DNA of 64,000 nt from Cryobacterium algoricola. GTDB taxonomy: Bacteria > Actinomycetota > Actinomycetes > Actinomycetales > Microbacteriaceae. Under the pieces are notes generated by a model, which was not told where the DNA came from, did no database searches, and saw only the letters and a list, made by a program, of their open reading frames with translations. How positions within the stretch are numbered: the stretch's first letter is position 1; each line of letters starts with the position of its first letter. Shown piece after piece: positions 1 through 64,000 of this stretch. Location: the NCBI RefSeq assembly GCF_004402485.1, contig NZ_SOFG01000022.1, positions 1 to 64,000 on the forward strand. Direction: 5' to 3'. The position numbers were made by a program, and so were the translations under genes.

Positions 1-744
1 CGATCCGCGCAGCGCGAGCAGCCCGCCGACCGCGCGCGCCAGCGAGGCCGGCAGCCGCGGCACTGCGCGAACCCGGCGCGCCCACGCGTCACGCGCGAGC
101 GCCCCGACCGACGGCATCGGCCGGGGAAAACCCGGGTTCGCCGCACCGGCTCCCTCTCGCGAAAGCGGGTGAGCCGTCGGTCTGGGCGTCCCAGACCGAC
201 GATTCACCCGCTTTCGCGGAGGGGATTCCTCCGGACGGTCGACGAGGTGCGACATCACGGCGAGGCCGCCCATGCCGTCCGCAAGCACGTGGTGGAACAC
301 GATGATGAGCGCGGCGCGGTCGTCCGATGAGGTGCCGGCCGCACCCGCACCGACGCCGGTCAGGAGCACCGCGGTCCAGAGCGGACGGGAGCGCGGCAGC
401 CGCGCACCGAGCAGCCCGGCGGCGACGTCGAAGACCGCCGCCTCACCCCCGGGCGCCGGGCACACTCGCGAGGACAAATGGTTCGCCACGTCGAACGCGG
501 GGTCGTCGACCCAGGCCGGCCGGCCGCATCCGACCGGCACGTCGACGAGGCGTTGCCGCAGCCGCGGCACCCGGCGGATGCGGTCGGCCAGCACGCCGAG
601 GGCCGCCTCGGTGTCGAGGCCCGTACGACTGTCGAGGAAGAGCACCGCGCCGACCTGCATGGGTGAGGACCCGCGCTCGGTGGCGAGCGACATCAGGTCG
701 TCCACGCTGACCCGATCGATGGGCGGATTCTCGGTTGGGGCCAC
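1..744 (-). CDS. WS/DGAT-type wax ester synthase / acyl-CoA acyltransferase, 5' part
   Basis: The N-terminal about 248 residues of a bifunctional wax ester synthase/diacylglycerol O-acyltransferase family protein; the rest lies beyond the left edge. The protein opens with a typical SVDDLMSLATERGSSPMQVG stretch, and around residues 150-160 carries HHVLADGMGG, the HHxxxDG catalytic motif that abstracts a proton from the acyl acceptor. Known family role: transfer of acyl chains from acyl-CoA to alcohols or diacylglycerol in storage lipid synthesis; the substrate here is unknown. GTG at 744 is the only possible start, because an in-frame TAG lies at 756-754. Downstream of the catalytic motif the frame runs through a very large palindrome (158-218) without interruption, giving an unusual Arg/Pro-rich linker before the domain resumes. 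Confidence 0.85.
   Translation of the reverse strand, partial: MAPTENPPIDRVSVDDLMSLATERGSSPMQVGAVLFLDSRTGLDTEAALGVLADRIRRVPRLRQRLVDVPVGCGRPAWVDDPAFDVANHLSSRVCPAPGGEAAVFDVAAGLLGARLPRSRPLWTAVLLTGVGAGAAGTSSDDRAALIIVFHHVLADGMGGLAVMSHLVDRPEESPPRKRVNRRSGTPRPTAHPLSREGAGAANPGFPRPMPSVGALARDAWARRVRAVPRLPASLARAVGGLLALRGS
158..218. repeat. Long palindrome inside the acyltransferase coding frame
   Basis: Two 29-bp arms (158-186 and 190-218) pair with only two mismatches around a 3-base loop, and weaker pairing continues a few bases outward on both sides. It is read in frame as a basic, proline-rich linker in the acyltransferase gene. Such a stem would be very stable in mRNA. It could be an inserted mobile palindrome; no second copy was seen in the window. 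Confidence 0.85.
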
Positions 745-795
745 GTCCCGACGCTATACCCGTCCGGCGGAACGGTGACGCCGCCGGGAGGCCTC

Positions 796-1599
796 TTAGC
801 GGATGGGCTGGTCACCCTCGGCGACAAGGGCACCCGACGAGCACTCGACTGTGCCACCGTCGTCCCGACGCGCCGCGAATAACCGGGTCCCGGCGGTGAC
901 TGACCACCAGCGCGCCGGCTGACCGATGGAGCCACCACTGTTGACACTGCCGGTTTCGACGTTGCTCCGCGACGTCTGGCCATCGCGCACGACGGTGTAC
1001 CACCCGATCTGGGCGAAGCAGGCGTCGAAGACGATCCGGTTCAGGATCTCGGCCGACGGAATCGGATCCGGAAGTGTGATGAAGGCCGTCACCAGTTCCG
1101 CACCGCCGGTGTCGCACGGCACGATATACGAATGCAGGGCGACCTCGGCGACACCCCCGGGGTTCCTGGCGACACAGTCACCGACCGACACGTTGATCTG
1201 TTGTCCGGTGCTCGTAAGCGCCGTGAACCCGAGGATCAGAGGCCTGGGCATCGGGCCGAGCGCTTGGGCACCTGACCCTTCGGCGACGGTCGGAGCCTGG
1301 ACCTTCGACTCGGGCTCCTGGATCGCGGGCGGCGCTTCCGCGGACGGGATCGCCGCCGAGGGCACCGACTCACCGACGAGGGACGGATCGGCGGCTGCCC
1401 CGGCGGAAGGAGGCCCGGGCGTGCCGGTCGACGCGATGGCGTTCGGTCGCGGACTCGCCATCGTCACGGCGGCAACCCCTCCGGCCACTACGACCAGGGC
1501 CACGGCTGACGCGAGCAGTGCGGTCGAACGGCGACGCCGTAGAATCCGATGGTAGGAAGCGAATGGATCGACCTCTCGTCTGACGCCCACGCCCGCCAT
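796..1599 (-). CDS. Single-pass membrane-anchored exported protein, function unknown
   Basis: A 267-residue protein not recognised as a named family. A short basic cytoplasmic N-terminus (RRRRS near residue 22) is followed by one hydrophobic segment (about 27-49), a Pro/Ala/Ser-rich linker (about 50-115), and an extracytoplasmic domain containing four cysteines (in GDCVA, VPCDT, DACFA and VECSS) that could form two disulfides. This architecture is common for actinobacterial septum/wall-associated or sensor proteins, but nothing fixes the role. The ATG at 1599 is preceded by a GGGGGAA ribosome site. The gene is divergent from the DUF2207 gene, with a 248-bp gap occupied largely by an inverted repeat. 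Confidence 0.75.
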   Translation of the reverse strand: MAGVGVRREVDPFASYHRILRRRRSTALLASAVALVVVAGGVAAVTMASPRPNAIASTGTPGPPSAGAAADPSLVGESVPSAAIPSAEAPPAIQEPESKVQAPTVAEGSGAQALGPMPRPLILGFTALTSTGQQINVSVGDCVARNPGGVAEVALHSYIVPCDTGGAELVTAFITLPDPIPSAEILNRIVFDACFAQIGWYTVVRDGQTSRSNVETGSVNSGGSIGQPARWWSVTAGTRLFAARRDDGGTVECSSGALVAEGDQPIR

Positions 1600-1708
1600 G
1601 TTCCCCCACCGCTCGACGCTTGCCCACCCGGAATCCCCGACGGCCGCGATCGTAGCAGCGTGTCGTGAACGGTGGGGTCGTTATCCCCGCGAACCTCGAA
1701 CCCTCGCG

Positions 1709-1824
1709 CCCTGTCCCGAATTCAGGAGTCGGGACATCCGCCCCCTCAGCATTCCGCAGACCAGTGCGACGGATGCCGCCCGAACCCTTCTCCTGCGCCC
1801 TCAACTCCTGAATTCGGCACAGGG
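1709..1824. repeat. 116-bp inverted-repeat element in a divergent promoter region
   Basis: Arms of 21 bp (1709-1729 and 1804-1824) match with one mismatch; each contains the core CCGAATTCAGGAGT or its complement. They enclose about 74 bp of spacer. The element fills much of the 248-bp gap between the divergent genes starting at 1599 and 1848. It may be a small non-autonomous mobile element or a regulatory structure; no transposase is linked to it. Confidence 0.75.
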
Positions 1825-1847
1825 GAACCGCCCCCTAGGCTGGCGGG

Positions 1848-3803
1848 ATGGCCGACTCCAGCTCCAGCCCAGCGCACGACGCCAGCCCGCCGGCGCCGGC
1901 GGCACCACCGGCATCCGGAATGGTCGCCTCCCTCGGCCGGCGCCTGGAACGCCTCGACCACTGGGCGGACGCGACCGGCATCGGTCGCAAGCGGCTGATC
2001 CTCCGCGCGGTGTGCGTGCTCCTCACCCTGGCCGGGCTGGTCATGCTGTTCGGCAAGGACCTGACCCCGCCCGACACCCTCGACGACTACCTGCACCCGG
2101 CGAAGACCTCGGCGGACGAGTTCCTGATCCGCAACCTGGCGGTCGACTACACGCTCGACGCCGACGCGCAGGGCTACTCGCGGGCGACCGTGCTCGAGAC
2201 CGTCGACGGAATCTTCGGCTCCGACTCCACGGCCACCGGCATCACCCGCTACCTGGTCGCCGAGAGCCGCGGCCATACCGTGCACACCACGGTGACCTCG
2301 GTGACGGATGCCGGGGGCACCGCCGTTCCGTTCACGGTCACCCGCAGCGGCGACACCTGGAAGATCTCCACGGACACCGGCGCCCGACTCGTCGGCGACC
2401 ACCGGTTCCTGATCCGTTACGTGCAGACCGAGCTGACCGATCATGTCCAGGACGCCCAGAACACCGCGTTCGAGGACAGCCTGAACTGGAGCGTGACCGG
2501 CGAGCGCTGGTTGCAGGGCATGGGCGGGGTCGACGTGACCGTGCGCATGGACAAGGCCCTCGCGGGGCATATGACCGGAGAACCGAGCTGGGGCGTCGCC
2601 TGGGCGATCCTGGGCAGCACCGCCTCGTTCGACCGGGTCGCCGACGACGATCCCCTCGCCCAGCCCGGGCAGGCGGTCTTCCACAACCGGGTGTTGTCCA
2701 CGCTGCCGCCGTTCGGCACGGTCTGGGTCGAGTTCCACTTCGCCGACGGCACCTTCGTCCCCTCCGACCGCTCGCTGCTCGAGTGGATGCGCCTGCTCGC
2801 GCCGTTCCTGCCGATCCTGGTGGGCGTCGTGCTGCTCCTGCTCGGACTCCTCGCCCGGGCCACGGTGTGGCGGAATGCCTCCGGTCGCGGCATCGTCATC
2901 GCCGAGAGCACACCCCAGGCGGGCGTCGATCTCCTGCTCGCCTCGCACATCCTGGGCCGCAGCCGCCGGGCCATTGTGGCCTCCCTGCTCGACCTCGCCG
3001 TGCGCGGTAACGTGCGACTGCTGCGGGTGAGCCCCGTGACCGACGGCAGGGTCGGCGGCAGGGCCGGCGGCGGCGGCAACGGCGCGAACTCCCCCGCCGG
3101 CCGGCACTGGTACGAGTTCGAATACGTGAATGATACAGCCCTGACCGACGGCGACAAGGGCCTGCTCAACGCCGTCTTCGGCGACGCCCGCATCATCAGC
3201 ACGAAGAGACGTCCCGCCAAACGCTCGATGCGCCCCGTCCGCCTCGAGGCGCGCGGCGGCCTGTTGCGACCGGCGTTCCGGCAGCTGAGCCTGAGCGGAT
3301 GGCGCCGGTCCCTCGCCGAGGGCTACCGGCGGGTGCCGACCGGTTTCGTCAGGGACCTGCTGACCTGGGGTGTCATCGCCACGACCGCCCTCCAATGGGG
3401 TCTCTCCCGCCAACTCGCCTACGACGGCATCGAATCGCAGGCCTGGTTGCTGTTCTGGGTGAGCGTGGCGAGCGCCGCCGTCACGTTCAGCGCCTTCACG
3501 CTCGCCGTGACCCGCTACCCGCTGACCCGGAAGGGCGCCCTCGCCCGGGAGCACCTGCTCGGCCTGCGGGAGTACATCCGGGTCGCCGAGCAGCTCCGGA
3601 TCGACTTCCTCCAGAGCCCCTCCGGCGCGCTGTACACCCAGCGTCGGGCATCCGTCGAGGTCGCCGACCTCAACGATCCACTGCTCGCCTACGCCATCCT
3701 GTTCGGCCTGGAGCGTGGCTGGCGACGCGAGCTCGACCTCGCCTCGGCCGGCGAACTGCCCCGTGGCTGGTGGCTGCCCAGGGATCTCGCCCGCACTCCC
3801 TGA
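1848..3803 (+). CDS. DUF2207-type membrane protein
   Basis: A 651-residue integral membrane protein with DUF2207-family layout: a Pro/Ala-rich cytoplasmic N-terminus, a first membrane helix (about 49-68), a large extracytoplasmic beta-rich domain (about 70-305) that includes the DFRV-like start of the family (NLAVDYTLDADG-like, EFHFADGTFV), a second helix (about 311-335), a cytoplasmic winged-helix-like region (about 350-500) and two closely spaced helices (about 505-555). A glycine-rich insertion (GGRAGGGGNG) lies near residue 405. The family has no firmly known function; members are often seen as envelope proteins. ATG at 1848 follows a GGCGGG stretch. The downstream lipid kinase starts 146 bp later on the same strand. 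Confidence 0.7.
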   Translation: MADSSSSPAHDASPPAPAAPPASGMVASLGRRLERLDHWADATGIGRKRLILRAVCVLLTLAGLVMLFGKDLTPPDTLDDYLHPAKTSADEFLIRNLAVDYTLDADAQGYSRATVLETVDGIFGSDSTATGITRYLVAESRGHTVHTTVTSVTDAGGTAVPFTVTRSGDTWKISTDTGARLVGDHRFLIRYVQTELTDHVQDAQNTAFEDSLNWSVTGERWLQGMGGVDVTVRMDKALAGHMTGEPSWGVAWAILGSTASFDRVADDDPLAQPGQAVFHNRVLSTLPPFGTVWVEFHFADGTFVPSDRSLLEWMRLLAPFLPILVGVVLLLLGLLARATVWRNASGRGIVIAESTPQAGVDLLLASHILGRSRRAIVASLLDLAVRGNVRLLRVSPVTDGRVGGRAGGGGNGANSPAGRHWYEFEYVNDTALTDGDKGLLNAVFGDARIISTKRRPAKRSMRPVRLEARGGLLRPAFRQLSLSGWRRSLAEGYRRVPTGFVRDLLTWGVIATTALQWGLSRQLAYDGIESQAWLLFWVSVASAAVTFSAFTLAVTRYPLTRKGALAREHLLGLREYIRVAEQLRIDFLQSPSGALYTQRRASVEVADLNDPLLAYAILFGLERGWRRELDLASAGELPRGWWLPRDLARTP

Positions 3804-3949
3804 CCCGGCGGGAGGACCGTGGGAGAAAATCCCGGCACTCGGCGTGACGAATTCGCCCGGGCACCGTCCTAACAGTGACGGATGTCGCACCCTTGTGGCC
3901 GCCGAGCCGCGCGGGACAGAGTCCCCGCGCCCAACCCGGAGGATCCGCC

Positions 3950-5011
3950 ATGACGAGCACCGACCTGACCACCCCCAACGCGCGCGGTACCGACGCGCCC
4001 GGTACGTTCCTGCGCGGCACCGATGCCGACGCGGCGACCCGGACCGGCCTCGCCGCGGTCGTCTACAACCCGATCAAGGTCGACCTTCCTGCGCTCCAGG
4101 CCGCCGTCGCGACCGAAGAATCCGCCGCCGGCTGGCCGGAGACCCTCTGGTTCGAGACCTCGGAGGACGACCCGGGGCAGGGCGCGGCCCGGCAGGCGAT
4201 CGAGGCGGGCGCATCCGTCATCATCGTCGCGGGCGGCGACGGTACCGTACGCGCGGTCGCCGAGGTCGTGCACGGCACCGATCGCGCGCTCGTCCTGCTG
4301 CCTTCGGGCACCGGGAACCTGCTCGCCCGCAACCTGAAGCTCACCCTCGGCGATCCCGGCGCCTCGGTCCGCTCGGCGTTCACCGGGATCGACCGTTCCA
4401 TCGACGTGGGCATGATCGACATCCGGCGCGCCGACGGCACGGTCGACCGGCACGCGTACCTGGTGATGGCCGGTCTCGGCCTCGACGCCAAGATGCTCGC
4501 CAACACCGACTCCGAGCTGAAGGCGAAGGTCGGCTGGCTGGCCTACGCGAAGGCCCTCGTCGCCGTCGGCCAGGACCGGAACGACCTGCACTTCCGGTAC
4601 AGCCTCGACAAGCAGCCCGCGCAGTCCATGCGCGCACACACCGTGATGATCGGCAACTGCGGCCTGCTTCCGGCCGAGATCGTGCTGCTCCCCGACGCGG
4701 CCGTCGACGACGGGCACTTCGACATCGTCGTGCTCAAGCCGACGGGGGTGCTCGGCTGGGTGCAGATCCTCGCCAAGGTGATCTGGGAGAACGGGGTGCT
4801 CAGCCGCACCCCGCTCGGGCGGCGGCTGAAGACGAAGGACGTCGACGCCCTCAACTACGCGACCGGAACCGAACTCGTCCTGCGCCTTCACCGGCCGGAG
4901 GAGATCGAACTCGACGGCGACGAATTCGGCTCGGCGGTCGCCTTCAAGACCTGGATCTCTCCGGGCGGCCTCACCGTGCGCGTGCCCGCCCCGGCTGCCC
5001 CGCCCGCGTAG
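3950..5011 (+). CDS. Diacylglycerol kinase-like lipid kinase
   Basis: A 353-residue soluble kinase of the DAGK catalytic-domain family (DgkB/YegS/sphingosine-kinase-like). The nucleotide-binding motifs are clear: VVYNPIK near residue 27, VAGGDGTV near residues 93-100 and LPSGTGNLLARN near 115-126. A C-terminal beta-sandwich (about 145-345) ends in FKTWISPGG. Members phosphorylate diacylglycerol or related lipids with ATP at the inner membrane face, recycling lipids to phosphatidic acid. ATG at 3950 is chosen because GGAGG lies 9 bp upstream; an earlier in-frame GTG at 3875 lacks such a site and gives an atypical N-terminus. The gene converges on the ABC importer operon, with a shared hairpin between the stop codons. 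Confidence 0.9.
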   Translation: MTSTDLTTPNARGTDAPGTFLRGTDADAATRTGLAAVVYNPIKVDLPALQAAVATEESAAGWPETLWFETSEDDPGQGAARQAIEAGASVIIVAGGDGTVRAVAEVVHGTDRALVLLPSGTGNLLARNLKLTLGDPGASVRSAFTGIDRSIDVGMIDIRRADGTVDRHAYLVMAGLGLDAKMLANTDSELKAKVGWLAYAKALVAVGQDRNDLHFRYSLDKQPAQSMRAHTVMIGNCGLLPAEIVLLPDAAVDDGHFDIVVLKPTGVLGWVQILAKVIWENGVLSRTPLGRRLKTKDVDALNYATGTELVLRLHRPEEIELDGDEFGSAVAFKTWISPGGLTVRVPAPAAPPA

Positions 5012-5038
5012 CCGGCCCGGCCGACGACGCGGCTACGC
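5006..5038. terminator. Probable bidirectional terminator between convergent genes
   Basis: Inverted repeat GCGTAGCCG (5006-5014) and CGGCTACGC (5030-5038). The TAG stop of the lipid kinase lies in one arm and the TAG stop of the ABC ATPase in the other, so the hairpin can form in either transcript. No clear U-tract, as is usual in high-GC actinobacteria. Confidence 0.55.
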
Positions 5039-6145
5039 CCGGTTCGTGACCGCTTCAACCGAGACCGGGGCGCCGGTGAAGCGCACCCGCATGTTGTCGC
5101 CGGGCGCGGGGTGCACCCGTACGCCGTGCTGCACCGTCACCTCGGCGCCGTCGGCGAACCGCACCCGGGTGCGGCGCAGCGACCCGTGGAAGCTGGATGC
5201 GGTGACGAGGCCGCCCACCCCGTCCACCCCGTCCGCGGCGAGTTCGAGGTCCTCGGGCCGCACCGCGACGAGGACGGGACCGTCCGCCTGCGACGGGTCG
5301 AGCAGGGGCAGTCGGGTTCCGTACAGTTCCGCGAACCCGTTGAGCACGACCCCGGTCAGCTGGTTGCTCAGGCCGACGAAATCGGCGATGAACGGCGACG
5401 CCGGCCGGGAGTAGAGGTCTTCGGGCGTGCCGACCTGCTCGATCCGGCCGTCGCGCATGACCGCGACCCGGTCGGCGATCGCGAGCGCCTCGTCCTGGTC
5501 GTGCGTCACGAACAGGGTCGTGATGCCCAGCTCGGTCTGGATGCGTCGGATCTCCTCGCGCAGGGTCACCCGCACCTTGGCGTCGAGGGCGGAGAGCGGC
5601 TCGTCGAGAAGGAGCACCCGCGGTTCGGTGACCAGAGCACGGGCGAGCGCGACGCGCTGCTGCTGACCGCCGGACAGCTGGTGGGCGAACCGGTCGGAGT
5701 GGTCGTCGAGCCCGACGAGGGCGAGGGCGTCCCTGGCTCGGCGACGGCGAGCCGCGGCGGCGACTCCACGCATCCGCAGCCCGAATTCGACGTTCTCGCC
5801 CGCACTCAGGTGCGGGAACAACGAGTACGCCTGGAACACCATGCCCATGTCGCGCCGGCTCGTGGGGAGGGTGGACACGTCGACTCCGTCGACCAGGATG
5901 ATGCCGGCATCCGTCGATTCGAGGCCGGCGAGCGCGCGCAGCGCCGTGGTCTTGCCGCTGCCGCTCGGGCCGAGGAGCGCCACGAACTCGCCGGCGTGCA
6001 GGGTGAGATCGAATCCGTCGAGGGCTCGATGTCCCCCGAAATTCTTGGTGACCCCGGAGAATTCGACGACGGCTCCGTGCAGCTTCGGCGGTGCGCTCGG
6101 CGACACGTCTGTCGCGGTCGAGGTGTTGTTCGTGGTGCGGGTCAT
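5033..6145 (-). CDS. ABC importer ATP-binding protein (PotA/FbpC-type)
   Basis: A 370-residue ATPase subunit with Walker A GPSGSGKT (about 59-66), Q-loop VFQAYSLFPHLS, signature LSGGQQQR, Walker B VLLLDEP, H-loop VTHDQDEA and a C-terminal TOBE-like domain (about 285-370), the arrangement of importers for polyamines, ferric iron or phosphonates. ATG at 6145 overlaps the TGA of the upstream permease (ATGA). It is the last gene of a four-gene operon (binding protein, permease, permease, ATPase), so it energises uptake of the ligand of the protein at 7834-8964. Substrate cannot be read from the sequence. Confidence 0.93.
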   Translation of the reverse strand: MTRTTNNTSTATDVSPSAPPKLHGAVVEFSGVTKNFGGHRALDGFDLTLHAGEFVALLGPSGSGKTTALRALAGLESTDAGIILVDGVDVSTLPTSRRDMGMVFQAYSLFPHLSAGENVEFGLRMRGVAAAARRRRARDALALVGLDDHSDRFAHQLSGGQQQRVALARALVTEPRVLLLDEPLSALDAKVRVTLREEIRRIQTELGITTLFVTHDQDEALAIADRVAVMRDGRIEQVGTPEDLYSRPASPFIADFVGLSNQLTGVVLNGFAELYGTRLPLLDPSQADGPVLVAVRPEDLELAADGVDGVGGLVTASSFHGSLRRTRVRFADGAEVTVQHGVRVHPAPGDNMRVRFTGAPVSVEAVTNRA

Positions 6146-6996
6146 GGCCGGCCTCCGATGGGGCGGTGTCGTGGCGAGCGGGTGCGTTCGGCGCCCAGTC
6201 GGCCGATGAGCAGGAGCAGCAGGAACGCGAGGATCAGCGACAGCAGGGACAGGATCACGGCCGTGTACGGGTCGGCCTTGCTGACCACGACGAGCGCGGT
6301 CTGCAGGTTCACCCGGCTGAGCAGCGACGCGATGGTGAATTCGCCGAGCACGACCGCGACCGCGATGAACGCGCCGGCCAGGAGGCCGCGACGCAGGTTG
6401 GGCAGGAGCACCCGGAGCAGCACGCTCCCCCACCCGGCCCCGAGCGTGCGGGCCGCCTCGCTCAGCGTGCGCACGTCGACGGCGTCGAGGTTGGCCTGGA
6501 TCGCCCGGTAGGCGTACGGCAGCACGATGATGCCGTAGGCGAGAGACAGGGTCCAGACTCCGCTGCCGGCGATCCGGGAGAGCACCGAGTAGACCGGCCC
6601 CAATCCGACGACGAGCACGATCGCCGGGATGCTGATCGGCAGGATGCAGACGAACTCCAGCACGCGGCGCAGCCGGGGAAAGCGGATGTGCACCAGCAGC
6701 ATCGCAGGCACGAGCAGCAGGAGCACGATCAGCACCGTTCCCACGGCCAGGCCGACCGAATTGCCGACGGCGACGAGCACCTGCCGGTACGGTCCGGTGA
6801 GGCCGCCCTGGAACAGCGCGATCCAGCGGGAGAAGTCGTGACCGCCGGCCAGCCCCTTGCGCAGGGTGAACTCGACCATGGCCACGAACGGAATGGCGAA
6901 GAGGAGGCCGATCGCACCCAGGATCAGGGCGCGGACGACGCGCGAGGGAGCGTGCGCGACACCGTCCCGCACGATCGGGCCGGTCACCGCTGCCAC
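6142..6996 (-). CDS. ABC importer permease, second subunit (PotC/FbpB-like)
   Basis: A 284-residue inner-membrane permease with about six helices and the EAA cytoplasmic loop (SEAARTLGAGWGSVLLRVLLPNL) that contacts the ATPase. Two starts are possible: GTG at 6996, or GTG at 6987 whose GTGA overlaps the TGA of the upstream permease; the latter matches the coupling style of this operon. The 3' end overlaps the ATPase start by 4 bases. Together with the 6984-7784 permease it should form the heterodimeric channel. Confidence 0.9.
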   Translation of the reverse strand: MAAVTGPIVRDGVAHAPSRVVRALILGAIGLLFAIPFVAMVEFTLRKGLAGGHDFSRWIALFQGGLTGPYRQVLVAVGNSVGLAVGTVLIVLLLLVPAMLLVHIRFPRLRRVLEFVCILPISIPAIVLVVGLGPVYSVLSRIAGSGVWTLSLAYGIIVLPYAYRAIQANLDAVDVRTLSEAARTLGAGWGSVLLRVLLPNLRRGLLAGAFIAVAVVLGEFTIASLLSRVNLQTALVVVSKADPYTAVILSLLSLILAFLLLLLIGRLGAERTRSPRHRPIGGRP

Positions 6997-7784
6997 CGGG
7001 CGGCCCTCGATTGCAGGGCCGAATAACCGGCCATCACGACCACCATCACCGCGACCATCCCGAGTGCGAGCGCACCGGCCAGGTTCTCCCGGCCGAGCAC
7101 GGTCTCACTGGTCAGCGCCGACCGGATCTGCAGGGGCACGATCTGGGAGCCCTGGCTCGTGAGGGCCGCAGCGGTCGCATACGACGAGAACGCGTTTGCG
7201 AACAGCAGCAGCAGGCTGCCGAGGAAGGAGGGCGCGAGCACCGGGCCGGCAATCCGCAGCCAGTAGGAGACGGTACTCCCGCCCAGGCTGGCATTGGCCT
7301 CGGCCCAGGTCGGTTTGAGCGCCTGAAGAGCGGGCATGAACGTGATGATCATCAGCGGAACCTGAAAATAGAGGTAGGGCAGCACCAGCCCGGGCAGCTC
7401 GTAGAGCCAGACACCGCCCGAGAAGATGTCCACGCCGAAGGTGTCGCGCAGAATGAGCGTGACCATGCCCTGGATGCCGATGGTCGCGATGAACGCGAAG
7501 GCCAGCATCACGCCGCCGAACTGGGCGAGGACTCCGCTGAGCGAATCGACCACCGTGCGGAGGGCACCGTCCGGCCGTGCGCCGAGCAGCCCGTAACAGG
7601 CGATCGCGCCGAGCACAGCGCCGAGCACGGCGGTCAGGGCGGACAGCCACAGGGAATTGCCGAACGCGGTGAGCACCACCGGGTTACCGAGCGCCGCGAT
7701 CGTCGCTAGGGTGAACCTGCCGGACTTGTCGAAGAATCCGGTCCCGACGGCGATCAGGGTCGGCAGGGCGAGGAAGAGAAGCAC
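6984..7784 (-). CDS. ABC importer permease, first subunit (PotB-like)
   Basis: A permease of at least 266 residues with six predicted helices and an EAA-type loop (WAEANASLGGSTVSYWLRIAGPVL). From GTG 7784 the first helix is short (LLFLALPTLIAVGTGFF). The frame stays open upstream, where GLLPFAVYV would complete a normal first helix, but no ATG or GTG is available there, so the true start may be a rare codon (CTG) just upstream or within the end of the binding-protein gene. Translational coupling to the preceding gene (stop at 7834) is likely. Confidence 0.85.
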   Translation of the reverse strand: MLLFLALPTLIAVGTGFFDKSGRFTLATIAALGNPVVLTAFGNSLWLSALTAVLGAVLGAIACYGLLGARPDGALRTVVDSLSGVLAQFGGVMLAFAFIATIGIQGMVTLILRDTFGVDIFSGGVWLYELPGLVLPYLYFQVPLMIITFMPALQALKPTWAEANASLGGSTVSYWLRIAGPVLAPSFLGSLLLLFANAFSSYATAAALTSQGSQIVPLQIRSALTSETVLGRENLAGALALGMVAVMVVVMAGYSALQSRAARWQR

Positions 7785-7833
7785 GTAGACCGCGAACGGC
7801 AGCAGCCCGAAGGCCGCTGCCGTCGTGCGGGTG

Positions 7834-8964
7834 CTACTGGACAGCGGCGGCCCAGGTCGAGCCGAGCAGGGTGGCCGCGGCCGCGCTCTGCTCTTTGGAC
7901 GGGACCACGGTCGCCGTGGGGGCCTTCGGAAGGGCGCTCAGCAGCGCCGCGTCGATCGTGCCCGCGGTCGTCATCGCTTCGGCGCGCGCGGGGCGTGCAC
8001 CACCGGCGAGCCACAGGTTCTGCCCCTCGTCACTGTAGAGGAACTCCTGCCACAGCCGGGCGGCGGCCGGGTGCGGGGCGTCCTTACTCACGGCCTGGTT
8101 GTAGTACCCGGCGTATCCGGTGCCCGGGAACACGACGACCTTCCAGTTGCGCTGACCGGCGAGCTTCTTGCCGTAACCGACATTGAGGTAGTCCCAGTCG
8201 AAGACGACGGGGGTCTCGCCGGACGCGATCGTGGCCGGCGTCGGGTCGATCTTGACGAAGTTGCCTGCGGCGTTGAGCTTCGTGAAGAAGTCGATCCCGG
8301 GCTGGAAGTTGTCGACGGTGCCGCCGTTCTGCACGGTCGCCATGCCGACGGCGGCGAACGCTGCCCCGGCCTGGGTCGGGTCGCCGTTGATGGCGACCTT
8401 GCCCTTATATGCTGCGCCGAGCAGGTCGCTCAGCTGCGTCGGCGCCGGGACGGCGTCGGGGTCATAGCCGACGGCGAGGTATCCGCCGTAGTCGCCGGTG
8501 TAGAGCCCGGTGGCTTCCTTGAGGGCGTCGGGGATGTCGGCCCAGGTGGCCACCTTGTACGGGGCGAACCGGTCGGTGCTCGACAGGGCGACGGCCAGGC
8601 CCAGGTCGAAGACGTCCGGCGCGGTGTCCTGGCCCTTGAGGGTGTCTGCCGCCTGGATTTCCTCGGCGCTCGAGCCGTCCGGCGAGGCTTCGTTGATCGT
8701 GATCTCGGGGTACTTCTTCGAGAACGCGTCGAGCACCGCGCCGTAGTTCGCCCAGTCCCGCGGGAGGGCGATGACATTGAGGTTGCCTTCCGCCTTGGCC
8801 GCGCTCTCGAGAGCGGGCAGGTCGCCGAACGCGCTCAGGCTCGTGGCTGTTGCGGCGTCGGTGGTGGTGGTTCCGCTCGCGGCCGTGCCGGAGCATCCGG
8901 TGAGGCCGATCGCAATCACGGCCGTTGCCGCCAGGGATGTGATCAGGGTGCGTGGGGTGATCAA
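7834..8964 (-). CDS. ABC importer substrate-binding lipoprotein
   Basis: A 376-residue extracellular solute-binding protein, first gene of the importer operon. Residues 1-24 form a lipoprotein signal ending in the lipobox LTGC, so Cys24 is probably the lipid anchor. The mature protein has the two-lobe family-1 pattern (LNVIALPRDWANYG, VFDWDYLNVGY, YNQAVSKDAPHPAAARLWQEFLYSDEGQ), similar in layout to PotD, ferric-iron and 2-aminoethylphosphonate binders. Which ligand is bound is unknown. ATG at 8964 has a GGAGG-rich leader (CGGAGGAAAATTG) just upstream. The 177-bp gap to the next gene upstream holds the promoter. Confidence 0.9.
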   Translation of the reverse strand: MITPRTLITSLAATAVIAIGLTGCSGTAASGTTTTDAATATSLSAFGDLPALESAAKAEGNLNVIALPRDWANYGAVLDAFSKKYPEITINEASPDGSSAEEIQAADTLKGQDTAPDVFDLGLAVALSSTDRFAPYKVATWADIPDALKEATGLYTGDYGGYLAVGYDPDAVPAPTQLSDLLGAAYKGKVAINGDPTQAGAAFAAVGMATVQNGGTVDNFQPGIDFFTKLNAAGNFVKIDPTPATIASGETPVVFDWDYLNVGYGKKLAGQRNWKVVVFPGTGYAGYYNQAVSKDAPHPAAARLWQEFLYSDEGQNLWLAGGARPARAEAMTTAGTIDAALLSALPKAPTATVVPSKEQSAAAATLLGSTWAAAVQ

Positions 8965-9141
8965 TTTTCCTCCGTCGGACCAGCAGCGAGTGGCCGCACA
9001 CGCATCGGCGCGCGCAGTTCGTTGCCGCGGTGCTGGTCACCGAGAGACTAAAAGACGCTCTTGACGGGACAGCGGTGCCCGCCTGAACAGCTCGTGAATG
9101 CTCGGTGTCACCGTTCCCTCCCGAGGGAATGGCTCCCGCGC

Positions 9142-10365
9142 CTACCCCCGCGAGCGCGCGAACACGGTGCGCAGCGAGACGCGCTTCGTGTATTCGACCG
9201 AGCCGTAGCGGAACAGTTGCACGGCGAGCCGGAGCACGATTCCGCCGAGGATGAAGAGCTCAGCGATGACGATGCCGGACTCCAGCGGGCTGAGCGAGCC
9301 GAGCCCATTCCGGAGCATGGCCGTCACCGGCGCGGAATACGGGAAGAACGTGAAGAGCTGCACGATCAGCGCGTGCGGGTCCGACACCACGAGCGACACC
9401 GCATAGAGGGGCACGAACACGAGCGCCATCACGATTCCGAAGACCTGGCTGGCCTCCTTGGCGGTGGGCATGATCGCCCCGGCCGCGACGAGGGTGCCCA
9501 TGAACAGCGTGAACCCACCGATGAGGAGCAGCGCGCCGACGACCATCTGGCCGGGGTTGACGATGAGCTGGGAGAAGTCCACGTCGGGCAGGCTCAGCGA
9601 GGTACGGAAGAACAGATAGCCGAACAGCACGGGCAGGATGAACACGAGCATCTGCACGATCCCGATGATGAACAGGGAAATGATCTTGCCCATGATCAGG
9701 GTTGTCGGGTTCAGGGTGGTCAGGATCATCTCCGTCACCCGGTTCTCCTTCTCCTCGAGCGTGCTCGTGAGCATCTGGTTGCCCAGCATCACGATCACGA
9801 CGTAGAAGATCAGCAGGAAGAGCAGGGGCGCGATGGCCCCGAGGATCCCGCCGGAGACCGCGCCGTCCTTGTACGTGACCGCGTCGACCTGGAAGGAGCC
9901 GCGCGCCAGCCCGGTCAGGGTGGGGTCGCCGATCTTCTCCTGCGCGCTGGCGACCATCAGCTGGGTGGCCACCGAGGAGTACTTGCCGTTGTCGAAGATG
10001 CCGAGGTCGGCGCCGTAGGCCGTGGTGGCCTCCTTCGTCGGCTGGGCCGGATAGGAGAAATAGGCCGCCGATTGTCCCGATTTCACGTCGGCGATCGCCT
10101 GGTCGGGGTCTGTGGCGAGGGTGCCGCCGAATGCGGTGGCAATGGCCGGGTCGATGTAACCGGATGCGTCGCTGTAGGTGAACCGGAGGGTCGCGTCCTT
10201 TTGCGAGTCCACTTTGCTGTCCGTGGCGGTGTTGGACAGCACGATGAGCGCGATCACGATGCCGATCACCACCGGGACGAGCAGGGTTGTGAGCCAGAAC
10301 TGCTTCTTCTTGAGCGTGCGGGTGACTTCGAACGAGACGACCGTGCCGAGATTGTGCCGAGCCAT
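9142..10365 (-). CDS. ABC-2 type export permease (NatB/YhaP-like)
   Basis: A 407-residue membrane protein with an N-terminal helix (about 25-45), a large extracytoplasmic loop (about 48-170), and five or six further helices in the C-terminal half, the layout of NatB/YhaP-type ABC-2 permeases. A cytoplasmic STLEEKENRVTEMILT segment after the third helix is typical of the family. It pairs with the ATPase at 10369-11382, whose stop is 3 bases upstream. The family includes sodium and peptide/antibiotic exporters; the substrate here is not known. Confidence 0.87.
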   Translation of the reverse strand: MARHNLGTVVSFEVTRTLKKKQFWLTTLLVPVVIGIVIALIVLSNTATDSKVDSQKDATLRFTYSDASGYIDPAIATAFGGTLATDPDQAIADVKSGQSAAYFSYPAQPTKEATTAYGADLGIFDNGKYSSVATQLMVASAQEKIGDPTLTGLARGSFQVDAVTYKDGAVSGGILGAIAPLLFLLIFYVVIVMLGNQMLTSTLEEKENRVTEMILTTLNPTTLIMGKIISLFIIGIVQMLVFILPVLFGYLFFRTSLSLPDVDFSQLIVNPGQMVVGALLLIGGFTLFMGTLVAAGAIMPTAKEASQVFGIVMALVFVPLYAVSLVVSDPHALIVQLFTFFPYSAPVTAMLRNGLGSLSPLESGIVIAELFILGGIVLRLAVQLFRYGSVEYTKRVSLRTVFARSRG

Positions 10366-10368
10366 GGT

Positions 10369-11382
10369 CTACTCCCCTGCCGTTCCGGTGCGTTCGCCGG
10401 CAGTGGCGCCGGGGTTCTGATCGCCATAAACGGCCACGAAGATGTCATCGAGCGAAGGACGACCGGCGGTGAACTCGCGAACGGTCACCCCGGCATCCAT
10501 CAGTTCGCGCAGGATGACGGCCTCGTCGATCGGACCCGTCACGGTGAGTTCGGCGTAGCTGCTCTCCCGGAGGGTGACCGTGAAGTGCGGTGACTCGGGG
10601 ATGTCGCCGGTGTACCGGATTCGGACCACGGTTCCGCCGTACTGCTCCTGCACGTCCTCGACCGTGCCGTAGGCCTCCACCGTGCCGTTCTTCAGGAGCA
10701 CGATCCGGTCGCAGAGCCGTTCGACCTCCTCCATCTGGTGGGTCACCATGAGCACGGTCGCTCCGGCCCGCTTCTGGTCTTCGATGATGTCCATCAGCAG
10801 TTTCCGGTTGACTGGGTCGAACCCCTTGGTGGGCTCGTCGAGGATCAGCAGCTCCGGGTCGTTCATGATGGTGACGCCGAGCTGCACCTTCTGCTGCTGG
10901 CCGCCCGACAGCTTGTCGAGCCGCAGCTTTGCCTTGTCGCCGAGGGCGACCCGTTCGAGATACTGCAGCGACCAGGCGTGCGCGGCCGAACGGCTGAGCC
11001 CTTTCAGGCGGCCGAAGTAGGTCATCACGTCGATGACGGATTCCTTCTTGTAGAGGCCGCGCTCCTCGGGCAGGTAGCCGAGCGTGCCGCCATCTTCGGG
11101 GCTGAACGGCTTCCCGTTGATGTGCAGCAGGCCGGCGGTCGGCTGGTAGATCCCGAGCAGGGCACGGATGGTGGTGGTCTTGCCGGATCCGTTGGAGCCC
11201 AGGAACCCGAAGGTCTCACCCCGGTTAATGTCGAAGGACAGGTCCCGGATCACGGTCGTGCGGCCGAAGTCCATCCGGAAGTTGCTGATGTGTACGAGCG
11301 GCTCGCTGTCTTGCCGCGGGTCCTTCCGCGGAACAACCTGCTGATCGGGCTTATCGAGTGAACTGAGCAGTGAAGACGCCAT
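10369..11382 (-). CDS. ABC exporter ATPase (NatA/YhaQ-like)
   Basis: A 337-residue ATPase with Walker A GSNGSGKTT, signature LSGGQQQK, Walker B LLILDEPTKG and H-loop VTHQMEE. After the NBD (about 29-255) comes the DUF4162-type tail (about 256-320) common in NatA/YhaQ-like exporters, ending SLDDIFVAVYG. The first 28 residues are a charged extension. It forms a two-gene operon with the permease immediately downstream. A NatAB-like drug, peptide or ion exporter is the most likely role. Confidence 0.9.
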   Translation of the reverse strand: MASSLLSSLDKPDQQVVPRKDPRQDSEPLVHISNFRMDFGRTTVIRDLSFDINRGETFGFLGSNGSGKTTTIRALLGIYQPTAGLLHINGKPFSPEDGGTLGYLPEERGLYKKESVIDVMTYFGRLKGLSRSAAHAWSLQYLERVALGDKAKLRLDKLSGGQQQKVQLGVTIMNDPELLILDEPTKGFDPVNRKLLMDIIEDQKRAGATVLMVTHQMEEVERLCDRIVLLKNGTVEAYGTVEDVQEQYGGTVVRIRYTGDIPESPHFTVTLRESSYAELTVTGPIDEAVILRELMDAGVTVREFTAGRPSLDDIFVAVYGDQNPGATAGERTGTAGE

Positions 11383-11477
11383 GCTGAAAAATCCCCCAAT
11401 TTCGTTACCACGACGCTACACCGGAGGGGCTGCGCGACGCACGCCGCGCGCCGCCGTTCCGACACCCCGTCACTCAG

Positions 11478-11930
11478 TCAGGCCGCCCGGTTCCGCTGAT
11501 ATTCGGCCAGAACCGGGGGGATGCCGACCGTCAGCATCTTCCGGCGGACGCTGCCGAGCAGCCGGGACATCGCAAACCCGGCCAACCCGGTGAACCCGGT
11601 GTGTTCCACGGTGAAGCGGGTACCGCCGGGCATCGGCTCGAGCCGGTATCGCACCTGGGTGACCGTGTCGGCGTCCTTGTCCCCCTTCCACGTGTAGTGC
11701 AGCAGGCGTGGGGCGTCGACCTCGACCACCTCGCAGTAGACGACACCGGCCCAGCCGATCGTGGGTTTGCCCACGAGCTGAAATTGCGTTCCCGGGATGG
11801 CGACGAACCCGTCCGGTCGGCCGCCCTGGCCGGTGGTGGTCCACTGGGCGACATAGTCCGGGTCCGTCACCACTGTCCAGACATCCTCGATCGGGTATGG
11901 GTACTCGCGAGCGACGCTGTAGTGACTCAT
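11478..11930 (-). CDS. SRPBCC-family protein (polyketide cyclase/START-like)
   Basis: A 150-residue single-domain protein beginning MSHYSVAREYPYPIEDVWTVVTDPDYVAQWT, the characteristic opening of SRPBCC/AHSA1-like proteins with a deep hydrophobic ligand cavity; VRYRLEPMPGGTRFTVEHTGF is the matching central strand pair. No enzymatic role can be assigned. ATG at 11930 is preceded by GGGAGGAA at good spacing, ruling out the longer upstream frame. It is divergent from a TetR-family gene across an 81-bp gap holding two palindromes, so it is probably the target of that repressor. Confidence 0.85.
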   Translation of the reverse strand: MSHYSVAREYPYPIEDVWTVVTDPDYVAQWTTTGQGGRPDGFVAIPGTQFQLVGKPTIGWAGVVYCEVVEVDAPRLLHYTWKGDKDADTVTQVRYRLEPMPGGTRFTVEHTGFTGLAGFAMSRLLGSVRRKMLTVGIPPVLAEYQRNRAA

Positions 11931-11963
11931 TGTGTTCCTCCCTCGGTGACACTGAACGGACAG

Positions 11964-12003
11964 ACTACCTGCCGGTAGGTAGCCTACCCTACCGTGCGGT
12001 AGG
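11964..12003. promoter_or_regulatory. Paired palindromic operators for the adjacent TetR regulator
   Basis: Two inverted repeats in the short divergent region: CTACCT-N6-AGGTAG (11965-11982) and CCTACCG-TG-CGGTAGG (11988-12003). They share the half-site CTACC/GGTAG and sit between the SRPBCC gene and the TetR gene, the expected place for autorepression and control of the neighbour. Confidence 0.7.
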
Positions 12004-12011
12004 CTGGCACG

Positions 12012-12608
12012 ATGAGTACCACGACATCCTCGCCCGAGCGGCGTTCCGGGCCGGAAACGCGTGCCGCGATCCAGCAGGTGGCGACCGACCTCTTCACGAC
12101 GCAGGGGTACGAGGTGACGACGATGCGGGAGATCGCCGGCGTGCTCGGCATCAAAAAGGCGTCCCTGTACTACCACTTCGCCGGCAAGGAGGACCTCCTC
12201 CGCTCGCTTTTCGAACAGCGAGGAGACGAGGCACAAGACCTCCTGGAATGGATCGCCGGCCAGCCTCAGGACCCCGCCCTCATCGAGACGGCCGTGTTGC
12301 GCTGGGTCGATTCGTTCAGCGGCGACAAGCTCCGCGGCATCCGGTTCATGTCAGCGAATCCGCTCCTGGCACGCTCGACCACCGCGTCGGCCGGCGAGCG
12401 CATCGGGTCCACGCTGATCGCGATTGTCGACGCCCTGGCGCCGCTGCTCCCGAACCACACCCCCATCGCGGAACTTCAGCTTCGGATGGCCCTCCTGAGC
12501 ATCAACGCGGCCGTGAACGCGGCCGCCGGCACGGATTTCAGCGATGATGAGATCATTGCCGCCGCGCGCCAGCACGCCGTGACGGTCCTCGCCGCCCAGC
12601 TGCCCTGA
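12012..12608 (+). CDS. TetR-family transcriptional regulator
   Basis: A 198-residue repressor with an N-terminal TetR helix-turn-helix (about 20-66: AAIQQVATDLFTTQGY, then MREIAGVLGIKKASLYYHF) and a helical ligand domain (about 75-195) rich in Ala/Leu. ATG at 12012 lies 9 bases after the second of two palindromes, so its promoter overlaps the operator. Targets inferred from position are itself and the divergent SRPBCC gene. The DHA2 exporter that ends 88 bp downstream is on the opposite strand and need not be controlled by it. Confidence 0.92.
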   Translation: MSTTTSSPERRSGPETRAAIQQVATDLFTTQGYEVTTMREIAGVLGIKKASLYYHFAGKEDLLRSLFEQRGDEAQDLLEWIAGQPQDPALIETAVLRWVDSFSGDKLRGIRFMSANPLLARSTTASAGERIGSTLIAIVDALAPLLPNHTPIAELQLRMALLSINAAVNAAAGTDFSDDEIIAAARQHAVTVLAAQLP

Positions 12609-12674
12609 CGAGGGACCGCCCGCGGCCGGGATCCCGACCCGGGCCCGCCCGGCAGACGTCACATCGTCAGGGCA
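12601..12674. terminator. Inverted repeat between convergent TetR and MFS genes
   Basis: Perfect 11-bp arms TGCCCTGACGA (12601-12611) and TCGTCAGGGCA (12664-12674) enclose a GC-rich, partly self-complementary loop. The left arm contains the TGA stop of the TetR gene. The position between convergent stops suggests a bidirectional terminator. Confidence 0.5.
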
Positions 12675-12695
12675 ACTCAATACGGGTCGCTCGGG

Positions 12696-14246
12696 TCAGT
12701 GCGCGTGCGCTCCGGCGGGCGCACCGGCATCCGCGCCCTCACTTGCCGGCGCGCGCCGGATGAAGAACGCGGCCGGGATCGCGAACAGGGAGATCACGGC
12801 GCCGCAGAAGAAGGCGGCCTGGATGCCCGCACTCGTCGCGGAGACCCCCGTCGCGCCGGTCGACAGCTGCGACGCCGCGACCGACGACATCACGGTGACG
12901 AACAGAGCGGTGCCGAAGGCGCCGGCGAGCTGCTGGATCGTGCCGACCATCGCGCTGCCGTGCGAGTAGAGCTCGGGGCGCACGGCGGCCAGACCCGCGG
13001 TGAACAGCGGGGTGAAGAGCAGGGCGAGGCCGAGACTCAGGGTGACGTGCGCGGCGAGCACCAGCCAGGGCGCACTGTGCTGGTTGAGCAGGGTCATCGA
13101 CCAGAACACCGCGCTCACGATCACCGAGCCGACGATGAGCAGACCGGTCGGGCCCGACCGGTCGTAGAGGCGCCCGACCACTGGCGCGAGCAGACCCATC
13201 ACGAGTCCGCCCGGCAGCAGCATCAGCCCGGTCGTGAGCGCGTCGAGGCCGAGCACCGTCTGCATGTAGATCGGCAGCAGGATGATGGTGCCGAACAAGG
13301 CCATCATGCTGATCGCCATCATCACGATCGCGAACGTGAAGGTGCGCGAGCGGAAGGTGCGCAGGTCGAGCAGGGCGCGGTTGCGCTTCTGCAACGACAG
13401 TTGGCGGAGGATGAACGCGGTGAGGCCGAGCACACCGACGGCCAGGGGCAGCCAGCCGGACACCGAGCCGATGCCACCACTCGCGGCGCCCAGGTTGCTC
13501 AGCCCGTAGACGAGCCCGCCGAAGCCGAGCGCGGAGAGGATCACCGAGAGCACGTCGATCGGGGTCTTGGTCGGCGTGGTCACGTTCTTCATCAGGATGC
13601 CGCCCACGACGAGCGCGGTCAGCGCGATCGGCAGCACCAGGATGAACATCCAGCGCCAGTCGAGCACGCTCAGGATCGCGCCGGAAATCGTCGGGCCGAT
13701 TGCCGGTGCGACCGAGATCACGATGGAGATGTTGCCCATCATCCGCCCGAGGTGTGCGGCGGGCACGAGCGTCATCACGGTCGTGAGGAGCAACGGGAAC
13801 ATGATCGCCGTGCCGGTGGCCTGCACCACTCGGGCAAGGAGCAGCACGGTGAAGCCGGGCGCGAGGGCCGCGATCAGCGTGCCCGTGCTGAACAGGGTCA
13901 TCGCCGCGATGAACACCGGCCGGGTGTTGAACCGCTGCAGCAGGAACCCCGTGATCGGGATGACCACCGCCATCGTGAGCATGAACGCGCTCGTCAGCCA
14001 CTGCGCGGCACTCGCCGAGATGTTGAGGTCTTCCATCAGCCGCGGCAGCGCGACGCCCATGATCGTCTCGTTCAGGATGACGACGAACGTCGAGATGAGC
14101 AGCAGGGTGATGACGAGGCGGTTGCGGACACCGAGGGCCGCCTCGGCCGCGGTCGTTGCGGCATCCGTGCTCGCTGTGTTGTGTGCAGACGCACCTGCGA
14201 GGGTGCCTGTATTCGTGTCGGTACTGGCGGTGGCGGTTTCAGACAT
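12696..14246 (-). CDS. DHA2-family (EmrB/QacA-like) MFS multidrug exporter
   Basis: A 516-residue, 14-helix drug:H+ antiporter. Hallmarks include the antiporter motif C region (SVAPAIGPTISGAILSVLDW), motif D-like start (LNETIMGVALPRLMEDLNIS) and a cytoplasmic loop with GRMMG. An Ala/Thr-rich N-terminal extension and an acidic Ala-rich tail flank the core. ATG at 14246 (MSETATAS) is preferred over a TTG at 14273 that has no ribosome site. It likely exports cationic or amphipathic compounds; the real substrate is unknown. Confidence 0.92.
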   Translation of the reverse strand: MSETATASTDTNTGTLAGASAHNTASTDAATTAAEAALGVRNRLVITLLLISTFVVILNETIMGVALPRLMEDLNISASAAQWLTSAFMLTMAVVIPITGFLLQRFNTRPVFIAAMTLFSTGTLIAALAPGFTVLLLARVVQATGTAIMFPLLLTTVMTLVPAAHLGRMMGNISIVISVAPAIGPTISGAILSVLDWRWMFILVLPIALTALVVGGILMKNVTTPTKTPIDVLSVILSALGFGGLVYGLSNLGAASGGIGSVSGWLPLAVGVLGLTAFILRQLSLQKRNRALLDLRTFRSRTFTFAIVMMAISMMALFGTIILLPIYMQTVLGLDALTTGLMLLPGGLVMGLLAPVVGRLYDRSGPTGLLIVGSVIVSAVFWSMTLLNQHSAPWLVLAAHVTLSLGLALLFTPLFTAGLAAVRPELYSHGSAMVGTIQQLAGAFGTALFVTVMSSVAASQLSTGATGVSATSAGIQAAFFCGAVISLFAIPAAFFIRRAPASEGADAGAPAGAHAH

Positions 14247-14373
14247 GAAGGTCCCGTCGAGGTGTGCGGTCAAGATGTGAGGCGGTGCAGATGTAAGGCG
14301 GTGTCGCTATTGAAACTCAAACCACTGACACCGCCCGATTGTTCCGGCGAAGCGGAACTCGGTCAGACGTAAA

Positions 14374-14440
14374 GTCGGAGATTTTCGCGCCACGCCGCAA
14401 CTCCTGGCAGCGGATGCCGCGAGTCGCGAAAATCTCCGAC
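14374..14440. repeat. 67-bp palindromic repeat, family 1, copy 1
   Basis: Perfect 16-bp inverted arms GTCGGAGATTTTCGCG (14374-14389) and its complement (14425-14440) around a 35-bp centre containing GGCAGCGGATGCCGCGAGT. Weaker pairing extends about 8 bp outward. A second copy lies at 16081-16147, same length and orientation. Both are intergenic. Confidence 0.9.
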
Positions 14441-14485
14441 GTTGCGTCGAGAGGGCGCGAGGCCCGGTCGGCCTCGCACCCTCCC

Positions 14486-14809
14486 TCACCGATAGGGAGT
14501 GGTCATCCGGTAGCGGAGCAGGTCCGCGTGCTGGCGTTCGAGAGCGCGCTCGCGTTCTTCGCGCACCCGCCGCAGCACCTCCCAGTCGACGGATGCGACC
14601 GGGCGCGCCGGGCGCGGCCGCCGCCCCCACCGGATCAACGCGACACCCAGGTGCAGCGCCAGGCGATCGACCCGGCCGAGAGGCCGCAGCTGCGGCGCAA
14701 CCGACTCCACTACGGATTCGGGTTCCGATGCGGACGGTGGTTCCGGTTCGTGCTGCGTGGGCAGCGGGTGGTCGTGGCGACCGGGATCGGTCGGCAAGGT
14801 TATGGTCAT
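14486..14809 (-). CDS. Small basic hypothetical protein
   Basis: A 107-residue protein without a recognised family. An N-terminal disordered Pro/Glu/Ser region is followed by LRPLGRVDRLALHLGVALIRWGRR, which looks like an amphipathic or weakly membrane-associated helix, and a strongly charged C-terminal helix (VREERERALERQHADLLRYR). ATG at 14809. The order (hydrophobic helix, then long charged helix) recalls small uncharacterised proteins of Microbacteriaceae, but that is memory, not proof. It sits alone between two intergenic repeats. Confidence 0.55.
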   Translation of the reverse strand: MTITLPTDPGRHDHPLPTQHEPEPPSASEPESVVESVAPQLRPLGRVDRLALHLGVALIRWGRRPRPARPVASVDWEVLRRVREERERALERQHADLLRYRMTTPYR

Positions 14810-15020
14810 GGTGATTGAGCCTCACTGTGACGGCGCGCAGGACGGATGCGGAGGCATCCGTCTGCTGCACCGGCGGGGCCGCCGAAGCGGCGCAAGAATG
14901 GACGTCGTCAGGTATGCGACGTCAGGGAACGGGACTGATCCCGGGGCGCGCAAAGCGCCGGCTGCGAGCGGGCATCGAGGGCGTCGCCACCGCAGAACCG
15001 GTGGTGGAAACTCGCGCCGG

Positions 15021-15089
15021 TCAGGCGGTAAAGACGCCGACGAGGCCGGCGGCGAGGCAGTTCACTGCGGAAAAGTTTGACTGAATCAT
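15021..15089 (-). CDS. Possible 22-residue small protein
   Basis: A very short frame, MIQSNFSAVNCLAAGLVGVFTA. The ATG at 15089 is preceded at 7 bases by GAGAGGAG, one of the strongest ribosome sites in the window, which is the main reason to list it. The peptide is hydrophobic with one Cys. It lies in a gap of almost 380 bp between two minus-strand genes that otherwise shows no gene. It could equally be a leader peptide or chance. Confidence 0.35.
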   Translation of the reverse strand: MIQSNFSAVNCLAAGLVGVFTA

Positions 15090-15186
15090 GGGACGGCTCC
15101 TCTCGTCGTGTGGCGTTGCTGCCACGGTACCCGTCGTTCGCACGATCGCGCAAGGGAATCGGGAAAGGTGCACTGAATCCGTTACC

Positions 15187-15531
15187 TCAGCTCTCGGCAA
15201 GGCCCAGCTGCCGCAGAAGCCGGGGAAAGTCCGTGACGAGCGCGTTCCAGACGATCTGATAGTCCGTGTTCGCGTAGTCATGGGCTAGGTAATTCCGCAT
15301 CGCACGCAACTCCGCCCACGCGACCTCCGGGTGTTTGTCCCGGTATGCGTCCGGCAACCGCTCGACCGCGGTTTGCAGATCGATCACGATGGCCTTGGCC
15401 GCGAGTTGCTGGGTTCGGTCCGCCCGGTCGAAGAAGACCTCCCGGCCGCGGGCGGTGATGAGGCGCACATGACGCACGAGGTCGCGGATGTCCGCGAGCA
15501 GCGCATCCGTGCGGTCGAACTCGTGGGTCAT
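15187..15531 (-). CDS. hepT: HepT-like toxin (HEPN/DUF86 RNase family)
   Basis: A 114-residue helical protein of the HEPN DUF86 (HepT) family. The active-site motif R-x4-H-x-Y is present as RNYLAHDY near residues 83-90. In type VII toxin-antitoxin modules the HepT RNase is silenced when the partner MntA nucleotidyltransferase adenylylates the motif Tyr. The MntA-like gene ends 10 bp upstream on the same strand, so the pair is one operon with antitoxin first. ATG at 15531 (MTHEFDRT) is preferred over an upstream in-frame codon inside the MntA gene. Confidence 0.85.
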   Translation of the reverse strand: MTHEFDRTDALLADIRDLVRHVRLITARGREVFFDRADRTQQLAAKAIVIDLQTAVERLPDAYRDKHPEVAWAELRAMRNYLAHDYANTDYQIVWNALVTDFPRLLRQLGLAES

Positions 15532-15541
15532 CGGGTCACGC

Positions 15542-15994
15542 TCACAGCGGCACCGCCTCGGCGACGGCACGATCGCGGATGCTGCCCTCGGCCCGGTCGC
15601 TCATCACGTCCACCCGCACGCCGAGAAGGTGCTCGAGGTCGAGGACCAGGCCCGCCGCATCGAGGAGGGAGGCCTCGGGCGCGAATTCGACGAGGAGGTC
15701 GATGTCGCTGCCGGCGACATCCGTGCCCCGGGCGATGCTCCCGAAGACTCGTACATGGCCGGCGCGGCGGCGGGCGGCCAGCTCGAGCACGCGCTCGCGA
15801 CCCCGCTGCAGCACGACCGATGGTCGCTCGGCAGTCGCGGCCAGGATGCGGGCAAGGGTTTCCGGGCGCGGCTGCACCCGACCGGACTCATAGGCGGAGA
15901 GATTCGGTTGCGGCACGTCGGCGCGCACGGCGAGCTGGCTCTGCGAGAGCCCGGCGCGCGTGCGTGCCTCGAGAATGCGCTCCGAGGTTGTCAT
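15542..15994 (-). CDS. MntA-like antitoxin: HTH fused to nucleotidyltransferase
   Basis: A 150-residue protein with two parts: an XRE helix-turn-helix (about 1-60: ARTRAGLSQSQLAVRADVPQ, then NLSAYESGR) and a minimal nucleotidyltransferase domain (about 65-150) with the signature GSIARG-x6-SDIDLLVEF. Known role of MntA: AMPylation of HepT at the active-site Tyr. Stand-alone MntA proteins are usually only the transferase; here a DNA-binding domain is attached, suggesting direct autoregulation. The ATG at 15994 lies six bases after a TATACT -10 box, so the mRNA is probably leaderless. Confidence 0.85.
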   Translation of the reverse strand: MTTSERILEARTRAGLSQSQLAVRADVPQPNLSAYESGRVQPRPETLARILAATAERPSVVLQRGRERVLELAARRRAGHVRVFGSIARGTDVAGSDIDLLVEFAPEASLLDAAGLVLDLEHLLGVRVDVMSDRAEGSIRDRAVAEAVPL

Positions 15995-16002
15995 GCCGCG
16001 AG

Positions 16003-16019
16003 TATAGCTCGCAGCTATA
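16003..16019. promoter_or_regulatory. Palindromic operator overlapping a leaderless promoter
   Basis: Perfect palindrome TATAGCT-CGC-AGCTATA. On the minus strand its right half supplies the -10 hexamer TATACT, followed by six bases and the ATG of the HTH-MntA gene, so transcription should begin at or next to the start codon. The HTH of the antitoxin is the obvious candidate ligand. Confidence 0.75.
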
Positions 16020-16080
16020 TTGCCGCGATGGGCTGGTTGCAGGGTCCTGCGCCCGCGCGCATCCACGCCCGCGGCGCACA

Positions 16081-16147
16081 GTCGGAGATTCTCGCGACAC
16101 GCCGCGTTTCCCGGCAGCGGATGCCGCGAGTCGCGAAAATCTCCGAC
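16081..16147. repeat. 67-bp palindromic repeat, family 1, copy 2
   Basis: Same length as the copy at 14374-14440, with about seven or eight differences, mostly in the centre; one arm carries a C for T change (GATTCTCGCG), so the stem has one mismatch. It lies between the CGNR gene stop and the MntA promoter. Confidence 0.9.
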
Positions 16148-16169
16148 ATAACGTTCCGCGAGACCCGGT

Positions 16170-16730
16170 TCAGTCTTGCGCGCCCGCGCCCTTCCGTTTC
16201 CGGAAGGCGATCATGTTCATCCGGCTGCCGCAGCGCGCGCTGCAGAAGCGCTTGGACCCGTTGCGCGAGAGGTCCAGGATCAGGCCGGCGCAGTCATCCG
16301 CTTCGCAGCTGCGCAGCCGCCGCATCTCGTCCATCCGGATCACGTCCATCAGGGCCAGCGAGGCTTCCACCCGCAGGCGTTCGCCGAGCGGGGCATCGGG
16401 CGTAGTCGCGTGCAGGTGCCAGTCGGACGCGTCGTGCCGGGCGAGGTACGGCATGGCCCGGGCCTCGGCGAGCATGGCGTTGACCTGGAGCGCCGCGGCG
16501 TCGCGGTCAAGGGTCCAGACGAGCCGCACCTCGTCGCGGGCGCGCAGCACGTCGAGCCGCTCGCGCTCGTCGCCGTCGATGCGACCGGAGAAGGGGTACC
16601 CGGCGATGAAGTCGGAGAGCTGGTCGAGGGTCGCGAGCTCATCCGTGCCGCTCCGGGAGGCCGCGGGATCGGTATTGCCGAGGTCAACCGCGAACTCGAG
16701 AGACTCCACAGTGTCATGGGCAAACTGCAT
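16170..16730 (-). CDS. CGNR zinc-finger / ABATE-domain transcriptional regulator
   Basis: A 186-residue protein with an N-terminal ABATE-like stress-sensing domain (about 5-125) and a C-terminal CGNR-type zinc finger (about 138-180). Four metal-ligand cysteines are visible in SCEADDC and FCSARC; the name motif CGNR reads CGSR here. The family is thought to act as DNA-binding regulators. ATG at 16730 is preceded by GGAG. It is divergent from an EamA exporter with a clear inverted repeat between them, so it probably controls that exporter and itself. Confidence 0.85.
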   Translation of the reverse strand: MQFAHDTVESLEFAVDLGNTDPAASRSGTDELATLDQLSDFIAGYPFSGRIDGDERERLDVLRARDEVRLVWTLDRDAAALQVNAMLAEARAMPYLARHDASDWHLHATTPDAPLGERLRVEASLALMDVIRMDEMRRLRSCEADDCAGLILDLSRNGSKRFCSARCGSRMNMIAFRKRKGAGAQD

Positions 16731-16759
16731 GTTGACTCCTAACCCGACCATCGCCTAAC

Positions 16760-16790
16760 GTTATGGTCATACCCAATTGTAGACCGTAAC
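16760..16790. promoter_or_regulatory. Candidate operator between CGNR regulator and EamA exporter
   Basis: Interrupted inverted repeat GTTATGGTC (16760-16768) and GACCGTAAC (16782-16790), one mismatch, 13-bp spacer, in the divergent promoter region. Confidence 0.55.
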
Positions 16791-16904
16791 GCTGCGCGCG
16801 GTGGTTGTGCGCGGCAGTCAAGCTCGGCAGCATCACCCTGCCGCAGCGCGCGGCAACAGAGCGCGCGACAGAAGCAGCCAGCCACAGACAACCGAAGGAG
16901 TCCC

Positions 16905-17909
16905 ATGAAGATCTCGTCCCCCTCCGCGGGTCTCGTCGTGGCGGTCATCGCGTCGCTCTCCTTCGGCACCTCCGGCGCGTTCATCAAGCCCCTGCTCGAG
17001 GCCGGCTGGTCCCCGAGCGCCGCCGTCACCGCACGCGTGCTCCTCGGCGGGCTCGTGCTGCTGCCGCTCGCCCTGATCTCGTTGCGCGGATCCTGGCCCG
17101 CCCTGTGGCGGGCACGGTGGCGCGTGCTCGCGATGGCCGTCGCCGGCGTCGCGTCCACCCAGTTCTTCTACTTCGCGGCAATCCAGACCATTCCCGTGGC
17201 CACGGCCGCGCTCATCGAACTTCTCGCGCCGCTGCTTCTGGTCGGCGTCGTGTGGGTGATGACCCGGCGCATCCCGCATGCCCTGGTTCTGGTCGGGTCG
17301 CTGTTCGCCGTCGGCGGGCTCGTGCTCGTGGTCGGCCCCGGCGCGATTCGCGCCGTAGACCCGCTCGGCCTCGCCTTCGCCGCCTGCGCCATGGTCGGCT
17401 GCGCGATCTACTTCGTGATCGCCGCCCGCCCGAGCGACGGACTGCCACCGGTCGGGTTCGCGGCCGCGGGACTCGTGCTCGGCGGCCTCGTGCTCGGCGC
17501 GCTGGGCCTCACCGGCGTTCTCCCGCTCGCCGCGACGTTCGGCCCGGTGCCTCTCGCGGGCGCCGCCCTGCCGTGGTGGGTGCCGCTCGTCATCGTCGCG
17601 CTCGTCAGCACCGCGCTCGCCTACGTCTCCGGAATCACCTCCGCCGAGGCCCTCGGGTCGAGGCTCGCCTCCTTCGTCTCGCTGCTCGAGGTCGTCTTCG
17701 CCGCCCTGTTCGCCTGGTTGCTGCTCGGCGAACAGCTCACGCCGCTCCAGCTCCTCGGCGGCGCGCTCATCCTCGGAGGCATCGCGGCCGTGCGTGCGGC
17801 CGGCTCCGAAACCGCCGTTCCCGCCGCGCTCGACCTGCTCGTCCCCTTGCCCGTCATGGTCGACGCCAGGGTCGTCGAGCCGGCACCGGCCCACGAATAC
17901 CGAGGCTGA
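16905..17909 (+). CDS. EamA/DMT-family exporter
   Basis: A 334-residue membrane protein with ten predicted helices and two EamA repeats (about 8-140 and 155-290), the drug/metabolite transporter fold. The opening SSPSAGLVVAVIASLSFGTS, then GAFIKPLLEAGWSP, is typical. A roughly 45-residue hydrophilic tail follows the last helix. Members export amino acids, metabolites or drugs. ATG at 16905 has GAAGGAG 5 bases upstream. Likely regulated by the divergent CGNR protein. Confidence 0.9.
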   Translation: MKISSPSAGLVVAVIASLSFGTSGAFIKPLLEAGWSPSAAVTARVLLGGLVLLPLALISLRGSWPALWRARWRVLAMAVAGVASTQFFYFAAIQTIPVATAALIELLAPLLLVGVVWVMTRRIPHALVLVGSLFAVGGLVLVVGPGAIRAVDPLGLAFAACAMVGCAIYFVIAARPSDGLPPVGFAAAGLVLGGLVLGALGLTGVLPLAATFGPVPLAGAALPWWVPLVIVALVSTALAYVSGITSAEALGSRLASFVSLLEVVFAALFAWLLLGEQLTPLQLLGGALILGGIAAVRAAGSETAVPAALDLLVPLPVMVDARVVEPAPAHEYRG

Positions 17910-17979
17910 CGAGCACCTCCAAGCGGATGCCGCCCGTCGCCGCCGGCGTCCGGCTCACCGGCCGCGCTGCATCCGCTCA

Positions 17980-18095
17980 CCCCGCGCCCGCGCCGGTTTC
18001 GGCAGCCCGCGCCCCCTTCGCCCCGCGCCCGCGCCGGTTTCGGCAACCCGCACCCGCCGTTTCGGACGCGGGCTGCCGAGACGGGCGCAGGTCCC
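17980..18095. repeat. GC-rich palindromic repeat, family 2, copy 1
   Basis: Contains the same 25-bp unit (CCCCGCGCCCGCGCCGGTTT plus CGGCA) twice in direct orientation at 17980-18004 and 18021-18045, followed by a partial inverted copy at about 18063-18090 (GACGCGGGCTGCCGAGACGG core). Located between convergent genes, where the hairpin may also terminate transcription. Related copies are at 36133-36243 and 40570-40682. Confidence 0.85.
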
Positions 18096-18106
18096 GCCCG
18101 CCAGGG

Positions 18107-18868
18107 CTACAGTTCCTTGCGCTTGAACGCCGTCACCGCGAGCGCGACCAGGGCCGCAGCCAGCAGCAAGGCCGTGCAGACCGGCCAGAACGTTTCGACG
18201 GACTTCCCGAGCGCGAGCGAGGTCGGCACGCCGGTCAGCGCGGCCGGCGAATAGGTGCCGAGCGGCGTCCAGAGTGCGGCGATCGACACGAGCGCATACG
18301 CGCCCAGCCCGGCGCCGGCGGCTCCCGCCGTGGGACTGATCAGCACCGAGAACAGCGTCATCAGGGCGACGAACAGGATGCCGAACACCAGCCAGGCGAG
18401 TGACGCCGACCAGAGCGCACCCCCGGGCGCCTCCCCGAAGACGATCGCCGTGCCTCCCCAGGTGACGAGCGTGCCCGCGACCACGAGCACCGCGAGGAAT
18501 ACCGAGTGCACGGTGGCCTTGGCGAGGATGAACGCGCCACGCGACACCGGCTTGGTCAGCACGAGCACCGCGGTGCCGCTGCGCCGCTCCGAGGAGACGA
18601 TGCCGCCGTAGACGATGATCAGAGCGAACAGCACGATCTGGGACAGGTTCTTGATCCAGCCCGTGTAGGCATCCGCGTAGGTCGGGTCGGGCAGCGTGAA
18701 CTGACCGAGCTGGTCTGCGGCGACCGCGCGGAGGATCTCCGGCGTGAACCGGGCCATCACCGGGCCGGTCAGCGCGAAGAACAGCACGATGCCCGGGAGC
18801 ACCCAGAGTCGCCAGGTCCGCACGATCTCGAGAAACTCCTTGCGCGCGAACGCCGCGAATCCCCTCAT
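18107..18868 (-). CDS. ABC-2 permease subunit
   Basis: A 253-residue six-helix ABC-2 permease beginning MRGFAAFARKEFLEIVRTWR, the usual cytoplasmic start helix of the family. The loop IVSSERRSGTAVLVLTKPVSRG is the coupling segment facing the ATPase. It ends with the KRKEL tail typical of such exporters. Start overlaps the end of the ATPase gene (18865) by 4 bases. Last gene of the PadR-led operon; substrate unknown. Confidence 0.88.
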   Translation of the reverse strand: MRGFAAFARKEFLEIVRTWRLWVLPGIVLFFALTGPVMARFTPEILRAVAADQLGQFTLPDPTYADAYTGWIKNLSQIVLFALIIVYGGIVSSERRSGTAVLVLTKPVSRGAFILAKATVHSVFLAVLVVAGTLVTWGGTAIVFGEAPGGALWSASLAWLVFGILFVALMTLFSVLISPTAGAAGAGLGAYALVSIAALWTPLGTYSPAALTGVPTSLALGKSVETFWPVCTALLLAAALVALAVTAFKRKEL

Positions 18869-19794
18869 CGTGCTCCCCCTCCGACCAGGCTGACGAAGAC
18901 GTCTTCGAGGCCCAGCTCACCGGCGTCCATGCGGCAGAGCCCGGTGTGTCTCCCGGCGACGAGCACCGGAATGGCCAGGCGGGCCGCGTCCATGTCGGTG
19001 ACCGTGATTTCGAGGGCGCCGGTCGGGCCCACGGCAACGGATGCCGCCCACGGCTCTCGGGAGATGTCCTGCGCGAGGTCGCCCGCGGCATCCGTCACCT
19101 CGAGGATCACCTTGCGTTCGGCATACCGGGAGGTCAGCTCCTGGATCGGCCCGTGCGCGACCACGCGACCGCGGTCGAGAATGGCGACGGTGTCGCAGAC
19201 CCGCTCCACGTCGGCGAGAATATGCGTCGAGAAGAATACGGTGGTGCGCCCGCGCAGCGAGGTGAGCATGTCGAGCACGTCGCGGCGACCCATCGGGTCT
19301 AGAGCGCTCGTCGGCTCGTCGAGGAGCAGGAGCTCGGGTGCGTTGATCAGCGCCTGGGCCACGCCGAGGCGCTGCTTCATGCCGCGGGAGTACCCGCCGA
19401 TCGCGGTGGTCACGTCGGTCAGTCCGGCGAGTCCGAGAAGCATGCCGACACGGTCATCCAGGGTGCGCCGGTCGATCGAAAAGAGTCGGCCGACGAACCT
19501 GAGGAATTCCTCGGCGGTCATCCAGTCGTAAAAGCCGGGTACGTCGGGGAGGAAGCCGATCCGGGCGCGGATCGAGTCGTCCACCGCCGTGACGTCGTGC
19601 CCGAGGATCTGCACGACGCCGCTCGTGGGCCGGGCGAGCCCGGTCAGCATCCGGAGCAGCGTGGTCTTGCCGGCGCCGTTCGGGCCGAGGAACCCGAAGA
19701 TCGAGCCCTCCTCGACCTCGAGGTCGACGCTGTCGAGGGCGCGGTGCTCGCCGTAGGTCTTGGTCAGGCCGCTGGTACGGATCGCGAGGCTCAT
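18865..19794 (-). CDS. ABC exporter ATPase
   Basis: A 309-residue ATPase with Walker A GPNGAGKTT, signature YSRGMKQR, Walker B LLLLDEPTSALD and H-loop STHILADVERVC, plus a C-terminal domain ending GLEDVFVSLVGG. This is the CcmA/BcrA-like exporter type partnered with ABC-2 permeases. It overlaps its neighbours on both sides by 4 bases, so it is translated as part of the PadR operon. Confidence 0.9.
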   Translation of the reverse strand: MSLAIRTSGLTKTYGEHRALDSVDLEVEEGSIFGFLGPNGAGKTTLLRMLTGLARPTSGVVQILGHDVTAVDDSIRARIGFLPDVPGFYDWMTAEEFLRFVGRLFSIDRRTLDDRVGMLLGLAGLTDVTTAIGGYSRGMKQRLGVAQALINAPELLLLDEPTSALDPMGRRDVLDMLTSLRGRTTVFFSTHILADVERVCDTVAILDRGRVVAHGPIQELTSRYAERKVILEVTDAAGDLAQDISREPWAASVAVGPTGALEITVTDMDAARLAIPVLVAGRHTGLCRMDAGELGLEDVFVSLVGGGAR

Positions 19795-20147
19795 CGAGTG
19801 CCGGCTTCACTCCGCGGGTCGGTGCCCGGCCGCTCGGTGGGGTCGCTGCGTGACCCATAGAGCGCGTCGGCGACGGCGTCGGGGCTGGTCGACGGCGGGC
19901 GGGGCGCCGACGCTGCCGCATCGAGCACCGCGGGCTTCCGGGCCACCACCAGGTAGAGGATGGCGCCGATCAGGTTGGCGAGCAGGATCACCGCCAGCCA
20001 CACCCACTTGTTGCCGGTGAGCACCCGGTCGGCGGGACGCCGGTACAGGTCGACCAGGGCGATGACGTCGAGCGTGACCTGGATGACCGCCATCACCGCG
20101 ATCACGATCCACGCCCACCCGGGGAGTGACGACAGAGGAATATTCAT
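19791..20147 (-). CDS. PLDc_N-domain membrane protein
   Basis: A 118-residue protein with two helices (about 10-32 and 46-68) forming the PLDc_N domain, the N-terminal membrane part of cardiolipin synthases, here without any phospholipase catalytic domain. The loop ALVDLYRRPADRVLTGNKWVW and the end of helix 2 (NLIGAILYLVVARKP) are characteristic. The remaining tail is disordered. Stand-alone PLDc_N proteins are common beside ABC exporters in envelope-stress operons. Overlaps the genes on both sides by 4 bases. Confidence 0.85.
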   Translation of the reverse strand: MNIPLSSLPGWAWIVIAVMAVIQVTLDVIALVDLYRRPADRVLTGNKWVWLAVILLANLIGAILYLVVARKPAVLDAAASAPRPPSTSPDAVADALYGSRSDPTERPGTDPRSEAGTR

Positions 20148-21220
20148 GACACGGAACCCTTCTTCGAGGCCGACGCGAAGTCACGGCGCTGCTCAGCGGC
20201 GCGACCGCTTCGGGATACGGCAACGAGCAGCCCCAACGGCAGCACGAGAGTGAGGCCCAGGCCGATCAGCGTCGGCCAGATTCCGGTGCCGCCCTGCACC
20301 GAGTACAGGGTCTGCAGCATGCTGACGAGAGCGACCAGCGCGAGCGCGAGGCTCCCAGCGGATGCGGCGACGCGGTTCCACGCCGGACGCCCGGCCAGGT
20401 GCACCCAGGCCGCGGCGAGCAGCGGCACCACAATGAACCCGGTCAGGATCAGCAGATTGGCGGTGCGGCTCGAGTAACCGTCCGGTTCCCCGGTGGCTCC
20501 CCAGTGCGAGGGAACGGTGTCGGGCAGGCCGGCCCAGGTCACGGCCGCGAGGATCGCGAACGCGACCCCGGCGAGGACCGGTGCGGCGAGCGTTGCGGTG
20601 ACCACGCGTGCGGGCGCCTCGGCGAACGGCTCGTCCTCGTCGTCCGGCCGGATCAGGTGCGCCCGCACGGCGAGCGCGGCGAAATTGACCGTCCAGCCGA
20701 CGCCGAGCGCCTTCGGCACGAGGATGCTCGGATCGCTGGGATCCCAGGACCGGCTCGCGAACCGTTCCGACGTGGGCTGGCGGGTGTCATACGGAACGCC
20801 GAGGAACCGGCCGGCCCGGTGGGTGCGCGGCACTCGCCCGGCGCTCCCGGCGGTGAGGTCCCGGTGGCCGCGAGCGGCGGCATCCGTGCCCCCGTCGCGG
20901 TCGAGGCCGGATTCGGAACCACGGTCGGTGTCGAAGTCGCCGTTGACGTCAGAGTCGCGATCGTCGGTCGTATAGGCGCGCGCGAGCGCCTCGGGCTCGC
21001 CAAGCTCGGCGAGCACCCGGCGCGCCTCGTCTCCGCTGCGATCGGTCCCGTCGAGGCGATGCTCGACGTGCGCGAGCAGCTCGGCGAGCGCGTCCGCGTC
21101 GATGTCGATGCGCAGTCGCACCGCGGCGGCGCGCAGGCGGTCGAAGTAGTCGTCCAGCAGCGCGTCCGCACCGACGGGCGGGAGTCCGTCGCCGGGTAGC
21201 GGTTCGGAGGCGTCACGCAT
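20144..21220 (-). CDS. DUF1700/DUF1648-type membrane protein
   Basis: A 358-residue protein with a cytoplasmic N-terminal helical region (about 20-85: LDDYFDRLRAAAVRL and VLAELGEPEALARAY) resembling the DUF1700/HAAS module found after PadR genes. A long Asp/Gly-rich linker (about 88-165) follows, then four helices that include the DUF1648 signature PDTVPSHWGATGEPDGY near residue 245. Such proteins accompany PadR regulators and are thought to sense or regulate envelope state. ATG 21220 overlaps the PadR gene end by 8 bases. Confidence 0.8.
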   Translation of the reverse strand: MRDASEPLPGDGLPPVGADALLDDYFDRLRAAAVRLRIDIDADALAELLAHVEHRLDGTDRSGDEARRVLAELGEPEALARAYTTDDRDSDVNGDFDTDRGSESGLDRDGGTDAAARGHRDLTAGSAGRVPRTHRAGRFLGVPYDTRQPTSERFASRSWDPSDPSILVPKALGVGWTVNFAALAVRAHLIRPDDEDEPFAEAPARVVTATLAAPVLAGVAFAILAAVTWAGLPDTVPSHWGATGEPDGYSSRTANLLILTGFIVVPLLAAAWVHLAGRPAWNRVAASAGSLALALVALVSMLQTLYSVQGGTGIWPTLIGLGLTLVLPLGLLVAVSRSGRAAEQRRDFASASKKGSVS

Positions 21221-21563
21221 GGGTCGTGTCCTTTCCCAGAAGGTCGGTCATGTCGGTGCTCATCGCGGTCCAGACCTTGGTCATCGAGACGAAGGCCCGC
21301 TCGCCCGCTGGTGACAGCCGGTAGTACTTGCGCGGCGGGCCGACCGGCGATTCCTGCCACTCCGAGGTGATCAGGCCGCTCTTCTTCAGCCGGTTCAGCA
21401 GCGGGTACGCGGTGCCGGCGCTGATCGCGAGGCCCGGGTACCGGACGAGCCGGTCGACGATCTCGGCACCGTAGGCCTCGCCGCGGTGCAGCAGCGCGAG
21501 CACAGCCAGCTCGACGACGCCCTTGCGCAACTGAGACGGAATCGCCTCGCCCTCGATCGCCAT
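21213..21563 (-). CDS. PadR-family transcriptional repressor
   Basis: A 116-residue winged-helix regulator: SQLRKGVVELAVLALLHRGE, then the recognition region TAYPLLNRLKKSGLIT and wing PRKYYRLSPAGER, followed by a short C-terminal dimerisation helix (PadR subfamily 2 size). First gene of an operon with the DUF1648 protein, PLDc_N protein, ABC ATPase and permease, which it very likely represses together with itself through the inverted repeat upstream. Confidence 0.92.
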   Translation of the reverse strand: MAIEGEAIPSQLRKGVVELAVLALLHRGEAYGAEIVDRLVRYPGLAISAGTAYPLLNRLKKSGLITSEWQESPVGPPRKYYRLSPAGERAFVSMTKVWTAMSTDMTDLLGKDTTHA

Positions 21564-21582
21564 CGTCCCGCCTCGTCACCTG

Positions 21583-21637
21583 TACCTTGTGAAACCCGGT
21601 TGCTTGTTATGCCAACTACAAGGTAACACACGTTACC
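21583..21637. promoter_or_regulatory. PadR-type operator upstream of the PadR operon
   Basis: TACCTTGT (21583-21590) and ACAAGGTA (21618-21625) form an inverted repeat; a second one, GTAAC-N4-GTTAC, lies at 21624-21637. The sites lie 20-75 bp upstream of the PadR start, covering the expected promoter. Confidence 0.65.
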
Positions 21638-21704
21638 GTCGCCGGATAGGCGCATCCGTTGCGCTCTCCCGCGCGGCGTCACGCCACGCGATTGCAGTCG
21701 GATC

Positions 21705-21716
21705 GTCCATATCCGC
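21705..21716 (+). promoter_or_regulatory. GTCCATATCCGC box upstream of the GH5-like gene
   Basis: Matches at 11 of 12 positions the 12-mer GTCCATATGCGC found before the AraC gene (24027-24038) and, on the minus strand, before the sugar-binding protein gene (35988-35999). About 100 bp before the GH5-like start. Proposed binding element of the AraC protein. Confidence 0.4.
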
Positions 21717-21816
21717 AGGTCTCCGAGCCTGACGATCACGCCGCCGCCCGCGATACGTTTCGGGTGTTCCACTGCACGAGCCTGTCAGTGACGACGAGAC
21801 CCTGGAGGATGTGCCC

Positions 21817-23070
21817 GTGTCGAAAGCAGCAAGCGGGGACATCCCGGCTCATCTGCCAGCCCGGCTGGTGATCACCCTCTGGGACTTTTCCTGGTACACC
21901 CAGGCCGGCCCGGGCGAACCGTTCGCGGATCTCGACCGCGCCTTCGCCGAGGCCGCGGAGCGCGGCTACAACACCGTGCGTATCTGCGCAGCACCCCTCT
22001 ACTTGTTCGGGCCGAACGCGCTACCGGCCGACCTCGCGATCTCGGGTTTCGGTCCCCGTCCGGGCGGCGGCTCGTTCGGCGACGGCACCCGCTGGTACAA
22101 CGTGACCGGCGGCTACTCGGTGCCCCTGTTGCAGAGGCTCCTCGCTCTCTTCGCTGCCGCCCGCCGCCACGGTTTCGTCGTCATCCTGTCATCGTGGGAG
22201 TACCAGCAGTCACCCGCGTTCGCCGCCGACGACCGTTGGTGGCGAGCGATCGACGCCGTCCCGTTCGCCGAGCGGATGGACGCGCTCGCCTCGGCGAACA
22301 TCACGCTGCTGCACGTCCTGGACGACAACGGGTGTCTCGACCTGGTCGCCTTCCTCGAGCTCCACAACGAGGTCGACTTCTCCCGGGTTCCCACCGACGG
22401 CGCCACGCTGGAGCGGGCCGTGCAGACGGTCTCCCGGCAGTTCCCCGGCATCCTGACGACGGTCAGCTATGGCAAGCCGCCGCACCCCGACTGGGAGTCG
22501 CTGCCGGCAGACCTGCAGGTCGGCCAGTTCCACATCTACGCCTACGGGGTGCTGGATGCGCTGCAACAGACGATCGACATCCGCGGTTCGGGCACGGAAG
22601 ACTTCCCGAACACGGCCCTGCGCGGGCTGCTCCGCCCGGGCGCACCCGCCTGGGCGGACGCCGGCCGGCCGGAGGGCTGGCGGTTCGACGCGACCGTCGT
22701 GACCGACCAGATGCTCTACGGCTACGACAACGTCGACCCGGACGGCTGGGACCTCTGGCTGTACGACCGCTATGCCCCGTTCCGAGATCGGATGCACGGC
22801 GAGATCCGGTCGCGGGTCGCGGCCGCCGCCGCGTGGGGCCGCCAGCACAGCACGCCGGTCGTCTTCGGCGAGGGCTGGGTCGGTTACACGCCACTGCACG
22901 CCGGTTTCGAAGAGGGTCCGGTCGGGAAGGACCTCGCCGAAACGGGGCTGCACGCCGCCGTCGACAACGGAGCCTGGGGTGCGGTGCTGTCCTCGAATGC
23001 CGCTCCGCAGCATCCGCTCTGGGCGGATGTCGCGTGGCAGCGCCGTGCCTCGGCGATCCTCCTCGGGTAG
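21817..23070 (+). CDS. Cellulase-like glycoside hydrolase (clan GH-A fold), cytoplasmic
   Basis: A 417-residue TIM-barrel glycosidase-like protein. RLVITLWDFSWYTQAGPGE at the N-terminus, acid/base-like Glu in FLELHNEVDF and nucleophile-like Glu in VVFGEGWVGY fit a GH5/clan-A hydrolase; it resembles the sugar-binding cellulase-like family. No signal peptide is present, so it should act on imported oligosaccharides. GTG at 21817 is preferred over GTG 21811 because GGAGG at 21803 is then 9 bases away instead of 3. It is divergent from the PadR operon and precedes the convergent AraC gene of the sugar locus. Confidence 0.75.
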   Translation: MSKAASGDIPAHLPARLVITLWDFSWYTQAGPGEPFADLDRAFAEAAERGYNTVRICAAPLYLFGPNALPADLAISGFGPRPGGGSFGDGTRWYNVTGGYSVPLLQRLLALFAAARRHGFVVILSSWEYQQSPAFAADDRWWRAIDAVPFAERMDALASANITLLHVLDDNGCLDLVAFLELHNEVDFSRVPTDGATLERAVQTVSRQFPGILTTVSYGKPPHPDWESLPADLQVGQFHIYAYGVLDALQQTIDIRGSGTEDFPNTALRGLLRPGAPAWADAGRPEGWRFDATVVTDQMLYGYDNVDPDGWDLWLYDRYAPFRDRMHGEIRSRVAAAAAWGRQHSTPVVFGEGWVGYTPLHAGFEEGPVGKDLAETGLHAAVDNGAWGAVLSSNAAPQHPLWADVAWQRRASAILLG

Positions 23071-23133
23071 CCGGTTCCCTGGCGTGGACGGCGCAGGCCG
23101 CTCGCCGGCGTCGCCCGCGTCGCCTGAGTCGCC

Positions 23134-23997
23134 TCAGCCCTTGCGGTGGGCGCGGTACTCGCTCGGGCTGACCCCGTGCGTGCGATGGAACTGCCGCGAG
23201 AAGTAGAGCGCGTCCTGGTATCCGACGGCGTGCGCGATCTGCGCGATGCCGAGCGAACTGGTGTCGAGCAGTTGCCGCGCCCGCGACATCCGCAGTGCGG
23301 TGTGGTGGGCGAGCACGCCGCCGCCCGTGGCCGTGCGGAACATCGCGCCCAGGTGCGAGGCGGAGACCCCCACCATTGAGGCCAGTTCCGAGACCTTCAC
23401 CGCGCTGTCGAGCCGTTCGGACAGGTACGCCATCGCCCGCTGCAGGGGGTCGCCGCGCTCGGGCAGCGCCCGGTCCAGGGCGATCCGGGTGAGCAACTGC
23501 CAGGCGATTCCGGATGCCCCGATCATGCGGGCGGGCAACAGGTCGCGTTCCAGGGCGGTGATGATCTCATCGATCAGGGCCACGCACCGTTCGATGTTGT
23601 GCATCGGCAGCACGGGCCGTTCCACGGTCGCTCCCGTGGCTTCGACCAGCTCGGCGGCGTCGGTTCCCCGCAGATGGCACCACCAGATCGTCCAGGGATT
23701 CGAGTCCGAGGAGGCGTACCGGTGCGGGACCCCGCCGGGAATGAGCACCACCGACCCACTGCCGACGCCCGTGCGCACGCCGCCGAGTTCCACCCACCCG
23801 GACCCCGCCGTGCACGCCAGAAGAATGGTCTCCGGAGATCCGGAAGGCCGGAACCGTTCGTGGTTCCTGGCCTCCGGAAAGAGGCCGGCGTCCGTCACGA
23901 CGAGCCTCCGGGTGACGGGCCGGGCGAGGATCTCGTCAACGAGCGGGCGCGGGACCACGCACATCCGCTCGTTACGGAAACCCTCGACCAGCTTCAT
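23134..23997 (-). CDS. AraC-family transcriptional regulator
   Basis: A 287-residue regulator with an N-terminal cupin sugar-sensing domain (about 20-160; GSGSVVLIPGGVPHRY is the metal/ligand-type turn) and a C-terminal double helix-turn-helix (about 185-285; VKVSELASMVGVSASHLGAM, and LGIAQIAHAVGYQDALYFSR, then FHRTHGVSPSEYR). It likely senses a sugar released by the neighbouring hydrolases and activates the importer/hydrolase operon and possibly the GH5-like gene. ATG at 23997 is chosen; a second ATG lies 11 codons later. A conserved 12-mer box lies just upstream. Confidence 0.9.
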   Translation of the reverse strand: MKLVEGFRNERMCVVPRPLVDEILARPVTRRLVVTDAGLFPEARNHERFRPSGSPETILLACTAGSGWVELGGVRTGVGSGSVVLIPGGVPHRYASSDSNPWTIWWCHLRGTDAAELVEATGATVERPVLPMHNIERCVALIDEIITALERDLLPARMIGASGIAWQLLTRIALDRALPERGDPLQRAMAYLSERLDSAVKVSELASMVGVSASHLGAMFRTATGGGVLAHHTALRMSRARQLLDTSSLGIAQIAHAVGYQDALYFSRQFHRTHGVSPSEYRAHRKG

Positions 23998-24026
23998 CTG
24001 CTCATACTCGCAGATTCCGTCACTCC

Positions 24027-24038
24027 GTCCATATGCGC
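24027..24038 (+). promoter_or_regulatory. GTCCATATGCGC box upstream of the AraC gene
   Basis: Identical 12-mer to the box before the sugar-binding protein gene (there on the opposite strand) and nearly identical to the box before the GH5-like gene. It begins 30 bp upstream of the AraC start and touches the last base of the GH43 stop codon. Confidence 0.45.
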
Positions 24039-26059
24039 TATCCGGCCTGCGGCGCCCAGGGACCGTACGGGTCTCCCGGCGCCTGGTTCCGGGTCCACCA
24101 TTTCGCCGTGTAGCGGATGCCGGCACTCGCCACGACATCACCGGCCACGAAGATCCTGCTCGGCGTCCACACCGCTGTGCCGTTCGACCCGGCCAGCGTC
24201 TCCTGCCACGAGCCATTCGGGTCGCCGGGTGTCTGGCCGGTCGTGGACCAGGTCGCCGTCCACAGCGATCCGGCGAACGTCACCCGGTCGCCGCCCCGAT
24301 AGCGAGATTCCGGCTCCCACACCGGGGAGTCCACCGGGGTGAGCGACAGGCCGTCGACGGTCACGGACCGGCCGGCGCCGGCACTGCCGGCCTCGATACT
24401 CACCGTCACCGTTCCCGCCGCGAGCCTGAGGTTCTCGAGCGCATGCCTCGACCAGCCTCCGGCTGTCTCGCCGAGGTCGAGCACGTAGTCCTCGCCCGCT
24501 GCGCCGGCGATCCTGACCCGCGCATGGTCGAGACCGTCGGTCGTGGTCGACGAGAGCGCGAACCCGTAGACCCCGGCCGGGACCGTGACCTGTTGCGATA
24601 CCGAACCGGAGAAGGCGCCGGCGCTGCCGAGGCGCAGGGCGAAGCGGGTCGCATTGCCGCCCGGGGAGGGGTTGGTCACGAACTGGCTCGTGGCCGATCC
24701 CGGATCGACCGTCGTGGTCCACCCGGTCACCTGGGTCACCGCGACGCGATCGGCGGCGAAGTCCGGATTGAGCACGTAGTTGTTGCCGCTGCCGACCGTC
24801 CATTCGCCGGTTGTCGCGTTGAGATTCCACTCGCTCAACGATTCGAAGTTGAGCCCGGCGGGTCCGGCGGAGAGCGGCAGCCACTGGTTGTAGCCGAGAC
24901 CGTTCCAGGCGAAGTCCGCCCACCGGTCGCCCGCGTAGATGACCGTGTCGCGGGTTGTGCCCTTGACCGTCACGAAGAACCCGGTCTGGGTCACGTGGCT
25001 GTAGTCCTTCTCGGTTCCGGGCAGGGTGTATTCGGCCGAGTACGCCCCCTGGATGTCCGCGGACGATGAGGAGATCACATGCGTCACCGATGAATTCCAG
25101 CCGTGGAGGTCCGAGGTGGCGATGTAGTAGCGGCCGTCGAGTTTGAACATGGCGTTGCCCTCGCGTCCGGCACCGACGTAGCCGACCTGCACTGCGGGCT
25201 CCACGCTGAGGGAGTCCGCGTCGGAGATCTTGCTGACGTAGGAGTACTTGCGGCCGTTGCGGCTCGAGAAGACCAGGTAGTCGGTTCCGTCGTCATCGGT
25301 GAATACGGTCTGGTCTCCCGTGCCCTGCACCGGCGTGTTCTGAATCTTCGTCTGGAGGTTCGCGTAGTGGAACGGGCCGGTCGGGGTGTCGCTCTCCAGG
25401 GAGAGCACGGCGGCATTGGTGTCGCGCACCGGGTCGAATGATGTCTCCATCTGAGTGAGGAGCACATACTTCCCGGTGTTCTCGTTGTAGACCACGCCGA
25501 GCCGGCCGAGCCACGACGCGTCGTTCAGGCTCGTCATGCGCGAGAAGTAGTTGGAGGAGACGTCCTGGGACGCCGGGATCGCTAGGGCGGTCTCGGGAGT
25601 GGCTACGTTGCCTTCGAAGGTCCAGTTCACGAGGTCGTGAGAGGAGTATGCGGTGATGGCGACGAACTTCACGTCCCTGGCCGTGTTGCCGTAGATCTTG
25701 GTCGGGTTGGTGAAGTAGCTTTCCGATCCGGTGTAACGCACCCCGTACCAGTAGTAGGTGTCACCGAAGCGGAAGACGCCGCCGCCCTGCGAGTAGATCG
25801 GGTTCCCGGCGGTGTCATACCAGAACCGGTCGTTGTGGATGGCGTTGAGGCCGCTCTCGGGAGCGGCGATCGGAGCAGCGCTGGTGGACAGTGCGGTGCT
25901 CGGCGTGGGGCCCGGCAAGGCTTCGGCAGCGGGTGACGCTGCCGCCGAGAGAGGCAGCAGGAGGCTCGCTGTGAGAGCGAGGATGGTGGGCCCGACCACT
26001 CGGATTATGTTCTTTCGTCGTGCAGATGACACGAATGAATCCCTTTCCCGTGACGACAT
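24038..26059 (-). CDS. Secreted GH43-like glycosidase with two CBM5/12-type modules
   Basis: A protein of about 670 residues. After a signal peptide (hydrophobic TILALTASLLLPLSAAASPA) comes a five-bladed propeller domain of GH43 type (about 70-395: FRFGDTYYWYGVRYTG, LGVVYNENTGKYVLL, FKLDGRYYIATSDLHGW). A beta-sandwich carbohydrate-binding-like domain (about 400-565) follows, then two tandem chitin-binding-type modules (about 572-615 and 625-673), each with WTATW/YTAKW and PGDPNGSW/PGDPYGPW aromatics. It probably trims arabinose, galactose or xylose side chains outside the cell. ATG 26059 has a weak ribosome site; GTG 26032, after AAAGGGA, is an equally good start. Confidence 0.85.
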   Translation of the reverse strand: MSSRERDSFVSSARRKNIIRVVGPTILALTASLLLPLSAAASPAAEALPGPTPSTALSTSAAPIAAPESGLNAIHNDRFWYDTAGNPIYSQGGGVFRFGDTYYWYGVRYTGSESYFTNPTKIYGNTARDVKFVAITAYSSHDLVNWTFEGNVATPETALAIPASQDVSSNYFSRMTSLNDASWLGRLGVVYNENTGKYVLLTQMETSFDPVRDTNAAVLSLESDTPTGPFHYANLQTKIQNTPVQGTGDQTVFTDDDGTDYLVFSSRNGRKYSYVSKISDADSLSVEPAVQVGYVGAGREGNAMFKLDGRYYIATSDLHGWNSSVTHVISSSSADIQGAYSAEYTLPGTEKDYSHVTQTGFFVTVKGTTRDTVIYAGDRWADFAWNGLGYNQWLPLSAGPAGLNFESLSEWNLNATTGEWTVGSGNNYVLNPDFAADRVAVTQVTGWTTTVDPGSATSQFVTNPSPGGNATRFALRLGSAGAFSGSVSQQVTVPAGVYGFALSSTTTDGLDHARVRIAGAAGEDYVLDLGETAGGWSRHALENLRLAAGTVTVSIEAGSAGAGRSVTVDGLSLTPVDSPVWEPESRYRGGDRVTFAGSLWTATWSTTGQTPGDPNGSWQETLAGSNGTAVWTPSRIFVAGDVVASAGIRYTAKWWTRNQAPGDPYGPWAPQAG

Positions 26060-26125
26060 TGTCCGGCCCCCGAAAAGGGGCGCTCTCTCTTTCTAGCGGC
26101 CGGCTCACCCGGAGCCCATGGCCGA

Positions 26126-27091
26126 TCAAGCCGTGGACATGGACGATCCGGCCCGGGCGGCCACGGTATGGAGCGACCACGCGGCCCGCCACGACTCCCC
26201 CGGTTGCAGGGTTGTGAGGCCGTCGCCGGAGTTCAGCGCGTCGGGTGGTGCGGTCATCGGCTCGATCGCGACCGCGCGTGCCGCACCGCCGGCGCGCTGG
26301 AACTCGTCGGCCGTGTACACCTGCACCCAGCCGAACCGGTCGTCGGTGCGGAGCTCCACCCCGGCCCCGTCCCGGCCGAGCAGCCGATGCCGGAAGCCCC
26401 CGTCCGGCGCGGGCGCGAGGTCGCCGTAACAGTGGTTCAGGTCGACCCCGGCGAGCGCGAGGCCGGCCGGGTCCTCCATAGTGCCCCGCACCGGTCGCCG
26501 GCCCACCGGGAGGAACCGGTCGTCCAGGTCGAGCGCGGTGCCGGCGTCGATGTGCAGCACGAGGTCGTCCGCGCCGGCGTCGCCCACGCGCAGGTAGGGG
26601 TGCGCGCCGAGGGCGAACGGCGCGGGTTCGCTGCCGAGGTTGTCGACGGCGTACTCGGTCCGAAGTCCGTCCGGAAGCAGGGTGTATGTGACCATCAGGC
26701 TGAGCGCGAAGGGGAACCCGGGGTCGGGACCCACCTCGATACCGAGCACGACGGTCCCCGGGGCTCGGGAGAGCAGCTCGAATTCCCGGTCGCGCACGAG
26801 GCCGTGGTTCGCAGTGGCGCGTTCGGGTTCGGTGATGACGAGCCGCTGCTCGACGCCTGCCCACGACCAGCGGCCGTCACGCACACGGTTCGGCCAGGGG
26901 AACAGGGTCGCGCCAGCGACGAAGGGTGCGCCGGCGCCGACCCGGGCTGCCTGCCCCGGCCCGTATGACTCGATGAGCGCACGACCGTTCACCTCGAGGC
27001 AGCGGAGTCCGGCGCCGACCGGGTCGATCGAGGCCGTGACCCCGTGCGCGTCGAGGGGGATCGCGCCGAGGCGTCTCTCGCCGGGGCTCAC
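26126..27091 (-). CDS. Aldose 1-epimerase family protein
   Basis: A 321-residue beta-sandwich enzyme of the galactose mutarotase superfamily. Catalytic-type residues are visible: NHGLVR (proton-donor His region), GAHPYLRVG (second His) and the late Glu in VAIEPMTAPPDALNSG. Members interconvert alpha and beta anomers of hexoses. Its GTG start overlaps the TGA of the GH35 gene (GTGA), so it is translationally coupled; converting beta-galactose released by GH35 for further metabolism is the natural role. Confidence 0.9.
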   Translation of the reverse strand: MSPGERRLGAIPLDAHGVTASIDPVGAGLRCLEVNGRALIESYGPGQAARVGAGAPFVAGATLFPWPNRVRDGRWSWAGVEQRLVITEPERATANHGLVRDREFELLSRAPGTVVLGIEVGPDPGFPFALSLMVTYTLLPDGLRTEYAVDNLGSEPAPFALGAHPYLRVGDAGADDLVLHIDAGTALDLDDRFLPVGRRPVRGTMEDPAGLALAGVDLNHCYGDLAPAPDGGFRHRLLGRDGAGVELRTDDRFGWVQVYTADEFQRAGGAARAVAIEPMTAPPDALNSGDGLTTLQPGESWRAAWSLHTVAARAGSSMSTA

Positions 27092-29382
27092 AGCGGATGG
27101 TGCCAGGTCGTCGTGCGGGTCAGGGTCACCGCGTCGAGGGCATGCAGCGCCCCCGATGTCGAGCGGCGCCGGTCCTCGGCGTCCGCCGGGACCCGCACGG
27201 GCGAGTCCCGATGGAGGGGCAGCACCCGGAGGGTGACGCTGGAGCCGGTGGCCCCGCCGATGGTGTCGAGGTCGATCTCCCAGGGAGTGCCGTCCCAGAA
27301 CCGGTCGGCGACCACGACGTCATCCACCAGGAGCTCTGCGACGTCGCCCGCCCAGTCGATCCGAAGTTCGCGGCGGCATCCGCTGGCCGGTTCGCCGAGG
27401 CCGACCAGCCGGTGCACGGAGGCGAAGTCGGCGACGTACTGTCCGCCGGGGGCCGAGGCGCGACCGTCGAACGTGCCGTAGCCGGCGAGCGGGGCGCCCG
27501 CCGCCCGGAGCGGGACGAGGGTGACCGACGCCGGACGGGTCGCACTCCCGACCGGGGTGAACGCGAGGTCGTGCCAGCCGTCGTTCCACCACTCGGTGAC
27601 CCGGGGCCGGGCGGATGCGCGCACGACCAGGTCGGCGCCATCCGTCCAGAGCGGGTCGGCACAGAGCACCAGCCGCCGTTGTTCCTCCTCGAGCACCCAG
27701 ACCCTGGCGGCGTCGAGCCGGCCGATCACGATGATCGTGACCGAGGCGTCGGGTTCCCCGATCGTCAGCCTCCCGCCGGCCTCCCCGTCAACCCGGTACA
27801 CCGTGACGCCGTCGTCGTGCTCGGTGCCGATCGCGATCTCCACGTCCCCTCCGGCATCCGCGACGAGGACGAGGGTCTCGGAGTCGAGCATCGTCAGCAC
27901 AGACCCGGTCGCCCAGTGCAGCCGCGCGCCGCCGATGTCGAGGCCGACGGGCCACCGTGCGATGGTGCCCGGAACGATGTCGAGCGGCTCGGAGCCGAGC
28001 TCGACGGTGCCACTTGCGAGTCGCACGGCCAGCCGGACGTTATGGAGCGTCGGCAGCGGGATGTGCGGTTGCGCCCAGTTCAGGAAAACGAACCCGCTGT
28101 CGCCGTCGGCACGGAGCGCCCAGCGGAGAGTCGCGGCATCGTCGACCCCGGTGGGCACGATCTCGGGCAGGCTCGACGGCATCCGGGCCAGCCGGTCGCC
28201 GAACGCCGCGAGGAACGCGTGCTGCTGACGGAGCAGGGCGTGGCTCGCGGAGAGTTGACCCGCCGCGCCGACGGCGGCGTGGAAGTCGTAGTCGTACACC
28301 GGCAGGTCGTTGGGGTATCCCGTCGCGTGGGATTCCTGGACCGGCTCGGGGCCCCGGGGGTTGAGGCCGCCCGCGTACATGTAGTAGCCCTGCCAGGCCG
28401 ACCCGCTGCCGACCTTGGCGTTCGCCACGGCCGCGATCGTCTCGCCCGTCGGCACGATGCGACGGTGGTACGTCGTCGCCATTCCGCCGCCGAGCTCGCA
28501 CGTCGCCGCGGGGAAGGACTCGTCGCGCGGGCGCGCCTGGACCTCGCCGATCGCGATCCCGCGCACGTCGGCGCCCACCCCGACGTCGTCCCAGTCGTGG
28601 GAGAAGAAGAAGTGCTGGCGGAAGGAGTCGTCCCAGCCCGCGTCGGCGTCCACCCAGAAGCCGTCGCCGTACCCCGAGTAGAGCGGGAGCACGTCCCCTG
28701 GCGGAAGCTCCGCGCCTCCCCACGCGGTCGCGGTATAGAGCGGGGCGGTGAGGCCGGCCTCCCGGGCCATCGCCTTGAGGGTGCTGAGGTGTCCAGGCCG
28801 GCCGTAGAGTTCGTTCTCCAGCTGGATGCCGATCACGGGGCTCGACGGCCCGCACAGGCCGGCGAGTTCGGTGCCGAGGCGCTCGAACCAGGGGCGGACG
28901 AGGTCGAGGTAGGCGGGGTCATCCGTGCGGTGCTCGACCGGGGCGGCCTGCACCCAGTCGGGGAAGCCGCCGTTGCGCACCTCGCCGTGCACCCAGGGGC
29001 CGATCCGGAGCACGACGGCGAGCCCGAGTTCGCCGCAGAGCCGCACGAACGCGGCCACGTCGAGGTCGCCGTCGAACCGCGCTTCGCCCTGAACGGGCTC
29101 GTGGTGCAGCCAGATCAGGTAGCTCGACACCACCGTGATTCCGCCGGAGCGCATCAGCAGCAAGCGTTCGCGCCAGCTCGCGCGCGGCACTCGGGAGTAG
29201 TGGATCTCGCCGGAGACGGGAATCCACGGCACGCCGTCGAGCAGGAGGTGACGTGAGGTCAGGCTGATCCGGTCGTGCGGGTCGACGGTCACGGTCATTC
29301 CCGGCCGCGTCTCTGCGCGCTGCCAGCCCTGGTTCACGGCGAGGAGTCTCTGGTCGGTCAGTCTCTGGTCGGGCACGGTCAT
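27088..29382 (-). CDS. GH35 beta-galactosidase
   Basis: A 764-residue cytoplasmic enzyme. The TIM barrel (about 25-350) shows GH35 landmarks: PVSGEIHYSRVPRASWRERL, the acid/base Glu in IGIQLENELYG (about 155-165) and a nucleophile-type Glu in CELGGGMATTYHRR. Beta-rich domains follow to the C-terminus. GH35 enzymes hydrolyse terminal beta-galactosides. No signal peptide, so it should act on imported oligosaccharides. ATG at 29382 overlaps the TGA of the DUF5107 gene (ATGA) and its own stop overlaps the epimerase start; the three genes are tightly coupled. Confidence 0.9.
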   Translation of the reverse strand: MTVPDQRLTDQRLLAVNQGWQRAETRPGMTVTVDPHDRISLTSRHLLLDGVPWIPVSGEIHYSRVPRASWRERLLLMRSGGITVVSSYLIWLHHEPVQGEARFDGDLDVAAFVRLCGELGLAVVLRIGPWVHGEVRNGGFPDWVQAAPVEHRTDDPAYLDLVRPWFERLGTELAGLCGPSSPVIGIQLENELYGRPGHLSTLKAMAREAGLTAPLYTATAWGGAELPPGDVLPLYSGYGDGFWVDADAGWDDSFRQHFFFSHDWDDVGVGADVRGIAIGEVQARPRDESFPAATCELGGGMATTYHRRIVPTGETIAAVANAKVGSGSAWQGYYMYAGGLNPRGPEPVQESHATGYPNDLPVYDYDFHAAVGAAGQLSASHALLRQQHAFLAAFGDRLARMPSSLPEIVPTGVDDAATLRWALRADGDSGFVFLNWAQPHIPLPTLHNVRLAVRLASGTVELGSEPLDIVPGTIARWPVGLDIGGARLHWATGSVLTMLDSETLVLVADAGGDVEIAIGTEHDDGVTVYRVDGEAGGRLTIGEPDASVTIIVIGRLDAARVWVLEEEQRRLVLCADPLWTDGADLVVRASARPRVTEWWNDGWHDLAFTPVGSATRPASVTLVPLRAAGAPLAGYGTFDGRASAPGGQYVADFASVHRLVGLGEPASGCRRELRIDWAGDVAELLVDDVVVADRFWDGTPWEIDLDTIGGATGSSVTLRVLPLHRDSPVRVPADAEDRRRSTSGALHALDAVTLTRTTTWHHPL

Positions 29383-32300
29383 GCGGTCTTCTCCTCGTCG
29401 AGTCGTGCTGCTGCCCCGCAGAGCACGCGGCCTCGTTCGGCGGCCTCGAGCAGGGCGGCGGCCGCCTGGCGCCGGCCGATCACGTCGTCGATGGAGAAGA
29501 GCAGCATCTGGGGCAGTGAGGTGGCGAAGTAGTCCGGTGCGGATGCCGCGACACCGAGGGCGTCTGCGGTCGCCTCGAGCGCGTCCCACGTCGTGTCCGC
29601 GTCCGCGCGTTCGCCGAGGCGCAGGTGCGCCACGCCGATCCAGTAGTCGTCGAGGCGGGCGGGTCGCGGGGCGACGGCGAGCGGGCCCCCCGCGGTGCGT
29701 GCCTGTTTCCAGCGCGCGCGTGCGACCGGCTCGTCGCCGGCGGCGCGGTGGGCGTCGCCGGCGGCGACGAGGCGCTCCGCGAGGGGACCGGCCGGGTGCC
29801 TTCCCTCTCCGAGGTTCCGCGGCGGCTCGATCCCAGCGTCGAGTAGGGCGGCGGCGGCCCGGGGGTCGCTCGTCACGAGCTGTGCTGCCACGGCGATGCT
29901 CGCCCGGTCGAATGCGGCGAGCACCTGGCCCTCACCGCCCTCGAATGGCTGGAATTCGCGCTGGGTGAGCAGCGCATCCGCTTCGGTGGTCCGGCCGGCG
30001 TCGAGCAACAGCTCGGCGTAGGCCAGGGCGAGGTCGTCGCGGGCGAGGAGGTCGGCGCCGCAGCTCTCGAGCACCGCGAGCCGGTCGAGGCTCGCGATGC
30101 CGCGCAGCCGGGCGAGCTGATCGCGTTCGAAGAGGAGCCGGGGAAGCGGCCCGGCAACGGCGACCGCACGGTCGAGGTGGCCGGCGGCCCTGTCAAGATC
30201 TCCCCCGGCATTGACGACGGCGATGGCGGTGTTCCGCAGCACCACCGCGTCGTCCGGCCCGGCGGCGACGGCGGATTCGAGCACGTCCCTCGCGTCTGCG
30301 CCGAGCCGGGCGCCCATCAGCCACGAGCCGAGCAGGCCGAGGGCGACGCCGTCTGCACTGCCGACCGACTCAGCGTGCCGGATGGCGTTCCGGAGCACGT
30401 CGGCGTCGTCCAGGCCCGCGGGGAAGGCGAGCGATCGGTCCACGACCCGCGCTCGGTCCCGCTCCACGGCGGCCTCTGCGCTGCGACCGAGGCCCTCCAG
30501 CAGCTGGGCGCGGAGGTAGTGGGCCACGGGGGCCGCATTTCCGAAGACGGATGCGCCCTCCTGCGCGGCCCGGGACGCCCACTGGAGTGCGGCATCCGTC
30601 TCGCCGACCCGGGCGAATTCGTAGGCGACCGTCAGGTAGGTGCGAGAGTCGACGACATCGAGGTCGCCGGCGATGGCGTTGAGGAACGGGTCGAGGGGAT
30701 CGGCGGCGCGCGCGTCCTCGAGGGCCGCAGCCGCGGCATCCGCCCGGCCGAGTCGGCGCAGGGCGAGCACGCGGAGCCCCTGGGCCGTGGTGTTGCGCGG
30801 GTCGGTGGCGACGGCGGCGGTCGCGTGCTCGAGGCCGGCCGCGATCTGGCCGCTCCTCAGCAGGGACCGGGCGGCGCCGAGTCCGCCGGCGAGGGCGTAT
30901 GCGCCGTCCCAGGTGGACTTCACGAAGTCGGCGGCGGCCTCGTCGTACCGCCCGAGGCGTTCGAGGCTGAGGCTGCGCCGGTAGAAGAGTTCTCCGGAGC
31001 GCGGATTGAGGTTGCGCCGGGTGATCCGGGCCGCCGCCACGTCGAGGCGGCGGAGGGAGAGCTCGTAGTCGCCGGCGGCGTGGGCGATTTCGGCGAGCGC
31101 GATGTTGGCCCGGGAGTCGGCGGGGTCGAGTTCGAGAACCCGCTCGAGGTACGGCGTGGCCGCGTGGGTGGGGTGGCGGTACTGGATGAGGTGTTGGGCG
31201 GTCAGCAGCAGTTCGTCGACGGAGTCGAGGTCGCCGGGGGCTGCGGGCGCCGTCGCGAGCCAGGGCTCACCGACGATCGGGGTGTGCCGGCGCCAGGCGA
31301 CCAATTCGGCGCTGTCGTGCAGGACGCGCACGACGAGTTCGTCGCGGCTGGCGCAGCCGGGAACATCGACGTGCACCTGGATCGGAAGGCCGGGACCGAC
31401 GGGGGCCGTGTGCTCCAGCAGCACAGCGTCGTCGCGTTCCACGCGCACGACCACGGTGACCTCCCGGGCGCTTGCCACGCCGATGCTCACCCGGCCGTCG
31501 TCGACGGTCACGCTCAGCGCGGCGGTGCGGCTGGCCTGGTCGGCCGCACCGATGTCCTGGATCGGATACCAGAACTGGGAGAACTCGCGGGTCTCCCCCG
31601 GTGCGAGGTAGCTGAAGTCGGGTTGGTTGTCGGTGAAAACCCCGGCCATGAGCTCGACGTACGGCCCGTCGGCGTCGGTCAGCTGGCGGTCCCAGGCGCG
31701 GCCGATGGAGCCGTCGCCCCAGGTCCACTGCTTCTTGCCTGGCGCGATGTCGTGTTCCGCCCAGTGCACGAAGCCGGCCCCGGCGCGGTGGTCGTAGCCG
31801 CCGAAGAATTCGTCGGCGGTGTCGGTGACCATATAGGAGGTCGGAACGGGGATGTTGGAGTACAGGTCGATCCGGTCGGCATCCGTGCGCTCCTCGGCCA
31901 GTGCCGGGTAGTCGACGCCGTAGTAGGGGCGGTCGGCGCGCGGGAAGCCGGTGATGGCGCGGCGGGCGTGGTCGGCGACGTAACGCACGTCGCTCGGGAA
32001 GAAGGACTGGTAATCCGCGTGCACGGCGGCCGCGACGTTGGCCCACCAGAGGAACGTCTGCTGCTCGTCGGTGCGGTTGAACAGGCGTGCCGTGACCTCG
32101 ACACTGGACTCGCTCGGGCGAAGCCTGACCCCGTGGGTGCCGCGCATCCGCTGCAGGGGGTCGAGGTCGCTGTGCCAGACCGTTACCGAACCGTCGTCGG
32201 AGCGCTCGATCGACGTTTCCACCGGCAGGTAGGTGCCCGGGCGGTGGTGCTGGGGCCAGTTGAATTCGACGCCGCCGGAGACCCAGGGGCCACCGAGACC

Positions 32301-32678
32301 GACGAGGGCGGGTTTGATCACGTTGTTGCGGTAGAAGAAGTCGTAGTCGCGGGTCTTGTCGTAGCCGATGTGGATGCGTCCGCCGAGTTCCGGAAGCAGC
32401 ATCAAGCGCACCCAGCGGTTCTCGATGTGGATGGCGTGCCAGGCCTTCACGACGGGCCGGCTCTCGATCCGGTCGACGAACGGCAGCGGGTATACCTTGC
32501 CGTCGGAGCCCTGGTAGACCCGGTGGTCGAAGAACATCGGGAACCGGTCGGGTGCGCCGGGCTCATAGGTGAGGATGTCGACGTCTTCCGCCCAGCAGGC
32601 CACGCCCCCGGCGTCGAGAATGGCTTGCTGGTCGGCGCGCGGCTTCGGCAGCTCGATGTGCGAAGGAAGGGAGTTCAT
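29379..32678 (-). CDS. DUF5107 / TPR-repeat protein of a sugar locus
   Basis: A 1099-residue protein. The N-terminal half (about 1-470) is a DUF5107-type domain related to galactose mutarotase-like sandwiches (RLMLLPELGGRIHIGYDKTR, GGVEFNWPQHHRPGTYLPV). The second half (about 480-1099) is a run of helical repeats with TPR consensus spacing (ALEIAHAAGDYELSLRRL-like, EAAADFVKSTWDGAYALAGG, LRVLALRRLGRADAAAAAL). Function is not established for the family; proximity to GH35 and a sugar importer suggests carbohydrate binding or processing. No signal peptide is seen. ATG 32678 follows a GAGG-containing leader; the gap to the permease is 76 bp. Confidence 0.85.
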   Translation of the reverse strand: MNSLPSHIELPKPRADQQAILDAGGVACWAEDVDILTYEPGAPDRFPMFFDHRVYQGSDGKVYPLPFVDRIESRPVVKAWHAIHIENRWVRLMLLPELGGRIHIGYDKTRDYDFFYRNNVIKPALVGLGGPWVSGGVEFNWPQHHRPGTYLPVETSIERSDDGSVTVWHSDLDPLQRMRGTHGVRLRPSESSVEVTARLFNRTDEQQTFLWWANVAAAVHADYQSFFPSDVRYVADHARRAITGFPRADRPYYGVDYPALAEERTDADRIDLYSNIPVPTSYMVTDTADEFFGGYDHRAGAGFVHWAEHDIAPGKKQWTWGDGSIGRAWDRQLTDADGPYVELMAGVFTDNQPDFSYLAPGETREFSQFWYPIQDIGAADQASRTAALSVTVDDGRVSIGVASAREVTVVVRVERDDAVLLEHTAPVGPGLPIQVHVDVPGCASRDELVVRVLHDSAELVAWRRHTPIVGEPWLATAPAAPGDLDSVDELLLTAQHLIQYRHPTHAATPYLERVLELDPADSRANIALAEIAHAAGDYELSLRRLDVAAARITRRNLNPRSGELFYRRSLSLERLGRYDEAAADFVKSTWDGAYALAGGLGAARSLLRSGQIAAGLEHATAAVATDPRNTTAQGLRVLALRRLGRADAAAAALEDARAADPLDPFLNAIAGDLDVVDSRTYLTVAYEFARVGETDAALQWASRAAQEGASVFGNAAPVAHYLRAQLLEGLGRSAEAAVERDRARVVDRSLAFPAGLDDADVLRNAIRHAESVGSADGVALGLLGSWLMGARLGADARDVLESAVAAGPDDAVVLRNTAIAVVNAGGDLDRAAGHLDRAVAVAGPLPRLLFERDQLARLRGIASLDRLAVLESCGADLLARDDLALAYAELLLDAGRTTEADALLTQREFQPFEGGEGQVLAAFDRASIAVAAQLVTSDPRAAAALLDAGIEPPRNLGEGRHPAGPLAERLVAAGDAHRAAGDEPVARARWKQARTAGGPLAVAPRPARLDDYWIGVAHLRLGERADADTTWDALEATADALGVAASAPDYFATSLPQMLLFSIDDVIGRRQAAAALLEAAERGRVLCGAAARLDEEKTA

Positions 32679-32754
32679 GGAGGTGAGCCTCGAGAGTGTT
32701 GAGTATGACGTGGAAGTATCGGCCGCCCGCGAGCGGCCCGGAGGGGGCGAGAGG

Positions 32755-33648
32755 CTACTTCACGCTGCCCGCGGAGAGCCCGGCCCGCCAGAAGCGTTGC
32801 AGGCTGAGGAAGGCGATCACGAGCGGGATGACCGACAGCAGCGAACCGGTGATGACCACGTTGTAGTTCGCCTCGCGGGTCTGGGTGTACCAGTTGAAGA
32901 TGCCGAGGGTGACCGGGTACAGCGATTGGTCGCTCAGCATGATCAGCGGCAGGAAGAAGTTGTTCCAGATGGACACGAAGCTGAACAGGAACACGGTGAC
33001 GAAGGCCGGCGACATCAGCCGCAGGGCGACGCTGAAGAAGATCCTGATCTCGGAGGCACCGTCGAGCCGGGCGGCCTCCAGTAACTCGTCCGGCATACTC
33101 GCGGCCGCGTAGATGCGGCCGAGGTAGACCGCGAAGGGGTTGACGATCGCGGGGATCAGCACCGCCCACACCGTGTTCACGAGGCCGATGCGGGAGAACA
33201 TCAGGTAGAGCGGCACGGTCAGCAGCGCACTCGGGATGAGCAGGCCGCCGAGGATGGCGCCGAAGATGACCCCACGTCCGCGGAAGTTGTACTTCGCGAG
33301 GGCGTAGCCGCAGGCGACACCGAGGAAGGTGGCGAGGAGTCCGCCGATTCCGGCGTAGAGGACCGAGTTGAGCAGCCACCGGCCGAAGAGCCCGTCCTGC
33401 TTGGTGAAGACGTCGACGATGTTATCGAACAGGCTGAAGCCGGAGAACCCGAAGCCGTTGGAACTGAACAGCGCGGTGTTGCTTTTCGTCGCGGAGACGA
33501 TGAGCCACCACACCGGGATCAGGAAGTAGACGGCGGCCAGGGTGAGCACGCCCATGGTGACCATCGCGGTCGACCGGCTGACCCGCAATTCGGCGGAGCC
33601 GTTCTGGAAGCGTTCGGTTTTCTGGGGTCTGGTGCGGGTGAGAGTCAC
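32755..33648 (-). CDS. Sugar ABC importer permease (MalG-like)
   Basis: A 297-residue permease with six helices and the EAA loop LLEAARLDGASEIRIFFSVALRL cut in its usual place (ELLEAARLDGASE near residue 195). The basic N-terminus (RTRPQKTERFQNGSAELRVS) is cytoplasmic. GTG at 33648 overlaps the TGA of the partner permease. It belongs to the CUT1 carbohydrate uptake family. No ATPase gene is in this operon, so a shared MsiK-type ATPase encoded elsewhere is expected, a known actinobacterial arrangement. Confidence 0.92.
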   Translation of the reverse strand: MTLTRTRPQKTERFQNGSAELRVSRSTAMVTMGVLTLAAVYFLIPVWWLIVSATKSNTALFSSNGFGFSGFSLFDNIVDVFTKQDGLFGRWLLNSVLYAGIGGLLATFLGVACGYALAKYNFRGRGVIFGAILGGLLIPSALLTVPLYLMFSRIGLVNTVWAVLIPAIVNPFAVYLGRIYAAASMPDELLEAARLDGASEIRIFFSVALRLMSPAFVTVFLFSFVSIWNNFFLPLIMLSDQSLYPVTLGIFNWYTQTREANYNVVITGSLLSVIPLVIAFLSLQRFWRAGLSAGSVK

Positions 33649-34592
33649 TCTGGGTTCCTCATTGCGATGCGGTAGTAGATGATCGAGATCACACCGGCGA
33701 CGATGGCGAGCAGCACCGAGACGGCGGCCGCGAAGCCGAAGTCGTTCTTGATGAATGCGGCGCCCATGGCGAGCATGGTGGGCACGTAGGAGCTGTCGAC
33801 CGAGTTGGCGATGACGTGCAGCACCTGCGGTTCGTTGAACAGCTGGATGGTGCCGATGATCGAGTTGATCCCGGTGAGCACGAGTGCCGGGCGCACCTGG
33901 GGAACCTTGATCGAGAGAGCGATGCGCCATTCGGAGGCGCCGTCGAGGCGGGCAGCCTCGAACTGGTCCCGCGGGATGGCCTGCAGCGCCGAGAGCATGA
34001 TCAGCATGTTGTAGCCCATGAACACCCAGGTGGTGATGTTCGCCATCGACCAGAGCACGATCTCCGGAGACAGGAAGTCGAGCGGCACGCCGACCGAATT
34101 GCCGAAGGCGACGAACGGGCTCAGTGAGGGCGAATACAGGTACGCCCACAGCACGGCCGCGATCACGCCGGGCACCGCATAGGGCAGGAAGAACAGCACC
34201 CGGTAGACGCTGACCCAGCGGGCCGCTGCGGAGTCCAGGAGCAGCGCGAGCACGAGCGCCCCGATCAGCATGACCGGAACCTGGCCGGCGCCGAAGAGCA
34301 GGATCCTGCCGAGTGCCGTCCAGAACTCGGAGCTCGAGAGGGCCCTCGTGTAGTTATCGACTCCGACGAAGGTGGTGACCGGTGCGCCGAAGCCGAGACC
34401 GCTGGACCGGATCGAGAACAGGCTCTGCCCGATCGAGTAGAGAATCGGCGCGACGTAGACGAAGAGGAAGAGGGCGCCGAACGGCACGATGAAGATGACG
34501 ATGGCGCTCACGAACTGGTTCGGGCGCCGCCGCCGCAGGGCGGGCACGGAGTCCGTGCCAGCCCTGCGGGTGGTGAGCGTTTCAGTGGACAT
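33645..34592 (-). CDS. Sugar ABC importer permease (MalF-like)
   Basis: A 315-residue CUT1-family permease with six helices and EAA loop (QFEAARLDGASEWRIALSIK). The N-terminal 25 residues are basic. It begins 3 bp after the stop of the binding-protein gene and its end overlaps the MalG-like gene by 4 bases, so both channel subunits are made together. Confidence 0.92.
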   Translation of the reverse strand: MSTETLTTRRAGTDSVPALRRRRPNQFVSAIVIFIVPFGALFLFVYVAPILYSIGQSLFSIRSSGLGFGAPVTTFVGVDNYTRALSSSEFWTALGRILLFGAGQVPVMLIGALVLALLLDSAAARWVSVYRVLFFLPYAVPGVIAAVLWAYLYSPSLSPFVAFGNSVGVPLDFLSPEIVLWSMANITTWVFMGYNMLIMLSALQAIPRDQFEAARLDGASEWRIALSIKVPQVRPALVLTGINSIIGTIQLFNEPQVLHVIANSVDSSYVPTMLAMGAAFIKNDFGFAAAVSVLLAIVAGVISIIYYRIAMRNPE

Positions 34593-34595
34593 GGG

Positions 34596-35897
34596 TCAGT
34601 GGGAGGCGGCTGCCTGGATCCCGCGCCCCTTCATGTCGCTCAGGGTGGATGTCTGCAGCGAGGTCATCAGGGCCGGCAGGGTGGTTCCCTTGGTCGCGAC
34701 CTTGGCCAGGCCATCCGTCAGTGTGGTGTCGGTCGAGGAGTAGGTCGGGCCCCAGGCCCAGCCGACGTTCACGTTGTTCGCCGACTCGCGGAAGATGTCG
34801 TTCAGGTTCTGACCGCCGAAGAAGCTGTCCTTCTTGTTCACGACCGCGTAGTCGAGCGCCTTGGTGGCCGCCGGGTAGAGCCCGCCGCCATCCGCTGCGG
34901 ACAGGATGTTCAGGCTGTCCTCGGAGGAGTTCAGCCAGGTGGCGAAGGCGACCGCCTGCTCGGGGTACTTGCAGCCCTTGAGCACGGCGACCGCGGAGCC
35001 GCCGGAGTTGGCGGAGGCAGTCGATCCCTTGACGGTGGGCATCGGGGCGAGCGCCCACTTGCCGGCGGTGTCGCCCACGTTGGCTTCGATCAGGGCGGTG
35101 TTCCAGGCCCCGCCCATCATGGTCAGGTACTTGCCGCTGGCCAGCTCGCTGTAGAACCCGGGATCCCAGCGCTTGGTGGTCGCGATGGCGCCGGAGTCGA
35201 GCAGGTCCTGCCAGTAGGTGGCCGACGCGGCGCTCGCGCTGTCGTCGATTCCGACCTTCCAGCTGTCGCCGTCGATGGCGAACCAGGAGGAGTCACGCTG
35301 CCACGCGTACGCGGCGACAGTGCTCGAGTCATCAGTGGCGAGGTAGCCGAGCGACACGGACGGGTCGGCGGCGTGCACGGTCTTCGCGGCCGTGGCGAAC
35401 TCGTCCCAGGTCTTCGGCACGGTGATGCCGAACTTCTCGAACAGGTCGGTGCGGTAGTACATCGCCATGGGGCCGGTGTCCTGCGGGATCGCGTAGGTCT
35501 GGCCGCCGGGGCTCACCTGCGACCAGGTCCAGTCGAGGAAGGTGTCCTTGACGTCGCCGGTGTACTGGGTGACGTCCATGAGCATGCCGTCGGCGACGAA
35601 GCTCGGCACCTGGTCGAGGGTCAGCTGGGCGAGGCAGCCCGCGTTCCCGGCCTGCACGGACGAGCGGATCTTCGGGTAGGCATCCTGGCCGTTCGAGACG
35701 GGCGAATACTTGACCTGGGTCTCGGGGTGCGCCTTGTTCCAGATGTCCACGGCCTTGTCTGCCTTCGGCACCCAGCCCATGTAGTCGATCGTGACCGGCC
35801 CGGCACTGGCAGTGGTGCCCGCGGCACCGCATCCCGTGAGAAGGGCCAGTACTGCGCTGACGGTCAATGCGCCAGCCAGAGCCTGTGATTTCTTCAC
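34596..35897 (-). CDS. Sugar ABC importer substrate-binding lipoprotein
   Basis: A 433-residue CUT1 binding protein. A lipoprotein signal ends at LLTGC (Cys23 as lipid anchor). The mature chain shows the family pattern: VTIDYMGWVPKADKAVDIWN, then MAMYYRTDLFEKFGI, PKTWDEF and GKYLTMMGGAWN. It is the first gene of the sugar operon running to 24038. The ligand is probably a short galacto- or arabinogalacto-oligosaccharide, inferred only from the GH35, epimerase and GH43 genes downstream. Confidence 0.92.
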   Translation of the reverse strand: MKKSQALAGALTVSAVLALLTGCGAAGTTASAGPVTIDYMGWVPKADKAVDIWNKAHPETQVKYSPVSNGQDAYPKIRSSVQAGNAGCLAQLTLDQVPSFVADGMLMDVTQYTGDVKDTFLDWTWSQVSPGGQTYAIPQDTGPMAMYYRTDLFEKFGITVPKTWDEFATAAKTVHAADPSVSLGYLATDDSSTVAAYAWQRDSSWFAIDGDSWKVGIDDSASAASATYWQDLLDSGAIATTKRWDPGFYSELASGKYLTMMGGAWNTALIEANVGDTAGKWALAPMPTVKGSTASANSGGSAVAVLKGCKYPEQAVAFATWLNSSEDSLNILSAADGGGLYPAATKALDYAVVNKKDSFFGGQNLNDIFRESANNVNVGWAWGPTYSSTDTTLTDGLAKVATKGTTLPALMTSLQTSTLSDMKGRGIQAAASH

Positions 35898-35987
35898 TCT
35901 CGTGTTCCTTACGTCGTTGTAGTGGTTACGTCCTAGCTCCGTAAGGTTAAGCGTCGCCTATCGACGGTGCCCATAGCAAAAGCGCTC

Positions 35988-35999
35988 GCGCATATGGAC
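35988..35999 (-). promoter_or_regulatory. GTCCATATGCGC box upstream of the sugar operon
   Basis: Read on the minus strand, the same 12-mer as before the AraC gene. It lies about 90 bp upstream of the binding-protein start codon, a normal distance for an AraC-type activator site. Confidence 0.45.
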
Positions 36000-36132
36000 A
36001 TTTCCACGAAGGCTGACGGGCAGGTGGATGACTCACCTGCGACCTCGATGCGCGCGGTGACCGGCCACAGTGCCACACTTCGTGCGCAGTTCGGCAGAGG
36101 TCGTCTCCCCCAATGGACAGAACGACGTTCAG

Positions 36133-36243
36133 GTGTCCGCGCCGGTTTCGGCAGGCCGCGCCCCTGTCACCCCGCGCCCGCGCCGGTTTCCGCACGCCGC
36201 GCCCGCCGTTTCGGGCGCGGCGTGCCGAAACGCGCGCGGGCGC
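36133..36243. repeat. GC-rich palindromic repeat, family 2, copy 2
   Basis: A first unit GCGCCGGTTTCGGCAGGCCG (about 36138-36157) is followed by a second unit that forms a near-perfect hairpin, arms 36174-36204 and 36211-36241, loop CCGTTT. Intergenic between the sugar operon promoter and the dodecin gene end. The rest of this 417-bp gap holds the sugar operon promoter and no gene. Confidence 0.88.
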
Positions 36244-36314
36244 GAGCGGATGCCCGCCGACAGTCGTCAGAACACGAGCAGCGAGAAGCGGTCAGAACGT
36301 CAGAACACGACGCC

Positions 36315-36530
36315 CTAGTCGGCGTCGTCCAGGCGGAAGCCGACCTTGAGCGTCACCTGGAAGTGATCGATCGCGCCGTCCACGACGTGCCCGCGGGTGC
36401 CCACCACCTCGAACCAGTCGACGTTGCGCAGCGTCTTGGTCGCACGCTCCAGACCGTTGCGGATGGCCGCATCCGTGCCGTCCGGTGACGTTCCGACAAT
36501 CTCGGTGACGCGGTAGGTGTGGTTCGTCAT
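36315..36530 (-). CDS. Dodecin (flavin-storage protein)
   Basis: A 71-residue protein covering the entire dodecin family length: YRVTEIVGTSPDGTDAAIRN, then LRNVDWFEVVGTRGHV with the flavin-stacking Trp, and FQVTLKVGFRL. Dodecins assemble into hollow dodecamers that bind FMN, riboflavin or CoA in the cytoplasm. ATG at 36530 is preceded by GGAGGGATC; an upstream in-frame extension lacks a ribosome site. Downstream of the hydrolase gene on the same strand, with an 87-bp gap. Confidence 0.93.
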   Translation of the reverse strand: MTNHTYRVTEIVGTSPDGTDAAIRNGLERATKTLRNVDWFEVVGTRGHVVDGAIDHFQVTLKVGFRLDDAD

Positions 36531-36617
36531 GGCGTGATCCCTCCGGCTCGGGCGTGTTCCCCGCCCGCAGCGCCGTCGCCCCGGGTGCTCCGACCCTAGC
36601 TCGCAAGGCACGAGTGT

Positions 36618-37481
36618 TCAACGGCGGATGTCGGACTCCGACTGGTCGGTCGAGCGCGGCACGGTCTTGAGGAAACTCAGAACGGCGGCCGCGGTGACCT
36701 CCGACTGCTGGGCCTGGGGGTAGTGGCCGGCGTCGGCGACCATCACGACCGAGCCGTGGAGGGCATCCGCTACGAAACGCGCCTCGGCGGCCGGGTCCTT
36801 GAAGTCGGGATCCTTGTCGCCCATGATGACGAGCGTGGGAGCGGTCACCGCGCCGAGCTTCGCCTCCGCGGGGTCGTGGGTGGTCTGCTGGGTCGTGAGC
36901 GAGAAGGCCTTGCCGTAGGCCTTGCGCTTCAGGCTCGCGACGACCGCCGTTCGGTACTCCGCGAAATCGTCGGGCTTGCGGCCGGCGTAGAGGGTGGGCA
37001 TGTAGCTCTTCCACATCGGCGCGATCCAGAGCGGGGCCATCATCACGCGGAACAGCCCGCGGGTGAACGCGTTCGACGGCGGGTTCCGTACGAAGGGGCC
37101 GACCAGGACCAGACCGTCGACCTGGGCGGGATGCTCGGCGGCGACGATCACGGCGGCCCCGGCGGCGAGGGAGTTGCCGACGATCACCGCCGGCCGGCCG
37201 AGCTGGGCGATCAGGGCCTGGATGTCGCCCGCGGTCTCGACGTCGCCGTAGGCGGAGAAGGACGTGTCGCTGTCGCCGTGCCCGCGGAGGTCGGTGGTGG
37301 CCACCGAGTATCCGGCGGCGACAAGCGCCGGGGTCAGGAAGCGGTAGGAGGACCGCAGCTCGCCCATGCCGGGCACGAGCACGAGAAGCGGTCCGGCGCC
37401 CTGGAGGTCATAGGCGATGCGCCCCTCGGGGCGGGCGAGGTACTGAGTCGACGAGGCAGAAGCTGCAGTGGAGGAGGTCAT
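36618..37481 (-). CDS. Alpha/beta hydrolase
   Basis: A 287-residue alpha/beta-fold hydrolase: LVLVPGMGELRSSYRFL (oxyanion region), nucleophile Ser in IVGNSLAAGAAV (about 110), acid Asp in IMGDKDPD and His in VADAGHYPQ. ATG 37481 is the preferred start: the promoter seen upstream (TTGACA in the operator, probable -10 about 18 bp later) would begin transcription at about that ATG, giving a leaderless mRNA; ATG 37496 is the alternative. It is repressed, by inference, by the divergent TetR protein. Confidence 0.85.
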   Translation of the reverse strand: MTSSTAASASSTQYLARPEGRIAYDLQGAGPLLVLVPGMGELRSSYRFLTPALVAAGYSVATTDLRGHGDSDTSFSAYGDVETAGDIQALIAQLGRPAVIVGNSLAAGAAVIVAAEHPAQVDGLVLVGPFVRNPPSNAFTRGLFRVMMAPLWIAPMWKSYMPTLYAGRKPDDFAEYRTAVVASLKRKAYGKAFSLTTQQTTHDPAEAKLGAVTAPTLVIMGDKDPDFKDPAAEARFVADALHGSVVMVADAGHYPQAQQSEVTAAAVLSFLKTVPRSTDQSESDIRR

Positions 37482-37502
37482 GCAGCTACTCTGCATCCCC
37501 TT

Positions 37503-37601
37503 TTGGCTAGTGTCAATAGCCAAATCAGAAAAATGGATGCTTCACCCAGGCCGGTCAGGCCGCGACGCTTGCACGCCGGTCTGGCTATTGACACTAGCCA
37601 G
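37503..37601. promoter_or_regulatory. Two matched operators, each containing a -35 element, between hydrolase and TetR genes
   Basis: Palindromes TTGGCTA-N7-TAGCCAA (37503-37523) and CTGGCTA-N7-TAGCCAG (37581-37601), 78 bp apart. Their centres are the same heptamer on opposite strands, so each operator contains TTGACA reading toward its own gene: minus strand for the hydrolase, plus strand for the TetR gene. A repressor bound there would block both promoters. Confidence 0.75.
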
Positions 37602-37623
37602 AAAGAAGGTCATCCTTAGCCCC

Positions 37624-37692
37624 ATGGAAACAGCATCCGCTTTCGTTCGCAGACGCCTCAGCACCAGAGCCGGAGCACGGACCCGTGCCTAG
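37624..37692 (+). CDS. Possible 22-residue upstream ORF of the TetR gene
   Basis: ATG at 37624 opens a 22-codon frame (METASAFVRRRLSTRAGART plus RA) whose TAG at 37690-37692 overlaps the first codons of the TetR gene (GTGCCTAG). It could be a leader that couples translation, or chance; an AAGAAGG stretch lies upstream near 37603. Confidence 0.3.
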   Translation: METASAFVRRRLSTRAGARTRA

Positions 37693-38275
37693 GGTCGGGC
37701 TCACCCGCGACCGGGTGGCGGAAGAAGCGGCCGTGATGGCCGATGAAGTCGGCCTCAACTCGCTCACCCTGGCCGCGCTGGCCACGCGTCTCGGCGTTCG
37801 GCAGCCGTCGCTCTACAAGCACATCGATTCGATGGCCGGCCTCCACCGCGACATCGCCGTGCACGCGAAACGCGACATGGGCGAGGTGCTCGCGCGGGCC
37901 TCCGTCGGGCGCTCCGGCCCCGACGCCATTTCCGCCATGTCCCGGGCGTACCGGCAGTGGGCGCTGCAGCACCCCGCCCGCTATGAGGCTTCCAACCGGA
38001 TGCCCGCGCCGGGCGACCTCGAGGACGAAGCCGTGTCGCTCGCGGTCGTCGATCTGATCAGCGACGTGCTCACCGCGTACCACCTCGAGGGCGACGACGC
38101 GATCGACGCGATCCGCGCCTTCCGTTCCACCCTGCACGGGTTCATCTCCTTGGAAACCGCCGGGTCCTTCGCCCTTAGCGCAGACATCAACCGGAGCTTC
38201 GACCGCCTGGTCCACGGCTTCATCGTGGCCCTCACCCAGTGGACCGATACCACGACCCCGCAGCCCGCCCGGTAA
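37685..38275 (+). CDS. TetR-family transcriptional regulator
   Basis: A 196-residue regulator: helix-turn-helix at about 24-48 (LTLAALATRLGVRQPSLYKH) and a ligand-binding domain of the TetR_C_33/WHG type (YRQWALQHPARYEASNRMP, HGFISLETAGSFAL). GTG at 37685 has GGAG nine bases upstream and no other good start. The likely targets are the two matched palindromes upstream, controlling itself and the alpha/beta hydrolase. Confidence 0.9.
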   Translation: MPRVGLTRDRVAEEAAVMADEVGLNSLTLAALATRLGVRQPSLYKHIDSMAGLHRDIAVHAKRDMGEVLARASVGRSGPDAISAMSRAYRQWALQHPARYEASNRMPAPGDLEDEAVSLAVVDLISDVLTAYHLEGDDAIDAIRAFRSTLHGFISLETAGSFALSADINRSFDRLVHGFIVALTQWTDTTTPQPAR

Positions 38276-38283
38276 CTCACCGC

Positions 38284-38325
38284 GCAGCCCGCCCGTCAGA
38301 CCGTCCTGACTAAGGGCCGGGCTGC
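38284..38325. terminator. Hairpin between convergent TetR and DUF3253 genes
   Basis: Outer arms GCAGCCCG (38284-38291) and CGGGCTGC (38318-38325), inner arms GTCAG (38295-38299) and CTGAC (38306-38310), lying between two convergent stop codons. Confidence 0.45.
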
Positions 38326-38327
38326 CG

Positions 38328-38738
38328 TCACCGCGGTCGCCGCAACCGGATCGGACCCTTCGCCGTCGACGGGTCAACGACAACCCCTCCCTGCGTGATC
38401 TCCAGTTCACCCCGCGCGACCATACGGCGTGCGGCGCGTCGGGCCGGTTCCATGAGCTCGCGCCATTCCTCGGCGCCGACCGTCTTCGCCGCCTCGGAGG
38501 GGCAGACCGTGGCATCCGTCGCCCGCGCAGCGAGCAGGGTGGCGATGGCCTCCTCCAGCCGAAGGTCGGTCGCGGTGACTCCGTGTGCTCGGCAGGTGGC
38601 CGAGCAGTACTTCACCGAATCCCAGTTGTTCGCCCACTTCGCGCGCCACTCCATGCGCCGGCCGCACGACGCGCACGTCTTGTCCGCCCGCTCACCGGCG
38701 GCCTCGGAATCGGCCGGTTTGCGCTGTCGGTGGGCCAT
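38328..38738 (-). CDS. DUF2256/DUF3253 protein
   Basis: A 136-residue protein with an N-terminal zinc-ribbon-like DUF2256 segment (KTCASCGRRMEWRAKWANNW, then YCSATCR; four Cys) joined to a DUF3253 winged-helix-like segment (LEEAIATLLAARATDATVCP, EEWRELMEPARRAARRMVAR). The fusion is found widely; no function is established. ATG at 38738 (MAHRQRK) is chosen because the upstream extension lacks a ribosome site. Convergent with the TetR gene. Confidence 0.85.
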   Translation of the reverse strand: MAHRQRKPADSEAAGERADKTCASCGRRMEWRAKWANNWDSVKYCSATCRAHGVTATDLRLEEAIATLLAARATDATVCPSEAAKTVGAEEWRELMEPARRAARRMVARGELEITQGGVVVDPSTAKGPIRLRRPR

Positions 38739-38844
38739 GCCTTCTATCCTGCTGGACCGAGGGTCTGGTGCGAATTGCAAACGACCGAATGGGGCGAGAC
38801 AGAGACGAGAATAGGACCCTTATGAACATGGAACCTCGGCGAGC

Positions 38845-39711
38845 GTGAACTACATCGGCGTCGACCTGGCCTGGGGAGAAGGCACGGCGACCAAACGCGC
38901 CAACGAAACCGGCCTGGCGCTGATCGACGCGTCCGGAACCGTGCTCGACGCCGGCTGGGCACGCGGCATCGACGCCGTCGCCGCCTGGGTCATCACGCGC
39001 TCGGCCCCCGGCGACGTGATCGCGATCGACGCGCCCCTCGTCGTGGCGAATGCCACCGGCATCCGTGAATGCGAACGCGAGGTCGCCCAGCGCTACAGCC
39101 AGTGGCAGGTCTACGCCAACCCCTCCAACCTCGGCCTCCCGTGGCTCGGCGGCGTCACCCTCCGCAAGCGCCTCGAGCAGGCCGGATTCCGCTACACCGA
39201 CGGCAGCGGGCCGGTCCTCCCCGACGAAGTGCAGTTCTTCGAGTGCTACCCGTACACGACCCTGGTCGGCGCGCCCGAGCTCGGCTACGACGTGGAGCGC
39301 CCGCGCTACAAACGCTTCAACCCGGCGCTGCCCTCCCCCGCGGCCCGGCGCGATTTCCGCGCCGCCGAATGCGACGACCTCCTCCAACGGATGCTGCGCC
39401 TCACCGACATCCACCCAGCTCTCGACCTCCGCTCCCACCCGACCACCGCGGCCCTGCTCGAGGAACCGTCTCCCCTGAAGGACGCCGCATACAAGCACCG
39501 CGAGGATCTCCTCGACGCCACCCTCTGCGCATGGACCGCCGCCCTCTGGGCCCAGTTCGGCACCGAACGATGCCAGGTCCTCGGGACGACCGACTCCCCG
39601 GATACCGAGGGGCGCATCCCGGTCATCATCGCGCCCGCTCGCCCCGAGCAACGCCCCGGCGGGTGGGTGGCCCGGCCCAAGCGCTCGAGAGCCGGCGCCC
39701 CAGTGGACTAG
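38845..39711 (+). CDS. DUF429-family protein
   Basis: A 288-residue protein that begins NYIGVDLAWGEG and continues with VIAIDAPLVVAN, ECEREVAQRYSQWQVYANPS and EDLLDATLCAWTAALW, the hallmarks of the DUF429 family, which has an RNase H-like fold with conserved acidic residues and may be a nuclease. No biochemical role is established. GTG at 38845 is the only start near the conserved N-terminal strand. Confidence 0.85.
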   Translation: MNYIGVDLAWGEGTATKRANETGLALIDASGTVLDAGWARGIDAVAAWVITRSAPGDVIAIDAPLVVANATGIRECEREVAQRYSQWQVYANPSNLGLPWLGGVTLRKRLEQAGFRYTDGSGPVLPDEVQFFECYPYTTLVGAPELGYDVERPRYKRFNPALPSPAARRDFRAAECDDLLQRMLRLTDIHPALDLRSHPTTAALLEEPSPLKDAAYKHREDLLDATLCAWTAALWAQFGTERCQVLGTTDSPDTEGRIPVIIAPARPEQRPGGWVARPKRSRAGAPVD

Positions 39712-39756
39712 CGCCCCCAGCGAATGCCGCCCGCACTTCCAAAGGATTCGTCCTGG

Positions 39757-40041
39757 TCAGCGCCCCGAACCCGCGAGCGCAACAATCGCAGGCCGCGGCT
39801 TCTGTCGCTCGGTCCACAGGTCGTAGGCACTCTGCATCCCCAGCCACAACTCGGCGCTGGTGCCGAACAGCAGCCCCAACCGCACGGCCATGTCGGCCGT
39901 CACCGCGGAGTGTCCGTGCCGAATCCTGGAGAGCGTGGCACGCGTGACGCCCAGGCGCCGCGCCGCCTCGGCAACGCTCACCTCGCCGAGGTAGTCCTCA
40001 AGCAGCGAGCCCGGGTGCGGCGGGTTGTGCATTCCGGTCAT
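39757..40041 (-). CDS. higA: HigA-like antitoxin
   Basis: A 94-residue XRE helix-turn-helix protein opening with MHNPPHPGSLLEDYLGEVSV, the signature of HigA addiction-module antitoxins, and SVAEAARRLGVTRATLSRIR as DNA-binding motif. ATG 40041 (MTGMHNPP) follows GGAAGG; ATG 40032 is also possible. It lies 42 bp downstream of the toxin gene, the toxin-first order usual for higBA. Confidence 0.9.
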   Translation of the reverse strand: MTGMHNPPHPGSLLEDYLGEVSVAEAARRLGVTRATLSRIRHGHSAVTADMAVRLGLLFGTSAELWLGMQSAYDLWTERQKPRPAIVALAGSGR

Positions 40042-40083
40042 GAACCTTCCGCTCCTTCCGTCTTCGATTCTGTCTACAGCCAA

Positions 40084-40377
40084 TCAGTGATAGTCCACGT
40101 AATCGAGAAGTTCAACATCCGTGCCATCAAACGAAAAAGTGAGACGCCAATTTCCTGAAACCCAAATCGAATAGTGTGCTTGAACGTCGCGCCCCGACTC
40201 CCCCTCGCCTCGCAGCACGTGAGGTCTCCACGACGCCGGGATATCCGCTATCGACACTGCGTTGTCCAATACTGCGAGTAGTCGTTGCAGCCGAGAAGCA
40301 TGATCCGGGCGGATGCCCGCCTTGCTTCCGGAAAAGAAGAAACGGGCAAGTCCCTTGTGGCGAAACGACTTGATCAC
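40084..40377 (-). CDS. higB: HigB-like toxin (RelE/ParE superfamily)
   Basis: A 97-residue mRNA interferase-like toxin: VIKSFRHKGLARFFFSGSKA, then HASRLQRLLAVLDNA, VLRGEGESGRDVQAHYSI and NWRLTFSFDG, all standard for the HigB branch. Known members cleave mRNA on the ribosome. GTG at 40377 has GGGAG at 9 bases. Toxin and antitoxin form one transcript from a promoter that contains an inverted repeat at 40380-40400. Confidence 0.88.
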   Translation of the reverse strand: MIKSFRHKGLARFFFSGSKAGIRPDHASRLQRLLAVLDNAVSIADIPASWRPHVLRGEGESGRDVQAHYSIWVSGNWRLTFSFDGTDVELLDYVDYH

Positions 40378-40379
40378 AA

Positions 40380-40400
40380 GCGTATTCTCCCGATATACGC
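40380..40400. promoter_or_regulatory. Candidate higBA operator
   Basis: Inverted repeat GCGTAT-N9-ATACGC immediately upstream of the higB start; the ribosome site GGGAG lies in its spacer on the minus strand. HigA is the likely ligand. Confidence 0.55.
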
Positions 40401-40569
40401 ATAGCAAGACCGCACACTGGACGGGTTGATGGAAGGTGGTGCTTTTTGACCGGCGAATTCCCTCAAAGCGTCTCGCTGACCACCGACACTCGATCGTGAT
40501 CGTTCTCTACGGCCTAGCTCTTGCCCACGGCAACCGTCACCTTGGCCGCTACCTCGCGCTAGGCGTGAC

Positions 40570-40682
40570 CGCGCCCGCGCAGGTTTCCGCAGCCCGCGCC
40601 CCGCTTGACCCCGTGCCCGCGCCGGTTTCCGCAGCCCGCGCCCGCCGTTTCGGGCGCGGCGTGCCGAAACGGGTGCGGGCGC
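40570..40682. repeat. GC-rich palindromic repeat, family 2, copy 3
   Basis: First unit CGCGCCCGCGCAGGTTTCCG (from 40570), second unit CCGTGCCCGCGCCGGTTTCC (from 40611), then an inverted unit with GGGCGCGGCGTGCCGAAACG (from 40652). It lies in the 485-bp gap between higB and the gene at 40863. Just downstream, 40700-40819 reads as a short open frame ending DNALPTAVR that may be a gene remnant; nothing else is seen in the gap. Confidence 0.85.
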
Positions 40683-40862
40683 CAGCGCGGTCGTCCCGAA
40701 GTGGCGCGCCTGGACGGCGCCTCAGCCCGCGTCCTCGCCCGCGACGCCGACGCCTTCGCCACTTCTGCGGCCATCGCCGTTGTCCTCATCGACAACGCCC
40801 TCCCCACGGCAGTACGATGAACCTCTGATCCGTCATTTCCCTGACCAGAGGGAGAATCGCAA

Positions 40863-41126
40863 ATGAATCGTGTGATGAAGCGAACGTGGATAAGTTTCAC
40901 GATTCTGGGAGGCCTCGGGCTTCTCACTGCGATCGTGCTCACGGTGATCGAAGGCGTGAAGTATCGCGTGCGCGAGGAGCAGGGACTCGACCCGATCTAT
41001 GCGCCCGACTGGGTCGCCATGTCCACCTATGCGGGGCTGTGGCTCTTCGCCCTGGCCGTGATCGCCCTCGCCGTGACGGGCAGTGTCGCGTTGGTGCAGC
41101 GCCGACGTCGGCACATCAAAGCGTGA
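40863..41126 (+). CDS. Small two-helix membrane protein
   Basis: An 87-residue hypothetical protein with two hydrophobic segments (about 10-32 and 53-76), a short extracytoplasmic loop (EEQGLDPIYAPDWVAM) and a basic C-terminus (RRRRHIKA), so both ends are probably cytoplasmic. ATG 40863 follows GAGGGAGAA. No family recognised. Confidence 0.7.
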   Translation: MNRVMKRTWISFTILGGLGLLTAIVLTVIEGVKYRVREEQGLDPIYAPDWVAMSTYAGLWLFALAVIALAVTGSVALVQRRRRHIKA

Positions 41127-41174
41127 ACCTGCCGGGCGGTTCGTCGACGCACTAGTCCGCAGGCAACGTCGGGG

Positions 41175-42161
41175 CTACTCGCCCCGCGACGTGGCCGCGT
41201 TCCGTGCGGCGAGCCGGGCGAAGGCATCCGTCAGTTCCGGCGGGCCGACCACGTCAATGGCGGTGTCGAAGCGGTTCAGGGACGCGGCGAGGGCGATCCA
41301 GGACCAGGATCCCGAGGTATACCGACACCTGTCAGGTCCGAGAGCCTCGACCACGCCGTCGCCCGCGAACGGGAGCACGGCACGAGCGGCAAGGTGCAGC
41401 TCGACCGTTCCGGTGCACGGCCACGCGTTCGCCTCGGCTGAGCCCTTGAAGTGGGCCGAGGCGTAGCCCTTGGCGTCGCCACCCGGGAGCTCGCGCTGGC
41501 CGAAGCGGGGGCCGGTCGGGGTGCGCGGGGTGATCCGGTCGGCGCGGAAGATCCGCCAGTCGTACCGGTCGAGATCCCACGCGACGAGGTACCAGCGGCC
41601 GTGGGAGGTGACGAGGTGGTGCGGTTCGACCCGCCGTGGCGGCCTCGGTTCAGCGGCGTCGGCGCCCGGCTCCGCGCTCGCGTAGTCGAACCGGAGCACC
41701 TCGCGGGCGCGGACCGCCGCGGAGAGGGCGAGGAGGACATCCGCTGAGACCTGAACGGCGGGGCCCTCGCCCGGGCGCGGGACGGTCGTGAAGTCGAGGG
41801 CATCTAGGCGGTGGCGCAGCCGGGACGGCATCACCTGCCGCACCGTGGTGAGCGTCCGCAGGGCCGCCTCCTCGATTCCCGCCCCGGTGACGGTGGCCGT
41901 TTGGAGTGCCACGGCCAGCGCGACGACCTGGTCGTCGTCGAAGAGGAGCGGCGGCAGCTCGCTTCCGGCGTCGAGCCGGTAGCCGCCGTCCGGCCCCATG
42001 GTCGCCTGGATGCGGTAGCCCAGCTCGCGAAGGCGGTCGACGTCGCGGCGCACCGTGCGGTGGCTGATGTCCAGCCGTTCGGCGAGCAGGGCGCCGGGCC
42101 AGTCGCGCCGGGTCTGCAGCAGCGACAGCAGATTCAGCAGCCGCGCGGTGGTCGTCGTCAT
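41175..42161 (-). CDS. WYL-domain transcriptional regulator
   Basis: A 328-residue regulator: N-terminal HTH_11 helix-turn-helix (about 1-55: LLSLLQTRRDWPGALLAERL, then DISHRTVRRDVDRLRELG), a linker, and a WYL ligand domain (about 140-230: VEPHHLVTSHGRWYLVAWDL) followed by a WCX-type C-terminal region. WYL domains bind nucleotides or single-stranded nucleic acid in studied cases. ATG 42161. It is divergent from the VOC protein gene across about 100 bp and likely controls it. Confidence 0.9.
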   Translation of the reverse strand: MTTTTARLLNLLSLLQTRRDWPGALLAERLDISHRTVRRDVDRLRELGYRIQATMGPDGGYRLDAGSELPPLLFDDDQVVALAVALQTATVTGAGIEEAALRTLTTVRQVMPSRLRHRLDALDFTTVPRPGEGPAVQVSADVLLALSAAVRAREVLRFDYASAEPGADAAEPRPPRRVEPHHLVTSHGRWYLVAWDLDRYDWRIFRADRITPRTPTGPRFGQRELPGGDAKGYASAHFKGSAEANAWPCTGTVELHLAARAVLPFAGDGVVEALGPDRCRYTSGSWSWIALAASLNRFDTAIDVVGPPELTDAFARLAARNAATSRGE

Positions 42162-42262
42162 TCCTCGATCGTAGTTCGAGTAGAGGACCGAAACTGTCCT
42201 AGACGGATGTCAGAGTGACCGTTGTCGGGACCCGCCCGGCACCGTTCTCACTAGGAGCAGAC

Positions 42263-42736
42263 ATGAGTATCACGACCACCACGCACCTCAACTTCCACGG
42301 CGACGCCCGAGCGGCTCTCGAGTTCTACCAGTCCGTCTTCGGCGGCCAGGTCACCATCGCGACGTACGGCGACTTCGGGATGCCCCAGGACGCCCCCGGG
42401 GCCGCGAACGTCGTCTTCGGCCAGGTCGAGACCGAGGCCGGCTTCCGGGTGATGGCGTACGACATCCCCGGCCAGGCAGGCGACTCGGCCACCGCAGCAC
42501 GCCCGGCCGGCTCGACCCGCCGCGAGAACGGCGTCACCCTCACTGACCAGCCGTTCTTCGTCTCCGTCCGCGGCGACGCCCTCGACGAAATCCAGGGCTA
42601 CTGGGCCGCGCTCTCGGCCGGGGCCTCCATCGTGGAGCCGCTCGCGGCATCCGCCTGGAGCCCCGGATTCGGCATGCTCACCGACGCGTTCGGCGTGACC
42701 TGGATTCTCGACGTGGCCGCCGCGTACACCGCCTAA
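42263..42736 (+). CDS. VOC-family protein (PhnB/glyoxalase-like)
   Basis: A 157-residue protein with two beta-alpha-beta-beta-beta units: TTHLNFHGDARAALEFYQSV, then FGGQVTIATYGDFGMP, and a second unit ending GFGMLTDAFGVTWILDV. This is the PhnB-like branch (3-demethylubiquinone methyltransferase-like name) of the vicinal oxygen chelate superfamily; actual substrate unknown. ATG 42263 with AGGAG at 6 bases. Paired with the divergent WYL regulator. Confidence 0.9.
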   Translation: MSITTTTHLNFHGDARAALEFYQSVFGGQVTIATYGDFGMPQDAPGAANVVFGQVETEAGFRVMAYDIPGQAGDSATAARPAGSTRRENGVTLTDQPFFVSVRGDALDEIQGYWAALSAGASIVEPLAASAWSPGFGMLTDAFGVTWILDVAAAYTA

Positions 42737-42779
42737 TAGGCGGGACGCGACGACCCGTGGCGGGTGACCACGGCAGCTG

Positions 42780-44255
42780 TCAGAGGACGTCGCGAGCCGG
42801 GCGGCTTCGGGCGATTCCGACCAGCACAAGTGCGGCCGCTGCAGCCGTGAGGGTGACCCCGGCGACGGTGACGCCGGTTTGGAACGCGGCCGCCTGGTCC
42901 GCGCTCCAGGCCGGTGCTGAGATGGTGCCGGTGAAGAGCGCCGCGAGAATGGTGCCGGTCACCGCGATCCCGACCCCGGTGGCGACCTGGCTCGACGTGT
43001 CGACGAGGGCGGCGCCGATTGTGGTGCGGTTCTTCGGCAGGCCCCGCATAACGTTCGTGCCGGCGACCACGCCGACCACGCGCATCCCTGCTGCGACGAG
43101 CACGAGGGAAAGGGCGACCCAGACGTAGCCGAAGCGACTCCCGGCCGCGAAGACGGCGAGGCCGAGCACGACCGCTGCCGCACTCATCCAGGCTGCGCGG
43201 TTCATCCCGAATCTGGCGACGAAGGGGCCGACGAGGCGGCCGCCGCCGAGCAGCACGATGACCTGGGGAAGCATGCCGATTGCGGCCAGGGCCGGCGGCC
43301 AGCCCCAGGCGAACTGGAGCTGCAGGGTCACCATGTAGCTGAGGCCGGAGATCGCGAGGCCCGACGCGGCCTTGTAGGCGAGTCCGCTGGAGACGAGGGG
43401 CAGGGCGATGAGGTGCAGGTCCAGAAGGGGATACCGGGCCATGCGCTCGCGGACGACGAACAGGATCGCCGCGATCACGGCACCGCCCGTTGCCGCCCAG
43501 GGGGTCCAGCAACCGGCGCCCTCCCCCACGAACAGCGTCGGGGCCACGATCGCCAGCACGATAGTGGCGGTGCCGAGAAGGGCTCCCGCGATGTCCAGCG
43601 GGTCGCGGTGGAGTTCGGCGGGAAGGTCCTGGGCGATGCCGATCCGGATGCCGACAAAGGCCAGCACAGCAATCGGCACGTTGATCAGCAGCAGCACCTG
43701 CCACGGCGCGACGGCGAGGATGAAGCCGCCGACGGTCGGGCCGATCGCCAGGCCCACCAGCCCGACCGTGGAGATGAGGGTGATCGCGCGGACGCGCAGG
43801 TTCTCGTCGTCGAAGAGCCGGAACGCCAGTGCCATCGAGCCCGGGGTGGTCATGGCCGCGGCGATGCCCATGGCGACCCGCACTGCGATGAGCTGTTCGG
43901 TCGTCGTGACGAGGGCGGTGGCCAGGCTCGCGAGACCCAGCACCGACAGCCCGATCAGCATCACCCGGCGGCGGCCGAACCGGTCGGCGATGGCGCTGAA
44001 CAGCAGCATCAGCCCGCCGAAGACGACCGCATACGCGCCCGTGACCCACTGCAGTGCGGTGGTCGACGCGTCCAGTTCGCGCCCGATGGTGGGGAGCGCG
44101 ACGTTGAGGATCGAGTTGTCGAGCATCTCGAACAGGAACACCGCGGACAACCCGGCGAGCGCCACGGCGGCGGCCCTCAGGGTCTGCGGGCGGTGGCGAT
44201 CCGGTGAGACGCGGGAATCATCGGTCGGGTTCGGTAGCTCATTCTGGTTGCTCAT
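42780..44255 (-). CDS. DHA2-family MFS multidrug exporter
   Basis: A 491-residue 14-helix exporter: FLFEMLDNSILNVALPTIGR (motif D1-like), motif A loop ADRFGRRRVMLIG, motif C GLVGLAIGPTVGGFILA. A cytoplasmic hydrophilic N-terminus (about 1-25) precedes helix 1. GGAG sits 9 bases before ATG 44255 but only 3 before ATG 44261, so 44255 is preferred. Convergent with the VOC gene. Confidence 0.92.
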   Translation of the reverse strand: MSNQNELPNPTDDSRVSPDRHRPQTLRAAAVALAGLSAVFLFEMLDNSILNVALPTIGRELDASTTALQWVTGAYAVVFGGLMLLFSAIADRFGRRRVMLIGLSVLGLASLATALVTTTEQLIAVRVAMGIAAAMTTPGSMALAFRLFDDENLRVRAITLISTVGLVGLAIGPTVGGFILAVAPWQVLLLINVPIAVLAFVGIRIGIAQDLPAELHRDPLDIAGALLGTATIVLAIVAPTLFVGEGAGCWTPWAATGGAVIAAILFVVRERMARYPLLDLHLIALPLVSSGLAYKAASGLAISGLSYMVTLQLQFAWGWPPALAAIGMLPQVIVLLGGGRLVGPFVARFGMNRAAWMSAAAVVLGLAVFAAGSRFGYVWVALSLVLVAAGMRVVGVVAGTNVMRGLPKNRTTIGAALVDTSSQVATGVGIAVTGTILAALFTGTISAPAWSADQAAAFQTGVTVAGVTLTAAAAALVLVGIARSRPARDVL

Positions 44256-44383
44256 ATCCATCTCTCCACGTGGGGAGAAGTGGCTGCTCGATGAGCAACG
44301 TATGAGCGCGGGCAGAGCCCCGCGGTTTTACTTCCGGTGCAGCCAGACTAGCGAGCCGCGTTCGGGAATGACAACTCGACGTA

Positions 44384-44935
44384 TCAGCGGTGACGCCCCA
44401 TCGGCCCGGTCTTCCGCCTCGCCGCGCCGAGCTTCCGATTCGCAAAGGGGCGCGCGCCGAACGTGAGCACGAAGTGGTCGATGAGAGCGGCCTCAACCTC
44501 CTCGGGATCCTCGACTCCCGTCTCCAGCCAGGCAACGAGCAGCTCCGCGCTGCCGGCGAGCTGCCACACGTAGCGGCCTCCCCAGTGCCCCACCTTCTCG
44601 CCCGCGCCGTGCCGCCGATACTCGGTCAGCCGCTTCCGCAGACCCCGTTTGCCCTTCGCCCCGGCGCCGGCCTTCCCGATATAGAGCACGGATGCCGCGT
44701 CGAGCCACGCCTCCGCCAGGAGCGCATTCGACACGGTCGGGTTGCGCTCCTTGAACCTCCCGGCCGGGCTCGTCTCGAGGAAGTACGGGCTCCGATCATC
44801 GGCACGGAGGACCAGGTAGACGCCCGGCGCTGCCGGCAGGGTCGCAGCCGCGAGATCCGCGAACCGCACGAAGCCCGTGAAGCCCGCGTTTTCGAGCCCG
44901 AGTCGCGTCCAGTCCATCTCCCCAGTCTGGCGCAT
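44384..44935 (-). CDS. GIY-YIG-like nuclease-fold protein
   Basis: A 183-residue protein with GVYLVLRAD (GIY strand) and VLYIGKAGAGAKGKRGLRKRLTEY (YIG strand followed by the basic helix) of GIY-YIG nucleases. The C-terminal AALIDHFVLTFGARPFANRK includes an Asn at the position where GIY-YIG domains often end. Single-domain proteins of this kind have no assigned role. The start is either ATG 44935 or ATG 44917 (MDWTRLG). Confidence 0.75.
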   Translation of the reverse strand: MRQTGEMDWTRLGLENAGFTGFVRFADLAAATLPAAPGVYLVLRADDRSPYFLETSPAGRFKERNPTVSNALLAEAWLDAASVLYIGKAGAGAKGKRGLRKRLTEYRRHGAGEKVGHWGGRYVWQLAGSAELLVAWLETGVEDPEEVEAALIDHFVLTFGARPFANRKLGAARRKTGPMGRHR

Positions 44936-45053
44936 CGCTCACCGCGCGCCCGCCGGGCGTGGCCTGGCCTCCGGGACGCCCGCGCGCCGCAGCCCCGAAA
45001 CCGCCGAGCTCTCCGGCAGATGGGATGCACGACCTGAGAGACTGGACACCATC

Positions 45054-45428
45054 ATGAGGACTCTCCTGAACATCATCTGGTTCGTGCTCTCGGGCTTCTG
45101 GCTGTTCCTCGGCTATATGCTGGCCGCGCTGATCATGTTCGTGCTCATCATCACCATCCCCTGGGGAATCGCCGCCGCCCGCATCGGCGTCTACGCGCTC
45201 TGGCCGTTCGGCAAGACCGTCGTCTCCACGCCGAACGCGGGTCTCGGGTCGTTCCTCGGCAACGTGCTCTGGGTGGTGCTGGTCGGCTGGTGGATCGCCC
45301 TGACCCACCTCACCACCGGGATCGCGCTCTGCATCACGATCATCGGCATCCCCATGGGGATCGCCAACTTCAAGCTGATCCCGGTCGCACTCCTGCCGCT
45401 CGGCAAGGAGATCGTCGACCTGCCGTAG
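45054..45428 (+). CDS. YccF-family inner-membrane protein
   Basis: A 124-residue protein with two YccF repeats: LLNIIWFVLSGFWLFLGYML, then ITIPWGIAAARIGVYALWPFG, and again LGNVLWVVLVGWWIALTHLT, then IGIPMGIANFKLIPVALLPLG. Four hydrophobic segments. The family is widespread and uncharacterised. ATG 45054 is chosen because the conserved domain begins there. Last ordinary host gene before the low-GC island. Confidence 0.9.
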   Translation: MRTLLNIIWFVLSGFWLFLGYMLAALIMFVLIITIPWGIAAARIGVYALWPFGKTVVSTPNAGLGSFLGNVLWVVLVGWWIALTHLTTGIALCITIIGIPMGIANFKLIPVALLPLGKEIVDLP

Positions 45429-45709
45429 TTCTCACCGGTGGCGCGGGAGACACCCCCTCGAGCGGATGCATTTTGCAATCCGCCGCCTACACGAGGCAAA
45501 GCTTGTACCAGTGACTCAATCCCTCTGACGCCTGCGATCGACTAGGGCCGCGAACACTGAAAGGCTCTCTTGATTGAAGGGAACCATCCCTCGCCCCTCC
45601 GGTTAGTGCTGTGGATTCTCGGCAGCCTCCTTGCCGTTATGAGTGCGATCAGCCTGATTGCCGTGCAGTGGTCGCTAACTGACGACTGGTGGATCTGCGT
45701 AAGTTTCTC

Positions 45710-46045
45710 CGTCTTCGCCGCGCGTGGCTCACGATCGCGGCCGCCAGCCACCGAAGTTCGTCGCGCCCGGACAAGTCCTGCTTGTCGGCCGCCGGCGGCG
45801 CCGGGAAGCACCGCACGCTCCAGGGCCGAGCCGCTGCTCCCCGTTGGTAGGCGGCGAGCGCCAGCCAGACCCGGTCGCCCACAGCGAAGTGCGCCACGCC
45901 TGCGCCGACCAACACCACGCTGCCTGCGCCATTCTGTCCGGGCACAACCCCCTCAAGCGTGGGTGACTCGCCGGGTACTGAGCCGCGGCGCGATTTCCAA
46001 TCGGTAGGGTTCACCCCGCTGACCACGATCCGCACCGGCAGCTCT
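45710..46045 (-). pseudogene. Decayed fragment of an NADPH:quinone reductase (MDR family)
   Basis: On the minus strand a frame reads VRIVVSGVNPTDWKSRRGSV, then VVPGQNGAGSVVLVGAGVAH and FAVGDRVWLALAAYQRG, unmistakably the GroES-like N-terminal domain of a zinc-free quinone oxidoreductase. The usual first 25-30 residues are missing, and after AYQRG the expected sequence dissolves into shifted frames (ERAVLPGAA-like residues appear in another frame). The Rossmann domain is absent. It lies at the left edge of the island and may be a host gene destroyed by the insertion. Confidence 0.7.
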
Positions 46046-46541
46046 CGGGCTCCGGATCGATCACTGGCCGATCGGCGTTCTGGAGCACGGACGCCCGTTT
46101 TCGGGAACACGCTGTCGGCTGTCCACCTCAGACTGGGTACCGGGAGAAAAAACCTACCCCGAATCGAAATCCTTGACTGGGAAGAAGTCGACAGCCGCAT
46201 GCAGGGAAAGTGTCCCGAGACTTCTTCCGATGCATAGTGCGACGTTGCAGCGGGCTGAATTTCGCCGCAGCGAAATACTAGTTGTTGTCGGAGGGCGCTT
46301 GGGAGATCGCATCCAGTGCACACGGCCTGCGGCGTTAAACTACCTTGGGGGTCTTAGAGGAATCGCCCGACCACCGCCGCCGACTGCCCAGAAAGCGTGC
46401 ACCGCACTTTGCGACCTGTCCTCGACGAGATTGGAATCATATGGTTTACGCCGCGCTAAGCAGTGAATTTTTGCGGCAATCCGCCCTCCGTAACCGCACA
46501 TTGCGTCGCGCTAGCTTAGCCACGTTCAAAGAAGCGACAGA
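46046..46541. other. Gene-free region before the methyltransferase
   Basis: About 500 bp of mixed, lower-GC sequence. Only short open frames without ribosome sites or recognisable domains were found. It must contain the promoter of the methyltransferase gene, but no convincing -35/-10 pair stands out. Confidence 0.5.
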
Positions 46542-48083
46542 GTGAACGCGGCCTCAATCGCTCAGACATCCGGTGCCTTCACATATGTCGATCTGTTCGC
46601 GGGCTGCGGCGGCCTCTCATTGGGTTTGAGAAGGGCCGGCGGTACGCACGTAATGGCCGTCGAGAAGTCGCCGATGGCGAGCGAGACGTATTTCAAGAAC
46701 CAACTGAACCGCAGCAATTTTGAGTGGCGAAAGCATCTGGAGCGCGGCGTAACTGAGCAGGGCGCCCACGGTCTGATAGTTGGCACAGTCGAATCCCTAC
46801 TTGATGACGCCGCGACGATGAGCCGGATGGCTCACGCTCAACTCGACCTCGTTGCTGGGGGGCCACCCTGCCAGGGCTTCTCTCTGGCCGGCCGACGCAG
46901 GTCAAGCGATCCACGAAACCAACTTGCCTGGCAGTTTCTTCGCTTCGTTGATGCAACGAACCCGCGTTTCGTCATCATTGAGAACGTCGTCGGCATGCAC
47001 CGCAAGTTCCACGCCACTAGCAGCCAATCTCCATTCGACAGCCTTCGAAAGGCATTGGCGGAACAAGGGACGAAGGGCTATCGCGTGCAGGGCGTACTTG
47101 TCAATGCGAAACACTACGGTGCGCCTCAAAGCCGACCCCGCATGATGCTGATTGGAGTTCGTGAGGACGTGGCGCAAGAACTCGGCGTTGTTCCCTCAAC
47201 ATCCATTCTGGAATCTGGATTCTCCGACGAGTCTCCCTTCGTTGCCAAGTCTCTTCTTCCCCGAGGCCGAGTCATTAGGAACGAAGTCCGCACCGTTGCT
47301 GAGGCGATAGGCGATTTGGACCCTGGCATCGACCACATGGAACGATTGGGGCCGAAAACGGGATACATTGAAGAAATCTCCGATTCAGCTCGCTGGCATC
47401 TCACTGCGGCCGACGTGCGCTCAGACGGGCGAGAGGCCCGACGAGCAAACACTGAGCTTCGGAGCCACCGGCCATCGACTGTTCAACTCTTTCGCCTCTT
47501 GAAGATACTTAAGCGCTATCAGGCTGTGGCCGCAGCGAGGAAAGCGAAGATGGGCGACTTCACCGATGAGGCCTCCGCGCCTCTTCGGGAAATAATGGCC
47601 CGCATCGATTTCCCGGTCAGCTCTCCCGATGGGATTTTGAAAGCCGAGAACGAGGCCGCCTTCTTTCAGCTTATTCGAGACCACTTGACTCTCAAGCACT
47701 CGCAGACGGTACTTGATTGGACTGAACCTTCGCGAACCGTTGTCACGATTCCAGACGACTATATCCATCCGCTACTCCCTCGGACTTTTTCCGTCCGAGA
47801 GCTCGCGCGCCTCCAGGGGTTCCCCGATGCGTTCGAGTTCTACGGCAAAGTGACTACCGGCGGTGAGAGCAGACGAGTCGACGTTCCCCAATATTCTCAG
47901 GTTGGAAATGCGGTTTCACCCTTCGTTGGGACAGCCCTTGGAAGCATGGTTAGCGGGTATGTGAAGAAACTCGCCGTCGGCACGTTTCCTGTTGTCGAAT
48001 CTCCCGACATCGATCCTTTAACGGCTGGACTGCAACCAACGGGAGATGGTGCACCCGAACACCCAAACGCCTATCTTGCGTAG
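46542..48083 (+). CDS. C5-cytosine DNA methyltransferase
   Basis: A 513-residue enzyme with all core motifs in order: I DLFAGCGGLSLGL (about 17-29), IV GGPPCQGFSLAGRR with catalytic Cys (about 106-119), VI ENVVG (about 147), VIII APQSRPRMMLIG (about 194), IX SVRELARLQGFP (about 417) and X QVGNAVSP (about 453). The region between VIII and IX (about 220-400) is a long target-recognition domain. It transfers methyl from S-adenosylmethionine to C5 of cytosine in a specific, unknown site. GTG at 46542 gives a full motif I. It faces the DptFGH-like operon, with dead IS elements between. It could be an orphan enzyme, but proximity suggests it marks self DNA for that operon. Confidence 0.93.
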   Translation: MNAASIAQTSGAFTYVDLFAGCGGLSLGLRRAGGTHVMAVEKSPMASETYFKNQLNRSNFEWRKHLERGVTEQGAHGLIVGTVESLLDDAATMSRMAHAQLDLVAGGPPCQGFSLAGRRRSSDPRNQLAWQFLRFVDATNPRFVIIENVVGMHRKFHATSSQSPFDSLRKALAEQGTKGYRVQGVLVNAKHYGAPQSRPRMMLIGVREDVAQELGVVPSTSILESGFSDESPFVAKSLLPRGRVIRNEVRTVAEAIGDLDPGIDHMERLGPKTGYIEEISDSARWHLTAADVRSDGREARRANTELRSHRPSTVQLFRLLKILKRYQAVAAARKAKMGDFTDEASAPLREIMARIDFPVSSPDGILKAENEAAFFQLIRDHLTLKHSQTVLDWTEPSRTVVTIPDDYIHPLLPRTFSVRELARLQGFPDAFEFYGKVTTGGESRRVDVPQYSQVGNAVSPFVGTALGSMVSGYVKKLAVGTFPVVESPDIDPLTAGLQPTGDGAPEHPNAYLA

Positions 48084-48145
48084 GGCGGGACTGCTGTCGG
48101 TCTAATTGCCTCCTGATTTCTGAGCATTTCGTTTCTCACGTAAGG

Positions 48146-48372
48146 ATGTTCATCGCGCCAAAGGATCTCTCCCTCGACTTCCATCGTGACGTCGTTGCAG
48201 TCGCCCGAAGAACGAGACCCCCTCGCGCGGGTCGCGAAAGACCTCGGGACCTTGGAGTCACGTCTGAACGCTGGCTGAAACTGGCCAATATCGAGGACGG
48301 CAACCGCTCAGGCGCCACTCAGGCCGATGCTGCTGAGCTGCGGGAGGCGAGAGTGAGAACCTGCACCGGCAC
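48146..48372 (+). pseudogene. Remnant of an IS3-family transposase orfA
   Basis: The frame reads DFHRDVVAVARR, then after shifted frames (VAKDLG appears in another frame) TSERWLKLANIEDGNRSGAT and QADAAELREAR. These match the helix-turn-helix protein OrfA of IS3-type elements of actinobacteria. Frameshifts and loss of the C-terminus, and absence of OrfB, show a dead fragment. Confidence 0.75.
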
Positions 48373-48383
48373 CGGGATGCCTC

Positions 48384-48608
48384 GTGTCAGGCGTCGCCCC
48401 GTACCTCCTGAACCGCCGCGCGCACCCAACCTACTCGACCCTCAAGCGTCTAGTGGCCGCGATCGATCGTGATGCGAGGAAGCCGCGGCCGGTAGTCCCG
48501 GCGCCCTCGACCCGCAAACGCGTCAGTCCGTTCGTCTTCCGCGACACCACGCCCGACGTCAATGTTCGCGATGCCTTCCACTACGCACGCAATATGGAAG
48601 GCATTTGA
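48384..48608 (+). pseudogene. C-terminal remnant of IS21-family istA
   Basis: Frame APYLLNRRAHPTYSTLKRLV, then AAIDRDARKPRPVVPAPSTR and VNVRDAFHYARN resembles the extreme C-terminus of IS21-type IstA transposases. Its TGA (48606-48608) overlaps the ATG of the istB remnant, the normal istA/istB junction. The catalytic DDE part is missing. Confidence 0.65.
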
Positions 48609-49420
48609 TGTTCACCAGCCTCGATCGCGTCAAGGTCCGGGCCCTGCCTGTCACGCATGTTGCGACCAGATTGGATGAACTCATACAGGACGAAGCCAGC
48701 GACACCCTCACCCCACGAGCAGCTCTACCTCACAGGCTTCGATGATTCATTTGAGCCCCGGCGCCTCAACAAGGTCGACAACCTCGCCCGTCAGGCCACG
48801 TTCCCGATCCCATACACGACCACGGCGAGATCGACTAACGTGACGGGCACGGCATCACTCTGGTTCGGATACGCCGTAATGCCGCCCACGACTGGAGCTT
48901 CGATCCGACGAACCTGCTGATCGTCTAGCCTGCCGGCGACAGGAAGACAGATCTCGCCTGCGCTCTAGCATTCGGCGCCTGCCAAAGCGAACACTCCGTG
49001 GCCTACCTCCGGATGGGTAACCCCGCCCGTCATCGCCGGAGGCAAAAGCATGGCGCGCCAAAGACTCAACGACCTCTCCAACATCGACCGGCTCCTCATC
49101 TGCGGCTTCTCACCGTCCGCATAGACAGCGATTTCGGCTGCGACCTCTTCGCTATCCTCGCCAATTGCGAAACGGGCTGCTGACGATGATCGCCCCAGTC
49201 CGAACCCATGCACTGGGTTGACGAGCTGCCCGACTGAGTCGCTGCAGACTCGATCGTGAGCCGCCTTTCCAACTATTCCCGAGTCGTCGACCTCGGCCAG
49301 ATCCACATGCGTCGACACCGCAATGACCGAGCCCCCGCCAGAACGATTACTGGGAGGTATCCCCAGCGGCCCCCGCACCCAGCCCGGGTCGCTACCACCT
49401 CGCCAGAACCGCGCCACTAA
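48608..49420 (+). pseudogene. Decayed IS21-family istB ATPase gene
   Basis: Starting at ATG 48608 the pieces appear in order but in several frames: VTHVATRLDELIQDEASDTL, VDNLARQATFPIPYTTTA, GITLVRIRRNAAHDWSFDPT, NLLIV then a stop where the P-loop begins, TDLACAL, SEHSVAYLRMG, DLFAILANCE, and WVDELPDSVAADSIVSRLSN, then YSRVVDLGQIHMRRHR. This is the IstB helper ATPase with at least four frameshifts or stops, so the element is long dead. Confidence 0.8.
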
Positions 49421-49500
49421 CTGCGCGGACCGCCACTACCAACGAGCGCTGCTCGCCAGAGCGCTCGTCTTGCCTAGGTTCGTTCGCGCGGTACCCTCGT

Positions 49501-52500
49501 TCAGCCTTGTTTCGGGCCGTCGTCGTAGCCAGCGTGATGCGTATCGCTCTCCTCGACCAACTTGTAGAACGGTTTTCCCCGGATGAAACTGCCGCTGTAG
49601 CCGAGAGACTTATAGAGGGCTTCATGCGTTTGGAGTCCACCGATCCTTGTACTGGCCGCTACGGGCAATCCGGTAATTCCCAACCGCGTCAATTCGACAT
49701 CGGTGACATTCGGGACCTTATGAATGAACCAAGTCAGCAGAGGTTGCCCATAGTTCTGAGTAGACGTACGAAAATGCGACAAGTACTGAGAGGCAAGCAC
49801 AGTGCCGAAGCCGAACTGACGGCCCTGAAGCATCAGGGACATTAGAACCGGGAATTCATATTCCATTATATTCGTGGCCTCGTCGACCAGGAGGAACGAG
49901 CTGAGCTGCCTGATCTGCGGGTCTGTACCCAGAAACGGAAACTTCTTTGATCGGAGCATGTAGTCGTAGTACATATTCAGAAAGAGAATCACCAAGGCGT
50001 TCTTGGTTTTCTGATCGACGCCCAGACGATCGATTGCAACGACCAAGACTCGGTCGCCAATCAGCGAGTCGAAGTCCAACAACTCGGTCGGATCGTCGCT
50101 GAAGATTTCACCGTAAACAAAAACGTCCAGAATCGCCGTCACCGAGTCAGCCGAGACTTCTGAGCCATAGGCTTCCGCGAGCTGAGCGATAGTGGGCGGT
50201 CGTCCTCCCTGTGAGGCAAAGATGTCCGCGGTCAGTCGCGCAATTCGGGCCTTCTGAATCGGCCCTACTCCACCGTAGATCTTTGAAATTACGTCGGAGA
50301 ACTGTTGCCCCTTCTGAAAGGCCGCCAGTTTTGTATACTCGCCCGACAATGCAAAAACGTTGAGTGGGATCTTGTTAGGCAGGAGGACCTTGGCTCCGAC
50401 GCGCTTGACAAACGTATCTTCCTGATAGTCCCGCTTGTAGTCCAGAATCAAGAAATTTAGTGGGTTCTGTTGCGTGCGCTGCGCATGAAAACGAAGCTCG
50501 GAGACTACCGTCTTCAAGAGTTCAGTCTTTCCAGTACCGAGGTCACCGACTACGCCGATATTCATTTGGTTCAGCGCCGTATTGCCCGGCCAGAAGTCTG
50601 CGCTCGCGGCACCGATTGAATCGATCAGTCGACCCACCGCGAACTTCACCCCTAAAGAGGCTGCTTCATTTGGCACGACTACAACCGAGCTCTTGGACGA
50701 CTCAGTACTCGACTCATCGGTGGAATCAGTATTTGCGGGAGGTCGGGTCGGTACTAGCTCAGCGTTAATACGATCAGGCCCAGAAGGAATACCACGTGTC
50801 GCGAGTGCTTCGCCCCCAGATCGAGGAGAGCCGTGCCTCGCCTCAATCGGCGGCACTGGAGGAACAAGGTCGTTCTGGGGGCCCACGTCAGAGGCTCTCG
50901 ATGACGGTTCGTCGTCTACCTGCATCGCCCATGAGATCAAATCGGCCCACTGGCCAGCCATCTTTGAGTGCGAGCTGCCGATTGAGCCGAAGGTCGTACC
51001 CACATCAGCTATGAGTGCTCCGAAACAATCGAGCCCATCTCGGTTTAGATCCACGTGCGTTTTGAACTTCTCCCCCTCGGTCGTCTCGGCGTTGAATTGG
51101 AAGTAGCTGGCAATTGGCTTGCCGATACGAATTGGGAGCTGACCGTCAACTGCAGCTTGGAGACGGGCCAGCAATCGCCCGGTGGATCGTGCTCCACTTG
51201 GCTGAAGTCGGCTGCCGGCCTCTAGCATTGTCGCCAGCGCGTTATCCCACAGAATGCTGTCGGGGCCTTGGCCGTTTTCGCGAACCAAAGCGGAGTGCGT
51301 CGCCACTCTCTTCAGAAGCGTCTGCGTCGCAGCCAGCTGGGCCACACTCTCCTTTAGGGCTGCACCTTCCGGGCCTGGCAGATGGTCGGTATCGGACGAG
51401 GGCGCACCCATCAACCCGTGCAACTTGATTTCGATCGGCGCAACAGTCACACCGGATTCGTCGACGCGTACGACCAAGAGATCAGCTCGGCGAGTGGACT
51501 CATTTGGTGTAGCACCGCCGGCGAGCCCTCGGAGGAAGGAGTCCGTGGCATCGATGGGCAGTACGAATTGTTCGGCTCCACGGGGATCGATGGTGTCCAT
51601 GAGGGAAAACGCGAGATAGAAGCCAAGTGCTCCAGCCGCGTGGGTGCCGCCAATCGCTAGAAGCGTCGATAACCCAACTCCCCTCGCGCCAAGCTTGGCC
51701 ATAATCGCCATGATCGTCTGATCGTCGACCTCCCCACCGTGTGCCTTCTCTACAAGAATCCGTAGCTGGGCTCGGAAACTATCGGGGATTCTAGCGACCG
51801 ACACGTGGGGACGGCGCTCCAGCACCGGCGTTCCGTCCGACCGGTCCAGGAAGGGTGGTTGCCATTCCCAAAGCATTTGCGACCCAGACCCGGTACTTTC
51901 GATGAGATTTGCGAGGGCACTTGGTCCCATGAGACCTTCACCTGATACGGTCCAGTCGGCAGTGATATCCAGAAGGGCAGTCTGCAATAACTTCGACCGA
52001 AGATGTGGCCTTAGAGAAGCCCCTTCGACGTTAGTTAACGCCGCGGCGAAGGGACCCCACCCGGCGTGGCGATCGACCGCTGGAAGGGAAACCGCATATG
52101 GAGCGTTTGCGACAGGCGCTCCATGTGCTTCAAACCGACGCAGCGGCACGCGCCCCACTACACCCTGGTTAGGACAGGCGCCATTGCCAGCCTCCAGCCG
52201 CACGCCAGAGTCTTGCAAGAGCCTTACGTTGCATGTCTTGGATTGTTCCCCGGGTTTGCGGAGATAGCGGGTCCAGCTGAACGGTATATCTTCAGCCGCA
52301 CGGGCGAGCTTCGTGACTGCCTCTCTTGGCACGTCTCCGACCCTGTCCACAGAGTCCCATACGCGAACACCGCCGCCTAAGCGCTTGACCTTTCCGGCAG
52401 ACCAAGTTTCGACTGCAGTCAGAACGGCCGAATCCACCTCTCTCAATCGCGTCATGGGGTGGGACGCCGCTAGGTCCACTGTCAGAGTGGAAACGTGTGG

Positions 52501-55143
52501 ATGCATGCTCATGTAGCTCTTTAGCGCTGTCGCTGCTGCATTCGAATTCAGTCCACTAACGGCATTCCCAGGGGCAGGGAAACCCCCAATTTGCAGGGGC
52601 GCGCTCAGCGCTTGGTATCCGTTGATGGAGCACTGGACGAGCATGGACCACCCCAAAAAGACTTGACCTTCGCCACTGTCCGTGGGCAGTGCAATCAACC
52701 GACCGTTGTCCGTCTCGCTGGGCCCAATAAATGGGAAATTCCATCCTTCGACCGTCCCCGCAAGGAGCGTCGCAATTCGGGAATGCCACAAGGTGGACTC
52801 TGCCGCCGCCAGCCATGAGAGGCGCAGGGGATGCAGCGGGCTCAGCAGAACGGCCTGACACACTCCAGTCTGGGAGTTCCACGCGCTTACTCCGAATGGA
52901 TAAGTGGCCCAGAACACGCCGTGCGGATCTCCGATTTCCGCTGCCAAGGCCATAAGCGCCGAGTAGGCATTCAGATAGTTTTCCAGCTCGGCCCGACCGT
53001 CATCCCAAAGGTAGCGCCAAGACGTTCGGGACGGCCACTCGTGATTCGTTGATTCGCCGTCGCTGAAGTCCACGCATTGCGCTACTCCAAGCTTGACAAA
53101 CGAGCTTCGAAAGTTGTCCGCTTCCGGTGAATTCAGCAGTGCTTTCGGAACTGCAAATCCTGTGACCAGGCCAATATCTGCAATTGCCGGGTCCATAAGC
53201 ACACCCGACTCGTCGAAACCTATCTGGCCGAATCGAATCTCACGGTCCTCAGGCACGACCACATGCCCCAGTGCCTGAAGCCAGCTCCTCGAAACGACAT
53301 GACCCGCTGCAAGTACCTCGTATTGACCTTGAAGCGATGCAAGAGTGTCCTGAGCCGGAGCCGTGGCAGAGACAGTCTGGTTCTCAATGGCAGCGACAAC
53401 AGGGGAACGAAATAGTCCCGCTGAGCTGGTTGAACTGATCACATAGGACGCGTCGCCGATTGCAAATGAAGAAGATGGTTGAGGCAAGACAGAGACGAGG
53501 TGGATCCGCTCACGAGCCTTCATGAGAGGAGCTGCCACCCCTTCGAACGTCACGCGCTCGCGGCCCGTGGTGGTCCACAACACGACTAGATGCATGGCTT
53601 TGGCGTCGTCAAACGTGCCCACATGTCGATCCTCATCGACATATTCGGCCGTCGACAGATCGTACTTGTCTTGGCCAAGATATGCGGGGCGCCCAATACT
53701 GGACTTACCGATTTTCATGTGAAAGAGACCGCTGCCTACCGGCGGTAGCAATACGACCTCGCACGAGCTCGAAGTGTCAACGACGCCCGCCAGAGAATCT
53801 GCACTATCGAGGACAAACAGCACACGCGACGAGATCACCGCTTTCGTGAAAACGATCTTCCCTAATTCGCGCACGAATCGCCCACGGGCCCAAAGCTTGC
53901 CATCAGCATCAACTTCGAGTGTTCCTTGCCAGGACAACTTGGCCTTGACCAGTCGCACAGTTGCCGCAGAGGCAGTCAGAGCGCTTGGGCTAACGGCCGC
54001 GAGGAGCGGTATCTGAATCCGCACTTCTTCGGAGACCGAGGACGCGCCGACCGACGACTCGCTAACAAATGAGGACTGCAGGATGAACGGACCGAGATGC
54101 GGCTGTCCTCCGGCAGTCAAGTCCTGTCCCTCCGGCCCGAAAATCGACAAGAATCGAGTCTGGGTTTCGCTGCTCAGAGGGTCGAAAAATTGTCTCTCAG
54201 TGAGTTGGGAAAAGGCCTCAAGACCACCGTCGATCTGACCTTCAAGGTGATGGATCATGGCGATGAGCTGATTGCCGTGTGCTGCATTCGTCTGGTCGAA
54301 TCCGGACCATTCGAGTTTCGCTAGGGGATGATTCTGCCCCTTTGGTGTATCGGGATGATGATCAAGCTGTTGAACAGTCATTTCAATCGTCGCCGCACTG
54401 GACCACCACAGCGACAATGCCTCTACAATCGCCTTCCCTGCCGCCTTACCGCCGAGTAGAGAGGTTCCGGCGACCGGAGATGGGAGAGCGAAACACGCGT
54501 AGGTGTACCGCTTGAAGAGGTCATCTAGCGTGAGGGCCGCGCCAAGATACACCTTCGACACTGTCAGATGGGCCAGCAGTTCTAGACCAAGCGCCACATG
54601 ATCGAACCAATACGCATTCCATCCGCGGGCACCCTGTCCTAGTTCCCGATACGCCTCCTGTAACTGACGGAAGCAGGAGGCAAGTCGATCAGCGGCAACT
54701 GATTTGTCGCAGGTTTGGTCGAGAGGCAACCCCGCTGCGGAAATCAGAGTGTCAATCGCCGCGAGCGCCAGCGATCTCAAGGCCGCCTTCTGCCCGTCCC
54801 CGTCCGGATAAGACTCGTTGAGCACGGGTCTATATGCCTGACGGAAGGAAGCAAGATCCGGATTGCGTCCAGTAACAATCGCTAGGCGGTCTGAGTTACG
54901 GTAGGCGATCGCCGTTTGCGATGTCACTCGGATGCACGTCAAATCTCTGGTGTCTTCAACCGGCGCAATGATGATCGCGTACGGCGGATGGGTGGGCCTG
55001 ATCAAATTAGCTGCCTTCGCAATTGCCACGGCAATTTCTTCGCCCGTACCGTCCGGCAAGTAGACCGCGCCCAGCCCATCGGTCTCGGTAAGGCACAAGG
55101 CCAAGGCATGCCCGAGGATCTCCTCGTTCATATATCTCGTCAT
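49501..55143 (-). CDS. Giant DptH-like protein: candidate nuclease motif plus HerA/FtsK-type ATPase
   Basis: 1880 residues. The first about 1150 residues are unrecognised. Near 1218-1242 stands ADLLVVRV-x9-IEIKLHG, the Asp...Glu-x-Lys pattern of PD-(D/E)XK nucleases with the right strand character. A Pro/Ser-rich linker (about 1400-1480) leads to a C-terminal motor of HerA/FtsK type: Walker A GVVGDLGTGKTE (about 1527-1538), FLILDYKRDY, Walker B SSFLLVDEATN (about 1745) and VLASQYLSHF sensor-like region. Size and C-terminal motor match DptH of phosphorothioation restriction, but the assignment rests on layout. ATG 55143 shares a base with the TAA of the preceding gene (TAATG). Third and last gene of the operon. 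Base use is lower-GC than flanking genes. Confidence 0.75.
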   Translation of the reverse strand: MTRYMNEEILGHALALCLTETDGLGAVYLPDGTGEEIAVAIAKAANLIRPTHPPYAIIIAPVEDTRDLTCIRVTSQTAIAYRNSDRLAIVTGRNPDLASFRQAYRPVLNESYPDGDGQKAALRSLALAAIDTLISAAGLPLDQTCDKSVAADRLASCFRQLQEAYRELGQGARGWNAYWFDHVALGLELLAHLTVSKVYLGAALTLDDLFKRYTYACFALPSPVAGTSLLGGKAAGKAIVEALSLWWSSAATIEMTVQQLDHHPDTPKGQNHPLAKLEWSGFDQTNAAHGNQLIAMIHHLEGQIDGGLEAFSQLTERQFFDPLSSETQTRFLSIFGPEGQDLTAGGQPHLGPFILQSSFVSESSVGASSVSEEVRIQIPLLAAVSPSALTASAATVRLVKAKLSWQGTLEVDADGKLWARGRFVRELGKIVFTKAVISSRVLFVLDSADSLAGVVDTSSSCEVVLLPPVGSGLFHMKIGKSSIGRPAYLGQDKYDLSTAEYVDEDRHVGTFDDAKAMHLVVLWTTTGRERVTFEGVAAPLMKARERIHLVSVLPQPSSSFAIGDASYVISSTSSAGLFRSPVVAAIENQTVSATAPAQDTLASLQGQYEVLAAGHVVSRSWLQALGHVVVPEDREIRFGQIGFDESGVLMDPAIADIGLVTGFAVPKALLNSPEADNFRSSFVKLGVAQCVDFSDGESTNHEWPSRTSWRYLWDDGRAELENYLNAYSALMALAAEIGDPHGVFWATYPFGVSAWNSQTGVCQAVLLSPLHPLRLSWLAAAESTLWHSRIATLLAGTVEGWNFPFIGPSETDNGRLIALPTDSGEGQVFLGWSMLVQCSINGYQALSAPLQIGGFPAPGNAVSGLNSNAAATALKSYMSMHPHVSTLTVDLAASHPMTRLREVDSAVLTAVETWSAGKVKRLGGGVRVWDSVDRVGDVPREAVTKLARAAEDIPFSWTRYLRKPGEQSKTCNVRLLQDSGVRLEAGNGACPNQGVVGRVPLRRFEAHGAPVANAPYAVSLPAVDRHAGWGPFAAALTNVEGASLRPHLRSKLLQTALLDITADWTVSGEGLMGPSALANLIESTGSGSQMLWEWQPPFLDRSDGTPVLERRPHVSVARIPDSFRAQLRILVEKAHGGEVDDQTIMAIMAKLGARGVGLSTLLAIGGTHAAGALGFYLAFSLMDTIDPRGAEQFVLPIDATDSFLRGLAGGATPNESTRRADLLVVRVDESGVTVAPIEIKLHGLMGAPSSDTDHLPGPEGAALKESVAQLAATQTLLKRVATHSALVRENGQGPDSILWDNALATMLEAGSRLQPSGARSTGRLLARLQAAVDGQLPIRIGKPIASYFQFNAETTEGEKFKTHVDLNRDGLDCFGALIADVGTTFGSIGSSHSKMAGQWADLISWAMQVDDEPSSRASDVGPQNDLVPPVPPIEARHGSPRSGGEALATRGIPSGPDRINAELVPTRPPANTDSTDESSTESSKSSVVVVPNEAASLGVKFAVGRLIDSIGAASADFWPGNTALNQMNIGVVGDLGTGKTELLKTVVSELRFHAQRTQQNPLNFLILDYKRDYQEDTFVKRVGAKVLLPNKIPLNVFALSGEYTKLAAFQKGQQFSDVISKIYGGVGPIQKARIARLTADIFASQGGRPPTIAQLAEAYGSEVSADSVTAILDVFVYGEIFSDDPTELLDFDSLIGDRVLVVAIDRLGVDQKTKNALVILFLNMYYDYMLRSKKFPFLGTDPQIRQLSSFLLVDEATNIMEYEFPVLMSLMLQGRQFGFGTVLASQYLSHFRTSTQNYGQPLLTWFIHKVPNVTDVELTRLGITGLPVAASTRIGGLQTHEALYKSLGYSGSFIRGKPFYKLVEESDTHHAGYDDGPKQG

Positions 55144-56594
55144 TAGTAAGCGCTCTCCACTCGTACACCCTGATCTGCGTCCGCACTTCCACGGGCCATG
55201 CCTGCGCGTTCCAAGAGAGCCACGAGGTCAGAGAGGTTGGGTCGCATTCCCATCTTTTCCAAGTCCGCCATCACTCGCCCAACGTCCGACGATGCGCCCG
55301 GTGTCACACAAGAGAGACTCGCTACAACAGCGATCCATTCGGTTCCCGGGTCGACTTTCAAATACCGCCCGTTTGATTGAAGGAGCCCGTAGTAGTCGGC
55401 TCTTGATTCACTCGTCTCTCGCGTCTTGAGCGCGTAAGTGATCGCCTCCCAAACGTTCTTCCCCGAACCCACCCGCTCGTTACTGCTCAAGGCCTCAGTC
55501 AGGCTCCTTGCAAACCCCTCGTCGTCGCGCATTTCATCCATAACAGCGCCAAAGTCAGACGCCGCAGCAGAGCAGGCGTCCAATCGATCTGCGATCAACG
55601 ACCTCAATCGTTCGCTCCGGTATACTCGCGCGACCAATTGGGGAGCAACATCCAAGGCGACGGTGCCCGCACGCGACGACCCCCAAGGCAAAACTGTACG
55701 GACCTCACTGCGCACGTCGCCCCAGGAGACGGTTTCTGATTTCAGCACGGCCCGCGCGAATGCCTCATTCCATGAGCACTCCCAGAGGAATCCCAGGCCC
55801 GTGGCCAGACGAAGGACGGTGGTTGCCCAATCTACCCAAACCCGAGCGGGTAGAGCCTCAACCCACTCGTCACTGGTGAGGCGGAGCCAGGCCGAGGCGA
55901 ACCAATCAAACGGCGTTCCCGAATAATCGCCCTCGGGCACGCTTTCCGCAGAGGGTAACCCCGCTGGCAGTGGCGGCGGCTCCACGCGTTGGGAGCCCAA
56001 GATCGTTCGATCAACCGCGGAGTCAAGTGCGTTGAGCAATGGATCAATTTCCATTCGATGCTTCGCTGCTCGCAGCCATAAACGTGAGGCGGTGAGCAAT
56101 TCCGGAGACGTAGACGCACCCAGAGCGAACAAGGATTCAATTATCATCGCCGTGTCGGGAGGCCCCTTGGTTCCGAGTGCTCCTCTCATATTCTGGAGGA
56201 GCGCGATCGAAGGCGTAAGTGGACTGGCCGGCTGGCCTCCACTCTTTTCAATCCTTACGCCATCAAGGCTGTTGAGGACGGCCTCCCCCAGAAGGTCTGA
56301 TCCTCCTTCTATTTGCAACCCCGCCTTTTCCAACGCGTCGACGAATTCGACAAGTCGAATCCCGGTGGGAAGCGTCTGTTTCATTTTGATTAGTCGGCTG
56401 GTTCCACCATTTGTCCGAAAGAGCAGCCCAATCGGCTTACCAGCAATGTCCTTGACCATAGGTATTTCTGATGAATTATCCGTCGAGTTCTCTAGACGGT
56501 CCACATGGAGAATCTTCCAGGCCAACGCTGAGATAAAGGCTTCGGGAACGGCGACGTACTGGGGCCGCGGTAGCGACATAGAAATTCTCGACAT
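55143..56594 (-). CDS. DptG-like protein of unknown fold
   Basis: A 483-residue soluble protein with no motif I can name. It is mostly helical; WVDWATTVLRLATGLGFLWE (about 255-275) is the most conserved-looking stretch, and the C-terminal about 90 residues (SRADYYGLLQSNGRYLKVDP, VMADLEKMGMRPNLSDLVAL, LERAGMA) look like a winged helix. Middle gene of the three-gene operon: ATG 56594 abuts the TAG of the ATPase gene and its TAA overlaps the giant gene start. Position and size match DptG, the bridging subunit in DptFGH systems. Homology is inferred from context only. Confidence 0.6.
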   Translation of the reverse strand: MSRISMSLPRPQYVAVPEAFISALAWKILHVDRLENSTDNSSEIPMVKDIAGKPIGLLFRTNGGTSRLIKMKQTLPTGIRLVEFVDALEKAGLQIEGGSDLLGEAVLNSLDGVRIEKSGGQPASPLTPSIALLQNMRGALGTKGPPDTAMIIESLFALGASTSPELLTASRLWLRAAKHRMEIDPLLNALDSAVDRTILGSQRVEPPPLPAGLPSAESVPEGDYSGTPFDWFASAWLRLTSDEWVEALPARVWVDWATTVLRLATGLGFLWECSWNEAFARAVLKSETVSWGDVRSEVRTVLPWGSSRAGTVALDVAPQLVARVYRSERLRSLIADRLDACSAAASDFGAVMDEMRDDEGFARSLTEALSSNERVGSGKNVWEAITYALKTRETSESRADYYGLLQSNGRYLKVDPGTEWIAVVASLSCVTPGASSDVGRVMADLEKMGMRPNLSDLVALLERAGMARGSADADQGVRVESAY

Positions 56595-58610
56595 CTAGAA
56601 CGCCTCCCCAACGCTGAGCACCTCGTCAGTGAGGCCAACCACGACTCGATACCGTTGAGTATCCATCTGCTTCCCGGGTACCAACCTTGCAGCCCGGAAC
56701 CTCTCGAGACGTGGCGATGTGATGTCAGAGAGTTCCGTAACACCGGCATACCCCTCTCCACATGCGAGGGCCTCACGAACAAGCGGGAAATCCAACAAAA
56801 CGCGTCGAATTTCCTTTCCGCTTTCCTTTAGCCGGAGAAATAAAGACTCCGAGTCACGTGAGGTCTCCATTTCGATGGAACTTGTGCGGAGAGCGAGAAT
56901 AGGACGGCTCTCTCCTGTAATTGGACTCGTCCTGCTGTCAAAAATAGGGATGAGTGACGCTCCATCCGTAGCGCCATGAACCCGCGCAGGCTTCAGCAGC
57001 GTCAGAAGCTGCGATTCCAACGTTCCCGGGATCTTGGGCGACAGAGCCCATGCGTTTGTCCAAATCTCAATTTCGCGTCTGAAAGCAGGTATACCGTTTG
57101 CGGTTGCGTACAAGCGCATGAGATAGCCGCTGTACCAAATCACGACTTCGGACCGTTGTTTCAGCTCCGAACAAGCGAGAGCCGCTACAAAAGCTTCGTC
57201 CAGACCGCGATCAAACGCTCCCACACAGTCCCGAAACGGGTCCTCTGGGCTGAGAGAGAGCATCAGCGCGTCCAGAGGAGAGCCATGGCCGGCTTCACTG
57301 GCAAATGCGTCAAAAAGAGGGGTGGCCCATCCATCTGAGGTCGGAGAGTTAGTGCCGGGAAGTGCATCACGGACCGGATCGACGAGACGAGTCAACCGGA
57401 GGACGGGATTCTGAAGGGCTTCGTCCTTTTGATCGGTTCCATCGCCGATCCCAAATATTGACTGGGTGTATCGAAAGGCCGCCAATGCACGGAGTTCAGC
57501 GAACCTTGCTAACGCTCGGGGCTGTACAGGTTGGGATGACTCTAGGAAATTCTCGATGTCAGCGCCTGCTATCTGGGCTGGCAGATCTCCAACCAGTGCC
57601 CTCACTAGGGCACCCCAAACCTCTCGGTAGGTCATCCTCTGGGAGGAGACTATCTCGGAGGCACGAAGCACCGAGAGAAAACCACTTAGAACGGCGTCTG
57701 AAGATAAGGAATCAAGATTGGCTTGAAATGGATTCAGAAAAGCCGGATCTCGCTCTTCGCTGTCGACTTGTAAGGCTTTGACTACGCCGGCGACGAGCTC
57801 CCCAGCAGGGAACTTGCGGGGATCTGAATCGCGACGCCTGTGGAATCTGGCGATGCGATACGACTCCCCGTTCACGCTTGGACCTACCGAGCTGAGCTGT
57901 GAAACGGTGGCGCTCGGAGATTCTTCGAACAGAGAACACACGTCCACGAACACGACCAATACATCAGCAAGATGTGCACCGGCGCTAAAGAGGCGCCCCG
58001 ATCGCAAATAGTCGGTCTTAGTTTCGTTAGTTCGAACTTCCCACCCTGAGGGGCATTCAGGTGCCTTCAAGTTGTCCTCGCGAAGTAGCCAATCGATTAC
58101 CGCCCCCTGCGGGCCATCTGACTCCCTCCCCAGAAGGGGGAAAACCGCCGACTCATCCACGAGGATCCCCCTATTTACACAGGCGAAGAAGTGTGTTTGA
58201 TCTCTGGTCGCCGTATCAATGTCTCGACCCAGTGCGCCGCGCGAGTGCAGACGGTCCCCTATTGTCGCGTCATTGACGACGGTCAGGGGACGCGTAGGCG
58301 TCTCATATCTATAGGTTCGGTGTGCCAGCCCATCCTTCAACGGCGATTGCTCCTCCAGATCGGAGACCACATAGGCTGCAGCATGAGATTTTCCAGCGCC
58401 TGGCCCACCCACGAGGTAGAGCATTCGGGGCTGCGTGGACGTCTTGAGTCCCTCTCGAAACCAATCGAGGCCCGCCTGCATGCCCGCAGGACGCGGCGCA
58501 ACAGCCCAGACTGAGCTCCGCAGATCTGGCTGGGCCGCGACGTCTCCCCCTCCCGTGGCTTGGCCCCATAGATCGCGCAGACCAGGCTTGAATACGTTCG
58601 TCAGTTCCAA
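56595..58610 (-). CDS. DptF-like P-loop ATPase
   Basis: A 671-residue ATPase. Walker A VGGPGAGKSHAA is at about 67-78, after a 45-residue N-terminal segment (LRDLWGQATGGGDVAAQPD). THFFACVNRGIL (about 142-153) and LADVLVVFVDVCSLFEES (about 207-224, Walker B-like) fit a STAND/AAA-like ATPase of the DptF/PglY kind. The C-terminal half is helical, ending with a small mixed domain. TTG at 58610 is taken as the start: an in-frame TGA lies seven codons upstream and GGGGGA precedes it by 6 bases; ATG 58478 is a later alternative that would still keep the P-loop. First gene of the operon and likely its regulatory ATPase. Confidence 0.7.
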   Translation of the reverse strand: MELTNVFKPGLRDLWGQATGGGDVAAQPDLRSSVWAVAPRPAGMQAGLDWFREGLKTSTQPRMLYLVGGPGAGKSHAAAYVVSDLEEQSPLKDGLAHRTYRYETPTRPLTVVNDATIGDRLHSRGALGRDIDTATRDQTHFFACVNRGILVDESAVFPLLGRESDGPQGAVIDWLLREDNLKAPECPSGWEVRTNETKTDYLRSGRLFSAGAHLADVLVVFVDVCSLFEESPSATVSQLSSVGPSVNGESYRIARFHRRRDSDPRKFPAGELVAGVVKALQVDSEERDPAFLNPFQANLDSLSSDAVLSGFLSVLRASEIVSSQRMTYREVWGALVRALVGDLPAQIAGADIENFLESSQPVQPRALARFAELRALAAFRYTQSIFGIGDGTDQKDEALQNPVLRLTRLVDPVRDALPGTNSPTSDGWATPLFDAFASEAGHGSPLDALMLSLSPEDPFRDCVGAFDRGLDEAFVAALACSELKQRSEVVIWYSGYLMRLYATANGIPAFRREIEIWTNAWALSPKIPGTLESQLLTLLKPARVHGATDGASLIPIFDSRTSPITGESRPILALRTSSIEMETSRDSESLFLRLKESGKEIRRVLLDFPLVREALACGEGYAGVTELSDITSPRLERFRAARLVPGKQMDTQRYRVVVGLTDEVLSVGEAF

Positions 58611-59295
58611 CAGTGTTCCCCCACGTCAGTAGAAAATTCAGACAAGCCGCACTGGAATTCAGCGTATCGCGGTTAACTGTCTCCACGCCGCACGTAAGCA
58701 GCCGCATTGCCGCTATCAATACCGCCTTCGACTTGGCCGAAAATGGTGTCGCTCCCACCCACCGCCCACGACCGTCAAGAGGCACCGCCGCTGCGCAAAC
58801 GACGACGCGAATGTCCCCGTCGATTGCGGGATGAACCTTGCCAACCGGAAATCTAACCAGGGTGTTGGAAGTCGGGTTGGGACCCCGCCCGGCCGAAATC
58901 ACGTTAGTGGACAGGCGACAGTGAATCTCGGGGCATTCTGGAAGGCCGGGACACCCCCACGTTTGCTGACGCTGACGGCTGCGTCCGCAGGCCGACGACA
59001 GGGTCACTGCCAATGCACCCAGATGTTCATGCGGCACCGGCTTACGAAGAGACTCAAAACGTAATTCGACCAATCGGTTCGGATCGAGCGACCCGCCGAC
59101 GAGGTGTTCACCCCACCCGGCCGGATTCCAGAAAACGGCGGCCTTTCCTGACTCGCCCGTCGCTGCCATGACCCCGACCGGGATGATCTGGGCTGGGTTA
59201 TGTCGGAGGCGCATCTTAGAATCGGGGGCAGCGCTTCGACGTGATCCGGCGGCTGTCCGGGTCGCCGTGACATGTCGCCGCACGAAGGGGAATCC
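58611..59295. other. Gap between the DptF-like gene and the DUF4011 gene
   Basis: About 685 bp separating divergent genes, so it holds both promoters. On the minus strand an open frame runs from ATG 59169 to a stop at 58309 (286 codons), overlapping the DptF-like gene by 302 bp. Its first 200 codons contain a cysteine cluster (WGCPGLPECPEIHC) but match no family I know. I do not call it as a gene. G+C changes from island-like to host-like near 59270. Confidence 0.5.
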
Positions 59296-62200
59296 GTGGA
59301 CCAGATTGACTCTGAGACCGAGACCGACGGCGTTGCTGCCGCGGCCGTGACCGCAGGTGCCCCAGTTGCCGCAGCAGCGGCATCCGCCCGCATCGGGATC
59401 AGCTCGGTACCGTTCCTCTCCTATGCGATGGCGCACTGCCGGGTGCCGGTCGTCGACGAGATTGTGATCGAGAACCTCGGCGGCGAGCAGCGCGCTGCGA
59501 CCCTCGAGGTCGAGGTCACAAGCGCCGCCGGGTCGCTCGGCGCCCCGCAGGTGGTCATCGTCGACCTCGGCGCGGGGCAGAGCACCACCCTGCGCACGGT
59601 CGAGCTCGTGCTCGACCCGGCGCTCATGCTCGCCGTCGAGGAGCAGCGGCCGGGCTCGATCCGCGCCACCCTGCGCGACGCCGCCGGCACCCTGCTCGCC
59701 GAGACGAGCGCGGCCGTGCAGATCCTCGCGTCCAGCCAGTGGATCGCCACTCCCCTGCACCTCGGCCTCGAACTCCTCGCCGCGCACGTGCAGCCCAACG
59801 CCGCCGCCATCGCGCCGCTGCTCGTCGAGGCGAGCGACTTGCTGCAGCAGCGCACGGGCGACTCCGCGCTCAGCGGGTACCAGTCCGAGAGCCCCGAGCG
59901 GGTCGACGCCACGGTCGAGGCGATCTTCGACGCGATGCGCGCCCGGGACATCCGTTACGCGGTCGGCCCGGCGAGCTGGGGCACCAGCGGGCAGAAGGTG
60001 CGCACGCCCGCCGAGGTGCTCGAGGGCCGGCTCGGCACCTGCCTCGACACCACCGTCACCCTCGCCGCCGCCCTCGAACAGGCCGGCCTCAACTCCACGC
60101 TCTGGCTGCTCGAGGGGCACATCTTCCTCGGCTACTGGCGGGTCAACTCGGCGCTCGGCGCGGTCGCCCACACGGATGTCGCCGACATCGTCAACCTCGT
60201 CGACCTCGGTTCGATCGGGCTCATTGAAACGACCGGTGCCACGGGCGGGTCGACCTCGATGCCGTTCGCCGAAGCGCGGCGGAGCCCGCACACGCAGTAC
60301 CTTGCCGCGGGACTGGAGAAGTTCCTGGGCGTGACCGACGTGCGCACCGCCCGGCAGTCGCGGATCTGGCCGCTGCCGAGCCGCTCGGTCGGGTCCGACG
60401 GCGCGGTCACGGTGACGGTGTACCAGGCGGGCGCCGGGCCGGTGATTGCTCCGTACTATGCGCGGGGCGGGGCCGACGGGTCTGGGGCTTCGACCGCTCC
60501 CGAGGCGACCCCGGTGCCGCCGCGGGTTACCCAGTGGAAGAACGCGCTGCTCGACCTGAGCCTGCGTAACAAGCTGATCAACTACACCGACCGCTCCGGC
60601 TACCCGCTTTTCGTGCCCGGCCCGGCCGTCGCCCGCCTCGAGGACGCCATCAACGCCGGCACCCCGATCACCCTCGTGCCCAGCGACGCGGTGCCGAACG
60701 TGGACCGGGCCCGGGGCATCCGCTTCGGGAAGGATCTGCCGGAACAGACCCGCGAGCTGATGCTCGCCGACAAGAAGGGCGCGTTCGTGGACATCACGGA
60801 GGCGTCGTACACGAGCAAGCTGCGCTACCTCGCCAACAAGGCTCGCACGATCGTGGAGGAGACCGGCGCGAATAACCTCTACCTCACCTTCGGGATGCTG
60901 CACTGGCGCTTCAACGACCGCGAGCTGCGGTCGCCGCTCGTGCTGATCCCGGTGAACATGACGAGCGCGAGCCGCGGCTCCTCGTACCGGCTGACGATCG
61001 ACGAGGCCGGGGCGTCCACGCCGAACTACTGCCTGCTCGAGAAGCTGCGGGCGAGCTTCGGGCTGGAGATCGCCGGGCTCGCGACCCCCGGGGAGGATGC
61101 CTCGGGCATCGACCTCGGCGCAGCCTTCACCGCGGTGCGCGAGGCGATCGCGGCGGCCGGGCTGCCGTTCCGGGTCGAGGAGACCGTGGAGCTGTCCATT
61201 CTGCAGTTCGTGAAGTTCCGGCTCTGGAAGGATCTCGACGAGAACTGGGAGGCCCTGTCGCAGAACAGCCTCGTCGCACACCTGATCAACACGCCACTGG
61301 ATGCCTATGCCGACCCGGTCGCCGCGGCCGGCGCCGGCGGGGGTGGGGCGTGGAGCCTGGCCCAGCCGGCCGAGTCCCCGACGGCTCCCGCCTCGGGCGT
61401 TCCGTCCGTGGACCTCGACGCGCTCGGCGGCTCGGTGCCGGTGCCGGCGGACTCCTCCCAGCTCGAGGCGGTGGCCGAGGCCACGGCCGGCCGCACCTTC
61501 GTGCTCGAAGGCCCGCCCGGAACCGGCAAGTCGCAGACCATCACCAACCTGCTCGCCCGCGCCCTCGCCGACGGCAAGCGGGTGCTCTTCGTCGCCGAGA
61601 AGCGCGCCGCCCTCGACGTCGTGAAGAAACGCCTCGAAAGCGTCGGACTCGGCGACTTCTCCCTCGACCTGCACGACAAGGCCGCTCGGCCCGCCGCCGT
61701 GCGCGCCCAGATCAAGGCGGCCCTCGAGCTGCGCATCGACCCCGACCTGCCCGCCCTCGCCGCGAACCGCGAGGCCGCCGCCGCCAGCCGTGGCACCCTC
61801 GCCCGCTACGCCGACCGGCTGCACGAGGCCAACGCGGCCGGCCTCTCCCTCTACTCCGCCCGCACCCACGCCCTCGCCGCGGACGCCTCGGTCGAGCCGC
61901 TCGCCATCCCCGGCCCGCTCGTGGGCGGCTCCCCCGCCCCCGTGTTCGACGAGCTCCGGCACGTGCTGCGTCAGTTGCCTGAAGTGTCCGACCTGGCCCG
62001 CCCGAGCGCCGCGCACCCCTGGGGCTTCGTCGACGAACGACTCGGGCGCGGCGCCGGTGCGGGATCGGCGTCGGCCGAGTCCGCCGCCGAGGCGGTGCGG
62101 GCCGCCCGAGCGGTCGGCACGGTGTCCGTTGGGGCGACCTACGCGGGTACGGCCTCCACCGGGACCTCCGACGCCGGGGCCAGTGTCGGTGCCAATACTG

Positions 62201-64000
62201 CCGCGTCCCTGGCCGCAGGCTCGTCGCCGTCGACCGGCATCGCGATCGCGCTGCGCACGGCCGCGATCCACGCGGCCGGGCGCTCCTTCGACGACGCCCT
62301 CGTGGCGGCGCAGGCCGCCGGCTTCGACCTCGACACCCTGAACCGGATGCCCTCGGCCGCCCTCGCCGGGGAATGGCGCGACCTCGCCGCCGCACCCCGG
62401 CATTCCGTCAGCGCGGTCGACACCCTGCACACCGCCGAGTGGCGCGCGTTCATCGCCGGCCTCGAGAAGCACCTCGCGGCGCTGCGGGCGTCGCGTCCGG
62501 ACTGGCTGACCCGGGTCGCGCCGACCGTGCTCGACCGTGATGTGCCCGGGATCCACGCGGCGGCCCTCGACGCAGACGCCGCCGGGTTCTTCGGCCGCAA
62601 GAAGAAGCGCCGCGCGGTGCTCGCGCAGATCGCCGACGCACTCACCGGCGACGCGGCATCCGTGCCAGAGAAGGCCGTGCCGCTCAAGATGCTCTCCACC
62701 CTGACCGCGGCCCTCGCCGCCGCGCACGCCGAGGCGCAGGGGCTGCGCGAGGCCGCGCTCACCCTGCCGGTGCCGCTCGTCGACGCGCGGTGGAACCCGT
62801 TCGTCGCGTCCGACGCCGAGGACCTCGCCACCGGTCTGGCCTGGCTCGGCTGGCTGGGCGACGCGCTCAACCGGCCCGCTCCCGCGGCTGCCGCAGCAGA
62901 CTCCCCCACCCACACCGCCGACCTACGCGCCTACTACGCCTCCACCCCGCTCGGCGAGGGCCAGGAGCCGCTCACGGACCTCGCCGCGGCCTGGCAAACC
63001 CTCGACACCGCCGCCGACGTGCAGCCCGCCGACCGCGCCCGCTGGGCCGGCGAGCTCGGCTTCGTGTCCCGCTGGTGGGCGACCCGGGCCGCCCGCTCGG
63101 TCGATTCCGCCCAACCGGTCGTGCTCGAACGCTGGCTCGCCCTCGTGCGGCACCTCGAGCCGCTCCGCCGGCACGGACTCACCGACGCCCGCGCAGCACT
63201 GCTGGCCGGCAGCATCCCGGCCGAGGACGCCGCGCTCGCCTTCGACAGGGGCCTCGCCCTCGCCTCGATCACCGAACGCGAAGACGCCACCGCCCTCGGC
63301 GACTTCAACCTCGTGGCGCACAGCAAGACCATCACCCGGTTCACGGCGAGCACCCGTGCGGTGCGCGGCGAACTCCCCCGGGCGATCCCGGCCGAGGTGC
63401 TCGGGCTCCGCCGCTTCGACACGAACCTCGCCTCCGGGCAGGTCGGTGGCCTGCGCCGCCAGCTCGACCGGCAGCGCGGTGGTATGAGCGTGCGCGCCCT
63501 GCTCGAGAACTACGGCGAGCTGATCACCCAGGTGATGCCGTGCACCCTGATGAGCCCGGAATCCGTGGCCCGGTTCTTCCCCGCATCCGCGGCCCTGTTC
63601 GACATCGTGGTGTTCGACGAGGCCTCGCAGATCCGGGTGGCGGATGCGATCGGGGCGATGGGCCGGGCGGCGTCCGTGGTCGTGGTGGGCGACAGCAAGC
63701 AGATGCCGCCGACGAGCTTCGCCGAGGTGAGCGCGAACATCGACGACGAGGACGCCGGCCTCGACGGCCTCGGTACCGACGGTGTGCTCGGCGCCGTCGC
63801 GGACGAGGAGTCGATCCTCACCGAGTGCGTGCAGGCGCGGGTGCCCAGCAAGTGGCTCTCGTGGCACTACCGCAGCCAGGACGAGTCGCTCATCGCGTTC
63901 AGCAACCACTACTACTACGAGAGCCGGCTGTCGTCGTTCCCGGCGCCCGCTGCCAGCGTACTCAGCGACCACGGCGTCTCCCTCGTGCGGGTGGACGGCC
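59296..64000 (+). CDS. DUF4011 / SF1 (UPF1-like) helicase, 5' part
   Basis: At least 1568 residues, running off the right edge. Order: an N-terminal immunoglobulin-like region (about 30-150: VDEIVIENLGGEQRAATLEV); a transglutaminase-like domain (about 215-300: EVLEGRLGTCLDTTVTLAAA, then LEGHIFLGYW); the DUF4011 core (from about 412: WKNALLDLSLRNKLINYTDR); and a superfamily 1 helicase with Walker A LEGPPGTGKSQTIT (about 737-750) and Walker B VVFDEASQI (about 1439), then VVVGDSKQMPPTS and SWHYRSQDESLIAFSN. GTG 59296 follows GAAGGGGA; ATG 59272 in the same frame is weaker. Such proteins commonly continue into a Vsr-like nuclease and DUF3320, which would lie outside. A nucleic-acid-processing or defence role is likely. 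Host-like G+C. Confidence 0.87.
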   Translation, partial: MDQIDSETETDGVAAAAVTAGAPVAAAAASARIGISSVPFLSYAMAHCRVPVVDEIVIENLGGEQRAATLEVEVTSAAGSLGAPQVVIVDLGAGQSTTLRTVELVLDPALMLAVEEQRPGSIRATLRDAAGTLLAETSAAVQILASSQWIATPLHLGLELLAAHVQPNAAAIAPLLVEASDLLQQRTGDSALSGYQSESPERVDATVEAIFDAMRARDIRYAVGPASWGTSGQKVRTPAEVLEGRLGTCLDTTVTLAAALEQAGLNSTLWLLEGHIFLGYWRVNSALGAVAHTDVADIVNLVDLGSIGLIETTGATGGSTSMPFAEARRSPHTQYLAAGLEKFLGVTDVRTARQSRIWPLPSRSVGSDGAVTVTVYQAGAGPVIAPYYARGGADGSGASTAPEATPVPPRVTQWKNALLDLSLRNKLINYTDRSGYPLFVPGPAVARLEDAINAGTPITLVPSDAVPNVDRARGIRFGKDLPEQTRELMLADKKGAFVDITEASYTSKLRYLANKARTIVEETGANNLYLTFGMLHWRFNDRELRSPLVLIPVNMTSASRGSSYRLTIDEAGASTPNYCLLEKLRASFGLEIAGLATPGEDASGIDLGAAFTAVREAIAAAGLPFRVEETVELSILQFVKFRLWKDLDENWEALSQNSLVAHLINTPLDAYADPVAAAGAGGGGAWSLAQPAESPTAPASGVPSVDLDALGGSVPVPADSSQLEAVAEATAGRTFVLEGPPGTGKSQTITNLLARALADGKRVLFVAEKRAALDVVKKRLESVGLGDFSLDLHDKAARPAAVRAQIKAALELRIDPDLPALAANREAAAASRGTLARYADRLHEANAAGLSLYSARTHALAADASVEPLAIPGPLVGGSPAPVFDELRHVLRQLPEVSDLARPSAAHPWGFVDERLGRGAGAGSASAESAAEAVRAARAVGTVSVGATYAGTASTGTSDAGASVGANTAASLAAGSSPSTGIAIALRTAAIHAAGRSFDDALVAAQAAGFDLDTLNRMPSAALAGEWRDLAAAPRHSVSAVDTLHTAEWRAFIAGLEKHLAALRASRPDWLTRVAPTVLDRDVPGIHAAALDADAAGFFGRKKKRRAVLAQIADALTGDAASVPEKAVPLKMLSTLTAALAAAHAEAQGLREAALTLPVPLVDARWNPFVASDAEDLATGLAWLGWLGDALNRPAPAAAAADSPTHTADLRAYYASTPLGEGQEPLTDLAAAWQTLDTAADVQPADRARWAGELGFVSRWWATRAARSVDSAQPVVLERWLALVRHLEPLRRHGLTDARAALLAGSIPAEDAALAFDRGLALASITEREDATALGDFNLVAHSKTITRFTASTRAVRGELPRAIPAEVLGLRRFDTNLASGQVGGLRRQLDRQRGGMSVRALLENYGELITQVMPCTLMSPESVARFFPASAALFDIVVFDEASQIRVADAIGAMGRAASVVVVGDSKQMPPTSFAEVSANIDDEDAGLDGLGTDGVLGAVADEESILTECVQARVPSKWLSWHYRSQDESLIAFSNHYYYESRLSSFPAPAASVLSDHGVSLVRVDG

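Follow-up and report, generated by a model that had tools for sequence, protein, structure and literature searches.

How the DndFGH and SspFGH complexes, studied as phosphorothioate-dependent restriction, tell marked from unmarked DNA is unsettled, and a recent analysis has made the case that DndFGH functions with no modification module built into it (PMC10853773, section 25). The window, the whole 64,000-nucleotide stretch of DNA analysed here, raises the question of what a related three-gene operon does beside a DNA (cytosine-5)-methyltransferase (MTase). The locus was interpreted as a probable restriction-modification system whose F-G-H restriction complex belongs to a third branch, with the host protected by the MTase. 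This reading builds on observed gene content, linkage, folds, conserved active sites and the lack of phosphorothioate genes.

The window locus and its subunits

Features are listed in Table 1. The initial annotation had described a coupled minus-strand trio and, on the opposite strand, a complete m5C MTase. Both descriptions stood: the ORFs were recovered at the coordinates in the table, and the MTase matched PF00145 (1.5e-51) with the tested catalytic motifs intact. In the ORF list G and H overlap by one base, F directly abuts G and the start codon of F is TTG. The MTase is convergent with the F-G-H operon, 1.4 kb away. Neither ORF of more than 100 aa in the gap gave a Pfam match, and no Vsr remnant was found there. 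GC content was about 0.55-0.60 over the MTase/F-G-H block versus 0.65-0.75 in the rest of the window, which fits the expectation for an acquired island. The block is adjoined by a long helicase gene from 59272 onward (DUF4011; PADLOC PDC-S37, 2.3e-161; Hhe, 1.9e-79), which suggests a defence island.

Table 1. Positions of the locus features in the window
Feature	Position	Strand	Remarks
MTase: DNA (cytosine-5)-methyltransferase	46542..48083	+	513 aa; PF00145 match
Gap between convergent MTase and H	48084..49500	.	two ORFs >100 aa
H subunit	49501..55143	-	1880 aa; large DndH/SspH-type protein
H residues 1499-1862, HerA/FtsK motor	49558..50649	-	Walker A GDLGTGKT, Walker B LLVDEA, Q1786
H residues 1221-1240, PD-(D/E)XK nuclease residues	51424..51483	-	D1221, E1238, K1240
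H residues about 841-1121, methyltransferase-like Rossmann fold	51781..52623	-	probably inactive
G subunit	55143..56594	-	483 aa; predicted fold matches DndG structure 7EXX
F subunit	56595..58610	-	671 aa; P-loop NTPase, SspF/DndF-like

Window F has an intact Walker A and the motifs GGPGAGKS, VNDAT and VNRG together with conserved Arg motifs. Across the family GGPGxGK(S/T), DA, NRG, R325 and R329 were conserved in 55/55 sequences. The features given for F in DndFGH and SspFGH (Walker A, Asn replacing the Walker B Asp, an acidic residue after strand 2 and a lid Arg; PMC10853773, section 20) were all found in F of the window family, the residues being assigned from sequence alone. By profile comparison F matched SspF (probability 92.8, E 3.9e-7) and, over the P-loop region, DndF (43.2, E 2.5e-4). 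These hhalign values, and those below, refer to one template each and to small reference alignments of 3-5 Dnd or Ssp sequences; cross-comparisons of unlike subunits reached at most 4.5.

G is predicted to adopt the DndG fold, its modelled structure matching 7EXX, a solved structure. Sequence profiles did not tie it to DndG or SspG, and a Foldseek search with the predicted structure gave no match under E 0.001. The same search with the modelled part of H also gave none under E 0.001. The structure inputs comprised 40 of the 41 picked G rows (A2) and 38 of the 40 picked H rows (A3). The PADLOC SspF and SspG models did not report window F and G at E 1, nor, at E 0.01, F of L002 and L003 or G of L002 and L012.

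In H a methyltransferase-like domain is followed by the PD-(D/E)XK nuclease and then by the HerA/FtsK motor. The nuclease residues were identical in 58/58 sequences, and throughout the family the catalytic residues were conserved; the methyltransferase-like fold is probably inactive. The C-terminal domain matched the PADLOC DndH model (2.5e-52) and the solved DptH C-terminus 7ES4 (5.8e-39). In profile comparison the motor was of DptH type (100) rather than SspH type (5.6), and the methyltransferase-like/nuclease half matched SspH (95.6, E 1.1e-8, 445 columns). Against DptH, again with small alignments, the N-terminal part as a whole scored 45.3 (E 2.2e-4) and the middle 62.0 (E 7.5e-5). The N-terminal third gave no match in these alignments (0.2 for H_1 against D_1; 0.1 against SspH); known relatives carry SF2-like, HTH, beta-sandwich and TRD domains there.

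The resemblance to DptFGH-type proteins proposed in the initial annotation is thus clear by sequence for the HerA part of H, and was found by profile comparison for F and the nuclease of H and by predicted structure for G. As a label, DptFGH-like suits the motor, which alone is strongly DptH-like; in alignments of 3-5 sequences, SspFGH scored higher than DndFGH for both F and the nuclease half of H. The NCBIfam equivalogs for DptF, DptG and DptH (TIGR03238/03236/03237) matched no protein of the window or of L002, and all three matched the L007 controls.

Recurrence of the operon with the methyltransferase

Loci were collected by H alone. Searches of plasmids gave 14 records, and searches of 396 genomes of the window's phylum gave two with a match, including its own. 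A pattern scan of 84,980 species genomes gave 57 loci, a lower bound blind to remote branches, since two peptide patterns of H were used. Together with four plasmid loci (L002, L003, L004, L006), L008 and the window, this made 63 loci. A complete trio was not recognised in eight. Three lie on contigs of 3.9-6.7 kb (L020, L026, L060), two begin inside H (L054, L062), one has H in two frames (L046), one is an acidobacterial variant (L064), and L008 proved complete when extended as L086.

The order F-G-H was present in the window and 55 further trios. An m5C MTase lay within 2 kb in 56/56 recognised complete trios (55/55 plus L086), a count to be read with the fact that the query alignment and the four seeds for each F, G and MTase profile all came from MTase-linked loci, and that the F and G profiles miss L064, the locus without an MTase. 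Nor are the loci independent: 51 of 54 remain at more than 5% H difference, and L018 and L019 are near copies. The occurrence of homologous F, G, H and MTase genes together in dozens of species places the operon beyond chance. The recurrent adjacency that the initial annotation had proposed to look for was found in all recognised complete trios, with no Dnd gene found nearby. Neither of the two outcomes named there as refuting the proposal was seen.

The usual gene order was MTase-F-G-H-Vsr on one strand, with the MTase upstream of F, on the same strand and within 190 bp, in 47/55 trios. Vsr, which the initial annotation had not taken into account, lay within 3 kb in 43/56 complete trios, though it was not found in the window's own genome. 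The MTase of L063 is in two frames, as is the Vsr of L047.

The MTase motifs PPCQ, ENV, QxRxR and NAV were invariant in 54/54 aligned family members, the family alignments taking the single best-scoring MTase per locus, and activity on DNA would be expected from these intact motifs. By PADLOC the window MTase scored best as generic MTase_II and lower as DruM and DrmMII. It was the only PF00145 match in the window genome. The linked MTase was the sole match in 8 of the 10 genomes with a complete trio that were searched; the others had a second full match (G782, carrying L053) or a further weak one (G421, carrying L037; 28.7 bits, cut-off 22).

Hosts were mostly Pseudomonadota, and the Actinomycetota formed a well-supported group with the window in the tree. 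Identical motor domains occurred in Bordetella, Solimonas and Ramlibacter, a sign of recent transfer. In the HerA tree a 61-row group with support 99/98 held all these loci and three acidobacterial rows. Long branches meet in this tree, the acidobacterial rows have weak support inside the group, and the label 'mtase_linked' takes in L020, L026, L046 and L062, whose MTase could not be seen. Judged from the sequence, the locus neighbours also include genes resembling AbiE, ArdC and histidine kinase/response-regulator genes.

The nature and role of the proposed mark

With profiles from L007, none of DndB, DndC, DndD and DndE was found in the loci. Host genomes (49/52) and 3/4 plasmids were searched for DndC and SspC. 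DndC was over the cut-off in one of the 49 genomes and in none of the three plasmids; below it stood G423, at E 1.4e-37, and G431, weak at 2.9e-4. SspC was clear in 0/49, with two marginal matches in host genomes (E 8.5e-6 and 3.3e-4). Two Dnd control records and two Ssp controls matched. An F-G-H complex using a phosphorothioate mark from unlinked genes, with the MTase serving another purpose, could draw on the one genome with DndC over the cut-off, on G423 and on G431; with DndC below the cut-off in 48/49, SspC clear in none and neither matched in the window's own genome, we regard it as extremely improbable. Judged by linked or unlinked DndC or SspC, the branch does not belong to phosphorothioate defence (Dnd or Ssp).

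The histories of the genes bear on whether the MTase and F-G-H work together. Divergence of F, G and H correlated mutually (Spearman 0.90-0.95; 0.83-0.93 within proteobacteria), and MTase against F-G-H divergence gave about 0.61 (0.48-0.50 within proteobacteria). L053, L055 and L037 carry a distant MTase whose target-recognition part is 10-14% identical to the usual type of a relative; their F-G-H is like that of the relatives, with no matching exchanged block. In L037 the copy upstream of F is a remnant of the usual type, and the intact, distant MTase lies at 386 bp. With one motif read by both halves, exchange of this kind would not be expected. Barring a motif common to the replacements, it suggests that the complex is not tied to a single recognition sequence.

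In L064 most of the length of H is related (E 2.1e-297), an F-like protein fused to DruA and a G-like protein accompany it, and no m5C MTase was found on the contig. Counting it in, linkage is 56/57. The pairing is therefore a property of the branch recognised here and not of everything with this motor.

Moderate agreement of histories, MTases exchanged while F-G-H stayed, and L064 without a linked MTase would all suit a standalone counter-invader F-G-H accompanied by an MTase that, whether or not Vsr is present, forms a co-travelling epigenetic unit of its own. Rakesh et al. 2024 put forward such a standalone model for DndFGH, and section 25 of PMC10853773 argues for it. It is nevertheless unlikely for this branch. 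Linkage holds in 56/56 recognised trios, mostly over tens of bases and on the same strand, and the linked MTase is the sole PF00145 match in 8/10 genomes. The MTase profile gave no match in nine Dnd/Ssp control loci (DndFGH: L005, L007, L070, L072, L074, L085; SspFGH: L082-L084). An MTase that is replaceable yet missing from none of 56 trios has the pattern of a protective partner.

In the restriction-modification reading, methylation would be the protecting mark, DNA cleavage the response, and defence against phages or plasmids the likely benefit. The MTase would put 5-methylcytosine on host DNA. F-G-H would assemble, and its HerA motor would drive movement along DNA. The mark may be sensed via G, whose predicted fold is DndG-like, and via the methyltransferase-like part of H, both contacting DNA; the PD-ExK nuclease of H would then nick or cut DNA without the mark. 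F would bind nucleotide and act as a nucleotide-dependent switch, probably licensing the attack. Where present, Vsr would repair T:G mismatches from deaminated 5-methylcytosine and so limit the mutational cost. The steps from mark to cleavage are those we infer.

SspFGH is described as damaging unmodified DNA and as toxic without its modification, all three genes being needed (PMC8092258), and loss of dptBCDE as inducing the SOS response when dptFGH is present (PMC12707154). Such harm to cells lacking the mark, a resident active MTase that would mark host DNA, and Vsr in 43/56 loci, which suggests lasting methylation of the host, count against the mark as a trigger. On that type IV-like logic F-G-H would attack 5-methylcytosine DNA, and the MTase would tag invaders or serve a suicide response. 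Sensing of a modification can be activating, as PMC8092258 reports for SspE, and we still consider a trigger quite improbable here.

Several points weigh against the proposed protective mechanism: a window genome without Vsr, a convergent window MTase, a window F listed with a TTG start, the weaker co-divergence of the MTase, exchange without F-G-H change, L064, and a G unlinked by sequence profiles. PMC12707154 also reports that restriction was not lost completely on single deletion of dndF, G or H, and that for DndFGH doubts have been raised over whether the two halves evolved in a matched way. More tentatively, F-G-H might be a general restriction chassis licensed by chemically unrelated marks (backbone sulphur or base methyl), with the m5C branch reading 5-methylcytosine loosely, by its density or its context, rather than matching one recognition sequence site by site. 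MTases could then be interchanged without F-G-H change even when their target domains are dissimilar. We regard this extension as possible and rather doubtful.

A sister branch that brings its own m5C module offers a direct handle on self/non-self discrimination, as its mark is easily mapped and its MTase easily deleted or mutated. The natural MTase exchanges are ready-made tests of self versus non-self recognition by the complex. If true, the protective reading would also account for some m5C MTases that occur with Vsr and look solitary in rhizobia, sphingomonads, pseudomonads and actinobacteria.

Comparison with known systems

As the initial annotation had held, the locus is distinct from DISARM and BREX: PADLOC reported no DrmA/B/C or BrxC/PglZ for F, G and H. 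Nor did it report Druantia (DruE-type) for them. A full MADS mad operon was not found; the HerA part of H matched mad8 (6.3e-11), F and G matched no mad model, and none was among the best 25 of 63 PADLOC rows for the MTase.

Type II m5C restriction-modification with Vsr shares the linked m5C MTase and Vsr, as do known VSP repair units such as dcm-vsr and those of Neisseria (PMC12907096). It differs in that no type II endonuclease was recognised here, the restriction half being a three-protein P-loop/HerA complex. An endonuclease and MTase strictly sharing a recognition sequence appear disfavoured by the MTase exchanges without F-G-H change. CxC/DndD ABC ATPase-DndE systems likewise have a cytosine methylase in place of phosphorothioation, and they are centred on a modification-side ABC ATPase, DndE and HKD nuclease-helicases, not on F-G-H (PMC10853773). 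In that paper 'cytosine' is mentioned ten times, in seven places, none tying a methylase to DndFGH. Searches of the main text of open-licence PMC articles found, among the papers listed, no description of an m5C-linked F-G-H system; the supplementary DndFGH lists of PMC10853773 may include the branch without naming it.

DndABCDE-DndFGH (Dpt) shares the HerA domain (7ES4, PADLOC DndH), the predicted G fold (7EXX), the P-loop profile match of F and the nuclease-then-motor order in H; in the window branch no DndBCDE lies nearby and an m5C MTase replaces the sulphur-modification module. SspABCD-SspFGH shares the three-gene order and sizes (606-635, 509-545 and 1801-1824 aa in L082 and L083), the match of F to SspF and that of the methyltransferase-like/nuclease half of H to SspH. 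The window branch differs in lacking SspC, in having an m5C MTase and often Vsr instead, and in its DptH-type HerA motor. What appears new here is a third way of pairing the F-G-H complex: the presumed mark sits on a base rather than on the backbone, and most loci also have a repair enzyme for it.

Helicase gene adjoining the operon

The F-G-H restriction operon of the window is adjoined by a gene for a DUF4011 helicase, which was read in the genome, beyond the window, as a frame of 2144 residues. The first 500 residues were matched in only 4 of 40 sampled genomes of the family, its own genome being counted, and the gene was therefore considered a further candidate defence gene next to the operon.

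Features at the window and at the compared loci
Feature	Record	Position	Strand	Remarks
DUF4011 helicase	window	59272-63999, continuing beyond window end	+	PADLOC PDC-S37/Hhe-like
Methyltransferase replacement traces	L037	1-1953
Methyltransferase replacement traces	L056	1-1953
Separate 164-aa gene	L003	7758-8252		Pseudoalteromonas; between G and H
F-G-H relative	L064	1334-11200		acidobacterial
DptH-type HerA motor	L071	7111-10047		conjugative plasmid
DptH-type HerA motor	L073	7132-10143		conjugative plasmid

Variation among F-G-H loci

The H protein of L003 is shorter (1623 aa). When compared by profile, the product of the separate gene at this locus weakly matches the H proteins of other loci, which suggests that it is an N-terminal part of H, split off.

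At L037 the usual m5C methyltransferase is left as a remnant adjoining F, with a different methyltransferase upstream; at L056 the usual enzyme is intact and lies beside an end of the other type seen in L037.

Genes read from sequence as histidine-kinase-like ATPase and response-regulator-like co-occur within approximately 3 kb of the operon in six loci (L016, L024, L030, L034, L041 and L056).

Further relatives and HerA motors

The H proteins of the window and of L064 are related across most of the length of H. No m5C methyltransferase was linked to the L064 locus. Its F-like protein carries an N-terminal DruA (DUF4338) domain (PADLOC DruA, 3.2e-126) and also matches PADLOC SspF (5.1e-10). 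The plasmid motor genes of L071 and L073 directly follow mobI and encode proteins of approximately 1000 aa; in the HerA motor tree these motors were placed near those of DptH.
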